Assembly (NCBI GenBank): GCA_012960975.1
Contig: DUAE01000033.1
Span: forward strand, 43,337-107,336
DNA from: Candidatus Poseidoniales archaeon
GTDB lineage: Archaea > Thermoplasmatota > Poseidoniia > Poseidoniales > Thalassarchaeaceae
Length of the DNA stretch: 64,000 bases
Reading direction: 5' to 3'
This document shows, one piece after another, positions 1-64,000 of this stretch; positions within the stretch are counted from its first letter, which is position 1, and each line of letters opens with the position of its first letter. The notes beneath the pieces were generated by a model. That model searched no databases. It was not told the origin of the DNA and saw nothing but the letters and a program-made list of their open reading frames with translations. Position numbers and translations under genes: made by a program.

Positions 1-306
1 ATCAATGATGGTAAATTGCCTGTAGGTGAAGAAATCAACCAGAATGAAAAGCGTTTAATTTATGGACAAATTCTTGAATCTTTTCTAATTCATACCGACA
101 GATCTGATGAGGCAATTCAAATGATTGCCTATCTTCGATTGGTTTTTGAAATAGAAGAATCGGAACATCGGGCAATTATTCGAAGCCTCGACCGGCAATT
201 GGAAGAAATAGTACACCGTACGGTTATCGAAACTGTTCGTTTTGAAATGAAAGATTCAATGGGGCGGTTTTCGGAAATCATCGATCGGATCCGTCTTCAA
301 AAATGA
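1..306 (+). CDS. Hypothetical protein, 5'-truncated by window edge
   Basis: Reading frame is open to base 1 (atc aat gat ggt aaa ttg...); acidic helical protein, no recognised family. Confidence 0.55.
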   Translation: MNDGKLPVGEEINQNEKRLIYGQILESFLIHTDRSDEAIQMIAYLRLVFEIEESEHRAIIRSLDRQLEEIVHRTVIETVRFEMKDSMGRFSEIIDRIRLQK

Positions 307-316
307 GGATTATTGT

Positions 317-958
317 ATGTCTGCTGAAAATCTAGATGGTTTTCTAGCAAAACAGCCCCCTAGTGTTCACCACTCTGCGAGAAAGCTTGCAAGAACGGCC
401 CGTCAGGCCTATCCCATTGGCGTTCCTGCATTAATTATGAAATCCAATACCGACCGATTAACGACTTCTTCTGGCTATTCTTTCTTCCTGGGAACGCCCG
501 ATGATTTGCTAAGACGCTTGGCTTCTTGGTTACTTACAAATGCTGGAAAATCGCAGGCAATATTGCTAAAATTAATTAAGAAATTGTGGAAGAGGCATGG
601 TCGAGAAGATGTTGCTCTAGCTAGTATATTGCTAGCAAATATTGATCATTCTGTTCTTTCGATTGAACTCTGGAGGACTTTCGAAAATTTAATTCAAAAA
701 ACGGAACCAATAGAGGGTTTATTACTCTGCATCGAAGAATTACTTCGTGCCAACCACCAACTTCCAAGTACCGATTTATACATCGAATGGCTAGGGGCTG
801 AATCGATTAATAATTACCTAGCCATGTTGACTTGTCATGCTGGAATGGTTCGTGGTGTTTCACCCAATAAAGAGGTTATCAAACGGATTGAATTGGTTAA
901 AATTCCGAGTGGTGATTCAATATTAAGTCGAATAAAATCAAGATTGACTGAAAAATAA
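317..958 (+). CDS. Hypothetical protein (213 aa)
   Basis: Long ORF immediately downstream of and co-oriented with the previous CDS; no recognised domain. Confidence 0.6.
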   Translation: MSAENLDGFLAKQPPSVHHSARKLARTARQAYPIGVPALIMKSNTDRLTTSSGYSFFLGTPDDLLRRLASWLLTNAGKSQAILLKLIKKLWKRHGREDVALASILLANIDHSVLSIELWRTFENLIQKTEPIEGLLLCIEELLRANHQLPSTDLYIEWLGAESINNYLAMLTCHAGMVRGVSPNKEVIKRIELVKIPSGDSILSRIKSRLTEK

Positions 959-995
959 GCGCAGCACTCATGGATGAGGAGGACGGCGGCGCAAT

Positions 996-1205
996 ATGGT
1001 TGAGCGCCTTTTACCATCGGATGACCCGATTGCCGAAGAGGTGCTCGAATGGACCATCAAGCGAGATGCCCAAGATATTACTCAATTAATGCGGTGGATG
1101 GAAGGCGAAGAAATACGCCGGGATCGGCAAGTATTTCTTAATCGCGCATTGGACTTGATGGATGAAATTCAACATGCCCTCAATCGGCTTGGCGAACTGA
1201 GGTAG
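996..1205 (+). CDS. Small hypothetical protein (69 aa)
   Basis: ATG-initiated ORF, 4 bp before mobA-like gene, co-oriented. Confidence 0.55.
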   Translation: MVERLLPSDDPIAEEVLEWTIKRDAQDITQLMRWMEGEEIRRDRQVFLNRALDLMDEIQHALNRLGELR

Positions 1206-1209
1206 TCAA

Positions 1210-1782
1210 ATGCGTTCTCTACTTCTCGCTGGCGGCCGATCATCTCGTATGGGTAAAGACAAAGCTATGATAAAAATCGATGGCATTGCAATGATTCAAA
1301 GGGTTGCACAGGCCCTGGCCGAAGCAGGTAGGGAGCCGATTAGAATCGCGGTTTCTACACCCGAAAAAATTGAAGAATATTCCACAGAAATTGACTCTTC
1401 CTTAGACGTTGAATGGGTTTTAGATGGTGAGCAGTACGCTGGCCCTGTTGATGCAATACTAGAATCCCTGAATGATCCGCAATGCGCAAACATCGACTCT
1501 GTCCAGCTTGCAACTGTCGATGTTCCATGGATTAACCATGAGGTTTTTTGGGATTTAGAAAAATCTCTTTCAGAAAATGATGTTTTAGCAATGCCAGCAG
1601 ACCCAAAACGCGCACATCCACTACTTTCTTTAATTCGCCCGACCGAGCTTTTAAAATTGCTTGAAAATTGGAAAGGGGCGCCACTTCACGAGACGTTTTC
1701 TGAATATCCTCATACATTATTGATGATAGATTCTACACTTTTACGAAATGTAAACCAACCAAGTGACCTCGATTATAATTGA
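1210..1782 (+). CDS. mobA: Molybdenum cofactor guanylyltransferase-like protein
   Basis: N-terminal LLAGGRSSRMGKDKA nucleotidyltransferase motif typical of MobA. Confidence 0.85.
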   Translation: MRSLLLAGGRSSRMGKDKAMIKIDGIAMIQRVAQALAEAGREPIRIAVSTPEKIEEYSTEIDSSLDVEWVLDGEQYAGPVDAILESLNDPQCANIDSVQLATVDVPWINHEVFWDLEKSLSENDVLAMPADPKRAHPLLSLIRPTELLKLLENWKGAPLHETFSEYPHTLLMIDSTLLRNVNQPSDLDYN

Positions 1783-2414
1783 ATTTTTCCCGAACACAAA
1801 TCATCGATAATTTGAGGATATAATTTGTGTTCGATAATTTTGATTCGGTTTTGTAAATCACTAATCGTATCATTTGGAAGAACCTCTACTGCCTCCGATG
1901 CCAAAATTAGGCCTTCATCCACACCTTCATCGACGAGGTGTACTGTGCAACCGCTCACCGTAGCACTATCCGCAAGAGCATCTCTGTGGGCGTGGGCACC
2001 GGGATATTCGGGGAGTAATGAGGGGTGAATATTGACCAATCGGCCCTTCCATTTTTTTACAAAACTTGGAGATAATATTCTCATATAGCCGCTTAAAACA
2101 ATTAATTCCACATTAAATTCAGCTAATTTAACTTCAATTTTTTCTTCATGAGTTAGGCGCCGGAGGGATTTATCGGGAATATTAGGCAATCGAATTCCGA
2201 CAAAAGTTACATCGTTCTGTTCACAATAAATTTGTCCACCAGCATTTGGATCCTCAGAGATTACCAATACAGTTTGGTGTGAACGAGGAATTTTAGTTTG
2301 AAATTTGAGAAGAGCACTCAATCCAGACCCTCCGCCAGAAATGAACACGGCGATACGCAATGGATCAATTTTCGACCCCACCCTTGAGGGGGTGTATGGT
2401 AGAGACATGTCCAT
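1773..2414 (-). CDS. purN: Phosphoribosylglycinamide formyltransferase
   Basis: RIAVFISGGGSGLSALL and LSGYMRILSPSFV...NIHPSLLPEYPGAHAHRDAL motifs; start placed at an internal Met because the longest ORF overlaps the divergent neighbour. Confidence 0.9.
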   Translation of the reverse strand: MDMSLPYTPSRVGSKIDPLRIAVFISGGGSGLSALLKFQTKIPRSHQTVLVISEDPNAGGQIYCEQNDVTFVGIRLPNIPDKSLRRLTHEEKIEVKLAEFNVELIVLSGYMRILSPSFVKKWKGRLVNIHPSLLPEYPGAHAHRDALADSATVSGCTVHLVDEGVDEGLILASEAVEVLPNDTISDLQNRIKIIEHKLYPQIIDDLCSGKIQL

Positions 2415-2504
2415 GCGTAATGGGGGAAGTGCTTGAGAATTGGGGGGAAGAAGTAGTCTTGTCCTTCCACTCAATTTATGTCTGAAAGGCCGCGCGGCTG
2501 ATTT

Positions 2505-2948
2505 GTGAAAACCTTGCAATCAGTCGATGAAATTATCGGCAAATATGCACGTCAAACCACACCATTACGAAGAAAATTATACGTTGGTATTGGGATATTG
2601 TTCGTCATTTGTGCTATTATTGGCATTTGGGTTCCAGGTTGGCCAACGGTTTCTTGGATGGTTCCTGCGGCATACCTTTTCAGTATTTCAGATGAGAAAT
2701 ACTTTCGTTGGTCATTGACCAATAAAATGTTTGGAGCGAAATTGACTGAGTATTATGCAAATGGGAAATCACTTCCTAAACATGCGAAAAGAGGGATAAT
2801 CAGCCTCATCACATTAATGTCAGCATTTTCAATCTACATCACTGATATTAGTGGAGACCCAGGCTATGGTCAGGTGACAATTGCAGTAATATGGGTCGTG
2901 GGGATTTGGTGGTTGGTGAGAATGGTTCCTACTCGTCACGATGATTAG
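2505..2948 (+). CDS. DUF454/YbaN-like membrane protein
   Basis: GTG start; G-WVPGWPTVSWMVPAAYLFS-S...RW pattern of the DUF454 family, several TM segments. Confidence 0.75.
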   Translation: MKTLQSVDEIIGKYARQTTPLRRKLYVGIGILFVICAIIGIWVPGWPTVSWMVPAAYLFSISDEKYFRWSLTNKMFGAKLTEYYANGKSLPKHAKRGIISLITLMSAFSIYITDISGDPGYGQVTIAVIWVVGIWWLVRMVPTRHDD

Positions 2949-3015
2949 TGTAGACCCTGACTAATCTGCCCATACTAAATACGAACGGTCGGCGCAGCGC
3001 GAATGAGGTACTGCA

Positions 3016-4509
3016 ATGGTTACGTTCTACGACCTAGGAATTGGTTCATCTTTAGTGCGTGCGCTAAATCGCGAAGGCATTACCGAACCTTTTGAAGTTC
3101 AATGCGAAGTCATTCCTGATGCTTTGCTCGGAAGAGATGTTTGCTGTCGAGCACCGACAGGGTCTGGAAAAACTTTGGCATTCGGATTACCGATGCTTGC
3201 GCGAATGACGCAGGCCGAATCAAAGCGCCCTACTGCACTGATATTAACACCCACTCGTGAGCTTGCTGAACAGATTCGTAAAGTGTTAAATCCACTCGCT
3301 AAATCAATCGATCTTGAAACTCTTTCAGTATATGGTGGTACATCTTATGGAAAACAATTCCGTGCTCTTGAAAACGGTGTTGATATTCTCGTTGCCTGCC
3401 CGGGCCGTCTCCTCGACCTGTTAGGTAGAAACGCCCTCAGCCTCAATGATGTCGAAATTGTTGTTATTGATGAGGCTGATAGAATGGCAGACATGGGCTT
3501 CATGAAGCCTGTTAGTAAAATTCTCGAGGCCTGTGGAAAAGACCGACAAACCGTTTTATTCAGCGCAACACTTGATGACGAGGTTGCTGTGTTGATCAAA
3601 AAATACCTCAAGAAACCTGTTCACATTGGAGTAGGTGCAAAAGAGATCAGCATCGACAGCATGAAACACGTTTTTTGGAAGACTGACAGGGGTGGAAAAA
3701 CCACTCTCTCGGCTAATATTGTCAAGCGTTATGGTAGAACAATACTCTTCTGCAGAACTCGCCGTGGCGTCGAACAGGTCGGAAAGCAAATGAAAGCTGA
3801 ACGACTCGATTGTTCGACACTTCACGGAGGCTTAAACCAACGACAAAGAGATGCGGCGATGGCTCGTTTCAAGAATGGAAAATCTTCTGTCCTAATCGCA
3901 ACAGATGTTGCCGCTAGAGGAATCGATATAGAGGGGGTATCATGTGTTATCCATTTCGACCCACCTGAAAACGGCAAGGCGTACAAACATCGAAGCGGAA
4001 GAACCGCTAGGGCAGGTGAACGGGGCGTAGTTATTTCATTTGTACAAAAATCTCAACAGAGAGCGGTTAATCGTATACAGAAAGAAGTCGGCATCAAACG
4101 ACGCTATACCGAGCCGAATGTTGAGGCGTTGGAAGAGCAAGAAAGCGATCGAAAAGATGAGCCAAATATTGATAATATTTCTCAAAAAAAGAGTGCGCCG
4201 CGCGCCCATAGCTTTGAATGGAAAAATCAGAGAAAAGGGAAAAGCGCCAATCAAAAACGGCCTGAAAAAAATGGTAGCAGAAACTCACGGAAACGAGGTG
4301 GAAATCGCCCCGAGAAAGAAAGACCTTGGGAAAAGAATAAGCGATATAATTCGAAGAAAAAGGCCAATGCATCAAGTTCTGATAAAAGTGGAAAAAAGAA
4401 TAAAAAATACTTTGGAAATAGACCACAAAAAGAGGATGCTCCTAAGCATCAGAGAAGAAATAGAAAGGGTAGGCGCTCCCGAACTGAAAATAAACAACAA
4501 AATCAATGA
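3016..4509 (+). CDS. DEAD-box RNA helicase with long basic C-terminal tail
   Basis: APTGSGKT, PTRELAEQ, DEADRM, FSAT, ATDVAARGIDI, HRSGRTARAG motifs; Lys/Arg-rich tail. Confidence 0.95.
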   Translation: MVTFYDLGIGSSLVRALNREGITEPFEVQCEVIPDALLGRDVCCRAPTGSGKTLAFGLPMLARMTQAESKRPTALILTPTRELAEQIRKVLNPLAKSIDLETLSVYGGTSYGKQFRALENGVDILVACPGRLLDLLGRNALSLNDVEIVVIDEADRMADMGFMKPVSKILEACGKDRQTVLFSATLDDEVAVLIKKYLKKPVHIGVGAKEISIDSMKHVFWKTDRGGKTTLSANIVKRYGRTILFCRTRRGVEQVGKQMKAERLDCSTLHGGLNQRQRDAAMARFKNGKSSVLIATDVAARGIDIEGVSCVIHFDPPENGKAYKHRSGRTARAGERGVVISFVQKSQQRAVNRIQKEVGIKRRYTEPNVEALEEQESDRKDEPNIDNISQKKSAPRAHSFEWKNQRKGKSANQKRPEKNGSRNSRKRGGNRPEKERPWEKNKRYNSKKKANASSSDKSGKKNKKYFGNRPQKEDAPKHQRRNRKGRRSRTENKQQNQ

Positions 4510-6113
4510 AGGAAAAGTCGCTGTCCAGTAAACAACATCGACATCTTATGTTCGTCGGCGGCATCAATACATTCCTGATCTCTCATCGAACCTCCTGGTT
4601 GAACAACTGTAGTAACGCCGATTTCGTGTGCGGTATCTATACCGTCACGGAATGGAAAAAATGCGTCTGAAACCATCATCGAGCCGATTGCCCTATTGCC
4701 TGCACGCCGAGCAGCGATTCTAACCGCCTCGACTCGACTCGTTTGACCGGGTCCAATTCCTACCGTCGCAAAACCAGTTTCAGACTGGGAGACGAGAACG
4801 ATAGAATTGGATTTTACCTCAGAGAGTACAGTTGATCCAAAACTGGCTAAAGCAACAAGATTTGCATCGGTTTTTATTTGTGTAACACATTTTACCGAAT
4901 CCCAATCAATACTCGGCGGGCCTTGAATTTGAGCCACCCAACCACCATCAATTTGACGTATTCTAACCTCATCTTCACGTGGTAAGAATTTTGGAATTGT
5001 TAACATTCTTCTATTCTTTTTCAACGAGAGGATTTCAAGGGCTTCATCATCGAAACCGGGTGCAATGATGCACTCGAGAAAGTGACTACCGATGGCTTCC
5101 GCTGTGGCTTTTTCAACGATACTTGTGAATGCTATAACGCAACCAAAAGCAGATTCAGGATCGCTTGCTAAAGCATTATTCCAAGCTCCAACCTGGGTCG
5201 AATCGACTGCGGCCCCACACGGATTTGAGTGTTTGATTACCACGCATGCATGGCTACGTTCGTGATTCAAGTCCAGCAATAATCCGCGAGCAATTCGCAA
5301 CGCCCCGTCTAAGTCAAGATAATTATTGAAGGATAATTCCTTGCCGCCGTGTTGAACGGCTGAAGCTAAACCTTTGGAGCCGCTTGAAGATGAAGCGGGA
5401 TAAAACGCAGCGGGTTGATGTGGATTCTCACCATATCTTAATTCGGTTCCGAGCTCACTCGCAACATGTATTCGGTTTGGGACATCCCCCCCGATAAATC
5501 TGGATTCTAGCTCATTACTTACTGCCGTGTCATATGCGGCGGTGCATTGGTAGGCTGCAAGAGCGAGGGTTCGGCGTGTGTCGAGATCTATAGCGGACGG
5601 TTTTCCATCTGCTGAAGAAAGGGCTTCAATGATATTGTCGTATTGTTCAGAATTAGTCAAAACCAAACAGTCTTTGTGATTTTTTGCTGCACTTCGTATC
5701 ATCGTAGGTCCACCAATATCAATCATTTCGATTAATTCGGCAAGTTCGGCTGGCGGATCTTTTGCAGCAACATCTTCGAAAGGATAGAGGTTAACACAGA
5801 CCAAATCAATGGTTCCGTAACCTAATTGTGCGAGTGTTTCCATATCATCTGCTCGCTCTCGGCGCACCAAAATTCCTCCATGTACTGCCGGATGAAGGGT
5901 TTTTACTCGACCGTCGAAGCATTCAGGGTGACCGGTTGCATCACTTACATCGATGACTTCGATGCCTGATTCACGCAATTTTCGACTTGTTCCACCAGTG
6001 GAAAGAATTTTCCAGCCCATGTTCGATAATGATTTTGCGAGTTCGACAATTCCATCTTTGTGGAAGACGCTGAGCAAGGCGCGGGGTGCTGCCATAACAC
6101 GACGTAGCGGCAT
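4503..6113 (-). CDS. purH: Bifunctional AICAR formyltransferase / IMP cyclohydrolase
   Basis: ALLSVFHKDGIVELAKSL, KTLHPAVHGGIL, RYGENPHQPAAFY, KHSNPCGAA, SDAFFPFRDGIDTA motifs. Confidence 0.95.
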   Translation of the reverse strand: MPLRRVMAAPRALLSVFHKDGIVELAKSLSNMGWKILSTGGTSRKLRESGIEVIDVSDATGHPECFDGRVKTLHPAVHGGILVRRERADDMETLAQLGYGTIDLVCVNLYPFEDVAAKDPPAELAELIEMIDIGGPTMIRSAAKNHKDCLVLTNSEQYDNIIEALSSADGKPSAIDLDTRRTLALAAYQCTAAYDTAVSNELESRFIGGDVPNRIHVASELGTELRYGENPHQPAAFYPASSSSGSKGLASAVQHGGKELSFNNYLDLDGALRIARGLLLDLNHERSHACVVIKHSNPCGAAVDSTQVGAWNNALASDPESAFGCVIAFTSIVEKATAEAIGSHFLECIIAPGFDDEALEILSLKKNRRMLTIPKFLPREDEVRIRQIDGGWVAQIQGPPSIDWDSVKCVTQIKTDANLVALASFGSTVLSEVKSNSIVLVSQSETGFATVGIGPGQTSRVEAVRIAARRAGNRAIGSMMVSDAFFPFRDGIDTAHEIGVTTVVQPGGSMRDQECIDAADEHKMSMLFTGQRLFLH

Positions 6114-6142
6114 GCGGTTTGAAGAGTTCGTTATCGATGGTT

Positions 6143-7714
6143 TCAATCGCCGCGAGCAGATATTACCTGATCTATTCTCAACATACTAATTGCTGTCTCG
6201 GTTGCAGATTGCAAAGATTCCTCAATTACCGAAAAAGGATGCCACACACCGATTACTTCGCCAACATTGCCGTCGATGGTAATGCCTTGAAACGTCGAAT
6301 TGCTATTTGTTGCCGATCTAAGTTCGAGTATGCGATCGAGCGGCTCGCCACCTGAGTTTTCTACGAGGGTGGCGGGAATGGTCTCGAGAGCGCGGGAGAA
6401 AGCATCCATTGCAAGACGTCCTCGACCCGGTTCACTTTCACTCGCATTACGTATCGCCTGAGCGATTCGAGCATGAATTGCACCTGCTCCAGGCAAGACT
6501 GCGTCTTCATCTAGCGCTCCCGAAGTGGCTCGCAGTCCGTCGTGTAAGCCACGAATTATTTCATCGGTACCTAAATCTCCCGAGCCCCCAACCTCTATAG
6601 TTAGAACTCGTGGATTTGTACAATTATCAATACGAATAATATCCTCAACCATGTCGCTGGCTTCACGGCGTTCCCAAGCTAAGGAACCACAATTTCCCAA
6701 GTCTGATGGTTGAATATCCATTACTGAGTCGAGTAAATTTGCTCCAGTAGCATCCGCTGAGTTGTTGACTTCTGATGAGTCCAATTCACCAATTGCAAGA
6801 ATTTTTGAATCGGCTAATCGATGGAGAATATCCCTGTCTATTTCGCCGCCACAAAGAATAATATTTGTTCCACTAGCGATTATCATATCTGCAATATCTC
6901 TCTTCCTATCGTGCTCAGCATCAACAAAAGCATCGAGTTGATCTGCTGAGCTAATCTGAATTTCAGCATCACGTGACATTTTACGAATTTTCAAATCACC
7001 AGAAATAACAGCGACTTTTGCGTCGACCAATTTGTTTGGTAAATTGTCCATCAAAACTCGTCGGCGAAAAGCAACACCCCTAATAAGACGAGATTCGCTC
7101 AGACTGGCGGAATTAGATTTGAACATAGCGACATGTTCAGCGTGAGGGGTTTTACGAGATTTGGAAAGAATCGTTAAGGCCTCGACAATCAATTCTGAAA
7201 AATGGTCGAGTGCTCCCTCGGCTGCCTTTCCTGTAAGAGTGGTTTGAGCAACGCCGAGCAAGCGCTCGGAAGATGCGTTTTGCTTGTCTTTTTCCATTTG
7301 TTCACAAGCTATTTGGAAGGATTTACGGTAACCGCTGACAAGGGTAAGGGGGTGTAGACCTTTTCGCAGTAATGTGTTTGCTTCTTGAAGAAGCGAGCCG
7401 CAGAGTAACATTGTTGTCGTCACACCATCACCACAATTTTCCTCTTGTGAATTCGCCATAGCCACCATCATTTTTGCCGCAGGATGTTTGACCAACAACT
7501 CCGCCACAATCTTCGCGCCGTCATTGGTAACAGCAGTATTTCCATCGGTTTTGTAGAGCATTTTGTCTAGACCACGCGGACCAAAAGTTGGCTTCAACAA
7601 ATCCGCAAAAACACGAGCGGCGGTAATTAATTTCTCTTGCACGTCCGTGCCGCTCGTTACCGAGGTTTGCTCGGGTACAATTACCACTTGTGGCCTACCT
7701 GCACCCTCGCTCAT
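6143..7714 (-). CDS. Thermosome / group II chaperonin-like subunit (divergent)
   Basis: LKPTFGPRGLDKML, NDGAKIVAEL-KHPAAKMM, ENCGDGVTTTMLL, LPGAGAIHARIA and C-terminal LRIDQVI; TCP-1/cpn60 family. Confidence 0.9.
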   Translation of the reverse strand: MSEGAGRPQVVIVPEQTSVTSGTDVQEKLITAARVFADLLKPTFGPRGLDKMLYKTDGNTAVTNDGAKIVAELLVKHPAAKMMVAMANSQEENCGDGVTTTMLLCGSLLQEANTLLRKGLHPLTLVSGYRKSFQIACEQMEKDKQNASSERLLGVAQTTLTGKAAEGALDHFSELIVEALTILSKSRKTPHAEHVAMFKSNSASLSESRLIRGVAFRRRVLMDNLPNKLVDAKVAVISGDLKIRKMSRDAEIQISSADQLDAFVDAEHDRKRDIADMIIASGTNIILCGGEIDRDILHRLADSKILAIGELDSSEVNNSADATGANLLDSVMDIQPSDLGNCGSLAWERREASDMVEDIIRIDNCTNPRVLTIEVGGSGDLGTDEIIRGLHDGLRATSGALDEDAVLPGAGAIHARIAQAIRNASESEPGRGRLAMDAFSRALETIPATLVENSGGEPLDRILELRSATNSNSTFQGITIDGNVGEVIGVWHPFSVIEESLQSATETAISMLRIDQVISARGD

Positions 7715-7822
7715 TAAAGCGTTCGAGCCAAAGGGCCGTCATGAATCCTTTGAGTCGGAAAATTCGCATTTTTTCACACTCGGTAGGAGAAATGCTATCC
7801 CGCAAACGCCGAGGCGAGAAGC

Positions 7823-8779
7823 ATGAAGGGGGGTGTATTGATGGTAGCAATGTGTCTTTTCATGGTTGGTTTCAGCCCAATTTATTTACAGGCCTCGGCC
7901 CAACCGGCAATAATTCCTGAAATTACTTTAGAATGTTTAGAAGATTCTGTCGAAATTGGAATTGACGCCGCATTCGTGACATGTGAAATTGAAAATCCCA
8001 CTCAATATGTAGAAAAAATCGAACTGACATCAGAATCTGATATTAATTTGGCTCATCCCGAAGAAATCACTTTGGGTGCAGGAGACTCACAGCAATTCAT
8101 GGTTGCAATAGATAGTTCTAGTGCGTCAATTTTTGGAGATTATGAAGCAAATATTTCAGCAAAGGTTGTTGAAGCCAATGATATCGCAGTCAGTTTAATT
8201 ACATCTACTGAAAGTGACTCGTTCATCATTACAATTGCTGAAACATTGGATTGCGAAGTCACCATGGGGCAAGGAGGCGGGGCGATTGAAGCGGGAGAAA
8301 TTGTCATCTTCTCTGCAACCTACCGATGTGATGGAAACCGTGACGGTGTGAAGGTTATTGCTCATCTTGAGCTTTTTGAGCACGGTGGGAATTCCCCTCA
8401 TTGGCCGGCAGGTTTTATCGATAAATCGCCACCTTGTGATTTAACCATAAACAATGGCGATGGGGTTGCTTCTTGCCAATTCACACTTGAGACGCCGGAT
8501 GAAATTTATTCAGAATGGAAAGGGTGCATGATAATCCTTGACAACACCGTCCGTACCGCAGATACTTGTAATCAAAACACCAAATTACAACTAACCGTGA
8601 AACCAAAATCCACCGGACTGGGGATTGAACTCGGGGGCAATAATTCCATTATTGATCAATTAGGACTGACCAAAGAACAATTGCCTATTATTGGTGGCGG
8701 TATAGGATTGCTCGTAATCATCATCATTGGATTGGTTATTTCCCGCCGAAAAAACCGTGATTATGAACATGAACAGTGA
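7823..8779 (+). CDS. Secreted surface protein with C-terminal TM anchor
   Basis: N-terminal signal peptide, Cys-containing beta-rich repeats, C-terminal hydrophobic helix followed by SRRKNRD. Confidence 0.75.
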   Translation: MKGGVLMVAMCLFMVGFSPIYLQASAQPAIIPEITLECLEDSVEIGIDAAFVTCEIENPTQYVEKIELTSESDINLAHPEEITLGAGDSQQFMVAIDSSSASIFGDYEANISAKVVEANDIAVSLITSTESDSFIITIAETLDCEVTMGQGGGAIEAGEIVIFSATYRCDGNRDGVKVIAHLELFEHGGNSPHWPAGFIDKSPPCDLTINNGDGVASCQFTLETPDEIYSEWKGCMIILDNTVRTADTCNQNTKLQLTVKPKSTGLGIELGGNNSIIDQLGLTKEQLPIIGGGIGLLVIIIIGLVISRRKNRDYEHEQ

Positions 8780-8791
8780 TGTCTAAGCGCC

Positions 8792-9118
8792 TTATCCAAG
8801 CACGAGAATGTGCCAACGAATTAGGATTGAAGATACGGCTGCAAGTCCAATAGATTCGTTTGTCGGGAACCCGAAAGTGTTTGTGAAAATGTAGTACTGA
8901 ACGGCAGTTAATACAATGAAAATAGCGATAGACTTGAGAGTTGATGCATCCCAAGGAGATTGGGAAATAATATGTTGGCGATTATTGAAAATTTTGTACG
9001 TAAGGCACACTAGACCGAGGACGATTAAGTGTCCAACCAACCAACCAAGGCTACTTCCAAATGCACTAACAATCATATCTTGAAAACCACATAGAACAAA
9101 TGATGCTATGTCAATCAT
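8792..9118 (-). CDS. Small multi-pass membrane protein (possibly GtrA-like)
   Basis: Hydrophobic helices with a TYKIFNNRQ-type element; family assignment tentative. Confidence 0.55.
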   Translation of the reverse strand: MIDIASFVLCGFQDMIVSAFGSSLGWLVGHLIVLGLVCLTYKIFNNRQHIISQSPWDASTLKSIAIFIVLTAVQYYIFTNTFGFPTNESIGLAAVSSILIRWHILVLG

Positions 9119-9241
9119 GAACTCTCGACTGTCTTCAAGTTCTTCAATACACTCAATTCAATCATTGCCTCAAATATTATATTTTGAATTCGAAAAAAAT
9201 ACCTGATATTATAGGGAAATGGGGAACCGATATGCCTTAGC

Positions 9242-10507
9242 GTGTCATCTCTACGAAACCTTGTGAGTGATTTGCGGCCAAAGCTACTCGTTGTCAAAGC
9301 GGCAATGGATGTAAATGGCGGAGCGGCCAGAGATTTACTCCGAAATTTACCTGAAATCTCAAAACATTTCCACGTTAAATTTGCTTGCTTGAACATCCTT
9401 GATTCACAAAAATCATTTCTTCAAAAACAAGGCATTACTGTTTTTGTCCCTGAAGAGCAATGGATCGCGAAAGGCGGCCTATTCAATGAAATAACTGCGG
9501 GGCAAGAACGCAGTTCCGCTAAGGCTTGGCGAGACAGTCCCTCGATTGACGATGCAATAGGATGGGCCGACATCATACATTTAACCGGAGGAAATGGTTC
9601 AATGGAATTTACACAACTTGTGCCTAAAACTAAGCCAATGCATTTGCATTTTTTAGAATCAAAACCTGGACTGCATGATGATATCAGCCACCTTAAACCG
9701 GATGGGGGCGGACGTTGGAAGCCGCCTCTAATGCATTTATTACAAATTTACCAACGGAAGAAAGTCGAGGATTCTTTTTCTTTATTCAAAAATAATTCTC
9801 GATGGGAGATTTCTGCGAATTCGAAATTTTCTGCAGCTAATTTATTAAGAATTTATCAAATCAGGGGAGATATTATCTACCCCTCTGTGGATCTTTCTGA
9901 ATTTTCTAGGAATTACTCCGACAGTGAAATTCTTGCTTTTAACGAGTTAAATTTGCCACCGAGTGGCTCATATCTAGTCACGGTCGGTAGAATTTCTCGC
10001 TTCAAAGGAATTTATGAAGCCGTTGAGCATATCAGAAATTCTGGGCTCGCACTAGTTGTCATCGGCGGGGGAAATAGCAGAGAAAATGAATCATTAATAT
10101 CATTTGGAAAAAAAATAGGAGTAAATATTAATGTTCTTTCAGATCTTGATTCTGAAGCCATGCGCGCAGTTCTAAGGAATTCTGTCGCAGTTATTGGACT
10201 AGCTCACGGAGAAGCGTTTGGATTAACTCCCATCGAAGCAATGGCGATTGGTATACCGCCGATTTTTGTCAATGAGGGGGGTTATCGGGAAACAATAATT
10301 GATGGGGAAAATGGTCGGCTAATTTCACGTCACGATCTGAGCGAATGGAAGGAAGCGTTTGAACAAGCACAAGATATTGAAATTCGATCTCGGTGGTCAA
10401 ATTCAGGCCTACAGAGGATTGCTAAATTAGGATTAAGTCCCGAAAATCATGCTGTAAAATTACAATCCAAGTTAAATTCCATGCTTTCGATGGAGGAGTC
10501 CCCTTGA
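9242..10507 (+). CDS. Glycosyltransferase family 4-like
   Basis: GTG start; VGRISRFKGIYEAV...EAFGLTPIEAMAIGIPPIFVNEGGYRETI donor-binding motif. Confidence 0.88.
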   Translation: MSSLRNLVSDLRPKLLVVKAAMDVNGGAARDLLRNLPEISKHFHVKFACLNILDSQKSFLQKQGITVFVPEEQWIAKGGLFNEITAGQERSSAKAWRDSPSIDDAIGWADIIHLTGGNGSMEFTQLVPKTKPMHLHFLESKPGLHDDISHLKPDGGGRWKPPLMHLLQIYQRKKVEDSFSLFKNNSRWEISANSKFSAANLLRIYQIRGDIIYPSVDLSEFSRNYSDSEILAFNELNLPPSGSYLVTVGRISRFKGIYEAVEHIRNSGLALVVIGGGNSRENESLISFGKKIGVNINVLSDLDSEAMRAVLRNSVAVIGLAHGEAFGLTPIEAMAIGIPPIFVNEGGYRETIIDGENGRLISRHDLSEWKEAFEQAQDIEIRSRWSNSGLQRIAKLGLSPENHAVKLQSKLNSMLSMEESP

Positions 10508-11439
10508 TTGATGAAATAATTAATCTAGAAAAGGTTGGAGAACTTCTTGAATTGGCCGATTATCCTGCATTATCAAAAATTGAGGTTCTTTCCGGTGGCT
10601 GGGCAAATTCAAATTATCTATTAACATGCGACGATGAAACAAAAGTCGTACTGAAAATTTGGCGAGAAAGAAGCCCTGATGCGGTTCAAAAAATGAATTC
10701 AAGCATAGAATGGATTGCAAAACACGGGGTATCCACTCCCATCCCACTCAAATTGAAAAATAATGAAAACATGATCGTAGTCGATGGTTTTGCTTGGATT
10801 CTGATTCCATTTATCAATGCTCCATGGATCTCACAAGATATTGCTTCATTAAAATCACTCGGCATTGCCATTGCTGGCCTTCACGGCGTCCCTAATGCAG
10901 GACATTTTGGGACTTATTATACGATGGGAGTCGATATATGGCCGGAGCTTTTTGAACGCGCTGAATCTGAAAAAAAATGGTCGCCGTTCCTAAGAATGTT
11001 AGAAGAAGAATTTATCAAAAAAGATAATAATATCCCATTGAATTTACCCAAAGGCGTAATTCATGGCGATCTATTTCAAGACAATATCTTAGGGCACCCA
11101 GGAGAAGTTTTAGCGATTCTTGATTTTGAGGATATTTGTTATAATATACTGGCAATTGATTTGGTAGTAGCGTTTATCGGATGCTGTTGGATTGATGAAA
11201 AACCAGTAAAAGAGTTATGGTCTTCACTATTATCTGGCTATGAATCAGTACGCCCTCTCTCGTCAGAAGAAAGAGCTGCCTTGCCTGAATTATACCGGTA
11301 CGCCAGCCTTTCGGTCGCTGCTTGGCGTTATCGAAAATTTGTCTTAGATGAAGAAGATTCGGAACATGCTGAGAGATATTTATTGATGATGAAAAGATTG
11401 GAAGAACCTGTTGGGTTTCTGACTGAATATCAAAAATAA
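10504..11439 (+). CDS. APH / homoserine kinase type II-like phosphotransferase
   Basis: TTG start overlapping the GT4 stop; GGWANSNYLL, VIHGDLFQDNIL and ILDFEDI motifs. Confidence 0.82.
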   Translation: MIDEIINLEKVGELLELADYPALSKIEVLSGGWANSNYLLTCDDETKVVLKIWRERSPDAVQKMNSSIEWIAKHGVSTPIPLKLKNNENMIVVDGFAWILIPFINAPWISQDIASLKSLGIAIAGLHGVPNAGHFGTYYTMGVDIWPELFERAESEKKWSPFLRMLEEEFIKKDNNIPLNLPKGVIHGDLFQDNILGHPGEVLAILDFEDICYNILAIDLVVAFIGCCWIDEKPVKELWSSLLSGYESVRPLSSEERAALPELYRYASLSVAAWRYRKFVLDEEDSEHAERYLLMMKRLEEPVGFLTEYQK

Positions 11440-11450
11440 AGGAGAAAAGT

Positions 11451-11909
11451 ATGGCAGTAATACATTCAGTCAATGCTAATCCAAATGGTGGAGTGCCCAA
11501 ACCTCGGATTAATTTGACTCGGCTCTGCTATGGGGGGGTCGAGGGCGATAAGCAGAACGATTTGCGTTACCACGGCGGTCCACTACGTGCAGTATGCCTA
11601 TATTCTCTTGAAAAAATCAAAATACTGCAAGCTGAAGGGCATCCAATTGATGTCGGCACAACTGGAGAAAATCTAACGATTAAAAACATTGATTGGGATT
11701 CGTTAGAGACAGGAATGGAATTATCTATCGGTGATGCTCGAATTGAATTGACCACCCGCGCTCCACCATGCAATATCATTAACGGTTCTTTCAGTGACCT
11801 AAATTCGAAGCGTATTTCTCATGAAGACAACCCAGGATGGTCGCGCTGGTATGCAAAAGTTCTGACGGAAGGATTTGTAGAAGTTGGCGATTTGGTTATT
11901 CGAGGATGA
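11451..11909 (+). CDS. MOSC domain protein
   Basis: YGGVEGDKQNDLRYHGGPLRAVCLYSLE and VGTTGENLTI motifs characteristic of MOSC proteins. Confidence 0.88.
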   Translation: MAVIHSVNANPNGGVPKPRINLTRLCYGGVEGDKQNDLRYHGGPLRAVCLYSLEKIKILQAEGHPIDVGTTGENLTIKNIDWDSLETGMELSIGDARIELTTRAPPCNIINGSFSDLNSKRISHEDNPGWSRWYAKVLTEGFVEVGDLVIRG

Positions 11910-11980
11910 AACATCGTTTCTAGAACGCGCTTAGCGTGTTCGCCATTCTGAAATAGGGATGGTCGCTCGCCCGGTTCAAA

Positions 11981-12062
11981 GCAGAGGTACCCGAGTGGTC
12001 AAAGGGGCTGGGATGAGGTCCCAGTGCGTAGTGCTTCGCAGGTTCAAATCCTGTCCTCTGCA
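11981..12062 (+). tRNA. tRNA-Leu (anticodon GAG), CCA encoded at 12063-12065
   Basis: Acceptor GCAGAGG/CCTCTGC, anticodon stem CTGGG-ATGAGGT-CCCAG, long variable arm (type II), GGTTCAAATCC T-arm, encoded CCA. Confidence 0.95.
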
Positions 12063-12124
12063 CCATCTTAACAACACCAGCGGTTACGGGACAATTTCAA
12101 AGAGCATTCCCTGGCTCTGGAACC

Positions 12125-14176
12125 ATGCGAGCCAGCGCTGTTCCAGTGATTCTCCTTGTTTTGGTGATGATTAGCCAGTCGCTCGCAGTCATATCCTGCG
12201 TAGAATTAGAGAATGGGGCTACGCATCTTGAAACAGACTACGGTGGACCTATCACATATACTGATGAACACACATATGCCACACTAGGATCTTCAGAAAG
12301 GAGCGCTACTCTGACTATGCCTGGGGGGCATGACTACGATAGGCCGCTACCTCTCGTAATTGCCCTTCATGGGTACTCGAGCTCGGGCTCTTTCAATGCA
12401 TGGTGGATGAGTCTTTATGACAGCGTTCACGAAAATGAACACCTTCTTCTAACACCTGATGGAACTCTGAATTGGATAGCGATGAGATATTGGAATGCAA
12501 CAGAAGCCTGTTGCAATTTATTTGGCTCTTCAGTAGATGATGTTTCTTTCCTAGAAGGTCTGATTAGTGAGGCGGTTGAAAATTACGGTGCAGACCCCTT
12601 GGGAGTAGTACTAATTGGCCATTCCAATGGAGCCTTTATGACTCATCGAATGGCTTGCGAAAGGGGGAATTTGATTGAATCAATAATCTCACTTAATGGG
12701 GCCACATGGAATGATTTCAACAATGATTGTCCAGATACTGGCCGACCAAATATTCTCCATGTCCATTCAACACTTGATGGAGTAATACAGTATGATGGAG
12801 GTTCACTAAACGGAGCTCAATACCCATCCGCCCCCCAATCAACATCATTCTGGGCCTCTCGCTCTAGTTGCGATTCAGCATGGACCAATCTTGGCGCAAT
12901 CGATTTAACAAATTCGGATGGCTATGCCGAGACTGACAATTTAGAACACTTGAATTGTGCAGATGGCAACAGAGTATCTCATTGGAGAATCAACAATGGA
13001 AGTCACAACCCATCCCTCAATGCTCCTGGTTGGGCGTACAAATCATTAACATGGGGATTAGCAGATTTTGTTCGTGATTCGGATGGCGATGGTTATCGAG
13101 ACGACTCGGATGCCTTCGTGTACGACTCTGACGAGTGGGCTGATAACGACGAGGATGGAATCGGGGACAACGCAGACATAGATGATGATAATGATGGGTT
13201 GACCGACTCGGAAGAGGCAAATATCGGCACAAACCCACTCAATTGGGATACGGATGGCGATAAAATTTCTGACTTGACTGATTGCGACCCAATAAACGAA
13301 GAATTGTACACTGACACCGATTTAGATGGAGTCTGTGACGAGGTGGATGAAGATGCTGATGGGGACAATTGGAACAATGACCAGGAATTCAATTGTTTGA
13401 CTGATTGGTTGGATGTTAGCTCAGTACCATCTGATTTTGACGGCGATAGCGTTTGTGACGTGAAGGATACTGATGATGATGATGACGGATACTTCGACGA
13501 AAACGATTTGTTTCCCCTCGATGCTAGCGAGTGGTCGGACAATGATGGGGATGGATTTGGAGACAATGCGGATACCGATGATGATAATGATGGCTGGTCT
13601 GACGTTGATGAGTTATCATGCGGAACCAGTCCCTGGGGACTCCCAGATCCAGAAGACATGGACGGAGATGGTGTGTGCGACTTCCTTGACCCTGATATCG
13701 ATGGTGATGGGCATCCTAACGATGATGACCACTATCCCTTAGATTCCAGTGAATGGGCTGACACAGACAGTGATGGAGTAGGCGATAACGCGGACGCGTT
13801 TCCAAGCGACCCAAATGAGTGGTCTGACACAGACGGTGACGGAGTCGGCGACAACTCAGATGCTTTTCCAAACGAAGCAAACGAATGGAGTGACTTAGAC
13901 GGTGATGGGGTAGGGGACAACACCGACACCTTCCCAACAGACCCCCTAGAGTGGATAGACGCGGATATCGACGGCGTCGGTGACAACTCGGATGCTTTTC
14001 CAATGGACGTGGAAGAGTGGCTGGACACGGACGGCGACGGCGTCGGAAACAACGCGGACGCCTACCCCCTCGATTCTTCTAAATGGGAGGAAGACCCGAA
14101 TTACGCAATGATTGGGCTGGTAGGCGCGCTAACTATGATTGCCGTTCTAGCGTACACAAGACAGCGACATGATTGA
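12125..14176 (+). CDS. Secreted PHB depolymerase/feruloyl-esterase-like hydrolase with thrombospondin type-3-like Ca-binding repeats and C-terminal TM
   Basis: PLPLVIALHGYSSSG, GHSNGAFMTHRMAC nucleophile elbow, NILHVHSTLDGVIQYDGG; many DxDxDGxxDxxD repeats; terminal TM segment. Confidence 0.88.
   Translation: MRASAVPVILLVLVMISQSLAVISCVELENGATHLETDYGGPITYTDEHTYATLGSSERSATLTMPGGHDYDRPLPLVIALHGYSSSGSFNAWWMSLYDSVHENEHLLLTPDGTLNWIAMRYWNATEACCNLFGSSVDDVSFLEGLISEAVENYGADPLGVVLIGHSNGAFMTHRMACERGNLIESIISLNGATWNDFNNDCPDTGRPNILHVHSTLDGVIQYDGGSLNGAQYPSAPQSTSFWASRSSCDSAWTNLGAIDLTNSDGYAETDNLEHLNCADGNRVSHWRINNGSHNPSLNAPGWAYKSLTWGLADFVRDSDGDGYRDDSDAFVYDSDEWADNDEDGIGDNADIDDDNDGLTDSEEANIGTNPLNWDTDGDKISDLTDCDPINEELYTDTDLDGVCDEVDEDADGDNWNNDQEFNCLTDWLDVSSVPSDFDGDSVCDVKDTDDDDDGYFDENDLFPLDASEWSDNDGDGFGDNADTDDDNDGWSDVDELSCGTSPWGLPDPEDMDGDGVCDFLDPDIDGDGHPNDDDHYPLDSSEWADTDSDGVGDNADAFPSDPNEWSDTDGDGVGDNSDAFPNEANEWSDLDGDGVGDNTDTFPTDPLEWIDADIDGVGDNSDAFPMDVEEWLDTDGDGVGNNADAYPLDSSKWEEDPNYAMIGLVGALTMIAVLAYTRQRHD
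13078..14085 (+). repeat. TSP3-like Ca-binding repeat array; near-perfect 66-bp (22 aa) units in the distal part
   Basis: Recurrent (W.D)TDGDGVGDN(S/A)DAFP....E(W) units; e.g. gagtgg at 13817 and gaatgg at 13883, 66 bp apart. Confidence 0.9.
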
Positions 14177-14557
14177 GTGCCTAGAGCACTTTCGAATACT
14201 ATGAACTGGATTAGCCTAGTGGGAAAAGGATTGTTTAGCGGAGCCGTAATAGTGACTGCCAGCGAGATTGCAAAAAGGTCGGCAACCTTCGGGGCCCTAG
14301 TTATCTCGCTGCCATTGGCGAGTATTATTGCCCTCTCTTCCCTCTATAACGAAACATCTGATGTTGAAAAAGTTGCAGAGTTTGCTGAAGGAATTCTATG
14401 GCTGGTTTTGCCATCATTAGTATTATTTGTCACTTTACCAATTATGTTAAGAAAAAACATTGGATTTGAAGTTGCAATGGCCTCTTCAATTATTTTTACA
14501 CTTATCGCATATGGCATCGGTATTTGGGCTGCACAAGCTATTGGAAATATTTCTTGA
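14177..14557 (+). CDS. DUF3147-like membrane protein
   Basis: GALVISLPLASIIALSSLY-ET-DVEKVAEFAEGILW-VLPSL pattern, four hydrophobic helices. Confidence 0.6.
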   Translation: MPRALSNTMNWISLVGKGLFSGAVIVTASEIAKRSATFGALVISLPLASIIALSSLYNETSDVEKVAEFAEGILWLVLPSLVLFVTLPIMLRKNIGFEVAMASSIIFTLIAYGIGIWAAQAIGNIS

Positions 14558-14558
14558 C

Positions 14559-14981
14559 TTAATTATCATCAAATACTTCGATTTCAATATTACGGCGTAT
14601 TAAATCAGTAAATTTAGACTTATATTGTGTGGCTTTAACACTGTGATTATCGATCCAATGGTAATTTCCACCCCGTGGTTTTCCAAACAAAAGGGAATGA
14701 AATTTGAATCCTTTTTCATTAAGCCAAACTTCGGTTAATTCACGGTGCTCTTCAGTTCTTGCAGAAAAAAAACATATTTGATGGCCTTCGTCATACCAAC
14801 GATTGATTGTTTCTAAAGCATCAGGATAGGCTTCGGCTGTCACCATTCTCTCGGGTTCTTCATTAGGTATATCTTCACCTATCGTACCATCAATATCGAT
14901 AAGATAATTTTTAATTTTAGCAGAAAAAACTGGGCTCGCCCGCATTCCATTCTCATCCAATGCTTCAAGGAACTCTTTCAC
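14559..14981 (-). CDS. HAD-like phosphatase/phosphotransferase
   Basis: YLIDIDGTIGEDIPNE (DxDGT), FFSARTEEHRELTEVWL, DN motif. Confidence 0.75.
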   Translation of the reverse strand: MKEFLEALDENGMRASPVFSAKIKNYLIDIDGTIGEDIPNEEPERMVTAEAYPDALETINRWYDEGHQICFFSARTEEHRELTEVWLNEKGFKFHSLLFGKPRGGNYHWIDNHSVKATQYKSKFTDLIRRNIEIEVFDDN

Positions 14982-15131
14982 AATTTATCGCGGGTTGCGC
15001 CCGTACATGAATAAATAGGTCGGCACCTCTCTAAGTCAGCGATTTCGAGATGTTTTGGTTTTTTTGTTATTAAATCGGAAAACAGTTTCCGGATTCCGAA
15101 TGATTATGAATGGAGGGGCGGACGGCGATTC

Positions 15132-15929
15132 ATGCCCGGTACCTTCGATCGGAGCCGCCAATCCGCAGTCGTCCGATGCGTATCAAAAAAATTTGACCAA
15201 GCTATCTCTGTTTATTTCGGCACTATAACTCCCGATGCAATCGCAGCACAAGGAGCGCATGATGCCTATGTTGCCGCCCTTCGAGCACATGGAACCGAGG
15301 TAACTGTCCTTTCAGCACTCGATAAGCATCCGGATTGTTGTTTCGTCGAAGATGTTGCCGTGATGGTCGGCAAAAAAGCAATCATTCCCAAAATGGGGCA
15401 CGCGTCTCGTGAAGGTGAGCAAGCGGCAATTATTGAATTCTTGAGTGAGGGGGCTGAAATAATCCATATGAATTCCAATTGTACTTTAGATGGTGGTGAT
15501 GTAGTTTTCTTGGATGATCGTTATCTAATTGGCATCTCAACTCGAACTAATCGGGCAGGAGCAGAATTCCTTGCGAAATATGTTAAAGATGCTGGCTTTA
15601 AAGTTGAATTCATTGAAATTCCAGATTCTACCTTGCACCTAACAACTATCTTTTCATCCCCACGTCCAGGAACTCTTGTCGCAGCAGAAGGGCACCTCAG
15701 TATCAATCAAATTGGGCACCTTGCTGATGAAATAATTTGGGTGCCAAATTCTGAAAGTTATGCTGCGAATACCATGGGATATTCTGGAGATCGGGTTATT
15801 ATCGCAGCAGGATATCCTACAACCCGCCAATTATTGCTCGACGCTGGATTCAGTATTACAACAGTAGACATGGATGCTATCCGTGAAGCGGATGGGTCCC
15901 TTACATGCTTATCTCAGTTCAATGCGTGA
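15132..15929 (+). CDS. Dimethylargininase / amidinotransferase-fold hydrolase
   Basis: CCFVEDVAVMV, NCTLDGGDVVFLDDRYLIGISTRTN, TLHLTTIFSSP, C-terminal SLTCLS (candidate nucleophile Cys). Confidence 0.85.
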   Translation: MPGTFDRSRQSAVVRCVSKKFDQAISVYFGTITPDAIAAQGAHDAYVAALRAHGTEVTVLSALDKHPDCCFVEDVAVMVGKKAIIPKMGHASREGEQAAIIEFLSEGAEIIHMNSNCTLDGGDVVFLDDRYLIGISTRTNRAGAEFLAKYVKDAGFKVEFIEIPDSTLHLTTIFSSPRPGTLVAAEGHLSINQIGHLADEIIWVPNSESYAANTMGYSGDRVIIAAGYPTTRQLLLDAGFSITTVDMDAIREADGSLTCLSQFNA

Positions 15930-15968
15930 ATCCGTTGCATTCAACAGCAGTGAATATCTCGGCAATTC

Positions 15969-17690
15969 ATGGCTTCGCGGCGGATGTTAGCATCCAGCAT
16001 GATAATTATCATGTTACTTGCAACAATAAGCGGTTGTTTCGGAGAAGAAAACAGCAAACCTCGAAATGGTGATTTATCAGTCGATATCGAAATGATGACT
16101 GGGGGTATTTTTCAAGATGTGGAATTCAACGCAAAGGTTCCGATGTCGGTTTTTATTCCATATTTATTGATTGATTCAGCGACGGGATTTGTACAAAATT
16201 CAACGGTTATTGATTTAAAATCCGGCGAACAAGAGACAATTTCAATCTTAGCACCACCAAGAGCCGATACAATGATTTTCATGTTCGGTGAAATAGGACG
16301 GCAAAATTGGCCGATACGCCATCAAGCGGAATCTTGGGTGACATGGATGTCTAATGGAGGGGATAATGGGGGCTCAACCAATGCCGTACAGAGAGTTGCT
16401 GCCGATGAGAATTCAACTTATGATTCGATTAACTATAGTACTGAAACCGGCGGTAAAGTTCTGATTAAATCTGCTTCAATCGTACGAGATATGGCCATAG
16501 GAATCGATGAGGGGGGTGCTCACTCGACTGGAATAATGCATGGTAAAGTAGTCTATGATCGCCTCTTTGAAATTACCGATCCGGCTATTTCCCTATTCGA
16601 TATTGACGGTCGAGAAGGGTACTACGACCGCTGGGCGGGGCAGGGAAACCCATCCTACGAAGATGGGGCTGCTTATCTTGCAAATGAGTTGAGTTCCTTT
16701 GGCCTTGAAGTAAAAACTCATAGATATGAGTTTACAGATATTTTTGGTTCCCAAAATCCAGAAGCATACAATGTCTGTGCTTACAAATGGGGAAGTGAAG
16801 TGATAAACGAATGGTTAGTTTTCGGCGCTCACTTCGATATTGCGCCCCCTGCTAATGCTGTACTGCTAGACCCTCATGTCACGGGATTACGAAGTTATGG
16901 CACCCGAGTCGGGGCTTACGACAATACCGCTGGAACATCGATGGTGCTCGAGACGGCGCGTGTTTTAGCTGATTTTGAGTCGCGGCGAACAATGGTATTC
17001 TGCCTCTGGTCTGGAGAAGAGGGGGGCAAGCGCGGCTCTGATTATTGGACAGAATATTACGTCGCAGAAGATCATCCTGAAGTCACTGTCACCAACTACA
17101 TCAATCTCGATATGGCTGGAGTAAACTGGCCGGGGGGTGGAGGTGCGCCTCACGGGGATCCTGATCCACAAATAGATGAGGGGGGGTATCCGAAAGATGC
17201 CGAGGTTTGGCCAATGCGAGTTTACATCGGACCTTCTCTCGATCATGATATCATCAATCAGCCAGGCATGGTTGGCCTGTCAAATTGGATTGGCTCAGAC
17301 GCTCTGGGTTTGGAAAATGAAATTGGTACTTTAATTGGAGTAAACTATTCGGCTGACACTTGGAAGACAGATTCGTGGCTCGATTCTGAGCGACCAGAAA
17401 TTATCATTTATGAAGATACTACAGCAAGGAGTGATCACGCAAGTTTCCAAGAAAACCTAGGGACTGTTACCGTCGGGTTTGGTGGCTTGGTCGATGGATA
17501 TTGGTGCTATCATCAGACTTGCGATACTCTCGAAGAAATGGAGGATTGGATGGACACTACTGGTAAGGATTACGGAGACCCAAATACAGGAGTTGCAAAC
17601 CTTGTCAACAGCCTAGACATGATTACTTGGTGGGCGTTATTGACCTTCTTCCATTGTGATGAAAAACCAGTGTTAAATGAATATCTTTGA
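15969..17690 (+). CDS. M28-family metallopeptidase lipoprotein
   Basis: Lipobox ATISGCFGEE; VFGAHFDI, GAYDNTAGTSMVLE, WSGEEGGKRGSDYW, RSDHASFQ motifs. Confidence 0.88.
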   Translation: MASRRMLASSMIIIMLLATISGCFGEENSKPRNGDLSVDIEMMTGGIFQDVEFNAKVPMSVFIPYLLIDSATGFVQNSTVIDLKSGEQETISILAPPRADTMIFMFGEIGRQNWPIRHQAESWVTWMSNGGDNGGSTNAVQRVAADENSTYDSINYSTETGGKVLIKSASIVRDMAIGIDEGGAHSTGIMHGKVVYDRLFEITDPAISLFDIDGREGYYDRWAGQGNPSYEDGAAYLANELSSFGLEVKTHRYEFTDIFGSQNPEAYNVCAYKWGSEVINEWLVFGAHFDIAPPANAVLLDPHVTGLRSYGTRVGAYDNTAGTSMVLETARVLADFESRRTMVFCLWSGEEGGKRGSDYWTEYYVAEDHPEVTVTNYINLDMAGVNWPGGGGAPHGDPDPQIDEGGYPKDAEVWPMRVYIGPSLDHDIINQPGMVGLSNWIGSDALGLENEIGTLIGVNYSADTWKTDSWLDSERPEIIIYEDTTARSDHASFQENLGTVTVGFGGLVDGYWCYHQTCDTLEEMEDWMDTTGKDYGDPNTGVANLVNSLDMITWWALLTFFHCDEKPVLNEYL

Positions 17691-17809
17691 CATATGCCGG
17701 CTTAATATTAATAGACATGTTTGCTAAACTCTGTTTGCATCGCGGAATTCCTGTCACCTCTTCTCTTACCAAAGTTTGTTTCAATTCCTTTTCGTGTCCG
17801 CGATGCACC

Positions 17810-18652
17810 TTATACGCCCAAAATATCGTAAATGTTTCCAGTTAATGTATGATATGCGATGCTTAGAATCGTAACAAAAGATACCCAGAAAATCGGATCA
17901 GACCAGGCTTTGATTTTCTTTCCGTCTAACGGTCCAAACGGCAGCATATTAAACGCCGCCAAAATAGCATTTCCCATCAACCATATTCCCAAAAACCTGT
18001 CAATGAATGGGCTCCAATCATTTAGTAAAACCATTCCAACTCCAAATACCCAAAGAGCGACGTTCACAAGAGGGCCGGCGATGGCAATTTTCCCAAATTG
18101 CGCCTTGGTTGTTTGTCCCGCCACCATCACCGCACCAGGCGCCATAAAGACAAAACCGAAAGCTGCGGCGATAATTACTCCCCATTTCAAACCGGAAGGA
18201 GATGCTCTAAACTCTGCCCAACAACCATATTTCCGTGCGACAATTTTGTGGGCGATTTCATGAAGTAAAAATGCTGGACCAATGGCTGCTGCATAAAGAG
18301 CGCCGCCAATAAGAAATGATAGCGGATTTTGAATTGCTCCATATATCCCCTGAACCGACATAAAAGCAAGTGCTAACGAAAATGCAATCGTCGCTTGCGT
18401 CAAATGCTCAATTTCTATTTTCGAAAAATACCAAATTGAACCAGTGTGTATCGTCGGTTGATGCGGCTGTTGAGACGTTCCGAAGGATCGAAAAAAGGGT
18501 TGGGCACCTTGATTGGAATAGACCACGCGGACGTGTGGCTTTCGCCAATTTCCATCGTCCCGTGTACGAGTGTGGGTTTTCGAAGAATTACCGAGTTTGT
18601 CGAATGGATCTTCGTCCAGCCAATGAGCGCGCGGGTCACGTTTCTCTGACAT
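17810..18652 (-). CDS. M50 / site-2-protease-like membrane metalloprotease
   Basis: LLHEIAHKIVARKYGCWAEFR and NMLPFGPLDGKKI motifs with multiple TMs; internal Met chosen as start. Confidence 0.85.
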   Translation of the reverse strand: MSEKRDPRAHWLDEDPFDKLGNSSKTHTRTRDDGNWRKPHVRVVYSNQGAQPFFRSFGTSQQPHQPTIHTGSIWYFSKIEIEHLTQATIAFSLALAFMSVQGIYGAIQNPLSFLIGGALYAAAIGPAFLLHEIAHKIVARKYGCWAEFRASPSGLKWGVIIAAAFGFVFMAPGAVMVAGQTTKAQFGKIAIAGPLVNVALWVFGVGMVLLNDWSPFIDRFLGIWLMGNAILAAFNMLPFGPLDGKKIKAWSDPIFWVSFVTILSIAYHTLTGNIYDILGV

Positions 18653-18695
18653 TTCAAACACCTGCGGAAACCATATCGTTTGAAGGCTCGTAACC

Positions 18696-19208
18696 TCAAT
18701 CGCTGTCGAGAAGGTCACCAACCTCTTCCAATAATTCTTCCCATGTTGGGATTTTTTGTTTTGGTTCACCGGCTATTTTAATGAGTAATTCCTCCCTTTC
18801 TTCAGCCCCCAATACCTCTTCTCCCCAAACACGATTAGTCGCAACATTTCGGATTAATGATATTGACTTCTTATTTTTTAATGCCTCAAACTTGGCTTGA
18901 ATTTCTTCCGTTGTAGTGGCAGGGGTAAGGCCGTGATGGGCATCAATCAGCATTTTGTATTGGGCCATTGTTTCTCCATGAATTGGGTCATCAATATAAT
19001 CAATCGGTTTCGCAAGCATGGTAACAAATTCTCTAGAAATACGGTCCGCTTTACTTTCAGCAGGGCCGTCTGCAATCTTATCACGAGTACGAATATGGCT
19101 CGATATACAAGATTTGCACCGAGGGGAGCCGGCTACATCGTCGGCATCACAAGTGAGGCAACAAATGGCGAAACCCATCTGTTCCATCGCTCGCCGGGGA
19201 AGGGACAT
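18696..19208 (-). CDS. Hypothetical protein with N-terminal Cys cluster
   Basis: ORF with CCLTCDADD...CKSC putative metal-binding Cys pairs. Confidence 0.55.
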   Translation of the reverse strand: MSLPRRAMEQMGFAICCLTCDADDVAGSPRCKSCISSHIRTRDKIADGPAESKADRISREFVTMLAKPIDYIDDPIHGETMAQYKMLIDAHHGLTPATTTEEIQAKFEALKNKKSISLIRNVATNRVWGEEVLGAEEREELLIKIAGEPKQKIPTWEELLEEVGDLLDSD

Positions 19209-19345
19209 GTTTCAAGGCGTAACGATAAGGGAGAAGAAGGCTACGAATTTATGTTTATGAAAATAATATAAGAGTTTTTTCTTAATTGTTTGTTTTTTTG
19301 TTGAAGCATAGCTAAGAAAGGTCTATTCGGCTAGGGGGCACTCTG

Positions 19346-19735
19346 TTGGCGAAGGAGAGTCATACTATGAATGAAGAAATCGGAATCGCTGCCGATATTA
19401 AAAAAGAAAAAGGTATACTAGTAGTCGATGCACAACTAACCAACAACGGCACCTTGCCGCTAGAGGATATCAAGATGTGTGTCAGTTTTGACTCGTCGGA
19501 ATTTGCCGCCCGAGGAGGAAAATGTACGGACATGGGATATTTGTTTCCAGGAAATGTGCAATCACACACATTTTCTCTCGAGCCTCGTCATTTAGTAGAA
19601 GATTCGCAATTGAAAGTACGTGTCAGAGGAAGGATTCTAGATTCTAGAATCTATCAAGAAATTGATTTGGGTCATGTAGATATGAAAGTTGCAAAGAAAG
19701 GATATCAGCGCACGCATATTGATTGGTTTGAGTGA
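19346..19735 (+). CDS. Hypothetical protein (beta-sandwich-like)
   Basis: ORF 129 aa; an alternative ATG start lies at 19367; no family recognised. Confidence 0.5.
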   Translation: MAKESHTMNEEIGIAADIKKEKGILVVDAQLTNNGTLPLEDIKMCVSFDSSEFAARGGKCTDMGYLFPGNVQSHTFSLEPRHLVEDSQLKVRVRGRILDSRIYQEIDLGHVDMKVAKKGYQRTHIDWFE

Positions 19736-19787
19736 GTGAGATTATTGATACTTCTATATTCTTATACCGCCCCTCTTTAGAATTAGC

Positions 19788-21311
19788 ATGGATAAGGATG
19801 AATTAATTCATAGTCGAAGATGGATTATTCTTGGAATAATGAGCCTTAGCCTCGTCATAGTGATGCTCAATAATGTAACTCTAAACGTCGCATTACCTGA
19901 ATTATCTAAGGATCTTCAAGCCGATAATACAGAGCTTCAGTGGATTATGGACGCCTATGCACTAATCTTCGGCGGAACGCTCCTTGTAATGGGAGCGATT
20001 GGAGATAGGTTCGGAAGAAAGGGGGCTTTACAACTTGGTTTGATTATGGTAGCCGGAGCATCTGCGTTTACTGCGATGTATGCCTCATCATCTAACGACG
20101 TGATCGCCGCGAGAGCTGTTATGGGTCTTGGAGCCGCTTTAGTGATGCCTGCAACTCTCTCTGTTGTCGTAGTTGTATTTCCTCCTGAAGAAAGGGGGAA
20201 GGCAGTTGGAATATGGGCGGCGATGGCTGGTGTCGGAGCGCCAATTGGATTGCTCGTAGGGGGATGGGCCGTTGAGAACTATGATTGGCAGATGGTTTTC
20301 TGGATAAATGTGCCAATTATTATTCTAGCACTATTACTTGGTTTGTTACTTGTGCCGAAAACTAAGGATGAACAAAAAAGGCCCCTCGACCCGATTGGTG
20401 CATTACTTTCAGTCGCTGCTCTTGGTTCTATTCTCTATGCCATTATCGAAGGTCCAAGCGCCGGTTGGTATTCTCCTGAAATTCTAGTAATGGGAGGTTT
20501 GGGGATTATTTTATCTGCTATCTTCATTCGTTGGGAACGACGGGCTGAGTACCCTATGTTGCCCCTTGATTTCTTCAAAGATAGAGGATTTACAATGGGC
20601 TTAGTTGCGTTAATGCTCACTTTCTATGTGATGTTTTCATTCATGTTCACACAGATGTTGCACTTCCAATTAGTTCGAGAGCACACTGCTCTGGAAGCAG
20701 CTTTGAGATTTTTGCCTCTACCCCTCGGTTTGATGCCTGCGGCGGCAAATTCTGATCGCCTTGTAGAGAAATTTGGCAGTAATAATGTCGTAGCTTCTGG
20801 ACTTACATTAGTAACTATTGGGATGTTGATTTTCACAACTGTAACCATCGATACTGATTACACTAAGCTCGCACTGATATTCTTCCTATTAGGGCTCGGA
20901 ATGGGACTCACAATGGCGCCGGCTACTACCTTAGTAATGGATTCAATTCCAGCCGGTAAAGCGGGAGTTGGTAGTGCCACTAATGACACCAGTAGGGAGA
21001 TTGGGGGGGCTCTTGGTATTGCGATTGGCGGGTCTGTTCTAAATGAATATTATCAAAGAAATATGGTAATACCTGAAGGATTAGAATATCTGGGTCAATT
21101 ACCCTTTGAATCATTCCCAGCAGCAATGAGAATAGGCGGGGGGTTATTGGGTGAAGGGAATTTACTCGGAGCGCAATTAATTGAAAATGCTCAATTGGCA
21201 TTTGTAGAAGGGATGGTTGCTTCAGTCTATGTGGCTGCTGCAATTGCTTTCATTGCCGCCATCTTAGTCAAAAAATACATGCCTACTCGAATAATAGAAA
21301 ATAAAAAGTGA
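19788..21311 (+). CDS. MFS transporter, DHA2 (EmrB/QacA-like)
   Basis: LNVALPELSKDL, DAYALIFGGTLLVMGAIGDRFGRKGALQ, ARAVMGLGAALVMPATLS; 14-TM-like. Confidence 0.92.
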   Translation: MDKDELIHSRRWIILGIMSLSLVIVMLNNVTLNVALPELSKDLQADNTELQWIMDAYALIFGGTLLVMGAIGDRFGRKGALQLGLIMVAGASAFTAMYASSSNDVIAARAVMGLGAALVMPATLSVVVVVFPPEERGKAVGIWAAMAGVGAPIGLLVGGWAVENYDWQMVFWINVPIIILALLLGLLLVPKTKDEQKRPLDPIGALLSVAALGSILYAIIEGPSAGWYSPEILVMGGLGIILSAIFIRWERRAEYPMLPLDFFKDRGFTMGLVALMLTFYVMFSFMFTQMLHFQLVREHTALEAALRFLPLPLGLMPAAANSDRLVEKFGSNNVVASGLTLVTIGMLIFTTVTIDTDYTKLALIFFLLGLGMGLTMAPATTLVMDSIPAGKAGVGSATNDTSREIGGALGIAIGGSVLNEYYQRNMVIPEGLEYLGQLPFESFPAAMRIGGGLLGEGNLLGAQLIENAQLAFVEGMVASVYVAAAIAFIAAILVKKYMPTRIIENKK

Positions 21312-21329
21312 GGAAATATTTTGATCCAT

Positions 21330-22226
21330 TTAGCCCAATCTTCGATTCAATTCAGAAAGTAATTGCTTTGGAATTGGGCTCTCAACGGCTTGCCGTACAC
21401 CGTTTGGATGTTCGAACTCGAGCGAGGAGGCGTGGAGGCAAAGCCGATTGACACTGGCTTTTCCAAATCCATGCCTAGTATCACCAACAACAGGCGTAGT
21501 CAAAGCGGCCATGTGAAGTCGTATTTGGGCTCTTCTACCAGTATCAATTTTGATTCTAATCAAACTGTGAACCGGGCCTTCTTTCTCTAAATTCCAATGG
21601 GTTATTGCTTCCTTTCCAGCCCGGCGGCCCGGTGATACAAGTCTAACCCGCTTATCTTTTGTTTCTTGGATTCGGGTTGTTTCAGTTCCTGATTCATTAG
21701 CAGGTTTTCCATGGATAACTGCATGATAAATTCGTTCCACCGTTCGAGCTTTAAATTGAGATTGAAGATAATCTCGAGTTTCTGCCGAGCGGGAAAATAT
21801 CATACAACCAGATGTTTCTCTGTCGAGTCGATGGACGAGATAGGCGCGTGTTTGGCCGTTTGCCCATGCCCATTTCGCTACTCTGTCAAACATTGTATCG
21901 AATTCTCCCCGGTCTGTAGCAATAGCAAGAAGCCCTGCGGGTTTGTCGGCAACAATTATTTCAGTGTCTGAGAAAAGTATTGATGGTTCGGGCATTTCGA
22001 GTTTTTGGTTTCGCTTTGGCGTATCCCCATCCGCTGATGAGAGAATGGTAACTTTAGTCCCAGCTAATATTTTTGCATTGGCTCGAGTTGCTCGTTCCTG
22101 GCCGACCCTAACCCGGCCGCGGTCAATCATTCGACGAAGAGAATTTCGTTTGGCTGTAGGATGAAGGGATGCCAGGACTTCGAGGAGGATTGTGTCCTCT
22201 GTGGTTTCGACCGAGGGGTCCGGCAT
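21330..22226 (-). CDS. RluA-family pseudouridine synthase
   Basis: VADKPAGLLAI, LVHRLDRETSGCMIFSRS, TGRRAQIRLHMA motifs; N-terminal S4-like segment. Confidence 0.92.
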   Translation of the reverse strand: MPDPSVETTEDTILLEVLASLHPTAKRNSLRRMIDRGRVRVGQERATRANAKILAGTKVTILSSADGDTPKRNQKLEMPEPSILFSDTEIIVADKPAGLLAIATDRGEFDTMFDRVAKWAWANGQTRAYLVHRLDRETSGCMIFSRSAETRDYLQSQFKARTVERIYHAVIHGKPANESGTETTRIQETKDKRVRLVSPGRRAGKEAITHWNLEKEGPVHSLIRIKIDTGRRAQIRLHMAALTTPVVGDTRHGFGKASVNRLCLHASSLEFEHPNGVRQAVESPIPKQLLSELNRRLG

Positions 22227-22262
22227 GTACTTGCCAAAAGGTGCTAGTCATCAAACTGACCG

Positions 22263-23297
22263 TTACTTCCACCATTCGAGAACTTCGCGATTAACACCAA
22301 ATTTCTCCTTCCAAATCATACGGGCCGAGGTGAGCAAATTGAAGGGCATAGTTTTCATTAGATTATCAAAAACAGATTCTGCCCTAACGCGAGACTCGCC
22401 CTTGTCGTGGGGATTTATTATTGAAAGAATTAAATCAAGAAGCTCGGTTAGCTCCTCTAAAGTATTCGGATTTTTCTTGTCCAAAATTGCCAAAGTTAGT
22501 TTGTCCATCGTACCATCTGGGTCGAGGTTGTTGTTTGATTCAAATTCCATCAAGGCTGCTTTTGTTTGAGAGCCAAAATTACCATCCACGGCAAAATTAT
22601 GATTGGTCGTCGTGTTCAGTAATTCTTGCAACCTCGATACGTCGTTACCTTGGTCTCCCTCATGCAGAATCCTAGATCCTAGTTTTCCCACATATGGAGG
22701 AGGGGGGGAATTATGAGTTCCGCGGATTATGGTTTTCAGAACAAAATATAGGGGTGCTAAAGCGATTGAGCCGACTACCGGAATCGCAAACCAACACCAG
22801 GTCCAGTACACCCATTGGGCGCCAAATTGATAATTATCTGAAATACCCAATGACCCCTCAACCCAAGTATGGAGATCCCAGGCTATCCACGCTAACATTA
22901 ACCAAAACAACGCGAAAGGAAGAGCAAATGTGTAGCCTGCCATTTCATTTCTACGCCATTCAGGGGTAGGAAAAATACTCCACCAAATCATTAGCAATCC
23001 AAAAATTAATGGAAATGTGGCGAAGAAATTGAAAATGGGAGTCAAAAGGCCCCACCAGATCAGGCCGTCATTATCTATACAATATGCGCAGTTCCCTATC
23101 CATACTGTATTGAGATAAGTGAGAAAGCCCATGGAGAGGTGGAAGATTAGCCAAGGCACTCCGATAAGAAATGACAGCGAAATTGGTCTAAGCAGAGATT
23201 TTTCTGGAATTGGATATGCCGCCTGTTGCTCCTTGGTGAGTTTGTGCCAAGGGAGCCCGGGCTTCATCTCCACCGGCGTAGGGGTCGAATCAACCAT
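22263..23297 (-). CDS. Multi-pass membrane protein with peptidoglycan-binding-like (PG_binding_1) domain
   Basis: LHEGDQGNDVSRLQELLNTTTNHNFAVDGNFGSQTKAALMEFESNNNLDPDGTMDKLT matches the PG_binding_1 consensus; N-terminal TMs. Confidence 0.82.
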   Translation of the reverse strand: MVDSTPTPVEMKPGLPWHKLTKEQQAAYPIPEKSLLRPISLSFLIGVPWLIFHLSMGFLTYLNTVWIGNCAYCIDNDGLIWWGLLTPIFNFFATFPLIFGLLMIWWSIFPTPEWRRNEMAGYTFALPFALFWLMLAWIAWDLHTWVEGSLGISDNYQFGAQWVYWTWCWFAIPVVGSIALAPLYFVLKTIIRGTHNSPPPPYVGKLGSRILHEGDQGNDVSRLQELLNTTTNHNFAVDGNFGSQTKAALMEFESNNNLDPDGTMDKLTLAILDKKNPNTLEELTELLDLILSIINPHDKGESRVRAESVFDNLMKTMPFNLLTSARMIWKEKFGVNREVLEWWK

Positions 23298-23339
23298 ATA
23301 ATGTGAGAAGCCGGACGTGAATATGTAGTTTATTGATTA

Positions 23340-24155
23340 CTATAATGAGTTTTTAACGTAATTAACTGCGTTTCTGAATATCGCCATGCCTTCACCCTCT
23401 CCATGCTCGATTTCCTCGCGAGTCCAGGTAGCGCCCAGCCAAGTAGAATGATTGGCTTCAGGATGGGGCATAAGGCCGAAAACGAGACCGGTTTGGTCGC
23501 AAACACCCGCAATGTTTCGCCAACTTTGGTTTGGTGATATTGGATATGGGAGGATATTGTCACTTGCACTAGGATAATCGGAATTGGGGTTCACATATCG
23601 TACAACGAGTTGGCCGGATTTGGCCCACTCATCCAATAAAGTTCTGTCACCGGTTACGAATTTTCCTTCTCCATGTCTTACTGGTACACGCATACGAGTC
23701 ATGCCTTGAGTCCAGATGCATGGGCTGTTAGAATCGAACTCTAGAGTTGCCCAACGATTTTCATAATGCCCAGAATCATTTAGGGCGAGGGAAGCGGTTT
23801 GTGTTAGGGATACTTCTTCATCTCCAGGTAGCAAACCCATCTTTACTAAGACTTGGAAACCATTACAGATACCGATTACTGGTTTACCAGACTTAACGAA
23901 TTCACGAACTTGTTCGCGCAGACCGAAGCGGAGGCGATTACCCATTAGGCGCCCACTACCAAGGTGGTCTCCGAATGAGAATCCGCCAGGGACTGCCATG
24001 ATGTGGTAATCATTGAGGCGTACCTCGCCGTTAACGAGCCTGTTTACATGTACTCGCTCCGCCTTGGCTCCGGCCATTTCGAATACTGCCATTGTCTCGG
24101 TCTCACAATTGATTCCGAATCCAGAAAGGACTGCAACTCGTGGGGTGTCAACCAT
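23340..24155 (-). CDS. purQ: Phosphoribosylformylglycinamidine synthase, glutaminase subunit
   Basis: PRVAVLSGFGINCETE, GGFSFGDHLGSG, PVIGICNGFQVLVKMGLLPG, GLMPHPEAN; start overlaps the purL stop (TAATG). Confidence 0.94.
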   Translation of the reverse strand: MVDTPRVAVLSGFGINCETETMAVFEMAGAKAERVHVNRLVNGEVRLNDYHIMAVPGGFSFGDHLGSGRLMGNRLRFGLREQVREFVKSGKPVIGICNGFQVLVKMGLLPGDEEVSLTQTASLALNDSGHYENRWATLEFDSNSPCIWTQGMTRMRVPVRHGEGKFVTGDRTLLDEWAKSGQLVVRYVNPNSDYPSASDNILPYPISPNQSWRNIAGVCDQTGLVFGLMPHPEANHSTWLGATWTREEIEHGEGEGMAIFRNAVNYVKNSL

Positions 24156-27100
24156 TAGTTCGCACCTCCGTCTAGTGTGCCTTTCCAAGCCAATCTTAAA
24201 TCGGCCATTGATGCACTCAGAACCGCATCATCACCATTGTTGAAAGTGATTTGGTCGTCTGCCTCAACACGGCCCAGTGCGTAGCAGGCGTGACCTTTCA
24301 TCGCCGCTTCAAATGCGGCGCAATCTATGGTTTTCACACTCACCAATATTCTCCCTAAAGATTCTCCAAATAAGGCACCCCATGCATCAATACGGCTACA
24401 ATCAGATGTAATAGATGAGATGTCGATTATACTACCCGAATCGCAGCCGAAGCAACATTCTGCTACAGTAGTAGCAAGTCCGCCGTCACTACAATCGTGA
24501 GCGCTGGCTACAAGACCTGCCCCCATCGCAGCGGTAAGTGAGCGATACATCGAAAGGTTTCGCGCAGTATCGATTTCTGGTACAGCCCCCCCTATTCCGC
24601 TTTGACCCCCAGAGTCATCTCTAAACATGAAAGCTAATTCGCTTGCCCCTAATTCTTGATGTGTTTCCCCAAGCAAATATATGTGGTCACCAACATTCTT
24701 GAAATCGCTTGAAACGGCCTTTCGTACATCGGAATGATTGCCTATCAAACTGAACAATAATGTTGGTGGAACACTGATTTTCTTTCCATCTAATATTGCA
24801 TCGTTTTTCATAGAATCTTTACCACTTATACAGGGCAAATTGTATGCGCGACATACCTCATCAAGAGCGCGATTTGCACGAACTAATTGTGCTAATTTGT
24901 AACGCCCGTCCGGAGTTTTTGCGGACTCGACTGAGTCTGGCCAACAAAAGTTGTCTAGACCGGCAATGAGATCCAAATCAACTCCAACACAAACTGCATT
25001 TCGTAGAGCCTCGTCGATACTGGCAGCCGCCATAGCATATGTGTCGATGTCTGAATATCGTGGAGCGATTCCATTTGAAATAACAGCACCTTGTGTTTGC
25101 CCTTGTATTGGAGCAATTACTGCAGCGTCGCCCGGGGCATCATGATTGACACCACAAAATGGCTTGATTACCGATTGTGCGATTACTTCGTGATCATAGG
25201 AGCGGACCCACCATTCTTTGCTGGCGACATTTGGGCGAGCCATCAGCTTGCAAAGGATTTCTCCCATCTCGTCCGCGTTGGCTTGAGGAAAAAGAATCGG
25301 TTCGTGAACAGGTGGTGCCCATTCAGATTCAAGTTGTAATTGGGGGCAGCCGTCGTAAAGGAAAGAAATTGGTAAATCGGCAACCGTTTGTTCTCCGAAT
25401 CGAACGATAAATGAGCCGGAATCGGTAAAAATTCCGACTGCGGTCGCTTCGACTTCATGAAGATCAGCAAGTTTTTCGAAAGCTTCGCAGTCGGCCGCAC
25501 TTACTCCAATTGTCATCCTCTCTTGTGACTCGGACACTAATATCTCCCATGCCGAGAGACCTGCTTGTTTCAATGGCACAACCGAGAGGTCCAAGTCGGC
25601 TCCACCAGTTAACTCGGCCATCTCTCCAACACTGCTCGAAAGCCCTCCAGCACCATTGTCGGTAATGACTTGAATCAAGCCTAAATCCCTCGCTTCAAGC
25701 ACCATGTCTATCATTTTCTTCTGAGTGATTGGGTCACCAATTTGTACCGCCGAAGATGGGCTTTCTTCGGTTAATTCAAGGCTGGAAAAGGTGGCGCCAT
25801 GAATTCCATCAGAACCAACTCGGCCGCCAACCATGTAGACGATGTCTCCTGGTGTTGGCGTCTTGATGTGTGATTCACGACCATCGGGTAACCGACGTGG
25901 CATCAATCCTACCGTCCCACAGTAAACCAAAGGTTTGCCTAGATATCGTTCATCGAATATAATTGCCCCGTTTATGGTTGGAATACCCGACTCGTTTCCC
26001 CCTGCCCGGACGCCAGCATGTACTCCTCGGAAAACTCGAGAAGGATGGAATAAACCTTCAGGGATAGGTCCGGAATAATTCGGAGGGCCGAAACAAAAAA
26101 CATCTGTATTTGCAATTGGCCGTGCCCCTAGACCAGTTCCCAAAATATCTCGGTTTACACCGACGATTCCAGTCATTGCACCACCAAATGGATCCAACGC
26201 ACTTGGTGAGTTGTGAGTTTCAGCTTTCATACAAAGACTCCAATCATCATTCCAAGCGATTACTCCTGAATTGTCGTGGAAAATCGAAAGAAGCCAATCT
26301 ACTTTGGATTGAATGTCTAGTGTCGGCGTCATTATGTGAGTTTTGAAAAGTGAATCTATAGAGCAATCTTCGCCGGTTTCGGTATCGACGTGGTGAATTT
26401 TTGCAGCGAATATCTTGTGTGAGCAATGTTCAGACCACGTCTGGGCTAAACACTCAAGTTCGACGTCGGTTGGAGCGTTTGGTACAAGTCCTCTCGTCCC
26501 TCTTGCGATTCTAACTTTTTTATTTCGATAGTGTGCCTGGATTGCTTGCATTTCTCCTAGGTTGAGTGCTAATAATCCGTTTTGACTAATCTCGATTAAT
26601 TTTTCATCAGAAACTTCGAGATTGACGATTGCCGGTTTTTGTTGTTGTAGTGCCGGGCGGTCGGGAAAATCTAACGATGGCCAATTACCCGCTTTGCAAT
26701 CAATTGAATTTGCAATTATTGCCCGCTCTATCATGCGATTGTGCAATTTACTTGCTAACCATTCTGATGAGATTTCTTCCGGAACGCCCCAGAATAGATA
26801 GCTCCGGCTTGTAGCAACCTCTGCTCGCTCTGAAATACTTGGGAAAATTGTCAACAAACCATCGAGGCCTGCTTGTGCTGCGTTATCCGTAACACCGGGT
26901 TTGAACCCAGTCGTAATGGCTATTTGGGGGGCTATTGGAAAAATCATTTTGTTATCGAGTAATGTTTCGTTCACGCACCCTTCCTCAATGACGGGATCTG
27001 CGAATAAATCGAAAACTGTGCGTTGAGCATCTTCATTGGTCATTTCAGCGCGAACCTGATATCCCAATATTACTCGTACTGTACCAACCTCAACTCCATA

Positions 27101-27202
27101 ATTCGAAGCGAGCATTGCCTTGATCGAGTTGCCTCGTGCATCGGGTAAGCCTTCGACATCCTTGGTAGTCACCTCGTATGAAAAAATCGGTGGGGTCGCC
27201 AT
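24155..27202 (-). CDS. purL: Phosphoribosylformylglycinamidine synthase, PurL with N-terminal PurS-like extension
   Basis: CLAQTWSEHCSHKIF, KAETHNSPSALDPFGGAMTGIVGVNRD, ITDNGAGGLSSSVGEMAE, GLVASAHDCSDGGLA; N-term about 200 aa PurS-like. Confidence 0.94.
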   Translation of the reverse strand: MATPPIFSYEVTTKDVEGLPDARGNSIKAMLASNYGVEVGTVRVILGYQVRAEMTNEDAQRTVFDLFADPVIEEGCVNETLLDNKMIFPIAPQIAITTGFKPGVTDNAAQAGLDGLLTIFPSISERAEVATSRSYLFWGVPEEISSEWLASKLHNRMIERAIIANSIDCKAGNWPSLDFPDRPALQQQKPAIVNLEVSDEKLIEISQNGLLALNLGEMQAIQAHYRNKKVRIARGTRGLVPNAPTDVELECLAQTWSEHCSHKIFAAKIHHVDTETGEDCSIDSLFKTHIMTPTLDIQSKVDWLLSIFHDNSGVIAWNDDWSLCMKAETHNSPSALDPFGGAMTGIVGVNRDILGTGLGARPIANTDVFCFGPPNYSGPIPEGLFHPSRVFRGVHAGVRAGGNESGIPTINGAIIFDERYLGKPLVYCGTVGLMPRRLPDGRESHIKTPTPGDIVYMVGGRVGSDGIHGATFSSLELTEESPSSAVQIGDPITQKKMIDMVLEARDLGLIQVITDNGAGGLSSSVGEMAELTGGADLDLSVVPLKQAGLSAWEILVSESQERMTIGVSAADCEAFEKLADLHEVEATAVGIFTDSGSFIVRFGEQTVADLPISFLYDGCPQLQLESEWAPPVHEPILFPQANADEMGEILCKLMARPNVASKEWWVRSYDHEVIAQSVIKPFCGVNHDAPGDAAVIAPIQGQTQGAVISNGIAPRYSDIDTYAMAAASIDEALRNAVCVGVDLDLIAGLDNFCWPDSVESAKTPDGRYKLAQLVRANRALDEVCRAYNLPCISGKDSMKNDAILDGKKISVPPTLLFSLIGNHSDVRKAVSSDFKNVGDHIYLLGETHQELGASELAFMFRDDSGGQSGIGGAVPEIDTARNLSMYRSLTAAMGAGLVASAHDCSDGGLATTVAECCFGCDSGSIIDISSITSDCSRIDAWGALFGESLGRILVSVKTIDCAAFEAAMKGHACYALGRVEADDQITFNNGDDAVLSASMADLRLAWKGTLDGGAN

Positions 27203-27324
27203 ATTCCCTCCTCAGTAATGCGCCGATATGGCGGCGTGTCCATGAACAAACCGGTGTAGGCCATAGACCTGAGTTTACAATCGGGGGGAAAGGCTTGAGA
27301 TACTTGCAGCAGCGGAGTAGCCCG

Positions 27325-28125
27325 ATGCAACCCGATGAGGAGTGGGGCACGCGCTGGAGAAGTTGTGCAAATCCTATCGCTCATCGCTTCATGGAAACCG
27401 CTTACGAAAAACAATCACTCGTCTGTCTCGCTGCCGACCTGCGCACTATTGATGAATTAGTGAACTTGGTCAATGAAGTGGGCCCGCATATTGCTGCTTT
27501 GAAGACTCATGTCGATATCGTCGAGGATTTTTCTTCAAAAAATTGGCTAAAATTAGTCGAAGCTGCTGCTGAAAACAATCTACTTCTTTTTGAGGATCGA
27601 AAGTTCGCCGATATCGGGGGAATTTCTCAAAAACAAATGGCTGGGGTTTACGATATTCGTTCATGGTCAGATATCGTTACTGCCCACAGGATTTCTGGGC
27701 CCGATATTATCGATGGGATTGCGGCTGGTTGGGCTGATGTGCAACGAATCGGGGGTGTGCTTTTACTCGCACAAATGTCGAGTCAAGGCAACCTGTTGAC
27801 CGGCAAATATACTGAGGAAACTATCGCCACAGGTAGAGGCTCTCCGCACGTCATCGGATATATTGGAAATGGCAGTTCTCCGGCCGAAGTGAGTGCTTTA
27901 CGAGAATTGGTTGGGGAAGGACAAATGATTTGGACGCCCGGCGTTAATCTTGATTCTAGTGCAGCAAAAATGGGACAAAGATATGGGAATCCACATGATT
28001 CCGTGATGGCGGGGGCAGATGCGATTATCGTCGGTTCTGGAATTTACCGAGTAAAAGACCGGAAATTCGCTGCAAAGGCATATGCTGATGCATCGTGGAA
28101 CGCTTTGCTCGAAAGAGAGAGATGA
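27325..28125 (+). CDS. pyrF: Orotidine 5'-phosphate decarboxylase, eukaryotic-like subtype
   Basis: LKTHVDIVEDF, FEDRKFADIG, LLLAQMSSQGNLLTGKYTEE motifs; ATG at 27325 preferred over 27178. Confidence 0.92.
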   Translation: MQPDEEWGTRWRSCANPIAHRFMETAYEKQSLVCLAADLRTIDELVNLVNEVGPHIAALKTHVDIVEDFSSKNWLKLVEAAAENNLLLFEDRKFADIGGISQKQMAGVYDIRSWSDIVTAHRISGPDIIDGIAAGWADVQRIGGVLLLAQMSSQGNLLTGKYTEETIATGRGSPHVIGYIGNGSSPAEVSALRELVGEGQMIWTPGVNLDSSAAKMGQRYGNPHDSVMAGADAIIVGSGIYRVKDRKFAAKAYADASWNALLERER

Positions 28126-28361
28126 AATTGGGTTTTGCTGAATTATTAACTTGGTTTGCAGCGATTGGTACGATTGCGATTATTAGTTATTTAATCGGAA
28201 AAAACTTGTTGACGAGGTGGCGACTTGGATATCGGCTCGAAAACTTAGATGAGAGTTTACGGGATGATGCTTCGCTGAAAATCGAAGTGATTACGAGCGC
28301 GCCGCAAGGTAGTGAAATTTCTACTTCGGTGCCAGCAATTCTATTGGACGAAAGCGAGTAA
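28122..28361 (+). CDS. Small single-TM protein
   Basis: ATGA overlap with pyrF stop; N-terminal TM then acidic tail. Confidence 0.55.
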   Translation: MKLGFAELLTWFAAIGTIAIISYLIGKNLLTRWRLGYRLENLDESLRDDASLKIEVITSAPQGSEISTSVPAILLDESE

Positions 28362-28997
28362 TTTATCGATTGCTGGTTGTATGTCAATATAACCTAAAAA
28401 ATTAGCAACTCCGATAGATCCTCCGGCAATTATCAATAGCAGCAGGAAATTGCGCAATTTTTTACTCTTTGCCTTCACTAAAGGCGATTCGGCGGTGGCC
28501 TGCGGCATAGCAGGAAGTGGAGGGAATTCAGGCATAATTGAAATTGGCGGCATCAGCGGTTCGGCTACCCCCATTTCAGGATAGAGAGCGTCGAGGTCAG
28601 CAACCCCTGGTGCATCGGGAATTTTTCCCATTATCATATCCCAACTTTCATCAATTTGTAATTTTGTCAGGGGCGTGACTAAGGTGGCTACTGCCCCTGC
28701 TGAATATGCTGCATCTTCTGCTTTTTCCAGGCGGGATTTGCTGGTGACAAAAACCAACCGGGCAGTAGCATGAGATTCGCGAATCTCCAATGCCGCAATG
28801 TGGCCGTCCATCGAAGGTATGTCTAGTGCAAGGAAAGTCAAATCGGGGCGGAGTTTGACATATTCATCTACGGCTTTATCTCCATCATCACATATTTCGA
28901 TGGCCCATCCCCTTCGAGACAGGACGCTTTTGAGTCTGCCTTCAATAATTGGATTGACGACGACGACGAGAGCCGTCTTTGTCTCTTCGCCCGCCAT
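28341..28997 (-). CDS. Degenerate receiver (REC)-like domain protein with C-terminal TM helix
   Basis: ALVVVVNPIIEGRLKSVL...LTFLALDIPSMDGHIAALEIR...LVFVTSKSR...GAVATLVTPLT; C-term FLLLLIIAGGSIGVANFLGYI. Confidence 0.75.
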   Translation of the reverse strand: MAGEETKTALVVVVNPIIEGRLKSVLSRRGWAIEICDDGDKAVDEYVKLRPDLTFLALDIPSMDGHIAALEIRESHATARLVFVTSKSRLEKAEDAAYSAGAVATLVTPLTKLQIDESWDMIMGKIPDAPGVADLDALYPEMGVAEPLMPPISIMPEFPPLPAMPQATAESPLVKAKSKKLRNFLLLLIIAGGSIGVANFLGYIDIQPAIDKLLAFVQ

Positions 28998-29047
28998 GAT
29001 AATCACCACACGAAAGGATTTCTTCATGAACGACTCGGTCATTCCAT

Positions 29048-30334
29048 TTACTGAATTATCGAGTCAATAAACCACTCTGGGTCGAAGTTTAACAAATCCT
29101 CGTAGCCTTGCCCGACACCAGCGAGTACGATTGGTCTGCCTGTAGCATGAGCGATCGATAATGCTGCGCCACCCTTTGCATCTGTGTCTAATTTACAAAG
29201 CACTGCGCCATCAAAACTCAAAATTTTCTGGAACACAGTCGCTTGGGTTACGGCGTCATTTCCAGCCAGAGCATCTGCTACAAATAACACCAGATGGGGA
29301 CGGCAGACCCTGTGGACTTTTCGTAATTCTTCCATCAAATTAGTCTTGTTTTGCATCCGGCCGGCTGTATCAATGATTACAATGTCGTCACCCTTTGCCC
29401 TCGCACTTTCAATAGCATCACGAGCGATCGCTGCTGAATCTCCCCCTCGTTGACTACGAACACATCGAACGCCAAGGCGCTCGCTGTGAGCAGCAAGTTG
29501 GTCAATCGCCCCGGCACGGAATGTATCGGCAGCTGCAAGCACTACTGAATATCCCTCATTTGAGAGGCGGTGTGCAATTTTTGCAGTAGTTGTGGTCTTT
29601 CCTGTGCCGTTTACTCCAACAATCATTATCGAAACTGGGCCGCCGGCAGCGACGAATGCTTGGATGGTTTTGTCAAAATCCCAATAGCCGGCTTCCAATA
29701 ATCCGAGTAACGATTTACGGAGCGCTAAATCAACAACTTCCGTTAAAGATTGTTTCTTCGAAATTCGCGCTCCAATCAAATTCGCCCTCAAGGCAGCAAC
29801 TACCTCTTGTGTAGCAGAGTGCCCCATATCGGCGCTTAATAATTCAAATTCAAGGTCTTCAAGAATCTTGTCCAATACGGGGCTATTCTTGATTATTTGA
29901 CCTCCTCGAGAAACTTCTGATTCGCTTATATCTATATTGAAAGTAGCTGGCTCCACTGCTACTAGTTTCCTACCAGTCGTTGATTGCATTCTATCACGAA
30001 CTTTTGGTTTTAATTCTGTATCAACCAAGTTACCAAGTTCAACCGATGCTGCTCTTTCTGCCCGTTTTCTTTGCTTTTTACCCCCGGGCTGAGAAAATGG
30101 ATCGGGGACCAATTGTTCTTGAAAATCATCCCATCCCTCTTCGACTTTGGCTTGAAAATCTTCAAACCCAGGGGGTGGGGGTGGGGGTGCTGTCTGCTTT
30201 ATTTTCTCTATAGCCTCGAGTAATTTTCGTCGCTCAATAAGAGCCAGTTCTGCTTCAATTGAGCCTTCTTCCACAGCGATTTCTTCTTCTACCACATCTT
30301 TGGCTTGTTTTTTAAATCGATCAAATAATCCCAT
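29048..30334 (-). CDS. ftsY: Signal recognition particle receptor FtsY
   Basis: VGVNGTGKTTTTAKIA, AADTFRAGAIDQL, DTAGRMQNKTNLMEEL, CKLDTDAKGGAALSI. Confidence 0.96.
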   Translation of the reverse strand: MGLFDRFKKQAKDVVEEEIAVEEGSIEAELALIERRKLLEAIEKIKQTAPPPPPPGFEDFQAKVEEGWDDFQEQLVPDPFSQPGGKKQRKRAERAASVELGNLVDTELKPKVRDRMQSTTGRKLVAVEPATFNIDISESEVSRGGQIIKNSPVLDKILEDLEFELLSADMGHSATQEVVAALRANLIGARISKKQSLTEVVDLALRKSLLGLLEAGYWDFDKTIQAFVAAGGPVSIMIVGVNGTGKTTTTAKIAHRLSNEGYSVVLAAADTFRAGAIDQLAAHSERLGVRCVRSQRGGDSAAIARDAIESARAKGDDIVIIDTAGRMQNKTNLMEELRKVHRVCRPHLVLFVADALAGNDAVTQATVFQKILSFDGAVLCKLDTDAKGGAALSIAHATGRPIVLAGVGQGYEDLLNFDPEWFIDSIIQ

Positions 30335-30343
30335 TCACACACC

Positions 30344-30895
30344 TCAATCATCCAATGTAAACTCGGTGCCGCGCTTCCTCTTGCGCCGCTTGGGTTTCGA
30401 TTCGGTTGTTTTCGGCACCGCCTCGGTTGATGGAGGGGGTTCTTCGTTAGCATTACCGAACAATTCGGGTTCTGGACCTTGGAGTTCGGCGATTTGTTCA
30501 TTGAAAATATTTGCTAAATCTAGAGTTTCTTGCTCCAAATTATTGAATTCTTCTGTTAAATTTTCAATGAGGCGTGATAATTCCTCACCTCTTTCCGATA
30601 TTGTTTCAAACGCTTCTGAAAGAGTGTTTTCGGCCTGCACACGACTACCGATATCGATTACTACACCCGGATTTGATGGAATATCAACGATGATTTGTAC
30701 ACCAGAACCCAATGGAATCATCGCTCCTTTCGTCCCTTCTGGTGGAATTGCGGCCAATGTTTCGATGGTTTGTACTTGTTCAATACGGATTTGCTCCAAT
30801 CTGCCAATCTGTTGTTCAAGGGCTTCCATCCGCTTACGATTAGTGTCAACGGTTTGGGCAATTCGCTGTAGTTCGGCCCTGTCGGGTGTACTCAT
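30344..30895 (-). CDS. pfdA: Prefoldin alpha subunit
   Basis: Coiled coils flanking MIPLGSGVQIIVDIPSNPGVVIDIGSRVQAENT hairpins; directly upstream of ftsY as in many archaea. Confidence 0.85.
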   Translation of the reverse strand: MSTPDRAELQRIAQTVDTNRKRMEALEQQIGRLEQIRIEQVQTIETLAAIPPEGTKGAMIPLGSGVQIIVDIPSNPGVVIDIGSRVQAENTLSEAFETISERGEELSRLIENLTEEFNNLEQETLDLANIFNEQIAELQGPEPELFGNANEEPPPSTEAVPKTTESKPKRRKRKRGTEFTLDD

Positions 30896-31016
30896 TGAGC
30901 CATGGGGGGCGTAGGAGTGCAATGAAGCCGTCGCTTAGGCTAAGATTGTCTACGGTGATGTGAAATCGTCGCCAAAAGAAGCGGAGAAGAAGATGGGGTC
31001 TGAAAGGTGGATAAGA

Positions 31017-31946
31017 TTATTCGCCGTCCCAAATTCCTTCATTAATCATGAATTCCATGACTCTTTCAGAAACATTCGCTCTGTTTCCACCACGAACGCC
31101 CGTTGCAGATACTGCGAATACCTCTGGAGGTATGTTGTCAGCCTCGCGGAGTTCGTAGCCTACATTTCGGCCGTAAGAAATTGCTTCAATATCAGGCATA
31201 ACCCATGCCTCAACATCTTCGTCGGCGTACCTATGCTCAATCATCCTCTTGCGAACATCTGTTGAGAAGGGGTCTGAATCTGATACGGGAGTGTCTCGGA
31301 TACCAACAACTACTCTCTTGCCTTGGTCGAGTTCTCTCTGAATGAGCCATTCGTGCCCAACATGCAAGGGTTGCCAGCGACCTGGAAGAAGAGTTGCCTT
31401 GGGTTTCTCAAACAAGTGTGCTAGTTGCTTTACCATGTCGTCAACTGAATTGCCTTCACTACCACTAGAATTCAAAGTGATGTGTGCACACTTTGGTTCA
31501 TCGAAGGGATCGCTAATGCCTGTGAAACTGGATATCTCGCCGGTGCGAGCCTTTGCATAGAGGCCTTTCACATCTCTTTCCTCGCAAACTTCGAGAGAGG
31601 TTGAGATGTGTACCATTACTGCATTATCTGGGAGAATTTCTAGGATCTTCTCTCGCACGTCTTCGTAAGGAGTGATGAATGAACAAATAACATCTGTGTG
31701 CTTTGAGATCATATTCGCCATCTTAGCAATACCGAGAAGGTGTCTTTCTCGTCCTTCGCGACTAAAATCGTGGTTAGAGAAGAAGTCTCTTATCGTGTCG
31801 CCATCAAGCACTTCACAACCATATATGTCTGCCGCAGCCATAGCGATTGTCGTTTTTCCTGCTCCGGAAAGACCTGTAAACCAAACTACCTTGTTGCTCA
31901 TCATTACACCTTCTGGGACTGGGTCGAAATATGGCCTGTATTTCAT
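31017..31946 (-). CDS. APS kinase-like domain fused to C-terminal HxGH nucleotidyltransferase domain
   Basis: WFTGLSGAGKTTIA, DGDTIRD, CEERDVKGLYAKARTGEISSFTGISDPFDEP; then LLPGRWQPLHVGHEWLI and VSATGVRGG motifs. Confidence 0.9.
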   Translation of the reverse strand: MKYRPYFDPVPEGVMMSNKVVWFTGLSGAGKTTIAMAAADIYGCEVLDGDTIRDFFSNHDFSREGRERHLLGIAKMANMISKHTDVICSFITPYEDVREKILEILPDNAVMVHISTSLEVCEERDVKGLYAKARTGEISSFTGISDPFDEPKCAHITLNSSGSEGNSVDDMVKQLAHLFEKPKATLLPGRWQPLHVGHEWLIQRELDQGKRVVVGIRDTPVSDSDPFSTDVRKRMIEHRYADEDVEAWVMPDIEAISYGRNVGYELREADNIPPEVFAVSATGVRGGNRANVSERVMEFMINEGIWDGE

Positions 31947-32013
31947 TGCGACGGATGGTTGAGGTCTTTACTAAAGTGTGAATTCCTATATCTGAAGGAC
32001 GAGGGGGGGTTCT

Positions 32014-32907
32014 ATGGAGGCCGGGCAGCCAGTGGTTCCTGAAGTCGGTGCTTTTCTTCTAGGTGCACCCAAGGCAGGCACCACTTGGTTAGCAGATGCC
32101 CTTTCTCAACACCCAGGTATTTGTGTATCTAATCCTAAGGAGCCGAATATTGTAGCCACGCACAAAGGAACTTTTTCTAGAGACGATTCGCCACCGAACT
32201 GGAAGGCATATACTGGCTGTTTCGTAGAAAACGGAGTTCGAATAGATTGTTCGGTTCACGCATTGGCCTGCCCAATCGCTCCTCGGAGAATTAGTGAAAC
32301 TTGGCCTGATGCGAAATTGATTATTTCTCTACGGGAGCCGGTCAGTCGCACGGTTTCTCATTGGAATATGGCCATCAGCACAGAGGAAGATAAAGAAAAT
32401 AATTTGGATTGGAATGATTTTGAAGTGGCTTGGGCCGACTCTCATTTACAGTGTGATACGCTCTATGGTTCGTCCATCTCAAGGTGGTTGGAATTTTTTG
32501 ATTTGGATTCTATTTTGATTATTGATGCAAAGAGAATGAGGATGGAACCATTGAAGGTTTTGAAAGAAATTTGTGAGCACATTGGCGTCGATGATTATTC
32601 CTTTAATTTAGATATGGTACACAACACAAATACTGCTTCTGATCGGCGGCGCCCCACTCTATTCGGCCGCCTATTTCGTAGCCTTGCGAATTTATTACCT
32701 AATTTCGTAAAGAGACCTATTGTGAAGCGATTACAAAGAAAGGGCGTGGATGTATACAAAATACCAGTTCTATCTAGTAAAGCCCCTGAGAAGCGGGAAA
32801 TCACTGATGCGCAACGATTGATTCTGGCAGAAAAGGTGAATGAAGACCTTTTACTTTTGGAAAAATTGACTGGTTTTTCAAACCCCGATTGGCCGATTCA
32901 GTCCTGA
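32014..32907 (+). CDS. PAPS-dependent sulfotransferase
   Basis: GAPKAGTTWLADAL (5'-PSB loop) and WPDAKLIISLREPVSRTVSHW (3'-PB). Confidence 0.9.
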   Translation: MEAGQPVVPEVGAFLLGAPKAGTTWLADALSQHPGICVSNPKEPNIVATHKGTFSRDDSPPNWKAYTGCFVENGVRIDCSVHALACPIAPRRISETWPDAKLIISLREPVSRTVSHWNMAISTEEDKENNLDWNDFEVAWADSHLQCDTLYGSSISRWLEFFDLDSILIIDAKRMRMEPLKVLKEICEHIGVDDYSFNLDMVHNTNTASDRRRPTLFGRLFRSLANLLPNFVKRPIVKRLQRKGVDVYKIPVLSSKAPEKREITDAQRLILAEKVNEDLLLLEKLTGFSNPDWPIQS

Positions 32908-33710
32908 TGAGCTATCCATTGCTCGTTCCAACGTTCGTCTGCTGCGACCATGAAAAATGGGTTTAATATATTGTCAACTAAATCATAATCAAGCGTTTTA
33001 CCAGAAGGCCCTAACACACAACCTCCAGCACCGGTGACTACTGCGTGTGCTGCTGCTATATCCCAACAAGAAGTGGGCCCAAATCGAGGGTATAAGTCGG
33101 CATTACCTTCAGCTACAATACACGCCTTCAAAGAAGAACCCATTCTAATTAAGTCATAATTTCCGAGAGTTTTTGCAAAAGATTCGTCTTTCTCCCCTCT
33201 GTGTGATCCGCTTGCGACTAGCCTTATTGGGTTAGGGGGATTTGATGGGTTTACTCTCATCAAACCAGAACCATTTGGGCCCTGTCTTTCTGAAGGATGT
33301 AATGCTCCCCCCCACCAAGTAGTATTCGTCACAGGCGCATGAACAACCCCGAAAAGTGGTGACCAACGGTTACCGTTTTTCTTCATCAAGGCGATATTAA
33401 CCGTAAACATCCCATTCCGCTTGATAAATTCCTTTGTCCCATCGAGAGGATCGACCAACCAACAAGTGTTACTCGAAAGAGGGTCGCCTACATTACCTTC
33501 CTCCGAAACAATTGGGAAGTTGTTCAATGACTGTAATCCCTCGACAATGACGTTGTGCGCTGCGATGTCGGCTTCTGTCAAAGGTGAATTATCACTTTTA
33601 TTAGAAATTTCAAATCCTTCTGCGCGATTATATATTTCTAAAATCGCAAGCCCTGCATCTTCTGCAAGTTTGACAATAGAATCTGCGTCCAAGGGCGTCA
33701 CTCCGATCAA
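32898..33710 (-). CDS. cysQ: CysQ-like 3'(2'),5'-bisphosphate nucleotidase (inositol monophosphatase superfamily)
   Basis: DNSPLTEADIAAHNVI, PIVSEEG, WLVDPLDGTKEFI, CWDIAAAHAVVTGAGG. Confidence 0.9.
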   Translation of the reverse strand: MIGVTPLDADSIVKLAEDAGLAILEIYNRAEGFEISNKSDNSPLTEADIAAHNVIVEGLQSLNNFPIVSEEGNVGDPLSSNTCWLVDPLDGTKEFIKRNGMFTVNIALMKKNGNRWSPLFGVVHAPVTNTTWWGGALHPSERQGPNGSGLMRVNPSNPPNPIRLVASGSHRGEKDESFAKTLGNYDLIRMGSSLKACIVAEGNADLYPRFGPTSCWDIAAAHAVVTGAGGCVLGPSGKTLDYDLVDNILNPFFMVAADERWNEQWIAHQD

Positions 33711-34309
33711 AAATCTTGCATTTCATCAGCAGCAGTTTCAAGCTTTGTTCGTGCCTCTTCACTTAGATGATAGAGGAAGGGGTCTTCGTCCCCTACAATT
33801 TCTTTCCAAGAAGACATCGTTCTAGCCCAAATTTCCTGTTCCGAATTCCATTCTAACCAACGATCAACGAAATCGCAATGGCGTTGTATCTCATCATCAT
33901 CATCAGACATTTTTCTCAAAATTGTATTGGTTTGTGCAAGTAGCATACCAAATGGGGCGTTTACTTTGTATGTTGTAAATGGATTACGTTCTTGCACAAC
34001 CGTTAGGTGTTCGCGCCAAAGGCCGAATGTAACATCGTAAACCCAGCCAATTAACAGAACTATGGACAGGACCCCCAGACTAATTCCAATTAAACCAAGA
34101 TAAGTTGGTTGTATCCCGAATACCGGGTCCATCGCTTTGAATCTCCAACTCACTAATGGCCAGAGGAGGAGGGTAAGGGTTGTACACCAAAATCCCATTG
34201 AAATCAGGGTTTGGCTTTGTTGAATGCGCCAATATTGGCGCATGAAGGATTTCTTCAGCACAGCATCGCCTCTCATGATTCTGTTTTCACCGTTGCGCGT
34301 CCAGGTCAA
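33707..34309 (-). CDS. Two-TM membrane protein of unknown function
   Basis: 4-nt overlap with cysQ start; two hydrophobic helices then acidic helical domain. Confidence 0.65.
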   Translation of the reverse strand: MTWTRNGENRIMRGDAVLKKSFMRQYWRIQQSQTLISMGFWCTTLTLLLWPLVSWRFKAMDPVFGIQPTYLGLIGISLGVLSIVLLIGWVYDVTFGLWREHLTVVQERNPFTTYKVNAPFGMLLAQTNTILRKMSDDDDEIQRHCDFVDRWLEWNSEQEIWARTMSSWKEIVGDEDPFLYHLSEEARTKLETAADEMQDF

Positions 34310-34356
34310 GTGAAAGTTTGGTTAGATTACTCCTTAATCATTTCCAAAATGATTGG

Positions 34357-37300
34357 TTATTCCTGAATAATCTCTTGTTGCATTGGATGCTCTACGATCT
34401 CTTGCTCAACCGGTTTCCTTAGTTTCAAGTATCCAATTGTACCAATAATTGTGAACACAACGATTATCGCAACGATGAGTCCAGTCATTCCAATTGTAGA
34501 AGATGAGGTGCCTTCAGTTGATGGTTGAGAATTATTTTCCTCTTGTTGTTGTGGTGAAATGATTGTAAACGGTGTTGATGATTGATTCAATACTGAAACT
34601 TCTCCAATGCGATTGGTAATGGAAAGAACCCAAGGTTGACTCCAAGTCCCTTCTTCAAATCCTGTATTAATTAGGAGAGAGAGTCCAAGTTGGCCTTGTG
34701 AGGAAAGTTCTCCTACCACTGTAGTTTCTTGAATGAATGATGTTGCCCCCAACACTGTTAATGAAACATCCATTGGAAAGGTTCCATCAGTATTGCTGAT
34801 AATACAACTTACTAGGGTTGCAGTTGTATTCATTTGCAGTGATTGTGTCACTTCAGTACACTGAACATCCACGTTATATTCAATTGCAGAAGAAGCATCT
34901 ATCGTATTGGAATATTGTTCACATTCGGTACTATCAGTTGCGTCACAAACCAAAACCTGTACTTCAATTGAGTTATCCAATAATGAAGATAAAGAAACTT
35001 CAATCGCCCAATCTCCATCTTGAATAGAGTGATTATCAAGGAGGGTTGTACCTGCACTAGTAATCGTTACCAAACCTTCTCTAAAGCGGAATTGGTGTTG
35101 TCCGGAAACTGTTAGATTCAAATCATTTGAATCGAATTGCCATGAGCTAATATCTCCTGAAACAAGAGGGGCCAGTGGTATTATTTCAAACATTGAAGAA
35201 GTAATAACCGTTTGACTTGGGTTTCCATATCCATCGAAAAGGAATGCTGTAAGTTCATGAAATCCAATTTCCCAATCTGTTGTTTGCAATAGAACTGAAG
35301 ACATTCCTGTATTGATTGGGGAAATGGTTTGATTAGAAACTTGGGTGCCATTGAAAGAAGCAATAACATAGCCATTGATCATCTCGTTTTGGTCACTTGA
35401 CCATTCCAATTGTACAATCATATCACCTATCAATACGATTTCATCATGATTAATTGCTGTTATTACAGGTCCAGTCAGATCCACTAAACTAAAGGAATAA
35501 TCAACACCACTTTGGTATCCATCAACATCTTCAGCCATTTGTCCAGTTGTCTCTGAAATATCAACCTCTAATAGCCATGTCTTCAAATCATCACGGCTTG
35601 GAGTCCAATATGCTGTATAGGCATTTTTGTTTTCATCCCAACCAAGCCAAAGAGCCTCTGAATTTCCTTGTGAAGGCGTTAAGATGACCGATGCCGATAA
35701 ATCACTTCTATTATGCTGAGATGTAACCGAAAAAATGAATCCATCAACGTGCAATTCCCATGTGCTGGAATCTTCAAATACAGATATTACATTATGTGTA
35801 TTATTTGCTGCAGCCATCGTTATTGAAGTGACCGATGGGAAGGCAGGGCCGATTTCAAATGCATAGGCTTGCTCTACAAATAGCACATTGCCATGAGCAT
35901 CGACCAGTTCTAATGCAATATAATTTTGAGTTGTAGCTGTAGGGTTAAATCCTGTTGGATTGAAAGAAGCACCATACCTTCCTATGGTGGAAAAATAGAA
36001 TAACGAATTTGTTATTGCTGGTTTTGTACTATCGCCTTGATGAATCCAAGCTGAACCTGTCAGTGTTGTTTCACCAATAACATCTCCAACAGTAATTGCA
36101 AATGAATCTCCTACACGAATAGATTTTCCAATATTTTCTCCAATTCTATGATATATTGAATAGAGTTGGGGGGCGATATCATCAATCCACTGTACAGACA
36201 GATCTTTGAGAGTCACCTCATAGTTTTGCAAGTTAAATGGAATTGTATCTCCCGAGACTTGCAATGTGTATTGAGATAAACAAGATGATATGGCATTATA
36301 CCAATCATTACAAGTTGCAAATGCATATTGTGTTAGGCTTGATTTCAAATCAATATCATGTGTCCAAGACCAAGACATCTGAGGATGTTTAGCATCCAAT
36401 TGTACTGCCATAGTTGTTGAAATATTGAAAATTAGTTGATTCATTTCAACTCCATCTGTTCCAATCGTTCCACTACTCGGCCATGCATTGATTAATTGTT
36501 GAGTAGTGAACTCAATGTCAACTCCTCCTAATTCTGAATTCATAGCCCCAGTATAAACTGTTGAACTACCCAACATCACCTCAATTGTATCTGTGGCAGA
36601 ATTAATTGGCCAATCTATCCATATATTGAGAGATGATGTTGGAATTGCAAATGTTGGAATTGAAATGTTAACTGTGTGTGAATTAGAATTACTCACAATC
36701 GTAGCATTATCTGAATAACCAATTGATTGTGAAAGTGGACCCAAAAGTGTGCTTCCACCTAGCATAGTCATCTCAAGATTATTGAGAATATGTGCATCAT
36801 CCCAGAATAACGTATAGTCGCTCAATTCTGGAGAGTGTGTACCTGTACGATTGAATTGATAAGAAAATTGTACAGCAGTTAACCGCAGTAATATTTGGTG
36901 TGATAAATTGCCTATATTCCAATCACTCCAATCAGTAGAAGTATCTGTTGTTAAGCCAGAAATTGTGTATCTATATTTGAATATTAAACTTGAATTTACT
37001 GGAATTGTTGAAGTGTGATTTATCCATCCATCAATAATTTCTCCGCCATTTGGCGACCATGCATCGGTAATGAAAGAACCGTCATTCTCATCGACCTCGT
37101 TTGAAACTGTATAGCCTGCCCAAGTAGAGGAACTGTTGACTCCAGTTGAACCTGAAGAACCCGGCACCCCAGTTGAACCGGTTCCATATGGTTGGCCTCC
37201 ACTACCACCACTACCAGCTGAAACAGAAATAGTTCCTTGATTGTAATAATTGGAGACTTTGGTCATTATAGTAATACGGCCGCCGCCGCCGCCGCCGCCG

Positions 37301-38400
37301 CCATCTCCGCCATGGAAGAGACCGATGCAGGCACCTGAACAGAAACTAGGGGCACCATGCCCACCATCTCCGCCAACCGCTTCAATAATGCCACCTAAGT
37401 CGACATTTACTGTATTTGCTTTAATGAAAATTGAACCTCCACTTCCACCACCAGCACCTGAACCACCTGGTCCTGAGCCTCCTGAAATCGGATGGCCATT
37501 TGTACCATTCTCTCCATTGGATTGGATTGTTCCATTAACATCAATTTGTTCTGCAAATATTCGTATATATCCGCCGCCGTTTCCACCGCCTGCAGTTGGA
37601 TGATTTGGACTACTGACTGAACCGCCTTGTGAGCCCGGTTCGGTAGAATTTCCATAGGATGATCCGCCATTACTGGGGCCACCTCCACCACTGCCGCCAC
37701 TGCCGCCATGACCTGCGCCACCGCCGCCATCACTGTAGCCATTGATATTTGCAACAATTGAACCACCAGCACCAGTACCACCACTACTTATTGCGTTTGC
37801 AGAAATGGTTGTTCCAGCCGCAACAACCAGTATTCTAACGGTAATCGTTAGGTTTCCAGTAGCAGTTATTGAGCCACAAGTTTGGACCCCACAACTTAAA
37901 TTAAGAGTATCATAACTATGAGAACCTGACCATTGAACGGCATTTTGAATGGTAGTAGAGTTATTTCCTGACCCTGGCGGTCCTGCATTTGCATTGATTA
38001 GTTCAACGCCCGTTGTAGTTACAAATGTATTATTGAGTGTTCCGATCGTTTGAGCATTTGCCATATTATAATACATTGATTGAGTTGAAGAATGTGGTAA
38101 CACTTCTACTCCAACACTTGCATTGAGTAAGCGATGCCCTCCTTGATGAAGAAAAATAGCAGCACCCCCCATATCGGCCATTATTGTAGTGGTTGGTGAA
38201 CCACTGGAGAAAGTGTTGACATCAACGATTTGACTAACTTTTGATGAATTATCAAGTTCTAATAACTCTGATTCCATAAACAATGGAGAAATCGATGAAA
38301 TTATTAGAAGAATGCTCAAAAAAACAACTTCTCTTGTATATGCATTGTTTGCCATAATATGTGATATGATATGGCTCTTAATAGATTTTTTCGGAATCAC
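34357..38400 (-). CDS. Giant Gly-rich surface protein with signal/TM and C-terminal membrane anchor
   Basis: 1347 aa ORF; N-terminal hydrophobic segment, Gly-rich repeats (GGGGAGHGGSGGSGGGG..., DGGGGGGGGRITI), Ig-like C-terminal half, TM + KLRKP tail. Confidence 0.88.
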   Translation of the reverse strand: MIPKKSIKSHIISHIMANNAYTREVVFLSILLIISSISPLFMESELLELDNSSKVSQIVDVNTFSSGSPTTTIMADMGGAAIFLHQGGHRLLNASVGVEVLPHSSTQSMYYNMANAQTIGTLNNTFVTTTGVELINANAGPPGSGNNSTTIQNAVQWSGSHSYDTLNLSCGVQTCGSITATGNLTITVRILVVAAGTTISANAISSGGTGAGGSIVANINGYSDGGGGAGHGGSGGSGGGGPSNGGSSYGNSTEPGSQGGSVSSPNHPTAGGGNGGGYIRIFAEQIDVNGTIQSNGENGTNGHPISGGSGPGGSGAGGGSGGSIFIKANTVNVDLGGIIEAVGGDGGHGAPSFCSGACIGLFHGGDGGGGGGGGRITIMTKVSNYYNQGTISVSAGSGGSGGQPYGTGSTGVPGSSGSTGVNSSSTWAGYTVSNEVDENDGSFITDAWSPNGGEIIDGWINHTSTIPVNSSLIFKYRYTISGLTTDTSTDWSDWNIGNLSHQILLRLTAVQFSYQFNRTGTHSPELSDYTLFWDDAHILNNLEMTMLGGSTLLGPLSQSIGYSDNATIVSNSNSHTVNISIPTFAIPTSSLNIWIDWPINSATDTIEVMLGSSTVYTGAMNSELGGVDIEFTTQQLINAWPSSGTIGTDGVEMNQLIFNISTTMAVQLDAKHPQMSWSWTHDIDLKSSLTQYAFATCNDWYNAISSCLSQYTLQVSGDTIPFNLQNYEVTLKDLSVQWIDDIAPQLYSIYHRIGENIGKSIRVGDSFAITVGDVIGETTLTGSAWIHQGDSTKPAITNSLFYFSTIGRYGASFNPTGFNPTATTQNYIALELVDAHGNVLFVEQAYAFEIGPAFPSVTSITMAAANNTHNVISVFEDSSTWELHVDGFIFSVTSQHNRSDLSASVILTPSQGNSEALWLGWDENKNAYTAYWTPSRDDLKTWLLEVDISETTGQMAEDVDGYQSGVDYSFSLVDLTGPVITAINHDEIVLIGDMIVQLEWSSDQNEMINGYVIASFNGTQVSNQTISPINTGMSSVLLQTTDWEIGFHELTAFLFDGYGNPSQTVITSSMFEIIPLAPLVSGDISSWQFDSNDLNLTVSGQHQFRFREGLVTITSAGTTLLDNHSIQDGDWAIEVSLSSLLDNSIEVQVLVCDATDSTECEQYSNTIDASSAIEYNVDVQCTEVTQSLQMNTTATLVSCIISNTDGTFPMDVSLTVLGATSFIQETTVVGELSSQGQLGLSLLINTGFEEGTWSQPWVLSITNRIGEVSVLNQSSTPFTIISPQQQEENNSQPSTEGTSSSTIGMTGLIVAIIVVFTIIGTIGYLKLRKPVEQEIVEHPMQQEIIQE
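37279..37302 (-). repeat. (GCC/GGC)8 trinucleotide tract encoding eight consecutive glycines
   Basis: Directly read: gccgccgccgccgccgccgccgcc on + strand. Confidence 0.95.
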
Positions 38401-38430
38401 TCCTTTTTCACCTTGGGCGATGAAGGGTCA

Positions 38431-39360
38431 TCAGGATTCGTCAATAATGAGATTTGAATCAATATATTTCGAAAGATTTTTTTGAAATTCAAGTTCTTCA
38501 GAAAAAACGGTTTCTAGTTCTTTTCTAACTTCTTCGGACAACTCTGGCCTTCGATAGGGTTTGGGTTTGAAGGCAGGGGAGCGTATTGGGTCTAGAATTG
38601 CCTTTCGTAATTTCTGAGTGGGGATTAGAATTTTTACCAAAGATACTAGTAAAGTTGGTGGCGTTCTAACAAACCGTGCCCATCTTGCAGAATTTAATAT
38701 CCCACTTTCATTTTGCTTTGATAAATTTATATCGTCTGAAAATTTTTCAATCCCCAACCATTCTAGTATTTCGTTCAGTGTTTGGAGGGGGGCTGCTTTG
38801 ATGGTATTTATTGGTATGATCCTAACTCTGTCGCCTAATTTTTCTACCCATTCAAGAACGGGCTGTTTTAATTGGGGAAATCGCATAAAACTGTATGTTT
38901 GTGGGTTATTTTCATCGATTACAAATCCTGCCTCGCGGCAAAAATCTATCATTTCATCTTGTGTGAGTGTGTAATCAATCAATCTTTTTCGATGTTCTTG
39001 ATGCATGCTTAACATTATATCTATTGGATCTCGGAGTGTAATTATCACCTTCGCTTCTGGCATTTGATCTTTAATTGAAGATAGTGCCCTTGTTGAATAG
39101 AGGTGAAATGCGGATTTGTCCATTACGTAATTTTCCTTGTTATAGTTAGAAAGATCTGCATATGGAGCTAGGATTCCGATTCCCTTTGGATGTATTGGAG
39201 AGGTTGGAAATTCTGCAACGCCGGCGATTAAAAATTGACTCTCATTTGGCCATGGATGGTAAATCTGTTTATGGGACCTGAGCCAATGCATCAACGAGGT
39301 TGTGCCGGTTTTTGGACCGCCGACAAGAAGTAAATTTGGCGCGGGTTCGAATCGGTGCAT
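38431..39360 (-). CDS. Second sulfotransferase
   Basis: NLLLVGGPKTGTTSLMHWLRSH and MPEAKVIITLRDPIDIMLSMHQEHRK. Confidence 0.88.
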   Translation of the reverse strand: MHRFEPAPNLLLVGGPKTGTTSLMHWLRSHKQIYHPWPNESQFLIAGVAEFPTSPIHPKGIGILAPYADLSNYNKENYVMDKSAFHLYSTRALSSIKDQMPEAKVIITLRDPIDIMLSMHQEHRKRLIDYTLTQDEMIDFCREAGFVIDENNPQTYSFMRFPQLKQPVLEWVEKLGDRVRIIPINTIKAAPLQTLNEILEWLGIEKFSDDINLSKQNESGILNSARWARFVRTPPTLLVSLVKILIPTQKLRKAILDPIRSPAFKPKPYRRPELSEEVRKELETVFSEELEFQKNLSKYIDSNLIIDES

Positions 39361-39413
39361 AACAAATCCTCGACCCTTGGGCGGGCTATATTGACTTGAA
39401 CGCCACGCTCTGA

Positions 39414-39641
39414 TTAGTTGTTGCGAAAGTGAGATACCACTACTGGTGCGATAGACTCTGAGGGGTTGATCTCTTCGAGTGAAATAATATTGATATTTCT
39501 CCGTGGCACCCCGTGGCGGCTACCAAAATTAGAGAAAATTCGGTGTTCGGCATCTCCTTCATCTTCTGCAACGATATCTGTGGTGAACTCTTGATTAGTT
39601 CGTCCATTGCGGTATGTTCCTATCGCACGGTAAGCCTTCAT
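39414..39641 (-). CDS. Ribosomal protein L18Ae (LX / L20a)
   Basis: MKAYRAIGTYRNGRTNQEFTTDIVAEDEGDAEHRIFSNFGSRHGVPRRNINIISLEEI matches the archaeal LX pattern. Confidence 0.88.
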   Translation of the reverse strand: MKAYRAIGTYRNGRTNQEFTTDIVAEDEGDAEHRIFSNFGSRHGVPRRNINIISLEEINPSESIAPVVVSHFRNN

Positions 39642-39745
39642 GGCGCCGGCGACTTTCGGCATTGATATAAACGCCACTAAAGTTGGTGATGTTGATTTGG
39701 GTGTGAATTAGGTGCCTTAATCAGAGACTCTTACTCAAGGTTCAA

Positions 39746-40240
39746 GTGTATCCTGCGTTGGATTCAATGTGGTTGAATATGGCATCTAAGAGCGTCGAGG
39801 AGGGGTTTTCTGATGAAGGGGGGGGTTCCCTCTCCGAACGACTTGGGGTTTTCTCTAATACTCAACTGATTGAAGAAGTGATAACTGTCTGGGATGAGTT
39901 AATTCGCTCAGAGCAAGAGTTGGCGAATACACGGCAGCGCTTACGTGCCCTAGAAATAGAATTCTCATCGTCAAATCAGGAAGTAAATGACCGGGCCCGC
40001 ACTTCACGTATTGAAGAAGAGCTTCGGGTCGCCAAAACAAAAATTGCTCAGTTAGAGTTGTTTTTAGAAAATGCAGAAGCAAGGATCCTTGAAAACAACA
40101 ACCTCCAAACATCAGGGCGTTTTGAGGAATTGCAAAAGGAAAATGTGAGATTGCTACAATCTGAAGAAGAGCAGCTTCTCTTAATATTAGATATGGAAGA
40201 GCAATTGGATAAATTAATTAAAAAATTGAAAGAAGATTGA
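39746..40240 (+). CDS. Coiled-coil protein
   Basis: Heptad-rich sequence ELIRSEQELANTRQRLRALE...RIEEELRVAKTKIAQLELFLENAEARI. Confidence 0.7.
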   Translation: MYPALDSMWLNMASKSVEEGFSDEGGGSLSERLGVFSNTQLIEEVITVWDELIRSEQELANTRQRLRALEIEFSSSNQEVNDRARTSRIEEELRVAKTKIAQLELFLENAEARILENNNLQTSGRFEELQKENVRLLQSEEEQLLLILDMEEQLDKLIKKLKED

Positions 40241-40243
40241 CTT

Positions 40244-41053
40244 TCAAGAGTTCATTTCCGCAATGAATTGAGAGAGTGCGTTTTGTAACTCGTCGGCGTC
40301 ATTATATGATTCGGTTAGATTGCCAGTAACTATCCAGTCGGCTCCTGCACTAACCGCGGTTTTCGCAGCAGCTCCATCTCGAATCCCCCCCCCTACAATT
40401 ATTGTCAATTCACACGATTCTCTGGCGGTTTCAATCAATTGGGCCGAAACCGGCTTGGCCGCACCACTTCCTGCCTCTAAGTAAAGCATTTTGAAGCCAT
40501 AAAATTCTGCCGTTATAGCATATGATGAAACTCGTTCTGTATCGCTTGGTTTGATCAGGTCAACTTGGCCGACTTGCCCCACCCTGCCGCCGGGTGCACA
40601 GACAAGATAGCCCATTGAAAGAGGTGTGATTTTCGCCTTTTTGATGAAGGGGGCTCCAATGACTTGTTCCTCAATGAGATATTGTGGAGAGGTGCTGTTC
40701 ATGAGCATCATGAAAGTTATCGCATCGGCTTCCGGTGACAATGCGGAAGCGCCTTGTGGGAAAAGAACAACCGGTACTTTCCAATCTTTTTCGCCTTGTT
40801 CTGAAGACTGGGTCGCCGCCCAATTAATCAATTCAAGAGATTCTTGAATCGCAATTATTGTATTGTGTACGTTGCTCATATCTGTGCCTGTTGAACCACC
40901 TACCAGAATCATGCGGCTACCTGCAGTAACAGCAGCAATTGCCCGCTTTGCTGCAACTGAAGGTGATTGGTCGGCGGGGTCGATTAGGATGGCGTGGCGT
41001 GCTTGTGATTGTCTGTTACAGACATAATTAACAACCCAATTTGTACCACCCAT
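40244..41053 (-). CDS. Geranylgeranylglyceryl phosphate synthase
   Basis: HAILIDPADQSP, LVGGSTGTD, VVLFPQGASALSPEADAITFMMLMNS, LYLEAGSGA, IIVGGGIRDGAAAKTAVSAGADWIVTGN. Confidence 0.94.
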   Translation of the reverse strand: MGGTNWVVNYVCNRQSQARHAILIDPADQSPSVAAKRAIAAVTAGSRMILVGGSTGTDMSNVHNTIIAIQESLELINWAATQSSEQGEKDWKVPVVLFPQGASALSPEADAITFMMLMNSTSPQYLIEEQVIGAPFIKKAKITPLSMGYLVCAPGGRVGQVGQVDLIKPSDTERVSSYAITAEFYGFKMLYLEAGSGAAKPVSAQLIETARESCELTIIVGGGIRDGAAAKTAVSAGADWIVTGNLTESYNDADELQNALSQFIAEMNS

Positions 41054-41099
41054 ACTCTTTCGAGGGGCGCTTACATTCTAAGGTTTCAGAGAGTCGTCT

Positions 41100-41732
41100 T
41101 CAAGATTTGATTGTGTTTGCGGTTTTTATTCCATCCTCAATCATATCTTCTAAGGCGTTACGAGGATCTGTTCCGCACCAAGACATTGTTTGTAACCAAA
41201 CCTCTTCATTTCTATTTTCACCCTGCCACCACACCTCTATGGTACCATCAACACGCGCCCCAATAATATCAAATTCTTTTTCTAAAATATTAGTGGATAT
41301 CCCTCCCTTCCACTTTTTATTTGATTTTTCTTTTCTAAAATCGAATATATTATCAAATGATTGGGTTGAGTGGGGGATTAATCCGGCTCCCTCGAATTCG
41401 ATTCTATCGGTGGATGTTTTTGTGACTTTAGTTCGTAGAAGAATGGTTGCATTTCGTTTAGAAAGAGATATCGCTATTGATTTTAAGAGCCATGCATGCC
41501 GAACCGCAGTTGAAGATTGGTTTGGAGTCTGTAGTAAAAGGCCAGAATGCCACTTACTAGATATCAATGGCCATTTGGAGAAAATTCCAGGAGCATCTTC
41601 ACCAAATCCTGCTTCTGCAGATTCATCAAAAAGAGTGATTGTTGTGTTGTTGTCATTGTCAAGAATTTGATGAGCACAAATATATGCATCTATGGTAGAA
41701 CCAATAATTGCCACACCCCTCAATATTATCAC
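41100..41732 (-). CDS. Degenerate flavoprotein/GGR-like Rossmann protein
   Basis: GTG start overlapping ferredoxin stop (GTGA); VAIIGSTIDAYICAHQI...TLFDESAEAGFGEDAPG; HAWLLKSIAISLSKRNATILLRTKVT. Confidence 0.65.
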   Translation of the reverse strand: MIILRGVAIIGSTIDAYICAHQILDNDNNTTITLFDESAEAGFGEDAPGIFSKWPLISSKWHSGLLLQTPNQSSTAVRHAWLLKSIAISLSKRNATILLRTKVTKTSTDRIEFEGAGLIPHSTQSFDNIFDFRKEKSNKKWKGGISTNILEKEFDIIGARVDGTIEVWWQGENRNEEVWLQTMSWCGTDPRNALEDMIEDGIKTANTIKS

Positions 41733-41920
41733 CTTATTTCTATTGCAAAAACCGGACATATAGGTAAACAAAGTTCACAATGAGTGCATTTACTTTCTTC
41801 AACATCAATTAAAAGATTGTTTAAAGATAAAGCATCAAGAGGACAAATTGCCACACAAGCTGCACAACCAAAGCAACGAGAATCATTGATGGTAAGTAAG
41901 TGATCAGGAGTTTTCAACAA
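41729..41920 (-). CDS. 2x[4Fe-4S] ferredoxin
   Basis: CFGCAACVAICP and CTHCELCLPICP cluster motifs. Confidence 0.93.
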   Translation of the reverse strand: MLKTPDHLLTINDSRCFGCAACVAICPLDALSLNNLLIDVEESKCTHCELCLPICPVFAIEIR

Positions 41921-42183
41921 GTGGGGTGAGTGGGGTTGTGTTTCTCAAATTACCCCAACCCCCCAATTTCCATTCGAAAAGAAATAACATTAAAATAAAT
42001 CTAATAAAAATGGCTTCTATTTATTGATTTACGATATTCATTAGGCTTCTGACACTGAAGGGTATTAATCATATCTAGAAATAATATAGTTTCATCAAAA
42101 AAGAATAAAATCAACATTACAGTGGAACTCATGGGGGTCCCATCCGATTCCCTCATCACTAATCACTTACCCCGCAAGATGAA

Positions 42184-43494
42184 ATGGTTCTTTACACGCC
42201 AGGGCGCACAACTAAATATTCATCAAAAAACATTGATTCAGGAATCCAATTTCATTTTCTCGGTGGGGGAAACGAAGTTGGGAATGTTGGGTGTGTTATT
42301 GAAGATTCAACCGGCACAAGATTGTTGATTGATTATGGATTAGCCCCAACTCGCCCCCCAAAATATCCGGACGAATGCCCCCCAATTTCTGACGCCATAA
42401 TCACCCATAGCCACATTGATCATATTGGAATGGCCCCCTGGCTAACCCAACATCAAAATATTCGTTTGCATGGAACAAGTCTAACTGCAGATGTATCTGA
42501 AATAATGTGGCGTGATACGTATAAAGTTTCAAGCATTGAAGGCTATCCATTAGCTTGGGATAAACGAGATATGGAATATGCCCTAGATTCTTGGTATCCC
42601 CATGAATACGGAGAATGGTTCAAGGTGGGCGCGTGGAAATGCCGATTGCATCGAGCGGGCCACTTACCTGGCGCGGCTATGGTAGAAATCAAAACCCCAA
42701 CTCATAGTATCCTTTGGTCAGGTGATATTGACACTCGAGACAGCCCGAATACCCTTGGGGCAATTCCTGTGGAATGTGACATACTTTGTTTGGAGGGGAC
42801 CTATGGAGGAAGAGAGCACCCTGACCGCCCCAAAGAAGAGCAAAAGTTAGTCCAAAAAGTGCTTGATATCGTTGGAAAAAGGGGGGTTGCCCTAATTCCA
42901 GCCTTTGCATCGGGGCGGGGCCAAGACATCCTCATGATTTTGCATCAATATGCCCCCCACCTCAATGTCCATTTTGATGGAATGGGGACGAGAATTACTT
43001 CACATTGGTTCGACAATCCACAACATATTCGTGATCCGAACCGACTCAAAGACATGTGGAGATGGGTTAAGCGTGTTTCTGGTAAATCAGATAGGAAAAA
43101 GGCGCTTACTGCGGATGTAATTGTAACCACGAGTGGGATGTTGGATGGAGGGCCAGCGTTGTGGTATCTCAATAGGTTGCGGCACGATCTTTCCAATGAA
43201 ATTTTATTGACGGGGTATCAAGCAGAAGGGTCGGGCGGACGGAAGCTTCTAGACGAGGGAAAAATCAATATTTTCCGCAATCTTATTCAAATAGACTTAG
43301 AGATCACCCGATTTCAACTTTCTAATCATGCGGGCCACAGTGAATTGTGTAATTTTGCAAGAGAATGTAAGCCAAAACACCTAATTCTTTTCCATGCTCC
43401 TGATGAAGGCCGAAATGATATTTTTTCCGAATTAAGTGAAGAAATGGAGACCCATCTTCCAGTTAATGGAAGGCCAATACAAATAGACCCCTGA
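42184..43494 (+). CDS. Metallo-beta-lactamase / beta-CASP RNase
   Basis: FHFLGGGNEVGNVG, THSHIDHIGM, RAGHLPGAAMVEI, SGDIDTRD, IPAFASGRGQDI, TTSGMLDGGPALWYL, HAGHSEL. Confidence 0.93.
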   Translation: MVLYTPGRTTKYSSKNIDSGIQFHFLGGGNEVGNVGCVIEDSTGTRLLIDYGLAPTRPPKYPDECPPISDAIITHSHIDHIGMAPWLTQHQNIRLHGTSLTADVSEIMWRDTYKVSSIEGYPLAWDKRDMEYALDSWYPHEYGEWFKVGAWKCRLHRAGHLPGAAMVEIKTPTHSILWSGDIDTRDSPNTLGAIPVECDILCLEGTYGGREHPDRPKEEQKLVQKVLDIVGKRGVALIPAFASGRGQDILMILHQYAPHLNVHFDGMGTRITSHWFDNPQHIRDPNRLKDMWRWVKRVSGKSDRKKALTADVIVTTSGMLDGGPALWYLNRLRHDLSNEILLTGYQAEGSGGRKLLDEGKINIFRNLIQIDLEITRFQLSNHAGHSELCNFARECKPKHLILFHAPDEGRNDIFSELSEEMETHLPVNGRPIQIDP

Positions 43495-43584
43495 TTTCTT
43501 TCTTCAGTGAAATTCATAGGCTTTGTGTGTTAACGCTCGCGTATACGGTAGACGCCGTGTAAAGGAAATACAGGTGAAAAAAAT

Positions 43585-45039
43585 ATGGAAGCATTAGACA
43601 AACAATTTGGAATAACAGAAGCAGGAAGCACGGTTGAGGGAGAAATTCGAGCGGGAATAACGACATTTTTGACGATGGCGTATATTTTGATAGTCAATCC
43701 TTCAATGCTGAGTCTTTTCGGTCAGACAGGAATACCATTTGACGACGCATTATTTGCAACAGCAGTTGCTGCCTTCGTTGGGTGTGTTGTTATGGGATTA
43801 TGGGCAAACTTGCCCTTCGCACTCGCGCCGGGTATGGGGCTAAACGCCTACTTTACTTTCGCGGTGGTTCTGGGTATGGGAATACCTTGGGACGTTGCCC
43901 TAGCGGCAGTCTTGGTGGAGGGGGTAATTTTCCTAATCATCTCGCTACCTCAAGTAGGTTGGAGAACAATAATGATTAATTCTATTCCCACTGATCTAAA
44001 AATCGCTACCGGCGCAGGAATTGGAATGTTCCTTGCAATAATTGGATTGCGAGAAATGGGTTGGATTCAAGACGACGGGGCAACTCTCGTAAATCTTGCA
44101 AATACCGATGCCTTTACTTATGAACATGGTGCATTTATTGCAATGGTATGTTTAATTTTAACAACCATTTTGATAGCACGCGGTCAAAAAGGAGCAATAA
44201 TCATTGGAATTGCAATAGCTTCAATTTGGGGCTGGGCAACTAAAGCTTACGATCCATACAATGATTTCGTAGCAGGCGGACCTGGATTCTCCACCTCTCA
44301 AGCACATTGGCCAGACATAACAGCTGTAGGATTCGTAGGATTGCCTAGTGAAACAATGGGTGCTGCATTAGGTGCCCTCGGAGACGTAGGGGCCGACGGA
44401 GGAACAACCCTTGGCATGTTCTTGATGGTAATGATAACTTTCCTTTTCGTTGATATATTCGATACAGCAGGAACATTATACTCTGTAGGCCGCCAAGCTG
44501 GCTACGTTAACGAAAACGATGAGTTGATGAACTCTGACGAGGCGTTCATGTCCGATGCTGCTGCAACAATAGTTGGAGCACTTACTGGTACTAGCACAAC
44601 AACAACTTACATTGAGTCAGTTGCTGGTGTAGAAGAGGGTGGTAAGACTGGATTGACCGCAGTTACTGTTGGTGTACTAATGCTAACAGGACTATTCTTT
44701 TCGGATCTTTTCCAGGCCATACCAACCTTTGCTGCTGCACTTGCACTAGTCGTGATTGGTGCAATGATGATGCGCCAAGCCGCAGATATCGATTGGAATG
44801 ACAAGGAAATGGCGTTACCGGCTTTCCTAACGATGGTCTTGATGCCTTTCACATACTCAATCGCAGATGGTATCGCATGGGGAATTATTGCTTATGTTGC
44901 AATCAAGATTGGTATGGGCAAGTGGGATGAGCTAAATCCTGTAATGTGGGCACTATTCGTCTTGATGGCTATGTTCTACCTGGGCCCCGGTGACCAAAAC
45001 ACCTTCAATTACTTGTTCGGACTTGTCGGACTTAATTGA
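43585..45039 (+). CDS. NCS2-like AzgA-family purine (adenine/guanine/hypoxanthine) permease
   Basis: EIRAGITTFLTMAYILIVNPSML, ALAPGMGLNAYFTF, DIFDTAGTLYSVGRQAG, TGTSTTTTYIESVAGVEEGGKTG. Confidence 0.94.
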   Translation: MEALDKQFGITEAGSTVEGEIRAGITTFLTMAYILIVNPSMLSLFGQTGIPFDDALFATAVAAFVGCVVMGLWANLPFALAPGMGLNAYFTFAVVLGMGIPWDVALAAVLVEGVIFLIISLPQVGWRTIMINSIPTDLKIATGAGIGMFLAIIGLREMGWIQDDGATLVNLANTDAFTYEHGAFIAMVCLILTTILIARGQKGAIIIGIAIASIWGWATKAYDPYNDFVAGGPGFSTSQAHWPDITAVGFVGLPSETMGAALGALGDVGADGGTTLGMFLMVMITFLFVDIFDTAGTLYSVGRQAGYVNENDELMNSDEAFMSDAAATIVGALTGTSTTTTYIESVAGVEEGGKTGLTAVTVGVLMLTGLFFSDLFQAIPTFAAALALVVIGAMMMRQAADIDWNDKEMALPAFLTMVLMPFTYSIADGIAWGIIAYVAIKIGMGKWDELNPVMWALFVLMAMFYLGPGDQNTFNYLFGLVGLN

Positions 45040-45055
45040 GTAGAAATTACGTAAA

Positions 45056-45097
45056 CGGCACCTCGGCTGAACGGTCAGCCTGAAAGCCGAGGTGTCG
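45056..45097 (+). promoter_or_regulatory. Strong inverted repeat / RNA hairpin between purine permease and apt
   Basis: CGGCACCTCGGCT (45056-45068) pairs with AGCCGAGGTGTCG (45085-45097), 13 bp with one G-U, 16-nt loop. Confidence 0.8.
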
Positions 45098-45116
45098 CCA
45101 CAAGGGGGCGTTCAGT

Positions 45117-45659
45117 ATGTTAGATGAATTCACTAAACGCCTACGAGACACAGTTCGAACAATTCCAGATTTCCCTATCGAGGGCATTCAGTTTCGGGAC
45201 ATAACACCAGTATTATCTAATGGTAAATTACTCTCAGAAATCACAGATCGCTTTGTCAAGGAGATGAAGGAACGAAATTGGCAACCCGATGTGGTAGTTG
45301 GTCCAGAATCTCGTGGATTCATCTTCGGGGCACTTTTGGCGGCAAAATTAGGAATAGCTTTTGTGCCGGTAAGAAAGCCCGGTAAACTCCCTCACGCAAT
45401 AATTCGAGAGGAATATTCATTGGAATATGGGACCAATGTTATAGAAATTCATAAAGACGCAATAACACCTGGCCAAAAAGTCGTGATCATTGATGATTTA
45501 CTCGCTACTGGGGGCACAGTTCGTGCATGCCATCGGCTTTGCAATCGATTAGATGCAAACATACTCGGAAACTTATTTGTCATCGAATTAGAAGGCCTCG
45601 GTGGCTCAGAAAGCTTGGATCCCACCGAGTCGATTTCTTTGATAAAATTCCCAGCATAG
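45117..45659 (+). CDS. apt: Adenine phosphoribosyltransferase
   Basis: IPDFPIEGIQFRDITPVL, VVGPESRGFIFGALLA, RKPGKLPHA, VVIIDDLLATGGTVRA. Confidence 0.94.
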   Translation: MLDEFTKRLRDTVRTIPDFPIEGIQFRDITPVLSNGKLLSEITDRFVKEMKERNWQPDVVVGPESRGFIFGALLAAKLGIAFVPVRKPGKLPHAIIREEYSLEYGTNVIEIHKDAITPGQKVVIIDDLLATGGTVRACHRLCNRLDANILGNLFVIELEGLGGSESLDPTESISLIKFPA

Positions 45660-45728
45660 TATTTTGTAATTGATAACAGAACCCCGATTCTTTCAAAGGG
45701 GTCTCTGCTTTCCCAATAGAAGATAACA

Positions 45729-46262
45729 ATGGCAGACGCGCCACCTTCGCCGCCTCCTCCGCCGAAGCGACCGCCGAAGGCAAGGCCCGCAAAACCACCA
45801 ATGCCTCCCGCCCCAGCCAAGGCGCCAAAAAAATCTCCACCCCCTCCACTAGCTCAACCCAAAACAGCCCCTCCACCTCCACCGAAGCGAAAACAGAAAC
45901 CAGCCCCTCCTCGAAAAGGCAAACGCCCTGCACCGAAAGGCAGGCCGCAGAAACCGTCTGGAAAACGAAGGAGAAAAAACCCTCCTGCTAAAAAGAAAGG
46001 CCGCAGGATAAAAATCAAACTCGGCTTAAGGGCAAAAAAAATCGATGAAGAAGAAGATACATACACGGACCAAATCGGCTGGACAGCAACCGATAATATT
46101 CTCGACGCGTATGAAGAAGAAGAATCTAAGGAGCCAGAAATAATCAGTCATCAATGTAGTATGTGTGGTTCAATAATGCAAATCCCTCGGCCATCCCTTG
46201 AACGATACAAAGTCATCTGCGCTTATTCTGAGTGTGGGCATTCAGATATGATGGGCGTATAA
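45729..46262 (+). CDS. Pro/Ala/Lys-rich disordered protein with C-terminal zinc-ribbon-like motif
   Basis: PPPPPKRPPKARPAKPP... tail; HQCSMCGSIMQIPRPSLERYKVICAYSECGH. Confidence 0.75.
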   Translation: MADAPPSPPPPPKRPPKARPAKPPMPPAPAKAPKKSPPPPLAQPKTAPPPPPKRKQKPAPPRKGKRPAPKGRPQKPSGKRRRKNPPAKKKGRRIKIKLGLRAKKIDEEEDTYTDQIGWTATDNILDAYEEEESKEPEIISHQCSMCGSIMQIPRPSLERYKVICAYSECGHSDMMGV

Positions 46263-46269
46263 TTAGTAT

Positions 46270-47037
46270 TCAAAAACCAACCAAATCCATTAATCTTTTT
46301 ACCGCCGCAAGCAATAAGACTGCCACCAATATCTTTCTGACTATTGATTGATTGGCAGAGGCAGAACCTAATTTAGAACCGAACAACCCTCCAATAATTA
46401 CCATAGGAATTGCAAGTATAATTAACTCAGAATCTAATAGAATGCCATTTACAGATGCACTTCCAATAAGGCCGGCAGCAGAATTTACCCAAATGAAAGC
46501 CGCCGATGTTGCGGCGGCCATTTTTGGCGTAGCCCATCCTCTAAGCATTAGAAGAGGAGATAGGAGTATGCCTCCACCAATACCGACAACCCCACTAATC
46601 AGGCCGATTCCGGCCCCCCACGGTAAAATCACTTTCCAGCTAGGGGGCCGAATAGATGTGTCGTAATCTTCAGATTTTGAGGTAAAGAGACGCATTGCAG
46701 CCAATATCAAAATTAGTGAAAGAAGCAAATCATATGCATTGCCCGTAACGGCCAAGTATCCACCAATAAATGCCATCGGTACACTTGCAAGAACGAATGG
46801 AACTGTGAGTGCCGAACGATGGTGCCCGAGTGAATGGAAATGATAGAATGAAATTGCTGCGACAATCAAATTCAAACTCCATGCGTGTTGCTTTAACCAG
46901 CCCGGATCATTCATCGCGAATGCAGATAAAGAGAGGATTGCGAGATATCCGGAACCACCACCATGTCCTACAGATGAGTATAGTGCTGCAACGACTCCGA
47001 GGGATAAAATCAGAATAACTAATTCTACATCGAGCAC
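46270..47037 (-). CDS. TauE/SafE-family membrane transporter
   Basis: GHGGGSGYLAIL, GLISGVVGIGGGILLSPLLMLRGWATPKMAAATSAAFI repeats. Confidence 0.9.
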   Translation of the reverse strand: MLDVELVILILSLGVVAALYSSVGHGGGSGYLAILSLSAFAMNDPGWLKQHAWSLNLIVAAISFYHFHSLGHHRSALTVPFVLASVPMAFIGGYLAVTGNAYDLLLSLILILAAMRLFTSKSEDYDTSIRPPSWKVILPWGAGIGLISGVVGIGGGILLSPLLMLRGWATPKMAAATSAAFIWVNSAAGLIGSASVNGILLDSELIILAIPMVIIGGLFGSKLGSASANQSIVRKILVAVLLLAAVKRLMDLVGF

Positions 47038-47088
47038 ATTCGAACCGATACAGGAAGAACACTTGAACTAAACGCCACCTCAACGGTC

Positions 47089-48297
47089 GTGGAGAAAGGA
47101 GTATCTGTCGAGCGTGCCATTGAATTGGCTTGTAAATCGACAATGAATTTAGGTACTGAAACAGTCGACTTATCAAAATTGTATGGTCGCACCCTTGCCG
47201 AATCGTTGAACTCAAAAGTTGACGACCCACGATTCGATAACTCCGCAATGGATGGATGGGCAGTATGTTCTTCAGATTTTTTGAATGAAATTACAGTTTT
47301 GAAAATAGTGGGTACAAGTAAAGCAGGAGGCAAACAACCACCTGAAATCAGAACAGGTCAGGCTTGCCAAATTATGACAGGAGCCCCAATGCCTGCTGGC
47401 GCCGATGCGATTGTCGTCGTCGAAAATAGTCAAGTCAAGGGTGACAAAGTTACTTTGATCGGCCCAGCGAACAAGAATTACATTCGTAAAAAGTCGGAAA
47501 ATTTGTTGAGGGGGGAAGAAACCCTATCTGCAGGTACAAGAATGTCCGCGGCATCGATTTCCCTGACGGCGACGATGGGTTTCGCCGAGGTTAAAGTAGT
47601 AAAAAAACCAAAAATTGCAATTATTAGTACTGGTGATGAACTTAAATCTCCAGGCGCTGAGTTATTGCCTGGTGAAATTTACGAGTCTAACTCATATGGA
47701 ATTAGTGTATTAATTGATAAAATGGGTGGCCATGCGATTCGATTTGAACCAGTAACAGATTCAGTCAATTCCCTAAGGGAGGCACTGACTGCCGCTGCAT
47801 CTGAATGCGATGCTATTTTGACTAGTGGTGGAGTTAGTATGGGCGAATGGGATTTCGTAAGAAAATTAATGGAGGAAGAGGGCGATATGAAATTCTGGCG
47901 AATCCAAATGCGTCCTGGAGGGCCGCCCCTTTTTGGTGAATGGAATGGCGTACCAATTTTTGGATTACCCGGAAATCCTGTAAGCAGCCACGTCGTCTTT
48001 TTGATGATAGTGGCACCATGGATTTCTTTTAATTTAGGTTCAGGGGCGCACGCAAACGCTCTTGGTAAATATGTGCGGGCGAAATTACAAGATCCAATCG
48101 CAGGGGCAAAAAATAAAATTTGTTTGCGACGAATCAAAATTACTTCTAAAAACGACGAATTAATTGCTACTACGCACACCCATCAAGGTAGTGGCAATAT
48201 ACACAGTCTAGTCGCTCACAATGCGCTATCTATCCTCCCCCCTGGCATCGATGCAAGGGCAGGAGAAAATATTGATGCTTTCTGGTGGAACGAATAA
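47089..48297 (+). CDS. moeA: Molybdopterin molybdotransferase
   Basis: DNSAMDGWAV, GQACQIMTGAPMPAGADAIVVVE, IISTGDEL, ILTSGGVSMGEWDFV, FGLPGNPVSSHVVF. Confidence 0.94.
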   Translation: MEKGVSVERAIELACKSTMNLGTETVDLSKLYGRTLAESLNSKVDDPRFDNSAMDGWAVCSSDFLNEITVLKIVGTSKAGGKQPPEIRTGQACQIMTGAPMPAGADAIVVVENSQVKGDKVTLIGPANKNYIRKKSENLLRGEETLSAGTRMSAASISLTATMGFAEVKVVKKPKIAIISTGDELKSPGAELLPGEIYESNSYGISVLIDKMGGHAIRFEPVTDSVNSLREALTAAASECDAILTSGGVSMGEWDFVRKLMEEEGDMKFWRIQMRPGGPPLFGEWNGVPIFGLPGNPVSSHVVFLMIVAPWISFNLGSGAHANALGKYVRAKLQDPIAGAKNKICLRRIKITSKNDELIATTHTHQGSGNIHSLVAHNALSILPPGIDARAGENIDAFWWNE

Positions 48298-48369
48298 TTT
48301 TATTATTCTTTGAACCATGAATTCAAGGGCAGCCAATATCACGCTTAACCTGCGCGAGGGGATTAGGAC

Positions 48370-51351
48370 GTGGCGGACGAGAATAATAATCGCCACTTAG
48401 ATCGGGGGTGGATCGAGGTTCGCGGCGCTCGAACTCATAATCTGAAGAATATCGACGTTAGTATTCCACGAGGAAAATTTGTCGTGATTTCTGGTGTTTC
48501 GGGTAGTGGAAAATCTAGCTTAGCATTTGATACACTCTATGCTGAAGGGCAGCGGCGGTATGTCGAAAGTTTGAGCTCATACGCCAGACAATTCCTTGGA
48601 CAAATGAAAAAGCCAGATTGCGACTCTATCGAGGGGCTCTCTCCTGCAATCAGTATCGATCAAAAACAAGGAAGCCATAACCCTCGCTCAACCGTTGCAA
48701 CAGTTACTGAAATTATGGATTATATGCGACTGCTATGGGCTCGAGTAGGGATTCCTCATTGCCCCGAATGTGGCGATGAGGTTGCCCGTCGAACCGTCCA
48801 AGAAATTGTTGATGATGTTTTGTGGCGATTCGAAGGTCACGCGGTTGCAGTGTGGAGCCCAGTAATCCGTAATCGAAAAGGCACACACGCAGATTTGTTT
48901 TCAGGATTAGTCGAGCAGGGTTATCTTGAAGGAGTGGTAAATGGGCGAGAGGTTAGTTTTGAAAATCCCCCCATTTTAGAAAAAAATCTTCGTCACGATA
49001 TCGATGTCAGAATCGATCGATTACGATTGATTAGAGAGAATCGACAGCGCCTAACCGAGGGGGTTGAAACAGGAATAAGGCTTGGTGGCGGCACCATTGC
49101 AGTTGAAAGTCTTGAATCGGTCAAACCAGAGGAGGGCTCTGATATTTCTGACCAAAAATTCAAAACCCAACAAGGTGAAAAAATCCCCTATTCCGAAGAA
49201 TTTGCTTGTCCAAAACACGGGGCATTTTTGCCAGAAATGACACCGCGTGTATTTTCTTTCAACAACCCATTGGGAGCTTGCCCAACCTGTCAAGGATTGG
49301 GCATACAGAGGGAATTTTCCGCGGATCTAGTAATCGATCGAACAGCAACAGTTGCTGAAGGATGCATTAGACCATTTCGTAGCTCGATGATGTCGGGGTG
49401 GTATCGCACGCAAATGAAACATGTTTGCGAACATTATGGATACTCACCCGACATCAGATTTGGTGAATTGGATGAAGATGCCCAAGATGTGTTATTGCAT
49501 GGGAGTGGAAGTACAGCAATACACTTCGAATTTACTTCTGAAAAAGGTTCCTCCTATCGAATGGTAAGGCCCTGGGAAGGTGTGTTTGCTCGCATTCGTC
49601 GAACTTATACTGAAACCGGCTCAGACAGAACCCGTTCTCGCTTGGCAGCTTTCATGAATGATGAGCCATGCCTGGATTGCGATGGCCAAAAATTCAATTC
49701 CGCGGTTAGCCGAGTAACGGTCGGTAAAGTATCACTTCCCGCAATTTCTTCTTGTAGTGTCCTAGAAGCCTTAGCGGTTGTTCAGCATTGGCGCTCGGGC
49801 GAGTCTGATGAAACATGGAAAAAACTCGATAGACAAAAACCAAACAGCCCGACGATATCACAAGCCGAACAACTTGACGAGCGTTCGATCTTCATAGGTA
49901 CGGAAATTATCAAGGAAATTGAATCACGATTGAAATTTCTCGCTCAAGTCGGCCTAGACTATCTTACTCTAGATAGAAGGGCGAGCACATTATCTGGCGG
50001 CGAGTCTCAACGAATTCGCCTTGCTACTCAAATCGGAACGAGATTAACGGGGGTTATGTATGTACTCGACGAACCGAGTATAGGGCTACACCCACGTGAT
50101 AATGGGCGACTTCTAGAGACACTCCGCGAACTCACAACTCTTGGCAATACATTGCTTGTAGTTGAGCATGATGAGGCAACTTTGCGCCAAGCAGATTGGC
50201 TAGTTGACATCGGCCCCGGGGCCGGTAAACAAGGTGGTCGGGTACTCGTGAGTGGCGACATCGATGAATTATTATCACACAAAGAAAGCGTGACTGGGGC
50301 CTACTTGTCTGGTAAAAAGTCAATTCCAATACCAAAAGATAGAATCAAACCAACGAAAGATATGTGGCTAAAGATTAACGGAGCTAGGCAGAATAATCTT
50401 CAAGATATTGATGTTGCAATTCCGCTTGGTTGCATGGTCTCAATTACAGGAGTTTCCGGCTCAGGTAAATCCTCCCTAATCGCTTCCACACTTGCCCCCG
50501 CTCTATTGAGAGCCTTACACGGAAGTGACAGCTCACCTGGAAAACACGATTCCATCGAGGGCGTCGAACATATTGACAAAACCATAGTCATCAACCAAGC
50601 TCCCATTGGCCGCACCCCTCGTTCGAATGCTGCTACTTATACGGGGGCATTTGGGCCGATTAGAGATCTATTTACTGAAACAATCCTTGCGAAAGAGAGA
50701 GGATACAAACCAGGTCAATTTTCTTTCAATGTCAAAGGAGGGAGGTGCGAATCTTGCAAAGGAGCAGGTTCGATGAAACTTGAAATGAATTTCCTTCCCG
50801 ATGTTTGGGTAACTTGCGATATCTGTAAAGGAAAGCGCTATACTAGGGAAACATTGGAAGTGACTTGGAGAGGAAAAACCATACATGAAGTTCTAGAAAT
50901 GTCAGTGGTAGAATCTTGTGAATTTTTCAAAAATCAAAAAAGAATTTATCGAATTCTTTCAACTTTAGAAGATGTTGGTTTAGGATATATTCGGCTCGGC
51001 CAGCCAGCAACAACACTCTCTGGTGGTGAGGCACAACGAGTAAAATTAGCAAGTGAATTACATCGGCCAACTCGAAGCCACACAATCTACATTCTAGATG
51101 AGCCGACGACCGGACTCTCTATGGCGGACGTTCACCAATTGATCGAAGTTCTTTTGCGGCTTCGCAGAAATGGCCACACAGTAATTGTCATCGAACACCA
51201 CTTAGATGTCGTCAAATGCGCCGATTGGGTCATTGATCTTGGCCCAGAGGGCGGCGAAATGGGCGGCTATATCGTTGCCGAAGGCACTCCAGAAGACATC
51301 GCGAACAATCCAGCGAGCCACACTGGAAAGCATCTTTTAGATATGATTTGA
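48370..51351 (+). CDS. uvrA: Excinuclease ABC subunit A
   Basis: GVSGSGKSSLAFDTLYAEGQRRYVESLSSYARQFLGQM, LSGGESQRIRLA, VLDEPSIGLHPRDN, GRCESCKGAG, ILDEPTTGLS. Confidence 0.97.
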   Translation: MADENNNRHLDRGWIEVRGARTHNLKNIDVSIPRGKFVVISGVSGSGKSSLAFDTLYAEGQRRYVESLSSYARQFLGQMKKPDCDSIEGLSPAISIDQKQGSHNPRSTVATVTEIMDYMRLLWARVGIPHCPECGDEVARRTVQEIVDDVLWRFEGHAVAVWSPVIRNRKGTHADLFSGLVEQGYLEGVVNGREVSFENPPILEKNLRHDIDVRIDRLRLIRENRQRLTEGVETGIRLGGGTIAVESLESVKPEEGSDISDQKFKTQQGEKIPYSEEFACPKHGAFLPEMTPRVFSFNNPLGACPTCQGLGIQREFSADLVIDRTATVAEGCIRPFRSSMMSGWYRTQMKHVCEHYGYSPDIRFGELDEDAQDVLLHGSGSTAIHFEFTSEKGSSYRMVRPWEGVFARIRRTYTETGSDRTRSRLAAFMNDEPCLDCDGQKFNSAVSRVTVGKVSLPAISSCSVLEALAVVQHWRSGESDETWKKLDRQKPNSPTISQAEQLDERSIFIGTEIIKEIESRLKFLAQVGLDYLTLDRRASTLSGGESQRIRLATQIGTRLTGVMYVLDEPSIGLHPRDNGRLLETLRELTTLGNTLLVVEHDEATLRQADWLVDIGPGAGKQGGRVLVSGDIDELLSHKESVTGAYLSGKKSIPIPKDRIKPTKDMWLKINGARQNNLQDIDVAIPLGCMVSITGVSGSGKSSLIASTLAPALLRALHGSDSSPGKHDSIEGVEHIDKTIVINQAPIGRTPRSNAATYTGAFGPIRDLFTETILAKERGYKPGQFSFNVKGGRCESCKGAGSMKLEMNFLPDVWVTCDICKGKRYTRETLEVTWRGKTIHEVLEMSVVESCEFFKNQKRIYRILSTLEDVGLGYIRLGQPATTLSGGEAQRVKLASELHRPTRSHTIYILDEPTTGLSMADVHQLIEVLLRLRRNGHTVIVIEHHLDVVKCADWVIDLGPEGGEMGGYIVAEGTPEDIANNPASHTGKHLLDMI

Positions 51352-51400
51352 GTATCTAGGTAGGCATAAGCCTTGAGAAGGTAGGGGGGGGCGCTTCTGT

Positions 51401-52144
51401 TTGATGTACCGTTCAGGTAACCCTGCCCTTTCAGACTCGACCTTTGATAAATCAAACTATCAGGACTCAACCTGGTGGGACGATAATTCTCAATTCATGA
51501 GTATTGAAGGGACTGTTGAAAAAACCACAATTTTATTGCTTATCACAACAACTCTAGCAATTGCAACCTACTTATTCATGCCCGTTCTTGCTATCATAGG
51601 CTTCATTGGTGGATTCATTCTCGTAATGATAATTGTTTTTTCTGGTTCAACCAATCCATTCTTGATTTGTAGTTATGCAGCCTTCGAAGGGTTGGCATTA
51701 GGAGGCATCACACGAGTTTTTGAAACATATGCCGGCTATCCTGGGATGGGAATACTTGCAGCAGCTCTAACTTTCCTTATATTAGGTGCAATGTTGTTGA
51801 TTTATCGGGCAAAAATTATCCAATGGGATCGAAATCTCGCCATCGCAGTATCTTCAGCTCTCCTTGCAATAATCCTAATTTATCTAATTTCTTTTATTGG
51901 ACTGTTTCTTGGTTTTGAGGTGCCTTTGATTCATGGAAGTGGACCAATAGGCATTGGTTTTTCTCTTTTCGTCATTGGGATAGGTGCGCTATGTCTTGTA
52001 GCAGACTTCGATTTTATTGAGAAAGGAATAGAGAGAGGGGCGCCCAAGCAACTTGAGTGGCGTGCCGCTTTCGGCCTAATGGTTACATTAATTTGGCTGT
52101 ATATTGAAATTCTCAGACTTCTCTCAAAACTATCAAGGCGCTGA
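51401..52144 (+). CDS. Bax inhibitor-1/YccA-like membrane protein
   Basis: NPALSDSTFD...MSIEGTVEKTTILLLITTTLA; seven-TM-like pattern; terminal EWRAAFGLMVTLIWLYIEILRLL. Confidence 0.85.
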   Translation: MMYRSGNPALSDSTFDKSNYQDSTWWDDNSQFMSIEGTVEKTTILLLITTTLAIATYLFMPVLAIIGFIGGFILVMIIVFSGSTNPFLICSYAAFEGLALGGITRVFETYAGYPGMGILAAALTFLILGAMLLIYRAKIIQWDRNLAIAVSSALLAIILIYLISFIGLFLGFEVPLIHGSGPIGIGFSLFVIGIGALCLVADFDFIEKGIERGAPKQLEWRAAFGLMVTLIWLYIEILRLLSKLSRR

Positions 52145-52148
52145 GTGA

Positions 52149-52787
52149 ATGGAAATTGAACCAATACTCACCTTAGCTTTAGCCGGAACCACACTCGGCG
52201 TTGTTGAAGGAATAAAACCAGGTCCACTATTGACAATGGTATTTCGAGAAACTCTTTCCGGCGGTTTCAAGGCCGGTCTTTGGACTGCTGCAGCGCCAAT
52301 ATTCACTGATGGCCCACTAATTATTGTCAGCCTAATTGCGGCCGGGTGGTTAGCAACAAATCCGGCCGCCTTACTCATTATTTCAGTCGTAGGAGCACTT
52401 TTCCTCACTAAAATGGGGGTTGATTGTTTCAGTATTGAACCACCCAATTTAGACATAGGGCAAAAAGACACATCAAATTCCTTCAAACGAGGCATATTGA
52501 CGAATTTACTGAACCCTAATGTGTATGTATTTTGGTTCCTCATTGGCGGCCCTTTGATGGCTCTATATGTTGAGGTTGAACCACTTGCTCCTATTGCATA
52601 TGCTTTGACCTTCCTTCTTTCGATAATTATTACAAAATCAATTATCGCCCTTATTCTTGATAGGACGAGGGGAAATTTTTCCGAGAAGGGCTATCGAACG
52701 GCCCTCAGGGTATGCGGAATTCTCATGCTCGGCTTTTCAGCCGGCTATCTTTGGCAGGCTTGGTTATTGGCTCCGCAAGTTTTATGA
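52149..52787 (+). CDS. LysE-family translocator
   Basis: GIKPGPLLTMV, GILTNLLNPNVYVFWFLIGGP; TM pattern. Confidence 0.8.
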   Translation: MEIEPILTLALAGTTLGVVEGIKPGPLLTMVFRETLSGGFKAGLWTAAAPIFTDGPLIIVSLIAAGWLATNPAALLIISVVGALFLTKMGVDCFSIEPPNLDIGQKDTSNSFKRGILTNLLNPNVYVFWFLIGGPLMALYVEVEPLAPIAYALTFLLSIIITKSIIALILDRTRGNFSEKGYRTALRVCGILMLGFSAGYLWQAWLLAPQVL

Positions 52788-53303
52788 TTGTTTAACGTCG
52801 ATTAAAACGATTTGACATTCACGGCAGCGATATCTTCCTCTTCCTCTGCGAGTACGCTGATGCTCTTTGGAGCACTGAGTGCACGTCCACAGCCATTTCG
52901 CGGCTCTTTTATGCAAATGAGTTCCAAATGATTTACCCATACCTCTGGCTTGGAGATCGGGCCACAGCGCCTCAAGATCTCGAAAAGTCTTGTCGTGACC
53001 AGCAAATCCAAGTGCGTGTAGAAATTCATGATAGAGTAGGAATGCAGCATATCGTTGCCAATCATTGGTTAATGCCGCCGGATGAACATCGACACATCGC
53101 ACATCGACCGGCCCTGAAATCTCTGATTTTCTCACCCCTTTCTGGTATCGACACACAGCATGGAGGCGTTTTGCATCTCTGCGAAGCCGCCCGAGAGGGA
53201 TATTTTGTAGTTCATTCACAGGAAGTAAACTGAGTTGAGGGATTTGATGCATGGTGTGAACCACATTTCTGGCAAGTCTAGTTAGTATCTTCTCATCATC
53301 CAT
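52782..53303 (-). CDS. SprT-like zinc metallopeptidase domain protein
   Basis: LLYHEFLHALGFAGHDKTFRDLE (HExxH-like) and C-terminal CTQC...CREC zinc ribbon. Confidence 0.8.
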   Translation of the reverse strand: MDDEKILTRLARNVVHTMHQIPQLSLLPVNELQNIPLGRLRRDAKRLHAVCRYQKGVRKSEISGPVDVRCVDVHPAALTNDWQRYAAFLLYHEFLHALGFAGHDKTFRDLEALWPDLQARGMGKSFGTHLHKRAAKWLWTCTQCSKEHQRTRRGRGRYRCRECQIVLIDVKQS

Positions 53304-53333
53304 TCACTAACCCCTCATTAATGCCAAATTATT

Positions 53334-54797
53334 TTAGGCGGACAAAGTAAGATTACCACCAAACGGCATCGGATCTAATGGTCCCATATCATTTCTCAAA
53401 CTCGGTCCAATTGTGAACGTTGCGAAAATCCCCTCATCAACAATATTATGGGATAATCCAAACCATGGGCGACCAAATTGGTCGATAAGAATATCAATAA
53501 AATCTCCAAATCCTCCGCACCGATTGTACCCACAATCTGCAGTAGTATCCAAAGGGTCTCCAATATCATTAATTTGAACGGTAGTAATCAATGGATTTGG
53601 ATTGAAAGCATCTGTAATCACTGAAATATATCCGTTCCATGTATTGTTCCCAGTATCTCCAAGATAAGCGAAAGCCACTCGCCCTTCTGCACCAGCAGCG
53701 AGAGCAGGAAATCCCGTGCCAATTAGCCCGGCGGGCGGGGCAATCATCATCGGATCAGACCAAGTATCACCTTCGTCTCTCGAATAGGAATAATATGGCA
53801 AATTGTCTACGCCCATCCACATCGCGTGCAGATTGTTATTTTCGTCCGGATGAATTTGAGCCTCTTCTGCATTCCAAGTGGCAGCTGTGCCAGTGGTTTC
53901 AGTTGGTAATGGGTGCTCAGTCCACGTTAGTCCGCCGTTTTTGCTACGGTAAATTGAATATCCTTCACCGCTGCATCCAGGATTCCCACGATAGAAATTT
54001 CCATCATTGGCGCCAATCATATGGCCAGTCAACCCCCCGCTATTACAATCGACGGGTGCTCCAGAAACTTCGGGCCCCCAAGTCAAACCCCCATCTTGAC
54101 TAGTGGAGCAAATTGGGTGTGGGTAATTGCCGTTAACACAGAATACCCATGTTGTTTCATGGGCTAATGCATTATATGGTGAAGACGCAATTGTTTGATG
54201 ATCTTGGACTGACCAACCAGTCGCAATAGAAGGCGGACTCCATGAATCACCATCGTCATCTGACCATTCCACTGTCATACCCAACAATGCATGCATATCG
54301 AATTTCATGATACGATCCGTCCATGGATCAACATAGACATAGGGATCATTCGAATTTGCAACAGGAGCCGTGGGCGGGTCGTATACATCTACACAAGCAT
54401 AATTTGATTTTTCGCTTAATCCAATTAATCCTGAACATTGTACGATAGCAGTTGCACCATTTTGTCCATTACCCCAACTGCTGATGTAGAGATTATTTGT
54501 CGAAGTAATCCCAATTGTCGGCTCGAAAGTTGTCATCCCAATCCCATAATATGTTCCTTGTGCACAATAAGGGGCATTATTGTCGACCAAAATTTCTGAA
54601 CCATTAATCACCGTCGAAATATTGGTCGCATCGGTCGCATTAGCAAAATGATACCATGTAGTTTGTACAATTCCCATTTCACATAGGTCGTCAAAAACAC
54701 TCTCTACCTTCACAGATTTAGGCGAATTATCACCAAAACACCCGGCGACAGCAGGCCCAATAAGTAAGAGAACGAAGGCAATCGCTGTGGTCTTCAC
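53334..54797 (-). CDS. Sialidase/BNR-repeat-like lipoprotein
   Basis: Lipobox VAGCFGDN; Asp-boxes SDDDGDSWSPP, SQDGGLTWGPE, SKNGGLTWTEH, SRDEGDTWSDP. Confidence 0.88.
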   Translation of the reverse strand: MKTTAIAFVLLLIGPAVAGCFGDNSPKSVKVESVFDDLCEMGIVQTTWYHFANATDATNISTVINGSEILVDNNAPYCAQGTYYGIGMTTFEPTIGITSTNNLYISSWGNGQNGATAIVQCSGLIGLSEKSNYACVDVYDPPTAPVANSNDPYVYVDPWTDRIMKFDMHALLGMTVEWSDDDGDSWSPPSIATGWSVQDHQTIASSPYNALAHETTWVFCVNGNYPHPICSTSQDGGLTWGPEVSGAPVDCNSGGLTGHMIGANDGNFYRGNPGCSGEGYSIYRSKNGGLTWTEHPLPTETTGTAATWNAEEAQIHPDENNNLHAMWMGVDNLPYYSYSRDEGDTWSDPMMIAPPAGLIGTGFPALAAGAEGRVAFAYLGDTGNNTWNGYISVITDAFNPNPLITTVQINDIGDPLDTTADCGYNRCGGFGDFIDILIDQFGRPWFGLSHNIVDEGIFATFTIGPSLRNDMGPLDPMPFGGNLTLSA

Positions 54798-54842
54798 AGC
54801 CTTCGCTGACCCATCGGCTACATCAGATAACCGGAAAAAACA

Positions 54843-56375
54843 TTATCCCATTAGTCGAGTAGAATTTCCACCCAAAGGCAATTCGGGTAAAGCCCGAAGT
54901 TCACCATAAAGGGCAGGGCCCGAAATAAAAGTCCCAATGATTGCCTCTGCGAACCCACCAGCGTTGTGTGCCAAAGCGATCCAAGGTCTTCCCTCATCAT
55001 CGATTTCAACATCGATGAAATCACCGAAACCACCACAACGAACATTCCCACAATCAGAAGTTATGTCCAACGGATCGCTTTCAAGATTAACTGCAACGCT
55101 AGTGATTAAAGGATGTTCAGCAAAAGCATCAGTCATTACAGCCATGTATCCACCCCATCCACAAGCAGCACCGGATGTTGTATTATTAGCCTCATTACAA
55201 TCATTTATCTCTCCGATATATCCAATGACGACACGGCCCGAATCACCCGCAAATATTGTTGGAAAACCTGTTTCTTTCACTCCCGGGGCAGCGACCATCA
55301 TTGGTTCGGACCAAGTAGCACCTTGGTCCTGGGAATATGCATACCAAGGCATTTCATCGGTAGAAATCCAAGTGGTATGAACAGCCCCCCCTTCATCTAC
55401 GGCAACAGCAACTTCGTGAGAATGCCAACCTTGTTGCATCCCAATCTCAGTTGTAATTGTGTGCTCAGTCCAAGAATAGCCACCATCTAAGGAGCGGTAC
55501 ACCGCAGGGCCTTCACAAGATGGGTTTCCTCGGTAAACCGATCCATCTGAACCACCAGCAACATGCCCGTGCAAGCCCGAACACTGAGGATAACTTTCAA
55601 TTGGGTAACCAATTTGTTGAACATCCCAAGTATGGCCGCCATCGAGTGAGCGAGAACATTGTGCTCCATTGGCCGATGAACCGGTGTTGATGCAATAGAC
55701 ATAGATGACTTCGTGGAAAGCAGTAACTCCCGGGGGCGCAGGCATTGAAGCTATACTCTGGTGATCTTGAGGTTGGTAGTATCCTTCGACAGTAAATGGC
55801 ACAGACCAGGAATCTCCATCATTATCTGAATATTCAACAAACATCGCTGCTAAAACATGCATATCGAATTTGATAATTCGATCGGTGAATTTGTCGACAT
55901 ACAAGTAAGGGTCATTCGAATTTGGGGTCTGTCCACTATCATCATCTATTGCTCCGAATGGGCCTACATCTTCCCATGTTTGGCCCTGATCATTGGATCT
56001 GATAATATGTGTACCATCGCCCAAACCATTGTAATTCGTAAATAAAATAGCCCCAGATGAAGTTACTCCAATCGTCGGCTCAAAGGTATCATAACCAGTT
56101 CCATAATACGTGCCAGAAGAGAAATAGGGGGTAGAATTTCCACTAAGATTAGCCGTGATATTCGCTGCAGAGACCGCCGTAGGATTTGTTGCATCAATCG
56201 CTAAAGGAGAATCAACAGTCCCAGGATAATGGTACCAAGTTGTACTCGAGACGGCGCCTTCTTCGAAAACGAAGGGGCCCCTCTGTTCTTGTGCCGGATC
56301 ATCATCTTCTCCAAAACAGCCGGCGAAAACTGGTGAAATAAACAACAGTGCAACAAGCACGGCTAGGTTACGCAT
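54843..56375 (-). CDS. Sialidase/BNR-repeat-like lipoprotein (paralog of preceding)
   Basis: Lipobox FAGCFGED; Asp-boxes SNDQGQTWEDV, SDNDGDSWSVP, SLDGGHTWDVQ, SLDGGYSWTEH, SQDQGATWSEP. Confidence 0.88.
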   Translation of the reverse strand: MRNLAVLVALLFISPVFAGCFGEDDDPAQEQRGPFVFEEGAVSSTTWYHYPGTVDSPLAIDATNPTAVSAANITANLSGNSTPYFSSGTYYGTGYDTFEPTIGVTSSGAILFTNYNGLGDGTHIIRSNDQGQTWEDVGPFGAIDDDSGQTPNSNDPYLYVDKFTDRIIKFDMHVLAAMFVEYSDNDGDSWSVPFTVEGYYQPQDHQSIASMPAPPGVTAFHEVIYVYCINTGSSANGAQCSRSLDGGHTWDVQQIGYPIESYPQCSGLHGHVAGGSDGSVYRGNPSCEGPAVYRSLDGGYSWTEHTITTEIGMQQGWHSHEVAVAVDEGGAVHTTWISTDEMPWYAYSQDQGATWSEPMMVAAPGVKETGFPTIFAGDSGRVVIGYIGEINDCNEANNTTSGAACGWGGYMAVMTDAFAEHPLITSVAVNLESDPLDITSDCGNVRCGGFGDFIDVEIDDEGRPWIALAHNAGGFAEAIIGTFISGPALYGELRALPELPLGGNSTRLMG

Positions 56376-56425
56376 TGAATCCGCGTCAGAACCATGCCTC
56401 TAAATCTAACCGAATTGTTGAGCGA

Positions 56426-57457
56426 CTAGACCCAGTCATTTTCGATTACTCTCTCAGCTGCCGCTAGGATTGAATCGGCAGGTGAAATCCAATCCATCCC
56501 TAGGTCTTTTTTGGCAGGGAAAGAATCCCAATATATTTTTTTCTTTAGATGACTCCTAGCCCATGACACACTGATTTTTGGATGGAACAAAGCAGCAATC
56601 AAAGCAAGTGGGTAGGGTAGTTCAAATGAAGGCAAACTCATGTCTGGATATTGAGATTTGAGCAGTTTAGCCATCTCTCTCATTGAAACATCTCCTGCGG
56701 TTACAAGATAGCGACCCCCATCTTCCCCCCCGCTCAATGCTCTGACATGTGCTTCAGCGACATCTCGAACGTCTACAACATTGATTTGCATGGGTAGGAC
56801 AACAGGCATCTCTCGCCTCAACACACTCATCATCAGGGCAAGAGATCCCCGGAGATGGCGGGTTGACATCGGCGGGCCAAATACCATACAAGGATGAATT
56901 GTAACCAATCTTTTCCTTGATTCAACTGATTTTTGAGAGTACCAATTTCGGACAATTCGTTCAGAACTTACTTTTGCCAATCCATATGGATTATTTTCCA
57001 GCGTTGCGTCGTCTGCCCATGTTTCACTAGTTAGCGTAGTTCCATTTTTCCATTTAGTTGGCCTTATCGCTGCGGTCGAAGAAGTGTGAATAAGGCATCT
57101 AACTGAATCACTATTATCGATTGCAGCGACTATGTTTTGGGTTCCGATTACGCTGGGGTCCACAATTTTCAATTGCGGGTTTGACGACATTATCATCACA
57201 GCGGCCGCTGTGTGGATGACTTCTTCTGCCCCCAAAATTGCATTATTGACCGAATCAATATCAAACAAATCCATTTCAACAATTTCTAATGACCCTCCTC
57301 GACCAATCTCTAGCGCTTCTAAATGAGCCACTCTGTCAGGGTCTGAAGAATCTCGGACGGTAGCTCTAACATGCCTTCCGCGGCGCAGCAAGTTAGAAAC
57401 AATGTGACTACCAATATATCCACTCGCACCGGTTACAACAACAATATTCGAAGCCAT
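56426..57457 (-). CDS. NAD(P)-dependent epimerase/dehydratase (extended SDR)
   Basis: VVTGASGYIGSHIVSNLL, YGLAKVSSERIV, VDVRDVAEAHVRAL; internal Met start. Confidence 0.88.
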   Translation of the reverse strand: MASNIVVVTGASGYIGSHIVSNLLRRGRHVRATVRDSSDPDRVAHLEALEIGRGGSLEIVEMDLFDIDSVNNAILGAEEVIHTAAAVMIMSSNPQLKIVDPSVIGTQNIVAAIDNSDSVRCLIHTSSTAAIRPTKWKNGTTLTSETWADDATLENNPYGLAKVSSERIVRNWYSQKSVESRKRLVTIHPCMVFGPPMSTRHLRGSLALMMSVLRREMPVVLPMQINVVDVRDVAEAHVRALSGGEDGGRYLVTAGDVSMREMAKLLKSQYPDMSLPSFELPYPLALIAALFHPKISVSWARSHLKKKIYWDSFPAKKDLGMDWISPADSILAAAERVIENDWV

Positions 57458-57470
57458 AACCAACGCACCA

Positions 57471-58253
57471 CTAACATAGTTCAGCAACAGATTCAACAAC
57501 CAATGATGGATTTTGACTGGCGCCCCCCAGGTCCCCCAATGTCGTTTCTCCTGAAAGAACAAGAATGCCATGAACCCCTGCTCTTTCGGCCATTTCCATA
57601 TCGGTGTAAAGGCGATCTCCGACCATTGCACATTGCTCCGGTTTCAATCCCAATTCTTCGATTTTATGTAGAATCATATCTGGGTTGGGCTTGCCACAAA
57701 TATGTGTGGGGCTTATTCCAGTGGTGGCTTTGAATAATGCCATGTATGCCCCTGTATCGGGCAATCCTCCTTCAGGAGAAGGGCAGACCACATCTGGGTG
57801 GGATGCAACAAGTGGCACTCCATTATGGAGGTGAATTGAAGCGGCAGTCAATTTTTCATAATTAATTTCAGTATCATAGCCTAGTACCACATATTGTGGT
57901 TGATTACTATGTGTTTTTATTCCGACTTCTTCAAGCATTGAACGCATACCTTCTGTGCCTACAAGGTATGTTTCAGTTATTCCTTCTTTAGCCAACCAAG
58001 AGAGCAGATCGTGAGTTGAAAGCAAAATGTCCTTTGCTTCTGCAGGAATTCCGAAACCATTCAGTTTTGCTAAATATTCAGATACGGATTTTGAGGAATT
58101 ATTTGATAGGAAGAAGCGCTGAATTCCCCGTTTTTCACATCGATTTAAAAATTCGATAGAACCCTCAAATAAGTTTCCACCAAGGTAGATGGTCCCATCA
58201 AGATCAAGAAATACCGCTTCGATTCCGGTCATATCTTCATTCAAAGCATTCAT
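57471..58253 (-). CDS. HAD-IIA (NagD-like) phosphatase
   Basis: VFLDLDGTIYLGG, FFLSNNSSKS, CGKPNPDMI, MVGDRLYTDMEMAERAG. Confidence 0.9.
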   Translation of the reverse strand: MNALNEDMTGIEAVFLDLDGTIYLGGNLFEGSIEFLNRCEKRGIQRFFLSNNSSKSVSEYLAKLNGFGIPAEAKDILLSTHDLLSWLAKEGITETYLVGTEGMRSMLEEVGIKTHSNQPQYVVLGYDTEINYEKLTAASIHLHNGVPLVASHPDVVCPSPEGGLPDTGAYMALFKATTGISPTHICGKPNPDMILHKIEELGLKPEQCAMVGDRLYTDMEMAERAGVHGILVLSGETTLGDLGGASQNPSLVVESVAELC

Positions 58254-58261
58254 TTTTTCAC

Positions 58262-59638
58262 CTATGGTAGCAGTAATGTTTTCATTAGGAACCACGGGCT
58301 CCAAAGGACAGTTTGAGATTCTTTACTGGCAATCATTTCAGACATCATTATACCAATTTCAGGTTTTTTAGAAGCCTTCTTTACAAACCAATTTGTTAAT
58401 CGCTTCCATTTCATAATTCGTTGTAATTTTGATGAATTAGACAATTCTTTACCTAACACGCCCCAAAGGGCAACCATATATTCTTCTGCCGCTTCATTTG
58501 TAAAACCATTCGAATGTTTACTAAGTTCAAAATATTGAGCGGTTAATTTGGCTGAAAGAAGTGCATTTCCAACCCCCTCTCCACTGAACGGGTCAACCAA
58601 ACTAGCAGCATCTCCAATGCACATGGCACCCGCCATAGCTGAACGCCGTGGCTGATGTGAGGGAGCATTCTTTCGAGGGGATCCGAATGGAAGTTGCCAT
58701 CCTTTCGAAGAACCATCGATCAAAGTTGAATCAGAAAAACGATTTTTGAATCGCGGATGTTCTTCAATGACCCACTTCTGAACTTGCTTGAGAGATTTTT
58801 TCTTACCCTTTTGTTTTCTTTGTTCAGAAATCAACATGCCTATTCCAACATTTACTATCCCATTTCCTATTGGAAAAAGCCAGAAATATCCAGGCAATAC
58901 CTCATCGATAAAATGTATTTCAATTTGTCCTTCATCTCCAGCCAATCCCCCAACATTCTCCCAGTATTGCCTATATCCACCACAAAAATGCTTATCGTTT
59001 CGATGCGGCTCATGAAAAATTTCCTCAGTAATCGTTCTAGATACCGGGCAATTATAGCCTCCAGCACCTATCGTTAAGGCTGATGTGTAAGTCAATTCTG
59101 GTTCTTCTGACCTACGCCCCCCCAATCTGCATTTCACTCCAGAAATTTGTGAAGTAACCCCTTCCCCCTCAACAATAATTTCGGTGACATCATGACCTTG
59201 AATGACAGCCCCACCATTTTCTAGAACAATTTCATTCGCTCGTTTGAACATCATATAATCGAACTGAATTCTCGGTAGAGCGAAACCAGATTGCAAGTCC
59301 ATTTTTGCATATGCATCTTTAGGTAACATAACCCTAACCTCTGCTCCATTTGCACTGCCGAAGAGTATTGAATCAACAACATAATGAGGTGTTGATTCGA
59401 CTAAATCAAAGACACCCAATTCCTTCACATGGCTAAGTGATTTTCCTCCTACTGCATCGCCACAAACTTTGTCTCTTGGCCAAACGCATTTTTCGATCAA
59501 TAATACTTTACAGCCATTCATAGCATTGTATGATGCGGCCGCTGAGCCAGCCGGACCTCCCCCGACTACGATTACATCAAAATGAGACCCGTCGTTGGGA
59601 ATCAAGCCTGTGTCGATTGGTTTTGTCCACTCACTCAT
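58262..59638 (-). CDS. Geranylgeranyl reductase family FAD-dependent oxidoreductase
   Basis: FDVIVVGGGPAGSAAASYNA, WPRDKVCGDAVGGKSL, GDAASLVDPFSGEGVGNAL. Confidence 0.9.
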   Translation of the reverse strand: MSEWTKPIDTGLIPNDGSHFDVIVVGGGPAGSAAASYNAMNGCKVLLIEKCVWPRDKVCGDAVGGKSLSHVKELGVFDLVESTPHYVVDSILFGSANGAEVRVMLPKDAYAKMDLQSGFALPRIQFDYMMFKRANEIVLENGGAVIQGHDVTEIIVEGEGVTSQISGVKCRLGGRRSEEPELTYTSALTIGAGGYNCPVSRTITEEIFHEPHRNDKHFCGGYRQYWENVGGLAGDEGQIEIHFIDEVLPGYFWLFPIGNGIVNVGIGMLISEQRKQKGKKKSLKQVQKWVIEEHPRFKNRFSDSTLIDGSSKGWQLPFGSPRKNAPSHQPRRSAMAGAMCIGDAASLVDPFSGEGVGNALLSAKLTAQYFELSKHSNGFTNEAAEEYMVALWGVLGKELSNSSKLQRIMKWKRLTNWFVKKASKKPEIGIMMSEMIASKESQTVLWSPWFLMKTLLLP

Positions 59639-59774
59639 GCTGACACCAATCGCTCGTAGGTAAGTTCGGCATTCAAACTATGGTATGTTGCTGAGTCAGA
59701 TTTTCTTTTCTTTTCCGTTTTTTTCAAAGGTAGACTCAGTGAAGTTCAATTGCCCAATCAAACCGCGACAATCC

Positions 59775-60830
59775 ATGGCTAAGGGGGTCATCGAATCTTA
59801 TCGAAACTTCCTTCCTGTAGGCCAAAGCACAGAAATTATCTCATTATCTGAAGGAAACACCCCACTTATTTCAGCCGAACGACTCGTAGAGAAACTGGGA
59901 GGAGAGTTCGAGTTATTTTTAAAATTCGAAGGCTTGAACCCAACGGGTTCTTTCAAGGATAGAGGAATGTGCATGGCGGTTACTAAGGCCGTGGAAAATG
60001 GTGCCAAAGCAATAGTCTGCGCAAGTACAGGCAATACCAGTGCTGCCGCGGCTGCCTATGCGGCTAGGGCTGGAATTAAGTGCATAGTTCTGATTCCAGA
60101 AGGCAAAATTGCTCTCGGTAAATTAGCACAAGCTTTGATGCACGGCGCTCAAACAATTTCAATAAAAGGAAATTTTGACGAAGCACTAGATATAGTGCGA
60201 AAACTTGGCGAAATTGATGGTTTTGAAATAGTGAACAGCATCAACCCCTATCGTATCCAGGGGCAAAAAACAGCGGCATTTGAAATCGTTGATGAGTTAG
60301 GAAACTCTCCTGATTTTCATTTCTTACCTGTTGGTAATGCAGGCAACATTACAGCTTACTGGATGGGTTATAATGAATATAAATTCCATAATAAATCTTC
60401 TCAACTTCCGAAAATGATGGGTTGGCAAGCAAAAGGTGCTGCCCCATTCGTTCTCGGTAAACCCATCGACAACCCAGAGACTGTCGCTACAGCCATACGC
60501 ATAGGCCACCCTGCAAGTTGGGATTCAGCGATTGAGGCAGCAAATAATTCAGGAGGCAAGATTGACTGTGTTAGTGATGAAGAAATTCTCGACGCACAGA
60601 GGCTTCTCGCACGTTATACTGGTGTATTTTGTGAACCAGCATCAGCAGCTTCGATTGCCGGCCTTCGTAAATCCGTAGAAAATAAGCAAATCCCATCAGG
60701 GAGTATTGTCGTTGCTACATTGACTGGCCATGGACTCAAAGATCCCGATATAGCAATTAAAATTTCGAAAACAAAGACAAAACTCGTTGATGCAAACCTA
60801 GAATCAGTTATCTCAGCGATTGGATTATAA
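59775..60830 (+). CDS. thrC: Threonine synthase
   Basis: [60 protein letters not shown]; start at internal ATG. Confidence 0.92.
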
Positions 60831-61343
60831 TTAATTCAAAGCTGCTGCAGCACCATCGTAACTATAGAATGAAACCAATGTTTGAGTGTGTCCTACACCA
60901 GTAATTCCTGAAAGCCTGTCAAGAATAGAATCTCCTAAATCAGCCATATCTCGCGCTACCACTTCGATAATGAAATCCCATTGTCCAGTTACGATATGAC
61001 AGCCTACAACAAATTCTAATCCGGCTATGTCAGAAGCGACTTTTCTCCTATCGGTTAAACCCCTCTCCCCTTGCCAATTTGCCATGATGAATGCGTGTAA
61101 TGGCCAACCCAATTCTTGACGGTCCAAATCGATGGTAAATCGTTTGACGATACCTTTGTCTTGCAATCGCCGAATCCGATCGTGTACGGTAACTCTAGGC
61201 ATGTTTAGTAAATCTGCATATGCCTGTGTACTTGCTCGCGAATCTTTTGTTAGTAATTTTACAATTTCTATGTCTTTCTTATCAAGTTTAGATAGAGGCA
61301 CAGTATTGTGGAATTGACGAGTCAACATAAATCTTCCCGTCAA
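60831..61343 (-). CDS. Lrp/AsnC-family transcriptional regulator
   Basis: LDKKDIEIVKLLTKDSRASTQAYADLLNMPRVTVHDRIRRLQDKGIVKRF HTH plus RAM-like C-terminal domain; internal Met at 61328 also possible. Confidence 0.92.
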   Translation of the reverse strand: MTGRFMLTRQFHNTVPLSKLDKKDIEIVKLLTKDSRASTQAYADLLNMPRVTVHDRIRRLQDKGIVKRFTIDLDRQELGWPLHAFIMANWQGERGLTDRRKVASDIAGLEFVVGCHIVTGQWDFIIEVVARDMADLGDSILDRLSGITGVGHTQTLVSFYSYDGAAAALN

Positions 61344-61370
61344 TTAGTCGGTAAATGTGGAAAGAATTCT

Positions 61371-61388
61371 AATAATCCGACGATTATT
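61371..61388. promoter_or_regulatory. Perfect 7-bp dyad AATAATC-CGAC-GATTATT in divergent Lrp/CGS intergenic region
   Basis: Directly read; sits between divergent starts at 61343 and 61437. Confidence 0.7.
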
Positions 61389-61436
61389 TAACCATTATAC
61401 CGTTTAATTGATTTCCACCCCCCCTCTCGGATATTC

Positions 61437-62639
61437 ATGGACGAGAAACATTCCGACAAAAAGTTCGCAACCAAAGCAGTATGGTCAGGCACACAGAACA
61501 TCGAGGGGGCTGCAGTAACTCCAGTTTTTCTTACCTCAACTTATCAACTCACACCTGAGAGATATCAGGGATGGGCGAATGGTGCTCAGCACACAGAACT
61601 TTATTCGCGCCTTTCTAGTATCAATTCAGAGGGCGTCGCGAAGAAGATTGCAGCACTTGAGGGTGCAGAAGACGGTGAAGTTTTTGCTAGCGGAATGTCA
61701 GCAATTTCAACAACCCTCCTCGCGCTTTTGTCCAGTGGAGACCACGTAGTTGCTAGTGCAGATTGTTATGGTGGAACTTATGGTTTGATGACTGATGAAT
61801 TCCCACGATTAGGAATTGAAGTTACGATGGCCGATATGCGTGATCCAGCATCTTATGAAGCCGCGATTCAGCCTAACACAAAAATTCTCTATGTTGAGAC
61901 TATTACAAATCCAGTAATCAAAGTATGCGACCTTGAGGCGATGAACGCGGTCGCTAAGAAGCATAATTTGATCTCAATTGTTGACAATACCTTTGCTTCA
62001 CCTTGGGCTTGTAACCCTATCGAATACGGCTACGATTTGGTTATTCATTCGGCAACAAAATACCTCGGCGGCCACTCTGATTTAATTGCAGGGGTTGTTG
62101 TCGGACGCCGCGATTTAGTGGCTGAAATTTTCCCACGAAAAGTACACTTTGGTGGTGCAGCAGATCCTCATATGTGCTATTTACTCGAGCGCGGAATGCG
62201 TACATTACACGCACGAATGCCAATTCATGTATCGAATGCAGCTGAACTTGCCAAGCGTCTTGAAGCACATCCAATGATAGATAGTGTCAATCATCCAAGC
62301 CTTCCTTCTAGCCCAGATTATGAGGTCGCACAGCGTATTATTCCGCGCGGAACAGGTATGATGGGATATGTCCTCAAGGGTGGCGATGCTGCTGCATTGC
62401 ATTTCATACACTCATTAGATCTCATTTTCGAAGCAACCAGCCTTGGTGGCGTTGAGAGCCTTGTTGAATGCCCATTCAATTCCAGTCATATGTTCGTTCC
62501 TGAAGACGTACGCCATGAAGCTGGAGTATTACCCGGATTCGTCCGTATGAGCGTCGGCATTGAGGACATAGAAGATCTGTGGAATGATGTTTCTACCGCA
62601 CTTTCTTTGACTGAAGAACACCTCGTAACCTTAGCTTGA
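61437..62639 (+). CDS. Cystathionine gamma-synthase/lyase family PLP enzyme
   Basis: TPVFLTSTYQ, SSGDHVVASADCYGGTYGL, YVETITNP, IVDNTFASPW, VIHSATKYLGGHSDLIAGVVV. Confidence 0.94.
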   Translation: MDEKHSDKKFATKAVWSGTQNIEGAAVTPVFLTSTYQLTPERYQGWANGAQHTELYSRLSSINSEGVAKKIAALEGAEDGEVFASGMSAISTTLLALLSSGDHVVASADCYGGTYGLMTDEFPRLGIEVTMADMRDPASYEAAIQPNTKILYVETITNPVIKVCDLEAMNAVAKKHNLISIVDNTFASPWACNPIEYGYDLVIHSATKYLGGHSDLIAGVVVGRRDLVAEIFPRKVHFGGAADPHMCYLLERGMRTLHARMPIHVSNAAELAKRLEAHPMIDSVNHPSLPSSPDYEVAQRIIPRGTGMMGYVLKGGDAAALHFIHSLDLIFEATSLGGVESLVECPFNSSHMFVPEDVRHEAGVLPGFVRMSVGIEDIEDLWNDVSTALSLTEEHLVTLA

Positions 62640-62660
62640 AAAATAGCGAGAGGTGATGTT

Positions 62661-63263
62661 ATGGATTATGAGGGACTTGTTGCTCTCCTAGTGTTCATTA
62701 TTCCAATGTGTTTCACGCCAGGCCCCAATAATATGCTATGTGCAGCCCACGGCTCACAACATGGATTTCGAGCTACAATTCCTTTGACTATTGGAATGGT
62801 TGTAGGATGGTCATCACTTGGCTTGGCAGTTGGGATGGCAACAGTCTTCATTGAAGATAATCAACAAGTATTCCTCTTATTGACATATATTGGTGCAGCA
62901 TATATTGCTTATTTAGGATACAAAATAGCGACCCAAGACCCAACCAAAGAAAAAGCGGACACAGAAACCGAAAGATTAGGATTTACAACAGGATTGGTAT
63001 TACAAATTGTTAACGGAAAGGCATGGGTTCACTTCCTTGTTATGATGACTTCATGGGGTACCCTATTTGGAACAGGTTTTGCAAGCAAGGCTATTTTAGT
63101 CGGAATTAATGCCATAGCAGGCTATCCAGCAGTTCTAACATGGGCAGTATTCGGAGTTGGTCTAAGCAAAATTTTCTCCACGCCAGAAAAAGCACAAATC
63201 CTCAATGGATTACTTGGGTTTTCTCTTTTTGCAGTAGCAGTATGGATTTCCCTCCCTTACTAA
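62661..63263 (+). CDS. LysE-family translocator
   Basis: CFTPGPNNMLCAAHGSQHGFRATIPLTIGM motif, TM pattern; directly downstream of PLP enzyme. Confidence 0.88.
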   Translation: MDYEGLVALLVFIIPMCFTPGPNNMLCAAHGSQHGFRATIPLTIGMVVGWSSLGLAVGMATVFIEDNQQVFLLLTYIGAAYIAYLGYKIATQDPTKEKADTETERLGFTTGLVLQIVNGKAWVHFLVMMTSWGTLFGTGFASKAILVGINAIAGYPAVLTWAVFGVGLSKIFSTPEKAQILNGLLGFSLFAVAVWISLPY

Positions 63264-63388
63264 TCACATGGGTAGCGTAGTTGACAGTCTTATGTACAAC
63301 GGTTAGTCTGTTACATATCCATCAATATGTTTCTTACCTAGACCGAATATGATTAATCTCGAATATATCTATAAGTAGAATCAGTCAG

Positions 63389-63703
63389 TTGAGGTATATC
63401 GAGGAAGATAGAATGACAAAAACAACGAAAAGAAAAATCATCCCATTATTATTGGTAATATCTGGAATACTTGTACTCATTGCTGGGATTATCATGGTAC
63501 AAACTGGATTTGCAACCTTTGAGGATACCGAGCCTAGAGTTGTACTCTACATTGGAGGTATTTTTACAATAGTTGGAGGCTTTTTCTTGACAGTTGGTGG
63601 GATAATATATCTTAACTTCGATGGTTTGAAAAAGAAGTTTCTTCGTACGGCCGGCAAGGTTGCTGATGCCTATGAAGAAGAGAGAAAACAAGAGAAAGTG
63701 TAA
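63389..63703 (+). CDS. Small two-TM membrane protein
   Basis: Two hydrophobic helices then basic/acidic tail. Confidence 0.6.
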   Translation: MRYIEEDRMTKTTKRKIIPLLLVISGILVLIAGIIMVQTGFATFEDTEPRVVLYIGGIFTIVGGFFLTVGGIIYLNFDGLKKKFLRTAGKVADAYEEERKQEKV

Positions 63704-63782
63704 TTCTATTCTTCTACTTCCGTACTTCCGTACTCCTGTATTACGTATGCTAGGGTATCCCTTCTTGAATATACATCAATAT

Positions 63783-63845
63783 CGGTTCCCTCTCGACCCC
63801 GACTGGTAGCCGCTTCGGTTAAATCGGGCAACCGCCCTCTCGGGC
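63783..63845. other. Structured intergenic element (nested inverted repeats)
   Basis: CGGTT/AACCG, CCCGA/TCGGG and AGCCG-CTT-CGGTT nest within one another; followed by GCCC-TCTC-GGGC hairpin. Confidence 0.5.
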
Positions 63846-63921
63846 ACATGTCACTGTACGACACCATAGCAAAGGCAATAGAAGGATTGGACCATTCACA
63901 ACAGGAATATGCCCCTGTGCT

Positions 63922-64000
63922 TCATCTGCGATTTCTGCGTATCATCAAAAATGCGATTAAGCTCAGAATACCGATTACACCGGCGGAGACGAAAAGAATG
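63922..64000 (-). CDS. C-terminal fragment of membrane-anchored protein running off the right edge (not in ORF track)
   Basis: Minus-strand frame ends ...ILFVSAGVIGILSLIAFLMIRRNRR-stop: TM helix plus basic tail. Confidence 0.7.
   Translation of the reverse strand, partial: ILFVSAGVIGILSLIAFLMIRRNRR

Follow-up and report, generated by a model that had tools for sequence, protein, structure and literature searches.

Organization of the permease–apt locus

The window analyzed here is a 64,000-nt stretch of contig DUAE01000033.1, which belongs to a draft genome of 59 contigs from Ca. Thalassarchaeaceae (Marine Group IIb, MGIIb; order Poseidoniales). One of the genes nearby encodes an archaeal geranylgeranylglyceryl phosphate synthase. 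At the locus of interest, a purine-related permease gene and apt are arranged in tandem and are separated by a gap of 77 nt (45040–45116). The following features were assigned:

43505–43520, + strand: promoter-like motif of the permease, CAGTGAAATTCATAGG (comparison with the nearest relative, G011, and the genome motif)
43585–45039, + strand: NCS2-type xanthine/uracil permease, the upstream cistron (open reading frame; Pfam PF00860, E = 3.5e-33)
45049–45054, + strand: ACGTAA box, 9 nt past the permease stop codon and immediately 5′ of the stem (leader comparison)
45056–45097, + strand: main hairpin, with stem 45056–45068/45085–45097 and loop 45069–45084 (folding, comparison with G011, recurrence)
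45065–45080, + strand: alternative hairpin GGCTGA-ACGG-TCAGCC, not significantly populated (pair probability 0.0003–0.0009)
45072–45087, + strand: weak match to the promoter-like motif in the hairpin loop, 37 nt before the apt ATG; a lead only
45104–45108, + strand: G-run, the likely Shine-Dalgarno sequence of apt (GGAGCG in most relatives; sequence comparison)
45117–45659, + strand: apt, adenine phosphoribosyltransferase (NCBIfam TIGR01090, 209.5 bits against a cut-off of 185.85)

The permease adjoins apt in eight of the nine genera that hold both genes, and the order in many relatives is beta-CASP protein, NCS2 permease, apt, a small protein with a zinc-ribbon-like C-terminus, TauE, and MoeA. 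The beta-CASP gene (42184–43494), which immediately precedes the permease gene in most relatives, encodes a protein with a partial, below-cut-off match to aCPSF1 (TIGR03675); it is a possible RNA-processing enzyme encoded beside an RNA element. The gap between this gene and the permease is unusually conserved, with 4 differences to G011 in 90 positions (95.6% identical), and its 43524–43584 portion includes ATTCATAGG, which is promoter-like, together with the small hairpin ACGGTAGACGCCGT. A ATTCATAGG-like motif and a downstream GGTGA...ATG are also present in many relatives. On the other side of apt, in the gap that precedes the zinc-ribbon gene, the CCCCGATTCTTTCAAAGG motif (45684–45699) is very conserved across genera. 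This site, which ranks second among 213 upstream regions for the promoter-like motif of the genome, probably serves the zinc-ribbon gene as its promoter. Finally, permease alleles have seemingly been swapped between genera (L037 of genome G071 relative to L035 and L036), with the resident hairpin and apt staying in place, which suggests recombination that ended near the permease stop codon.

A stable hairpin follows the permease stop codon

The stem of the main hairpin begins 16 nt past the permease stop codon. As originally predicted, its arms, CGGCACCTCGGCT (45056–45068) and AGCCGAGGTGTCG (45085–45097), form 13 base pairs that include one G-U pair and enclose a 16-nt loop. A 49-nt segment containing the hairpin folds with −27.6 kcal/mol (z = −4.8), a value that was equalled by 0 of 200 shuffled sequences. 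The stem score of 33.5 exceeds that of the runner-up within the window (28.5), none of the first-order Markov shuffles of the window reach a score of 30, and in 433 kb of its own genome, which contain 142 post-stop gaps, the hairpin is tied for the top position. The highest-scoring hairpin of the 139 kb scanned first (37.5) is located inside an open reading frame (L146:13216–13267). The gap also contains the smaller CGCC/GGCG pairing that had been described before apt (45096–45099 with 45107–45110), which shares positions with the base of the main stem and with the G-run that is the likely Shine-Dalgarno sequence.

The GGCTGA-ACGG-TCAGCC hairpin had been described as a helix that would disrupt the main stem. 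It is present in the sequence, but it is a poor competitor: its equilibrium pair probability is below 0.001, whereas the main stem reaches about 1.0, and the best structure that contains it is 4.7 kcal/mol worse. With −9.4 kcal/mol, this helix could form only transiently, before the 3′ arm of the main stem is made, and it is confined to the window genome (G000) and G011.

Pairing is conserved while stem sequences diverge

To evaluate conservation, the gap was compared with that of G011. Only 2 of its 77 positions differ, with 0 differences in the box, the 5′ flank, and the hairpin, as compared to about 40% of fourfold sites (93 of 232 in the permease and 32 of 78 in apt). Other pairs show similar contrasts; L016 and L019, for example, have 4 differences in a 72-nt gap relative to 95 at 237 fourfold sites. 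At greater distance, a post-stop hairpin is found in eight of nine genera with differing stem sequences. When genus g8 is left out, a hairpin is present at p ≤ 0.05 in 58 of 67 leaders, and the stems are unrelated (for example, CGGCACCTCGGCT, CTCTCGGGCC, and GAGCATTATGGTCTGA); among the g4 leaders, five of ten reach this level and the other half have only weak stems. Genus g8 retains the permease–apt adjacency and lacks the hairpin, which indicates that the hairpin is dispensable. An alignment that comprises 19 sequences and was fitted to the model has 98% paired cells, relative to 95.1% in shuffled alignments, and three double-changed pairs, relative to 0.5 in shuffles; these counts lean toward structure because of the fitting and are dominated by GC-rich members. 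The stem is thus kept in close relatives with compensation, in line with the structured RNA element of the original prediction, and the hairpin is clearly a real, selectively conserved RNA structure.

This pattern also bears on whether the inverted repeat might act as DNA, in the form of a binding site for a transcription regulator. The window does contain a palindrome, TTACGTAA, but it is lost in relatives, where ACRYAA alone is kept, and the stem sequence varies freely with retention of pairing. Moreover, the gene that follows the permease in genus g3 is a different one and is about 200–300 nt away. A DNA site is accordingly regarded as extremely unlikely.

The loops range from 3 to 19 nt, with most of 3–6 nt, and many are UUCG, UACG, or GAAA tetraloops. 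The replacement of the loop by tetraloops indicates that stability, rather than loop identity, is kept. A subgroup consisting of g10, one g4 member, and one g7 member shares CGGcAuAGCCUGAA in the loop, and the window, from genus g1, has a related form (CGGuCAGCCUGAA). In the window and in loci L128–L213 of its genome, a promoter-like motif, CGnnnnaTT[CG]A[AT], which is unlike the classical TTTATATA box, peaks 20–40 nt before start codons. The loop could be read as the core of an apt promoter (CGG..AGCCTGAA), with the apt transcript starting 3′ of the hairpin. Consistent with this reading, the loop motifs of the subgroup and the window are mostly 37–38 nt before the start codon (44 in one case), within the preferred distance of the genome motif. 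The match is, however, of median strength (its score of 6.7 ranks 94th among 213, with p of about 0.07–0.11 per leader), the motif is unenriched over all leaders (z = 1.1), and most of the loops, being 3–6 nt, lack it. A promoter in the loop is for these reasons improbable.

The ACGTAA box, which lies between the stop codon and the stem, has the consensus ACRYAA across genera and is conserved in most of them. Across the 433 kb of the genome, ACGTAA is present in a single one of the 142 post-stop gaps, namely the permease–apt gap. This box may mark a cleavage site or a protein-binding site. As a promoter it fits the motif of its own genome poorly (scores of −16 to −2). A basal helix between CGU of the box and an ACG before the Shine-Dalgarno sequence, although conspicuous in some leaders, was also rejected, as it is found in 12 of 40 cases relative to 11.2 expected (permutation p = 0.43); a wider arm-pairing score of 692, relative to 631 for shuffled sequences (sd 18), ignores relatedness and is not taken as a claim of a basal helix.

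The element belongs to the permease 3′ end

Genus g3, in which the permease and apt are found on separate contigs, reveals which gene the hairpin accompanies. Here, the permease stop codon is followed by the box (ACACAA or ACACAC) and the hairpin, and the next co-directional gene is some 200–300 nt away; apt instead lies a short distance behind another gene, with leaders of roughly 15–30 nt and no hairpin. A covariance model, R1, that was built from nine sequences of g3, g4, g9, and g10, and from none of the window genus g1, matches 23 of 148 family genomes once apiece. Permease 3′ ends account for 21 of these matches; the remaining two, which are the weakest (E of 0.04–0.09), are located elsewhere. 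R1 remains below threshold in the window's own genome, where the stem has diverged, so the window is included on the strength of its position, box, and hairpin. None of the 148 family genomes has a credible second site, and no other purine gene carries the element. In the sister family, at locus L191, the order is apt–permease, and it is the permease that is followed by a 12-bp hairpin and TCCTCTTTTCC. The element is an element of the permease 3′ end and not of apt.

This assignment is difficult to reconcile with the original proposal of a ligand-sensing riboswitch or attenuator that controls apt by mutually exclusive helices. The proposal draws on the location between two purine-salvage genes, on the possibility that the alternative helix forms in nascent RNA until the 3′ arm has been transcribed, and on the strong primary-sequence conservation between G000 and G011. 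Yet the element tracks the permease, and apt without a permease upstream has no hairpin; there is no conserved aptamer core, tetraloops replace the loops, and the competing helix is absent in relatives other than G011 and negligible at equilibrium. Searches of the window and eight relatives against Rfam, at gathering and permissive thresholds, returned nothing relevant, and nothing on Poseidoniales riboswitches or promoters was found in the literature searched. The element shares a purine transport and salvage neighbourhood with the purine-family, NMT1 (xanthine), PreQ1, and PRPP riboswitches (via Rfam) but differs from them in having neither an Rfam match nor a core, in following the permease rather than forming a 5′ leader, and in occurring at one site per genome. 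The riboswitch reading is disfavoured and highly unlikely.

U-runs and termination

No U-run follows the stem in the window, as had been noted; CCACAAGGGGGC stands 3′ of it. The hairpin is thereby distinguished from a canonical intrinsic terminator, in which a U-run comes at once after a GC-rich hairpin, in agreement with the original view that an ordinary terminator is less likely, and scans of 139 kb and 433 kb ruled out a generic terminator of this genome. Among relatives, TTTT within 14 nt of the stem is present in four of seven g3 permeases, which have no apt downstream and in which the hairpin and U-tract combination is thus found, as compared to 1 of 60 operon copies (Fisher p = 2e-4). 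This distribution is as expected for a 3′-end structure in which the U-tract is avoided where apt needs read-through.

The main rival to the explanation proposed below is that of a partial terminator or attenuator, at which RNA polymerase would release in some passages and so lower apt without ligand control. Several g3 genomes have a stem followed by TTTTT or TTTTTTTT, the sister-family permease at L191, located after apt, ends in a hairpin and TCCTCTTTTCC, and in the window genome itself a 16-bp hairpin followed by TTTTTTT lies 3′ of a 1638-aa open reading frame (L207, about position 573, minus strand), an arrangement that resembles a bacterial-style terminator in this archaeon. In contrast, of the 60 leaders that precede apt, 59 lack the U-tract, and characterized archaeal terminators depend on U-tracts without a strict need for a hairpin (PMC8716108); some read-through would also still be required for apt. 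Relative to the U-tract- and aCPSF1-dependent archaeal terminators (PMC8716108), the element shares its position at the 3′ end of a transcription unit, and some apt-less permease copies have U-runs, but the window and nearly all operon copies lack the U-tract and the hairpin here is strong. Partial termination is, on this evidence, somewhat unlikely.

A candidate decay barrier in the permease–apt operon

The explanation that is tentatively favoured, with confidence just short of even, is that of an intercistronic hairpin at the 3′ end of the permease cistron, which would serve as a decay barrier and raise permease over apt within a permease–apt operon. RNA polymerase is proposed to read through the hairpin into apt, because most leaders lack a significant promoter match and a G-run resembling a Shine-Dalgarno sequence is retained before apt. 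Once the transcript had been cleaved within the gap, or had partly terminated there, the hairpin would bar 3′-to-5′ decay, and the permease message would stay stable and abundant with the apt message lower. Whether the hairpin acts as a barrier or through partial termination, the step from a conserved structure to differential expression is an inference. In bacteria, intercistronic hairpins of the malE-malF and puf operons shield the upstream cistron from 3′-5′ decay and give unequal stoichiometry (PMC5927463). As in malE-malF (REP) and puf (PMC5927463), the upstream member of two operon genes is followed, directly past its stop codon, by a stable hairpin without a U-tract, and read-through is needed; the upstream cistron is more abundant than the next in those systems, and a corresponding excess of permease over apt is proposed here. 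Unlike them, the present element is archaeal, occurs in a single copy, has a conserved ACRYAA box on its 5′ side, and has a putative protective role. A REP-like repeat was rejected, as there is a single match in its own genome. Protective intercistronic hairpins are established in bacteria, and no archaeal precedent was found in the literature searched.

For MGIIb archaea in the coastal ocean, PMC9723583 reports the xanthine/uracil permease as one of the family-specific, highly transcribed genes (top 5%) of Thalassarchaeaceae MAGs. In its main text apt is unnamed, and this absence is the sole basis for suggesting low apt expression. Counting against a decay barrier, the loop and flanks are near-invariant between G000 and G011, a degree of conservation beyond what an element acting purely through stability would need. 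There is also a quite unlikely reading in which the ACRYAA box and the hairpin would form a new archaeal cis-acting RNA processing or stability signal, with the box read by a specific protein and the permease expression ratio set by it, or in which, for the subgroup with the loop motif, a promoter would be nested in the hairpin and the structure would exist on read-through transcripts only.

The element is ordinary in kind, and the sources searched apparently contain no description of it for this lineage. It also illustrates that, when a hairpin is found between purine genes, synteny breaks should be used to assign it before a riboswitch is named. As a 3′-end element, it offers a specific candidate means by which an uncultured archaeon might express a permease well above its operon partner apt, and, if true, would extend hairpin-governed differential operon expression to the MGIIb lineage.
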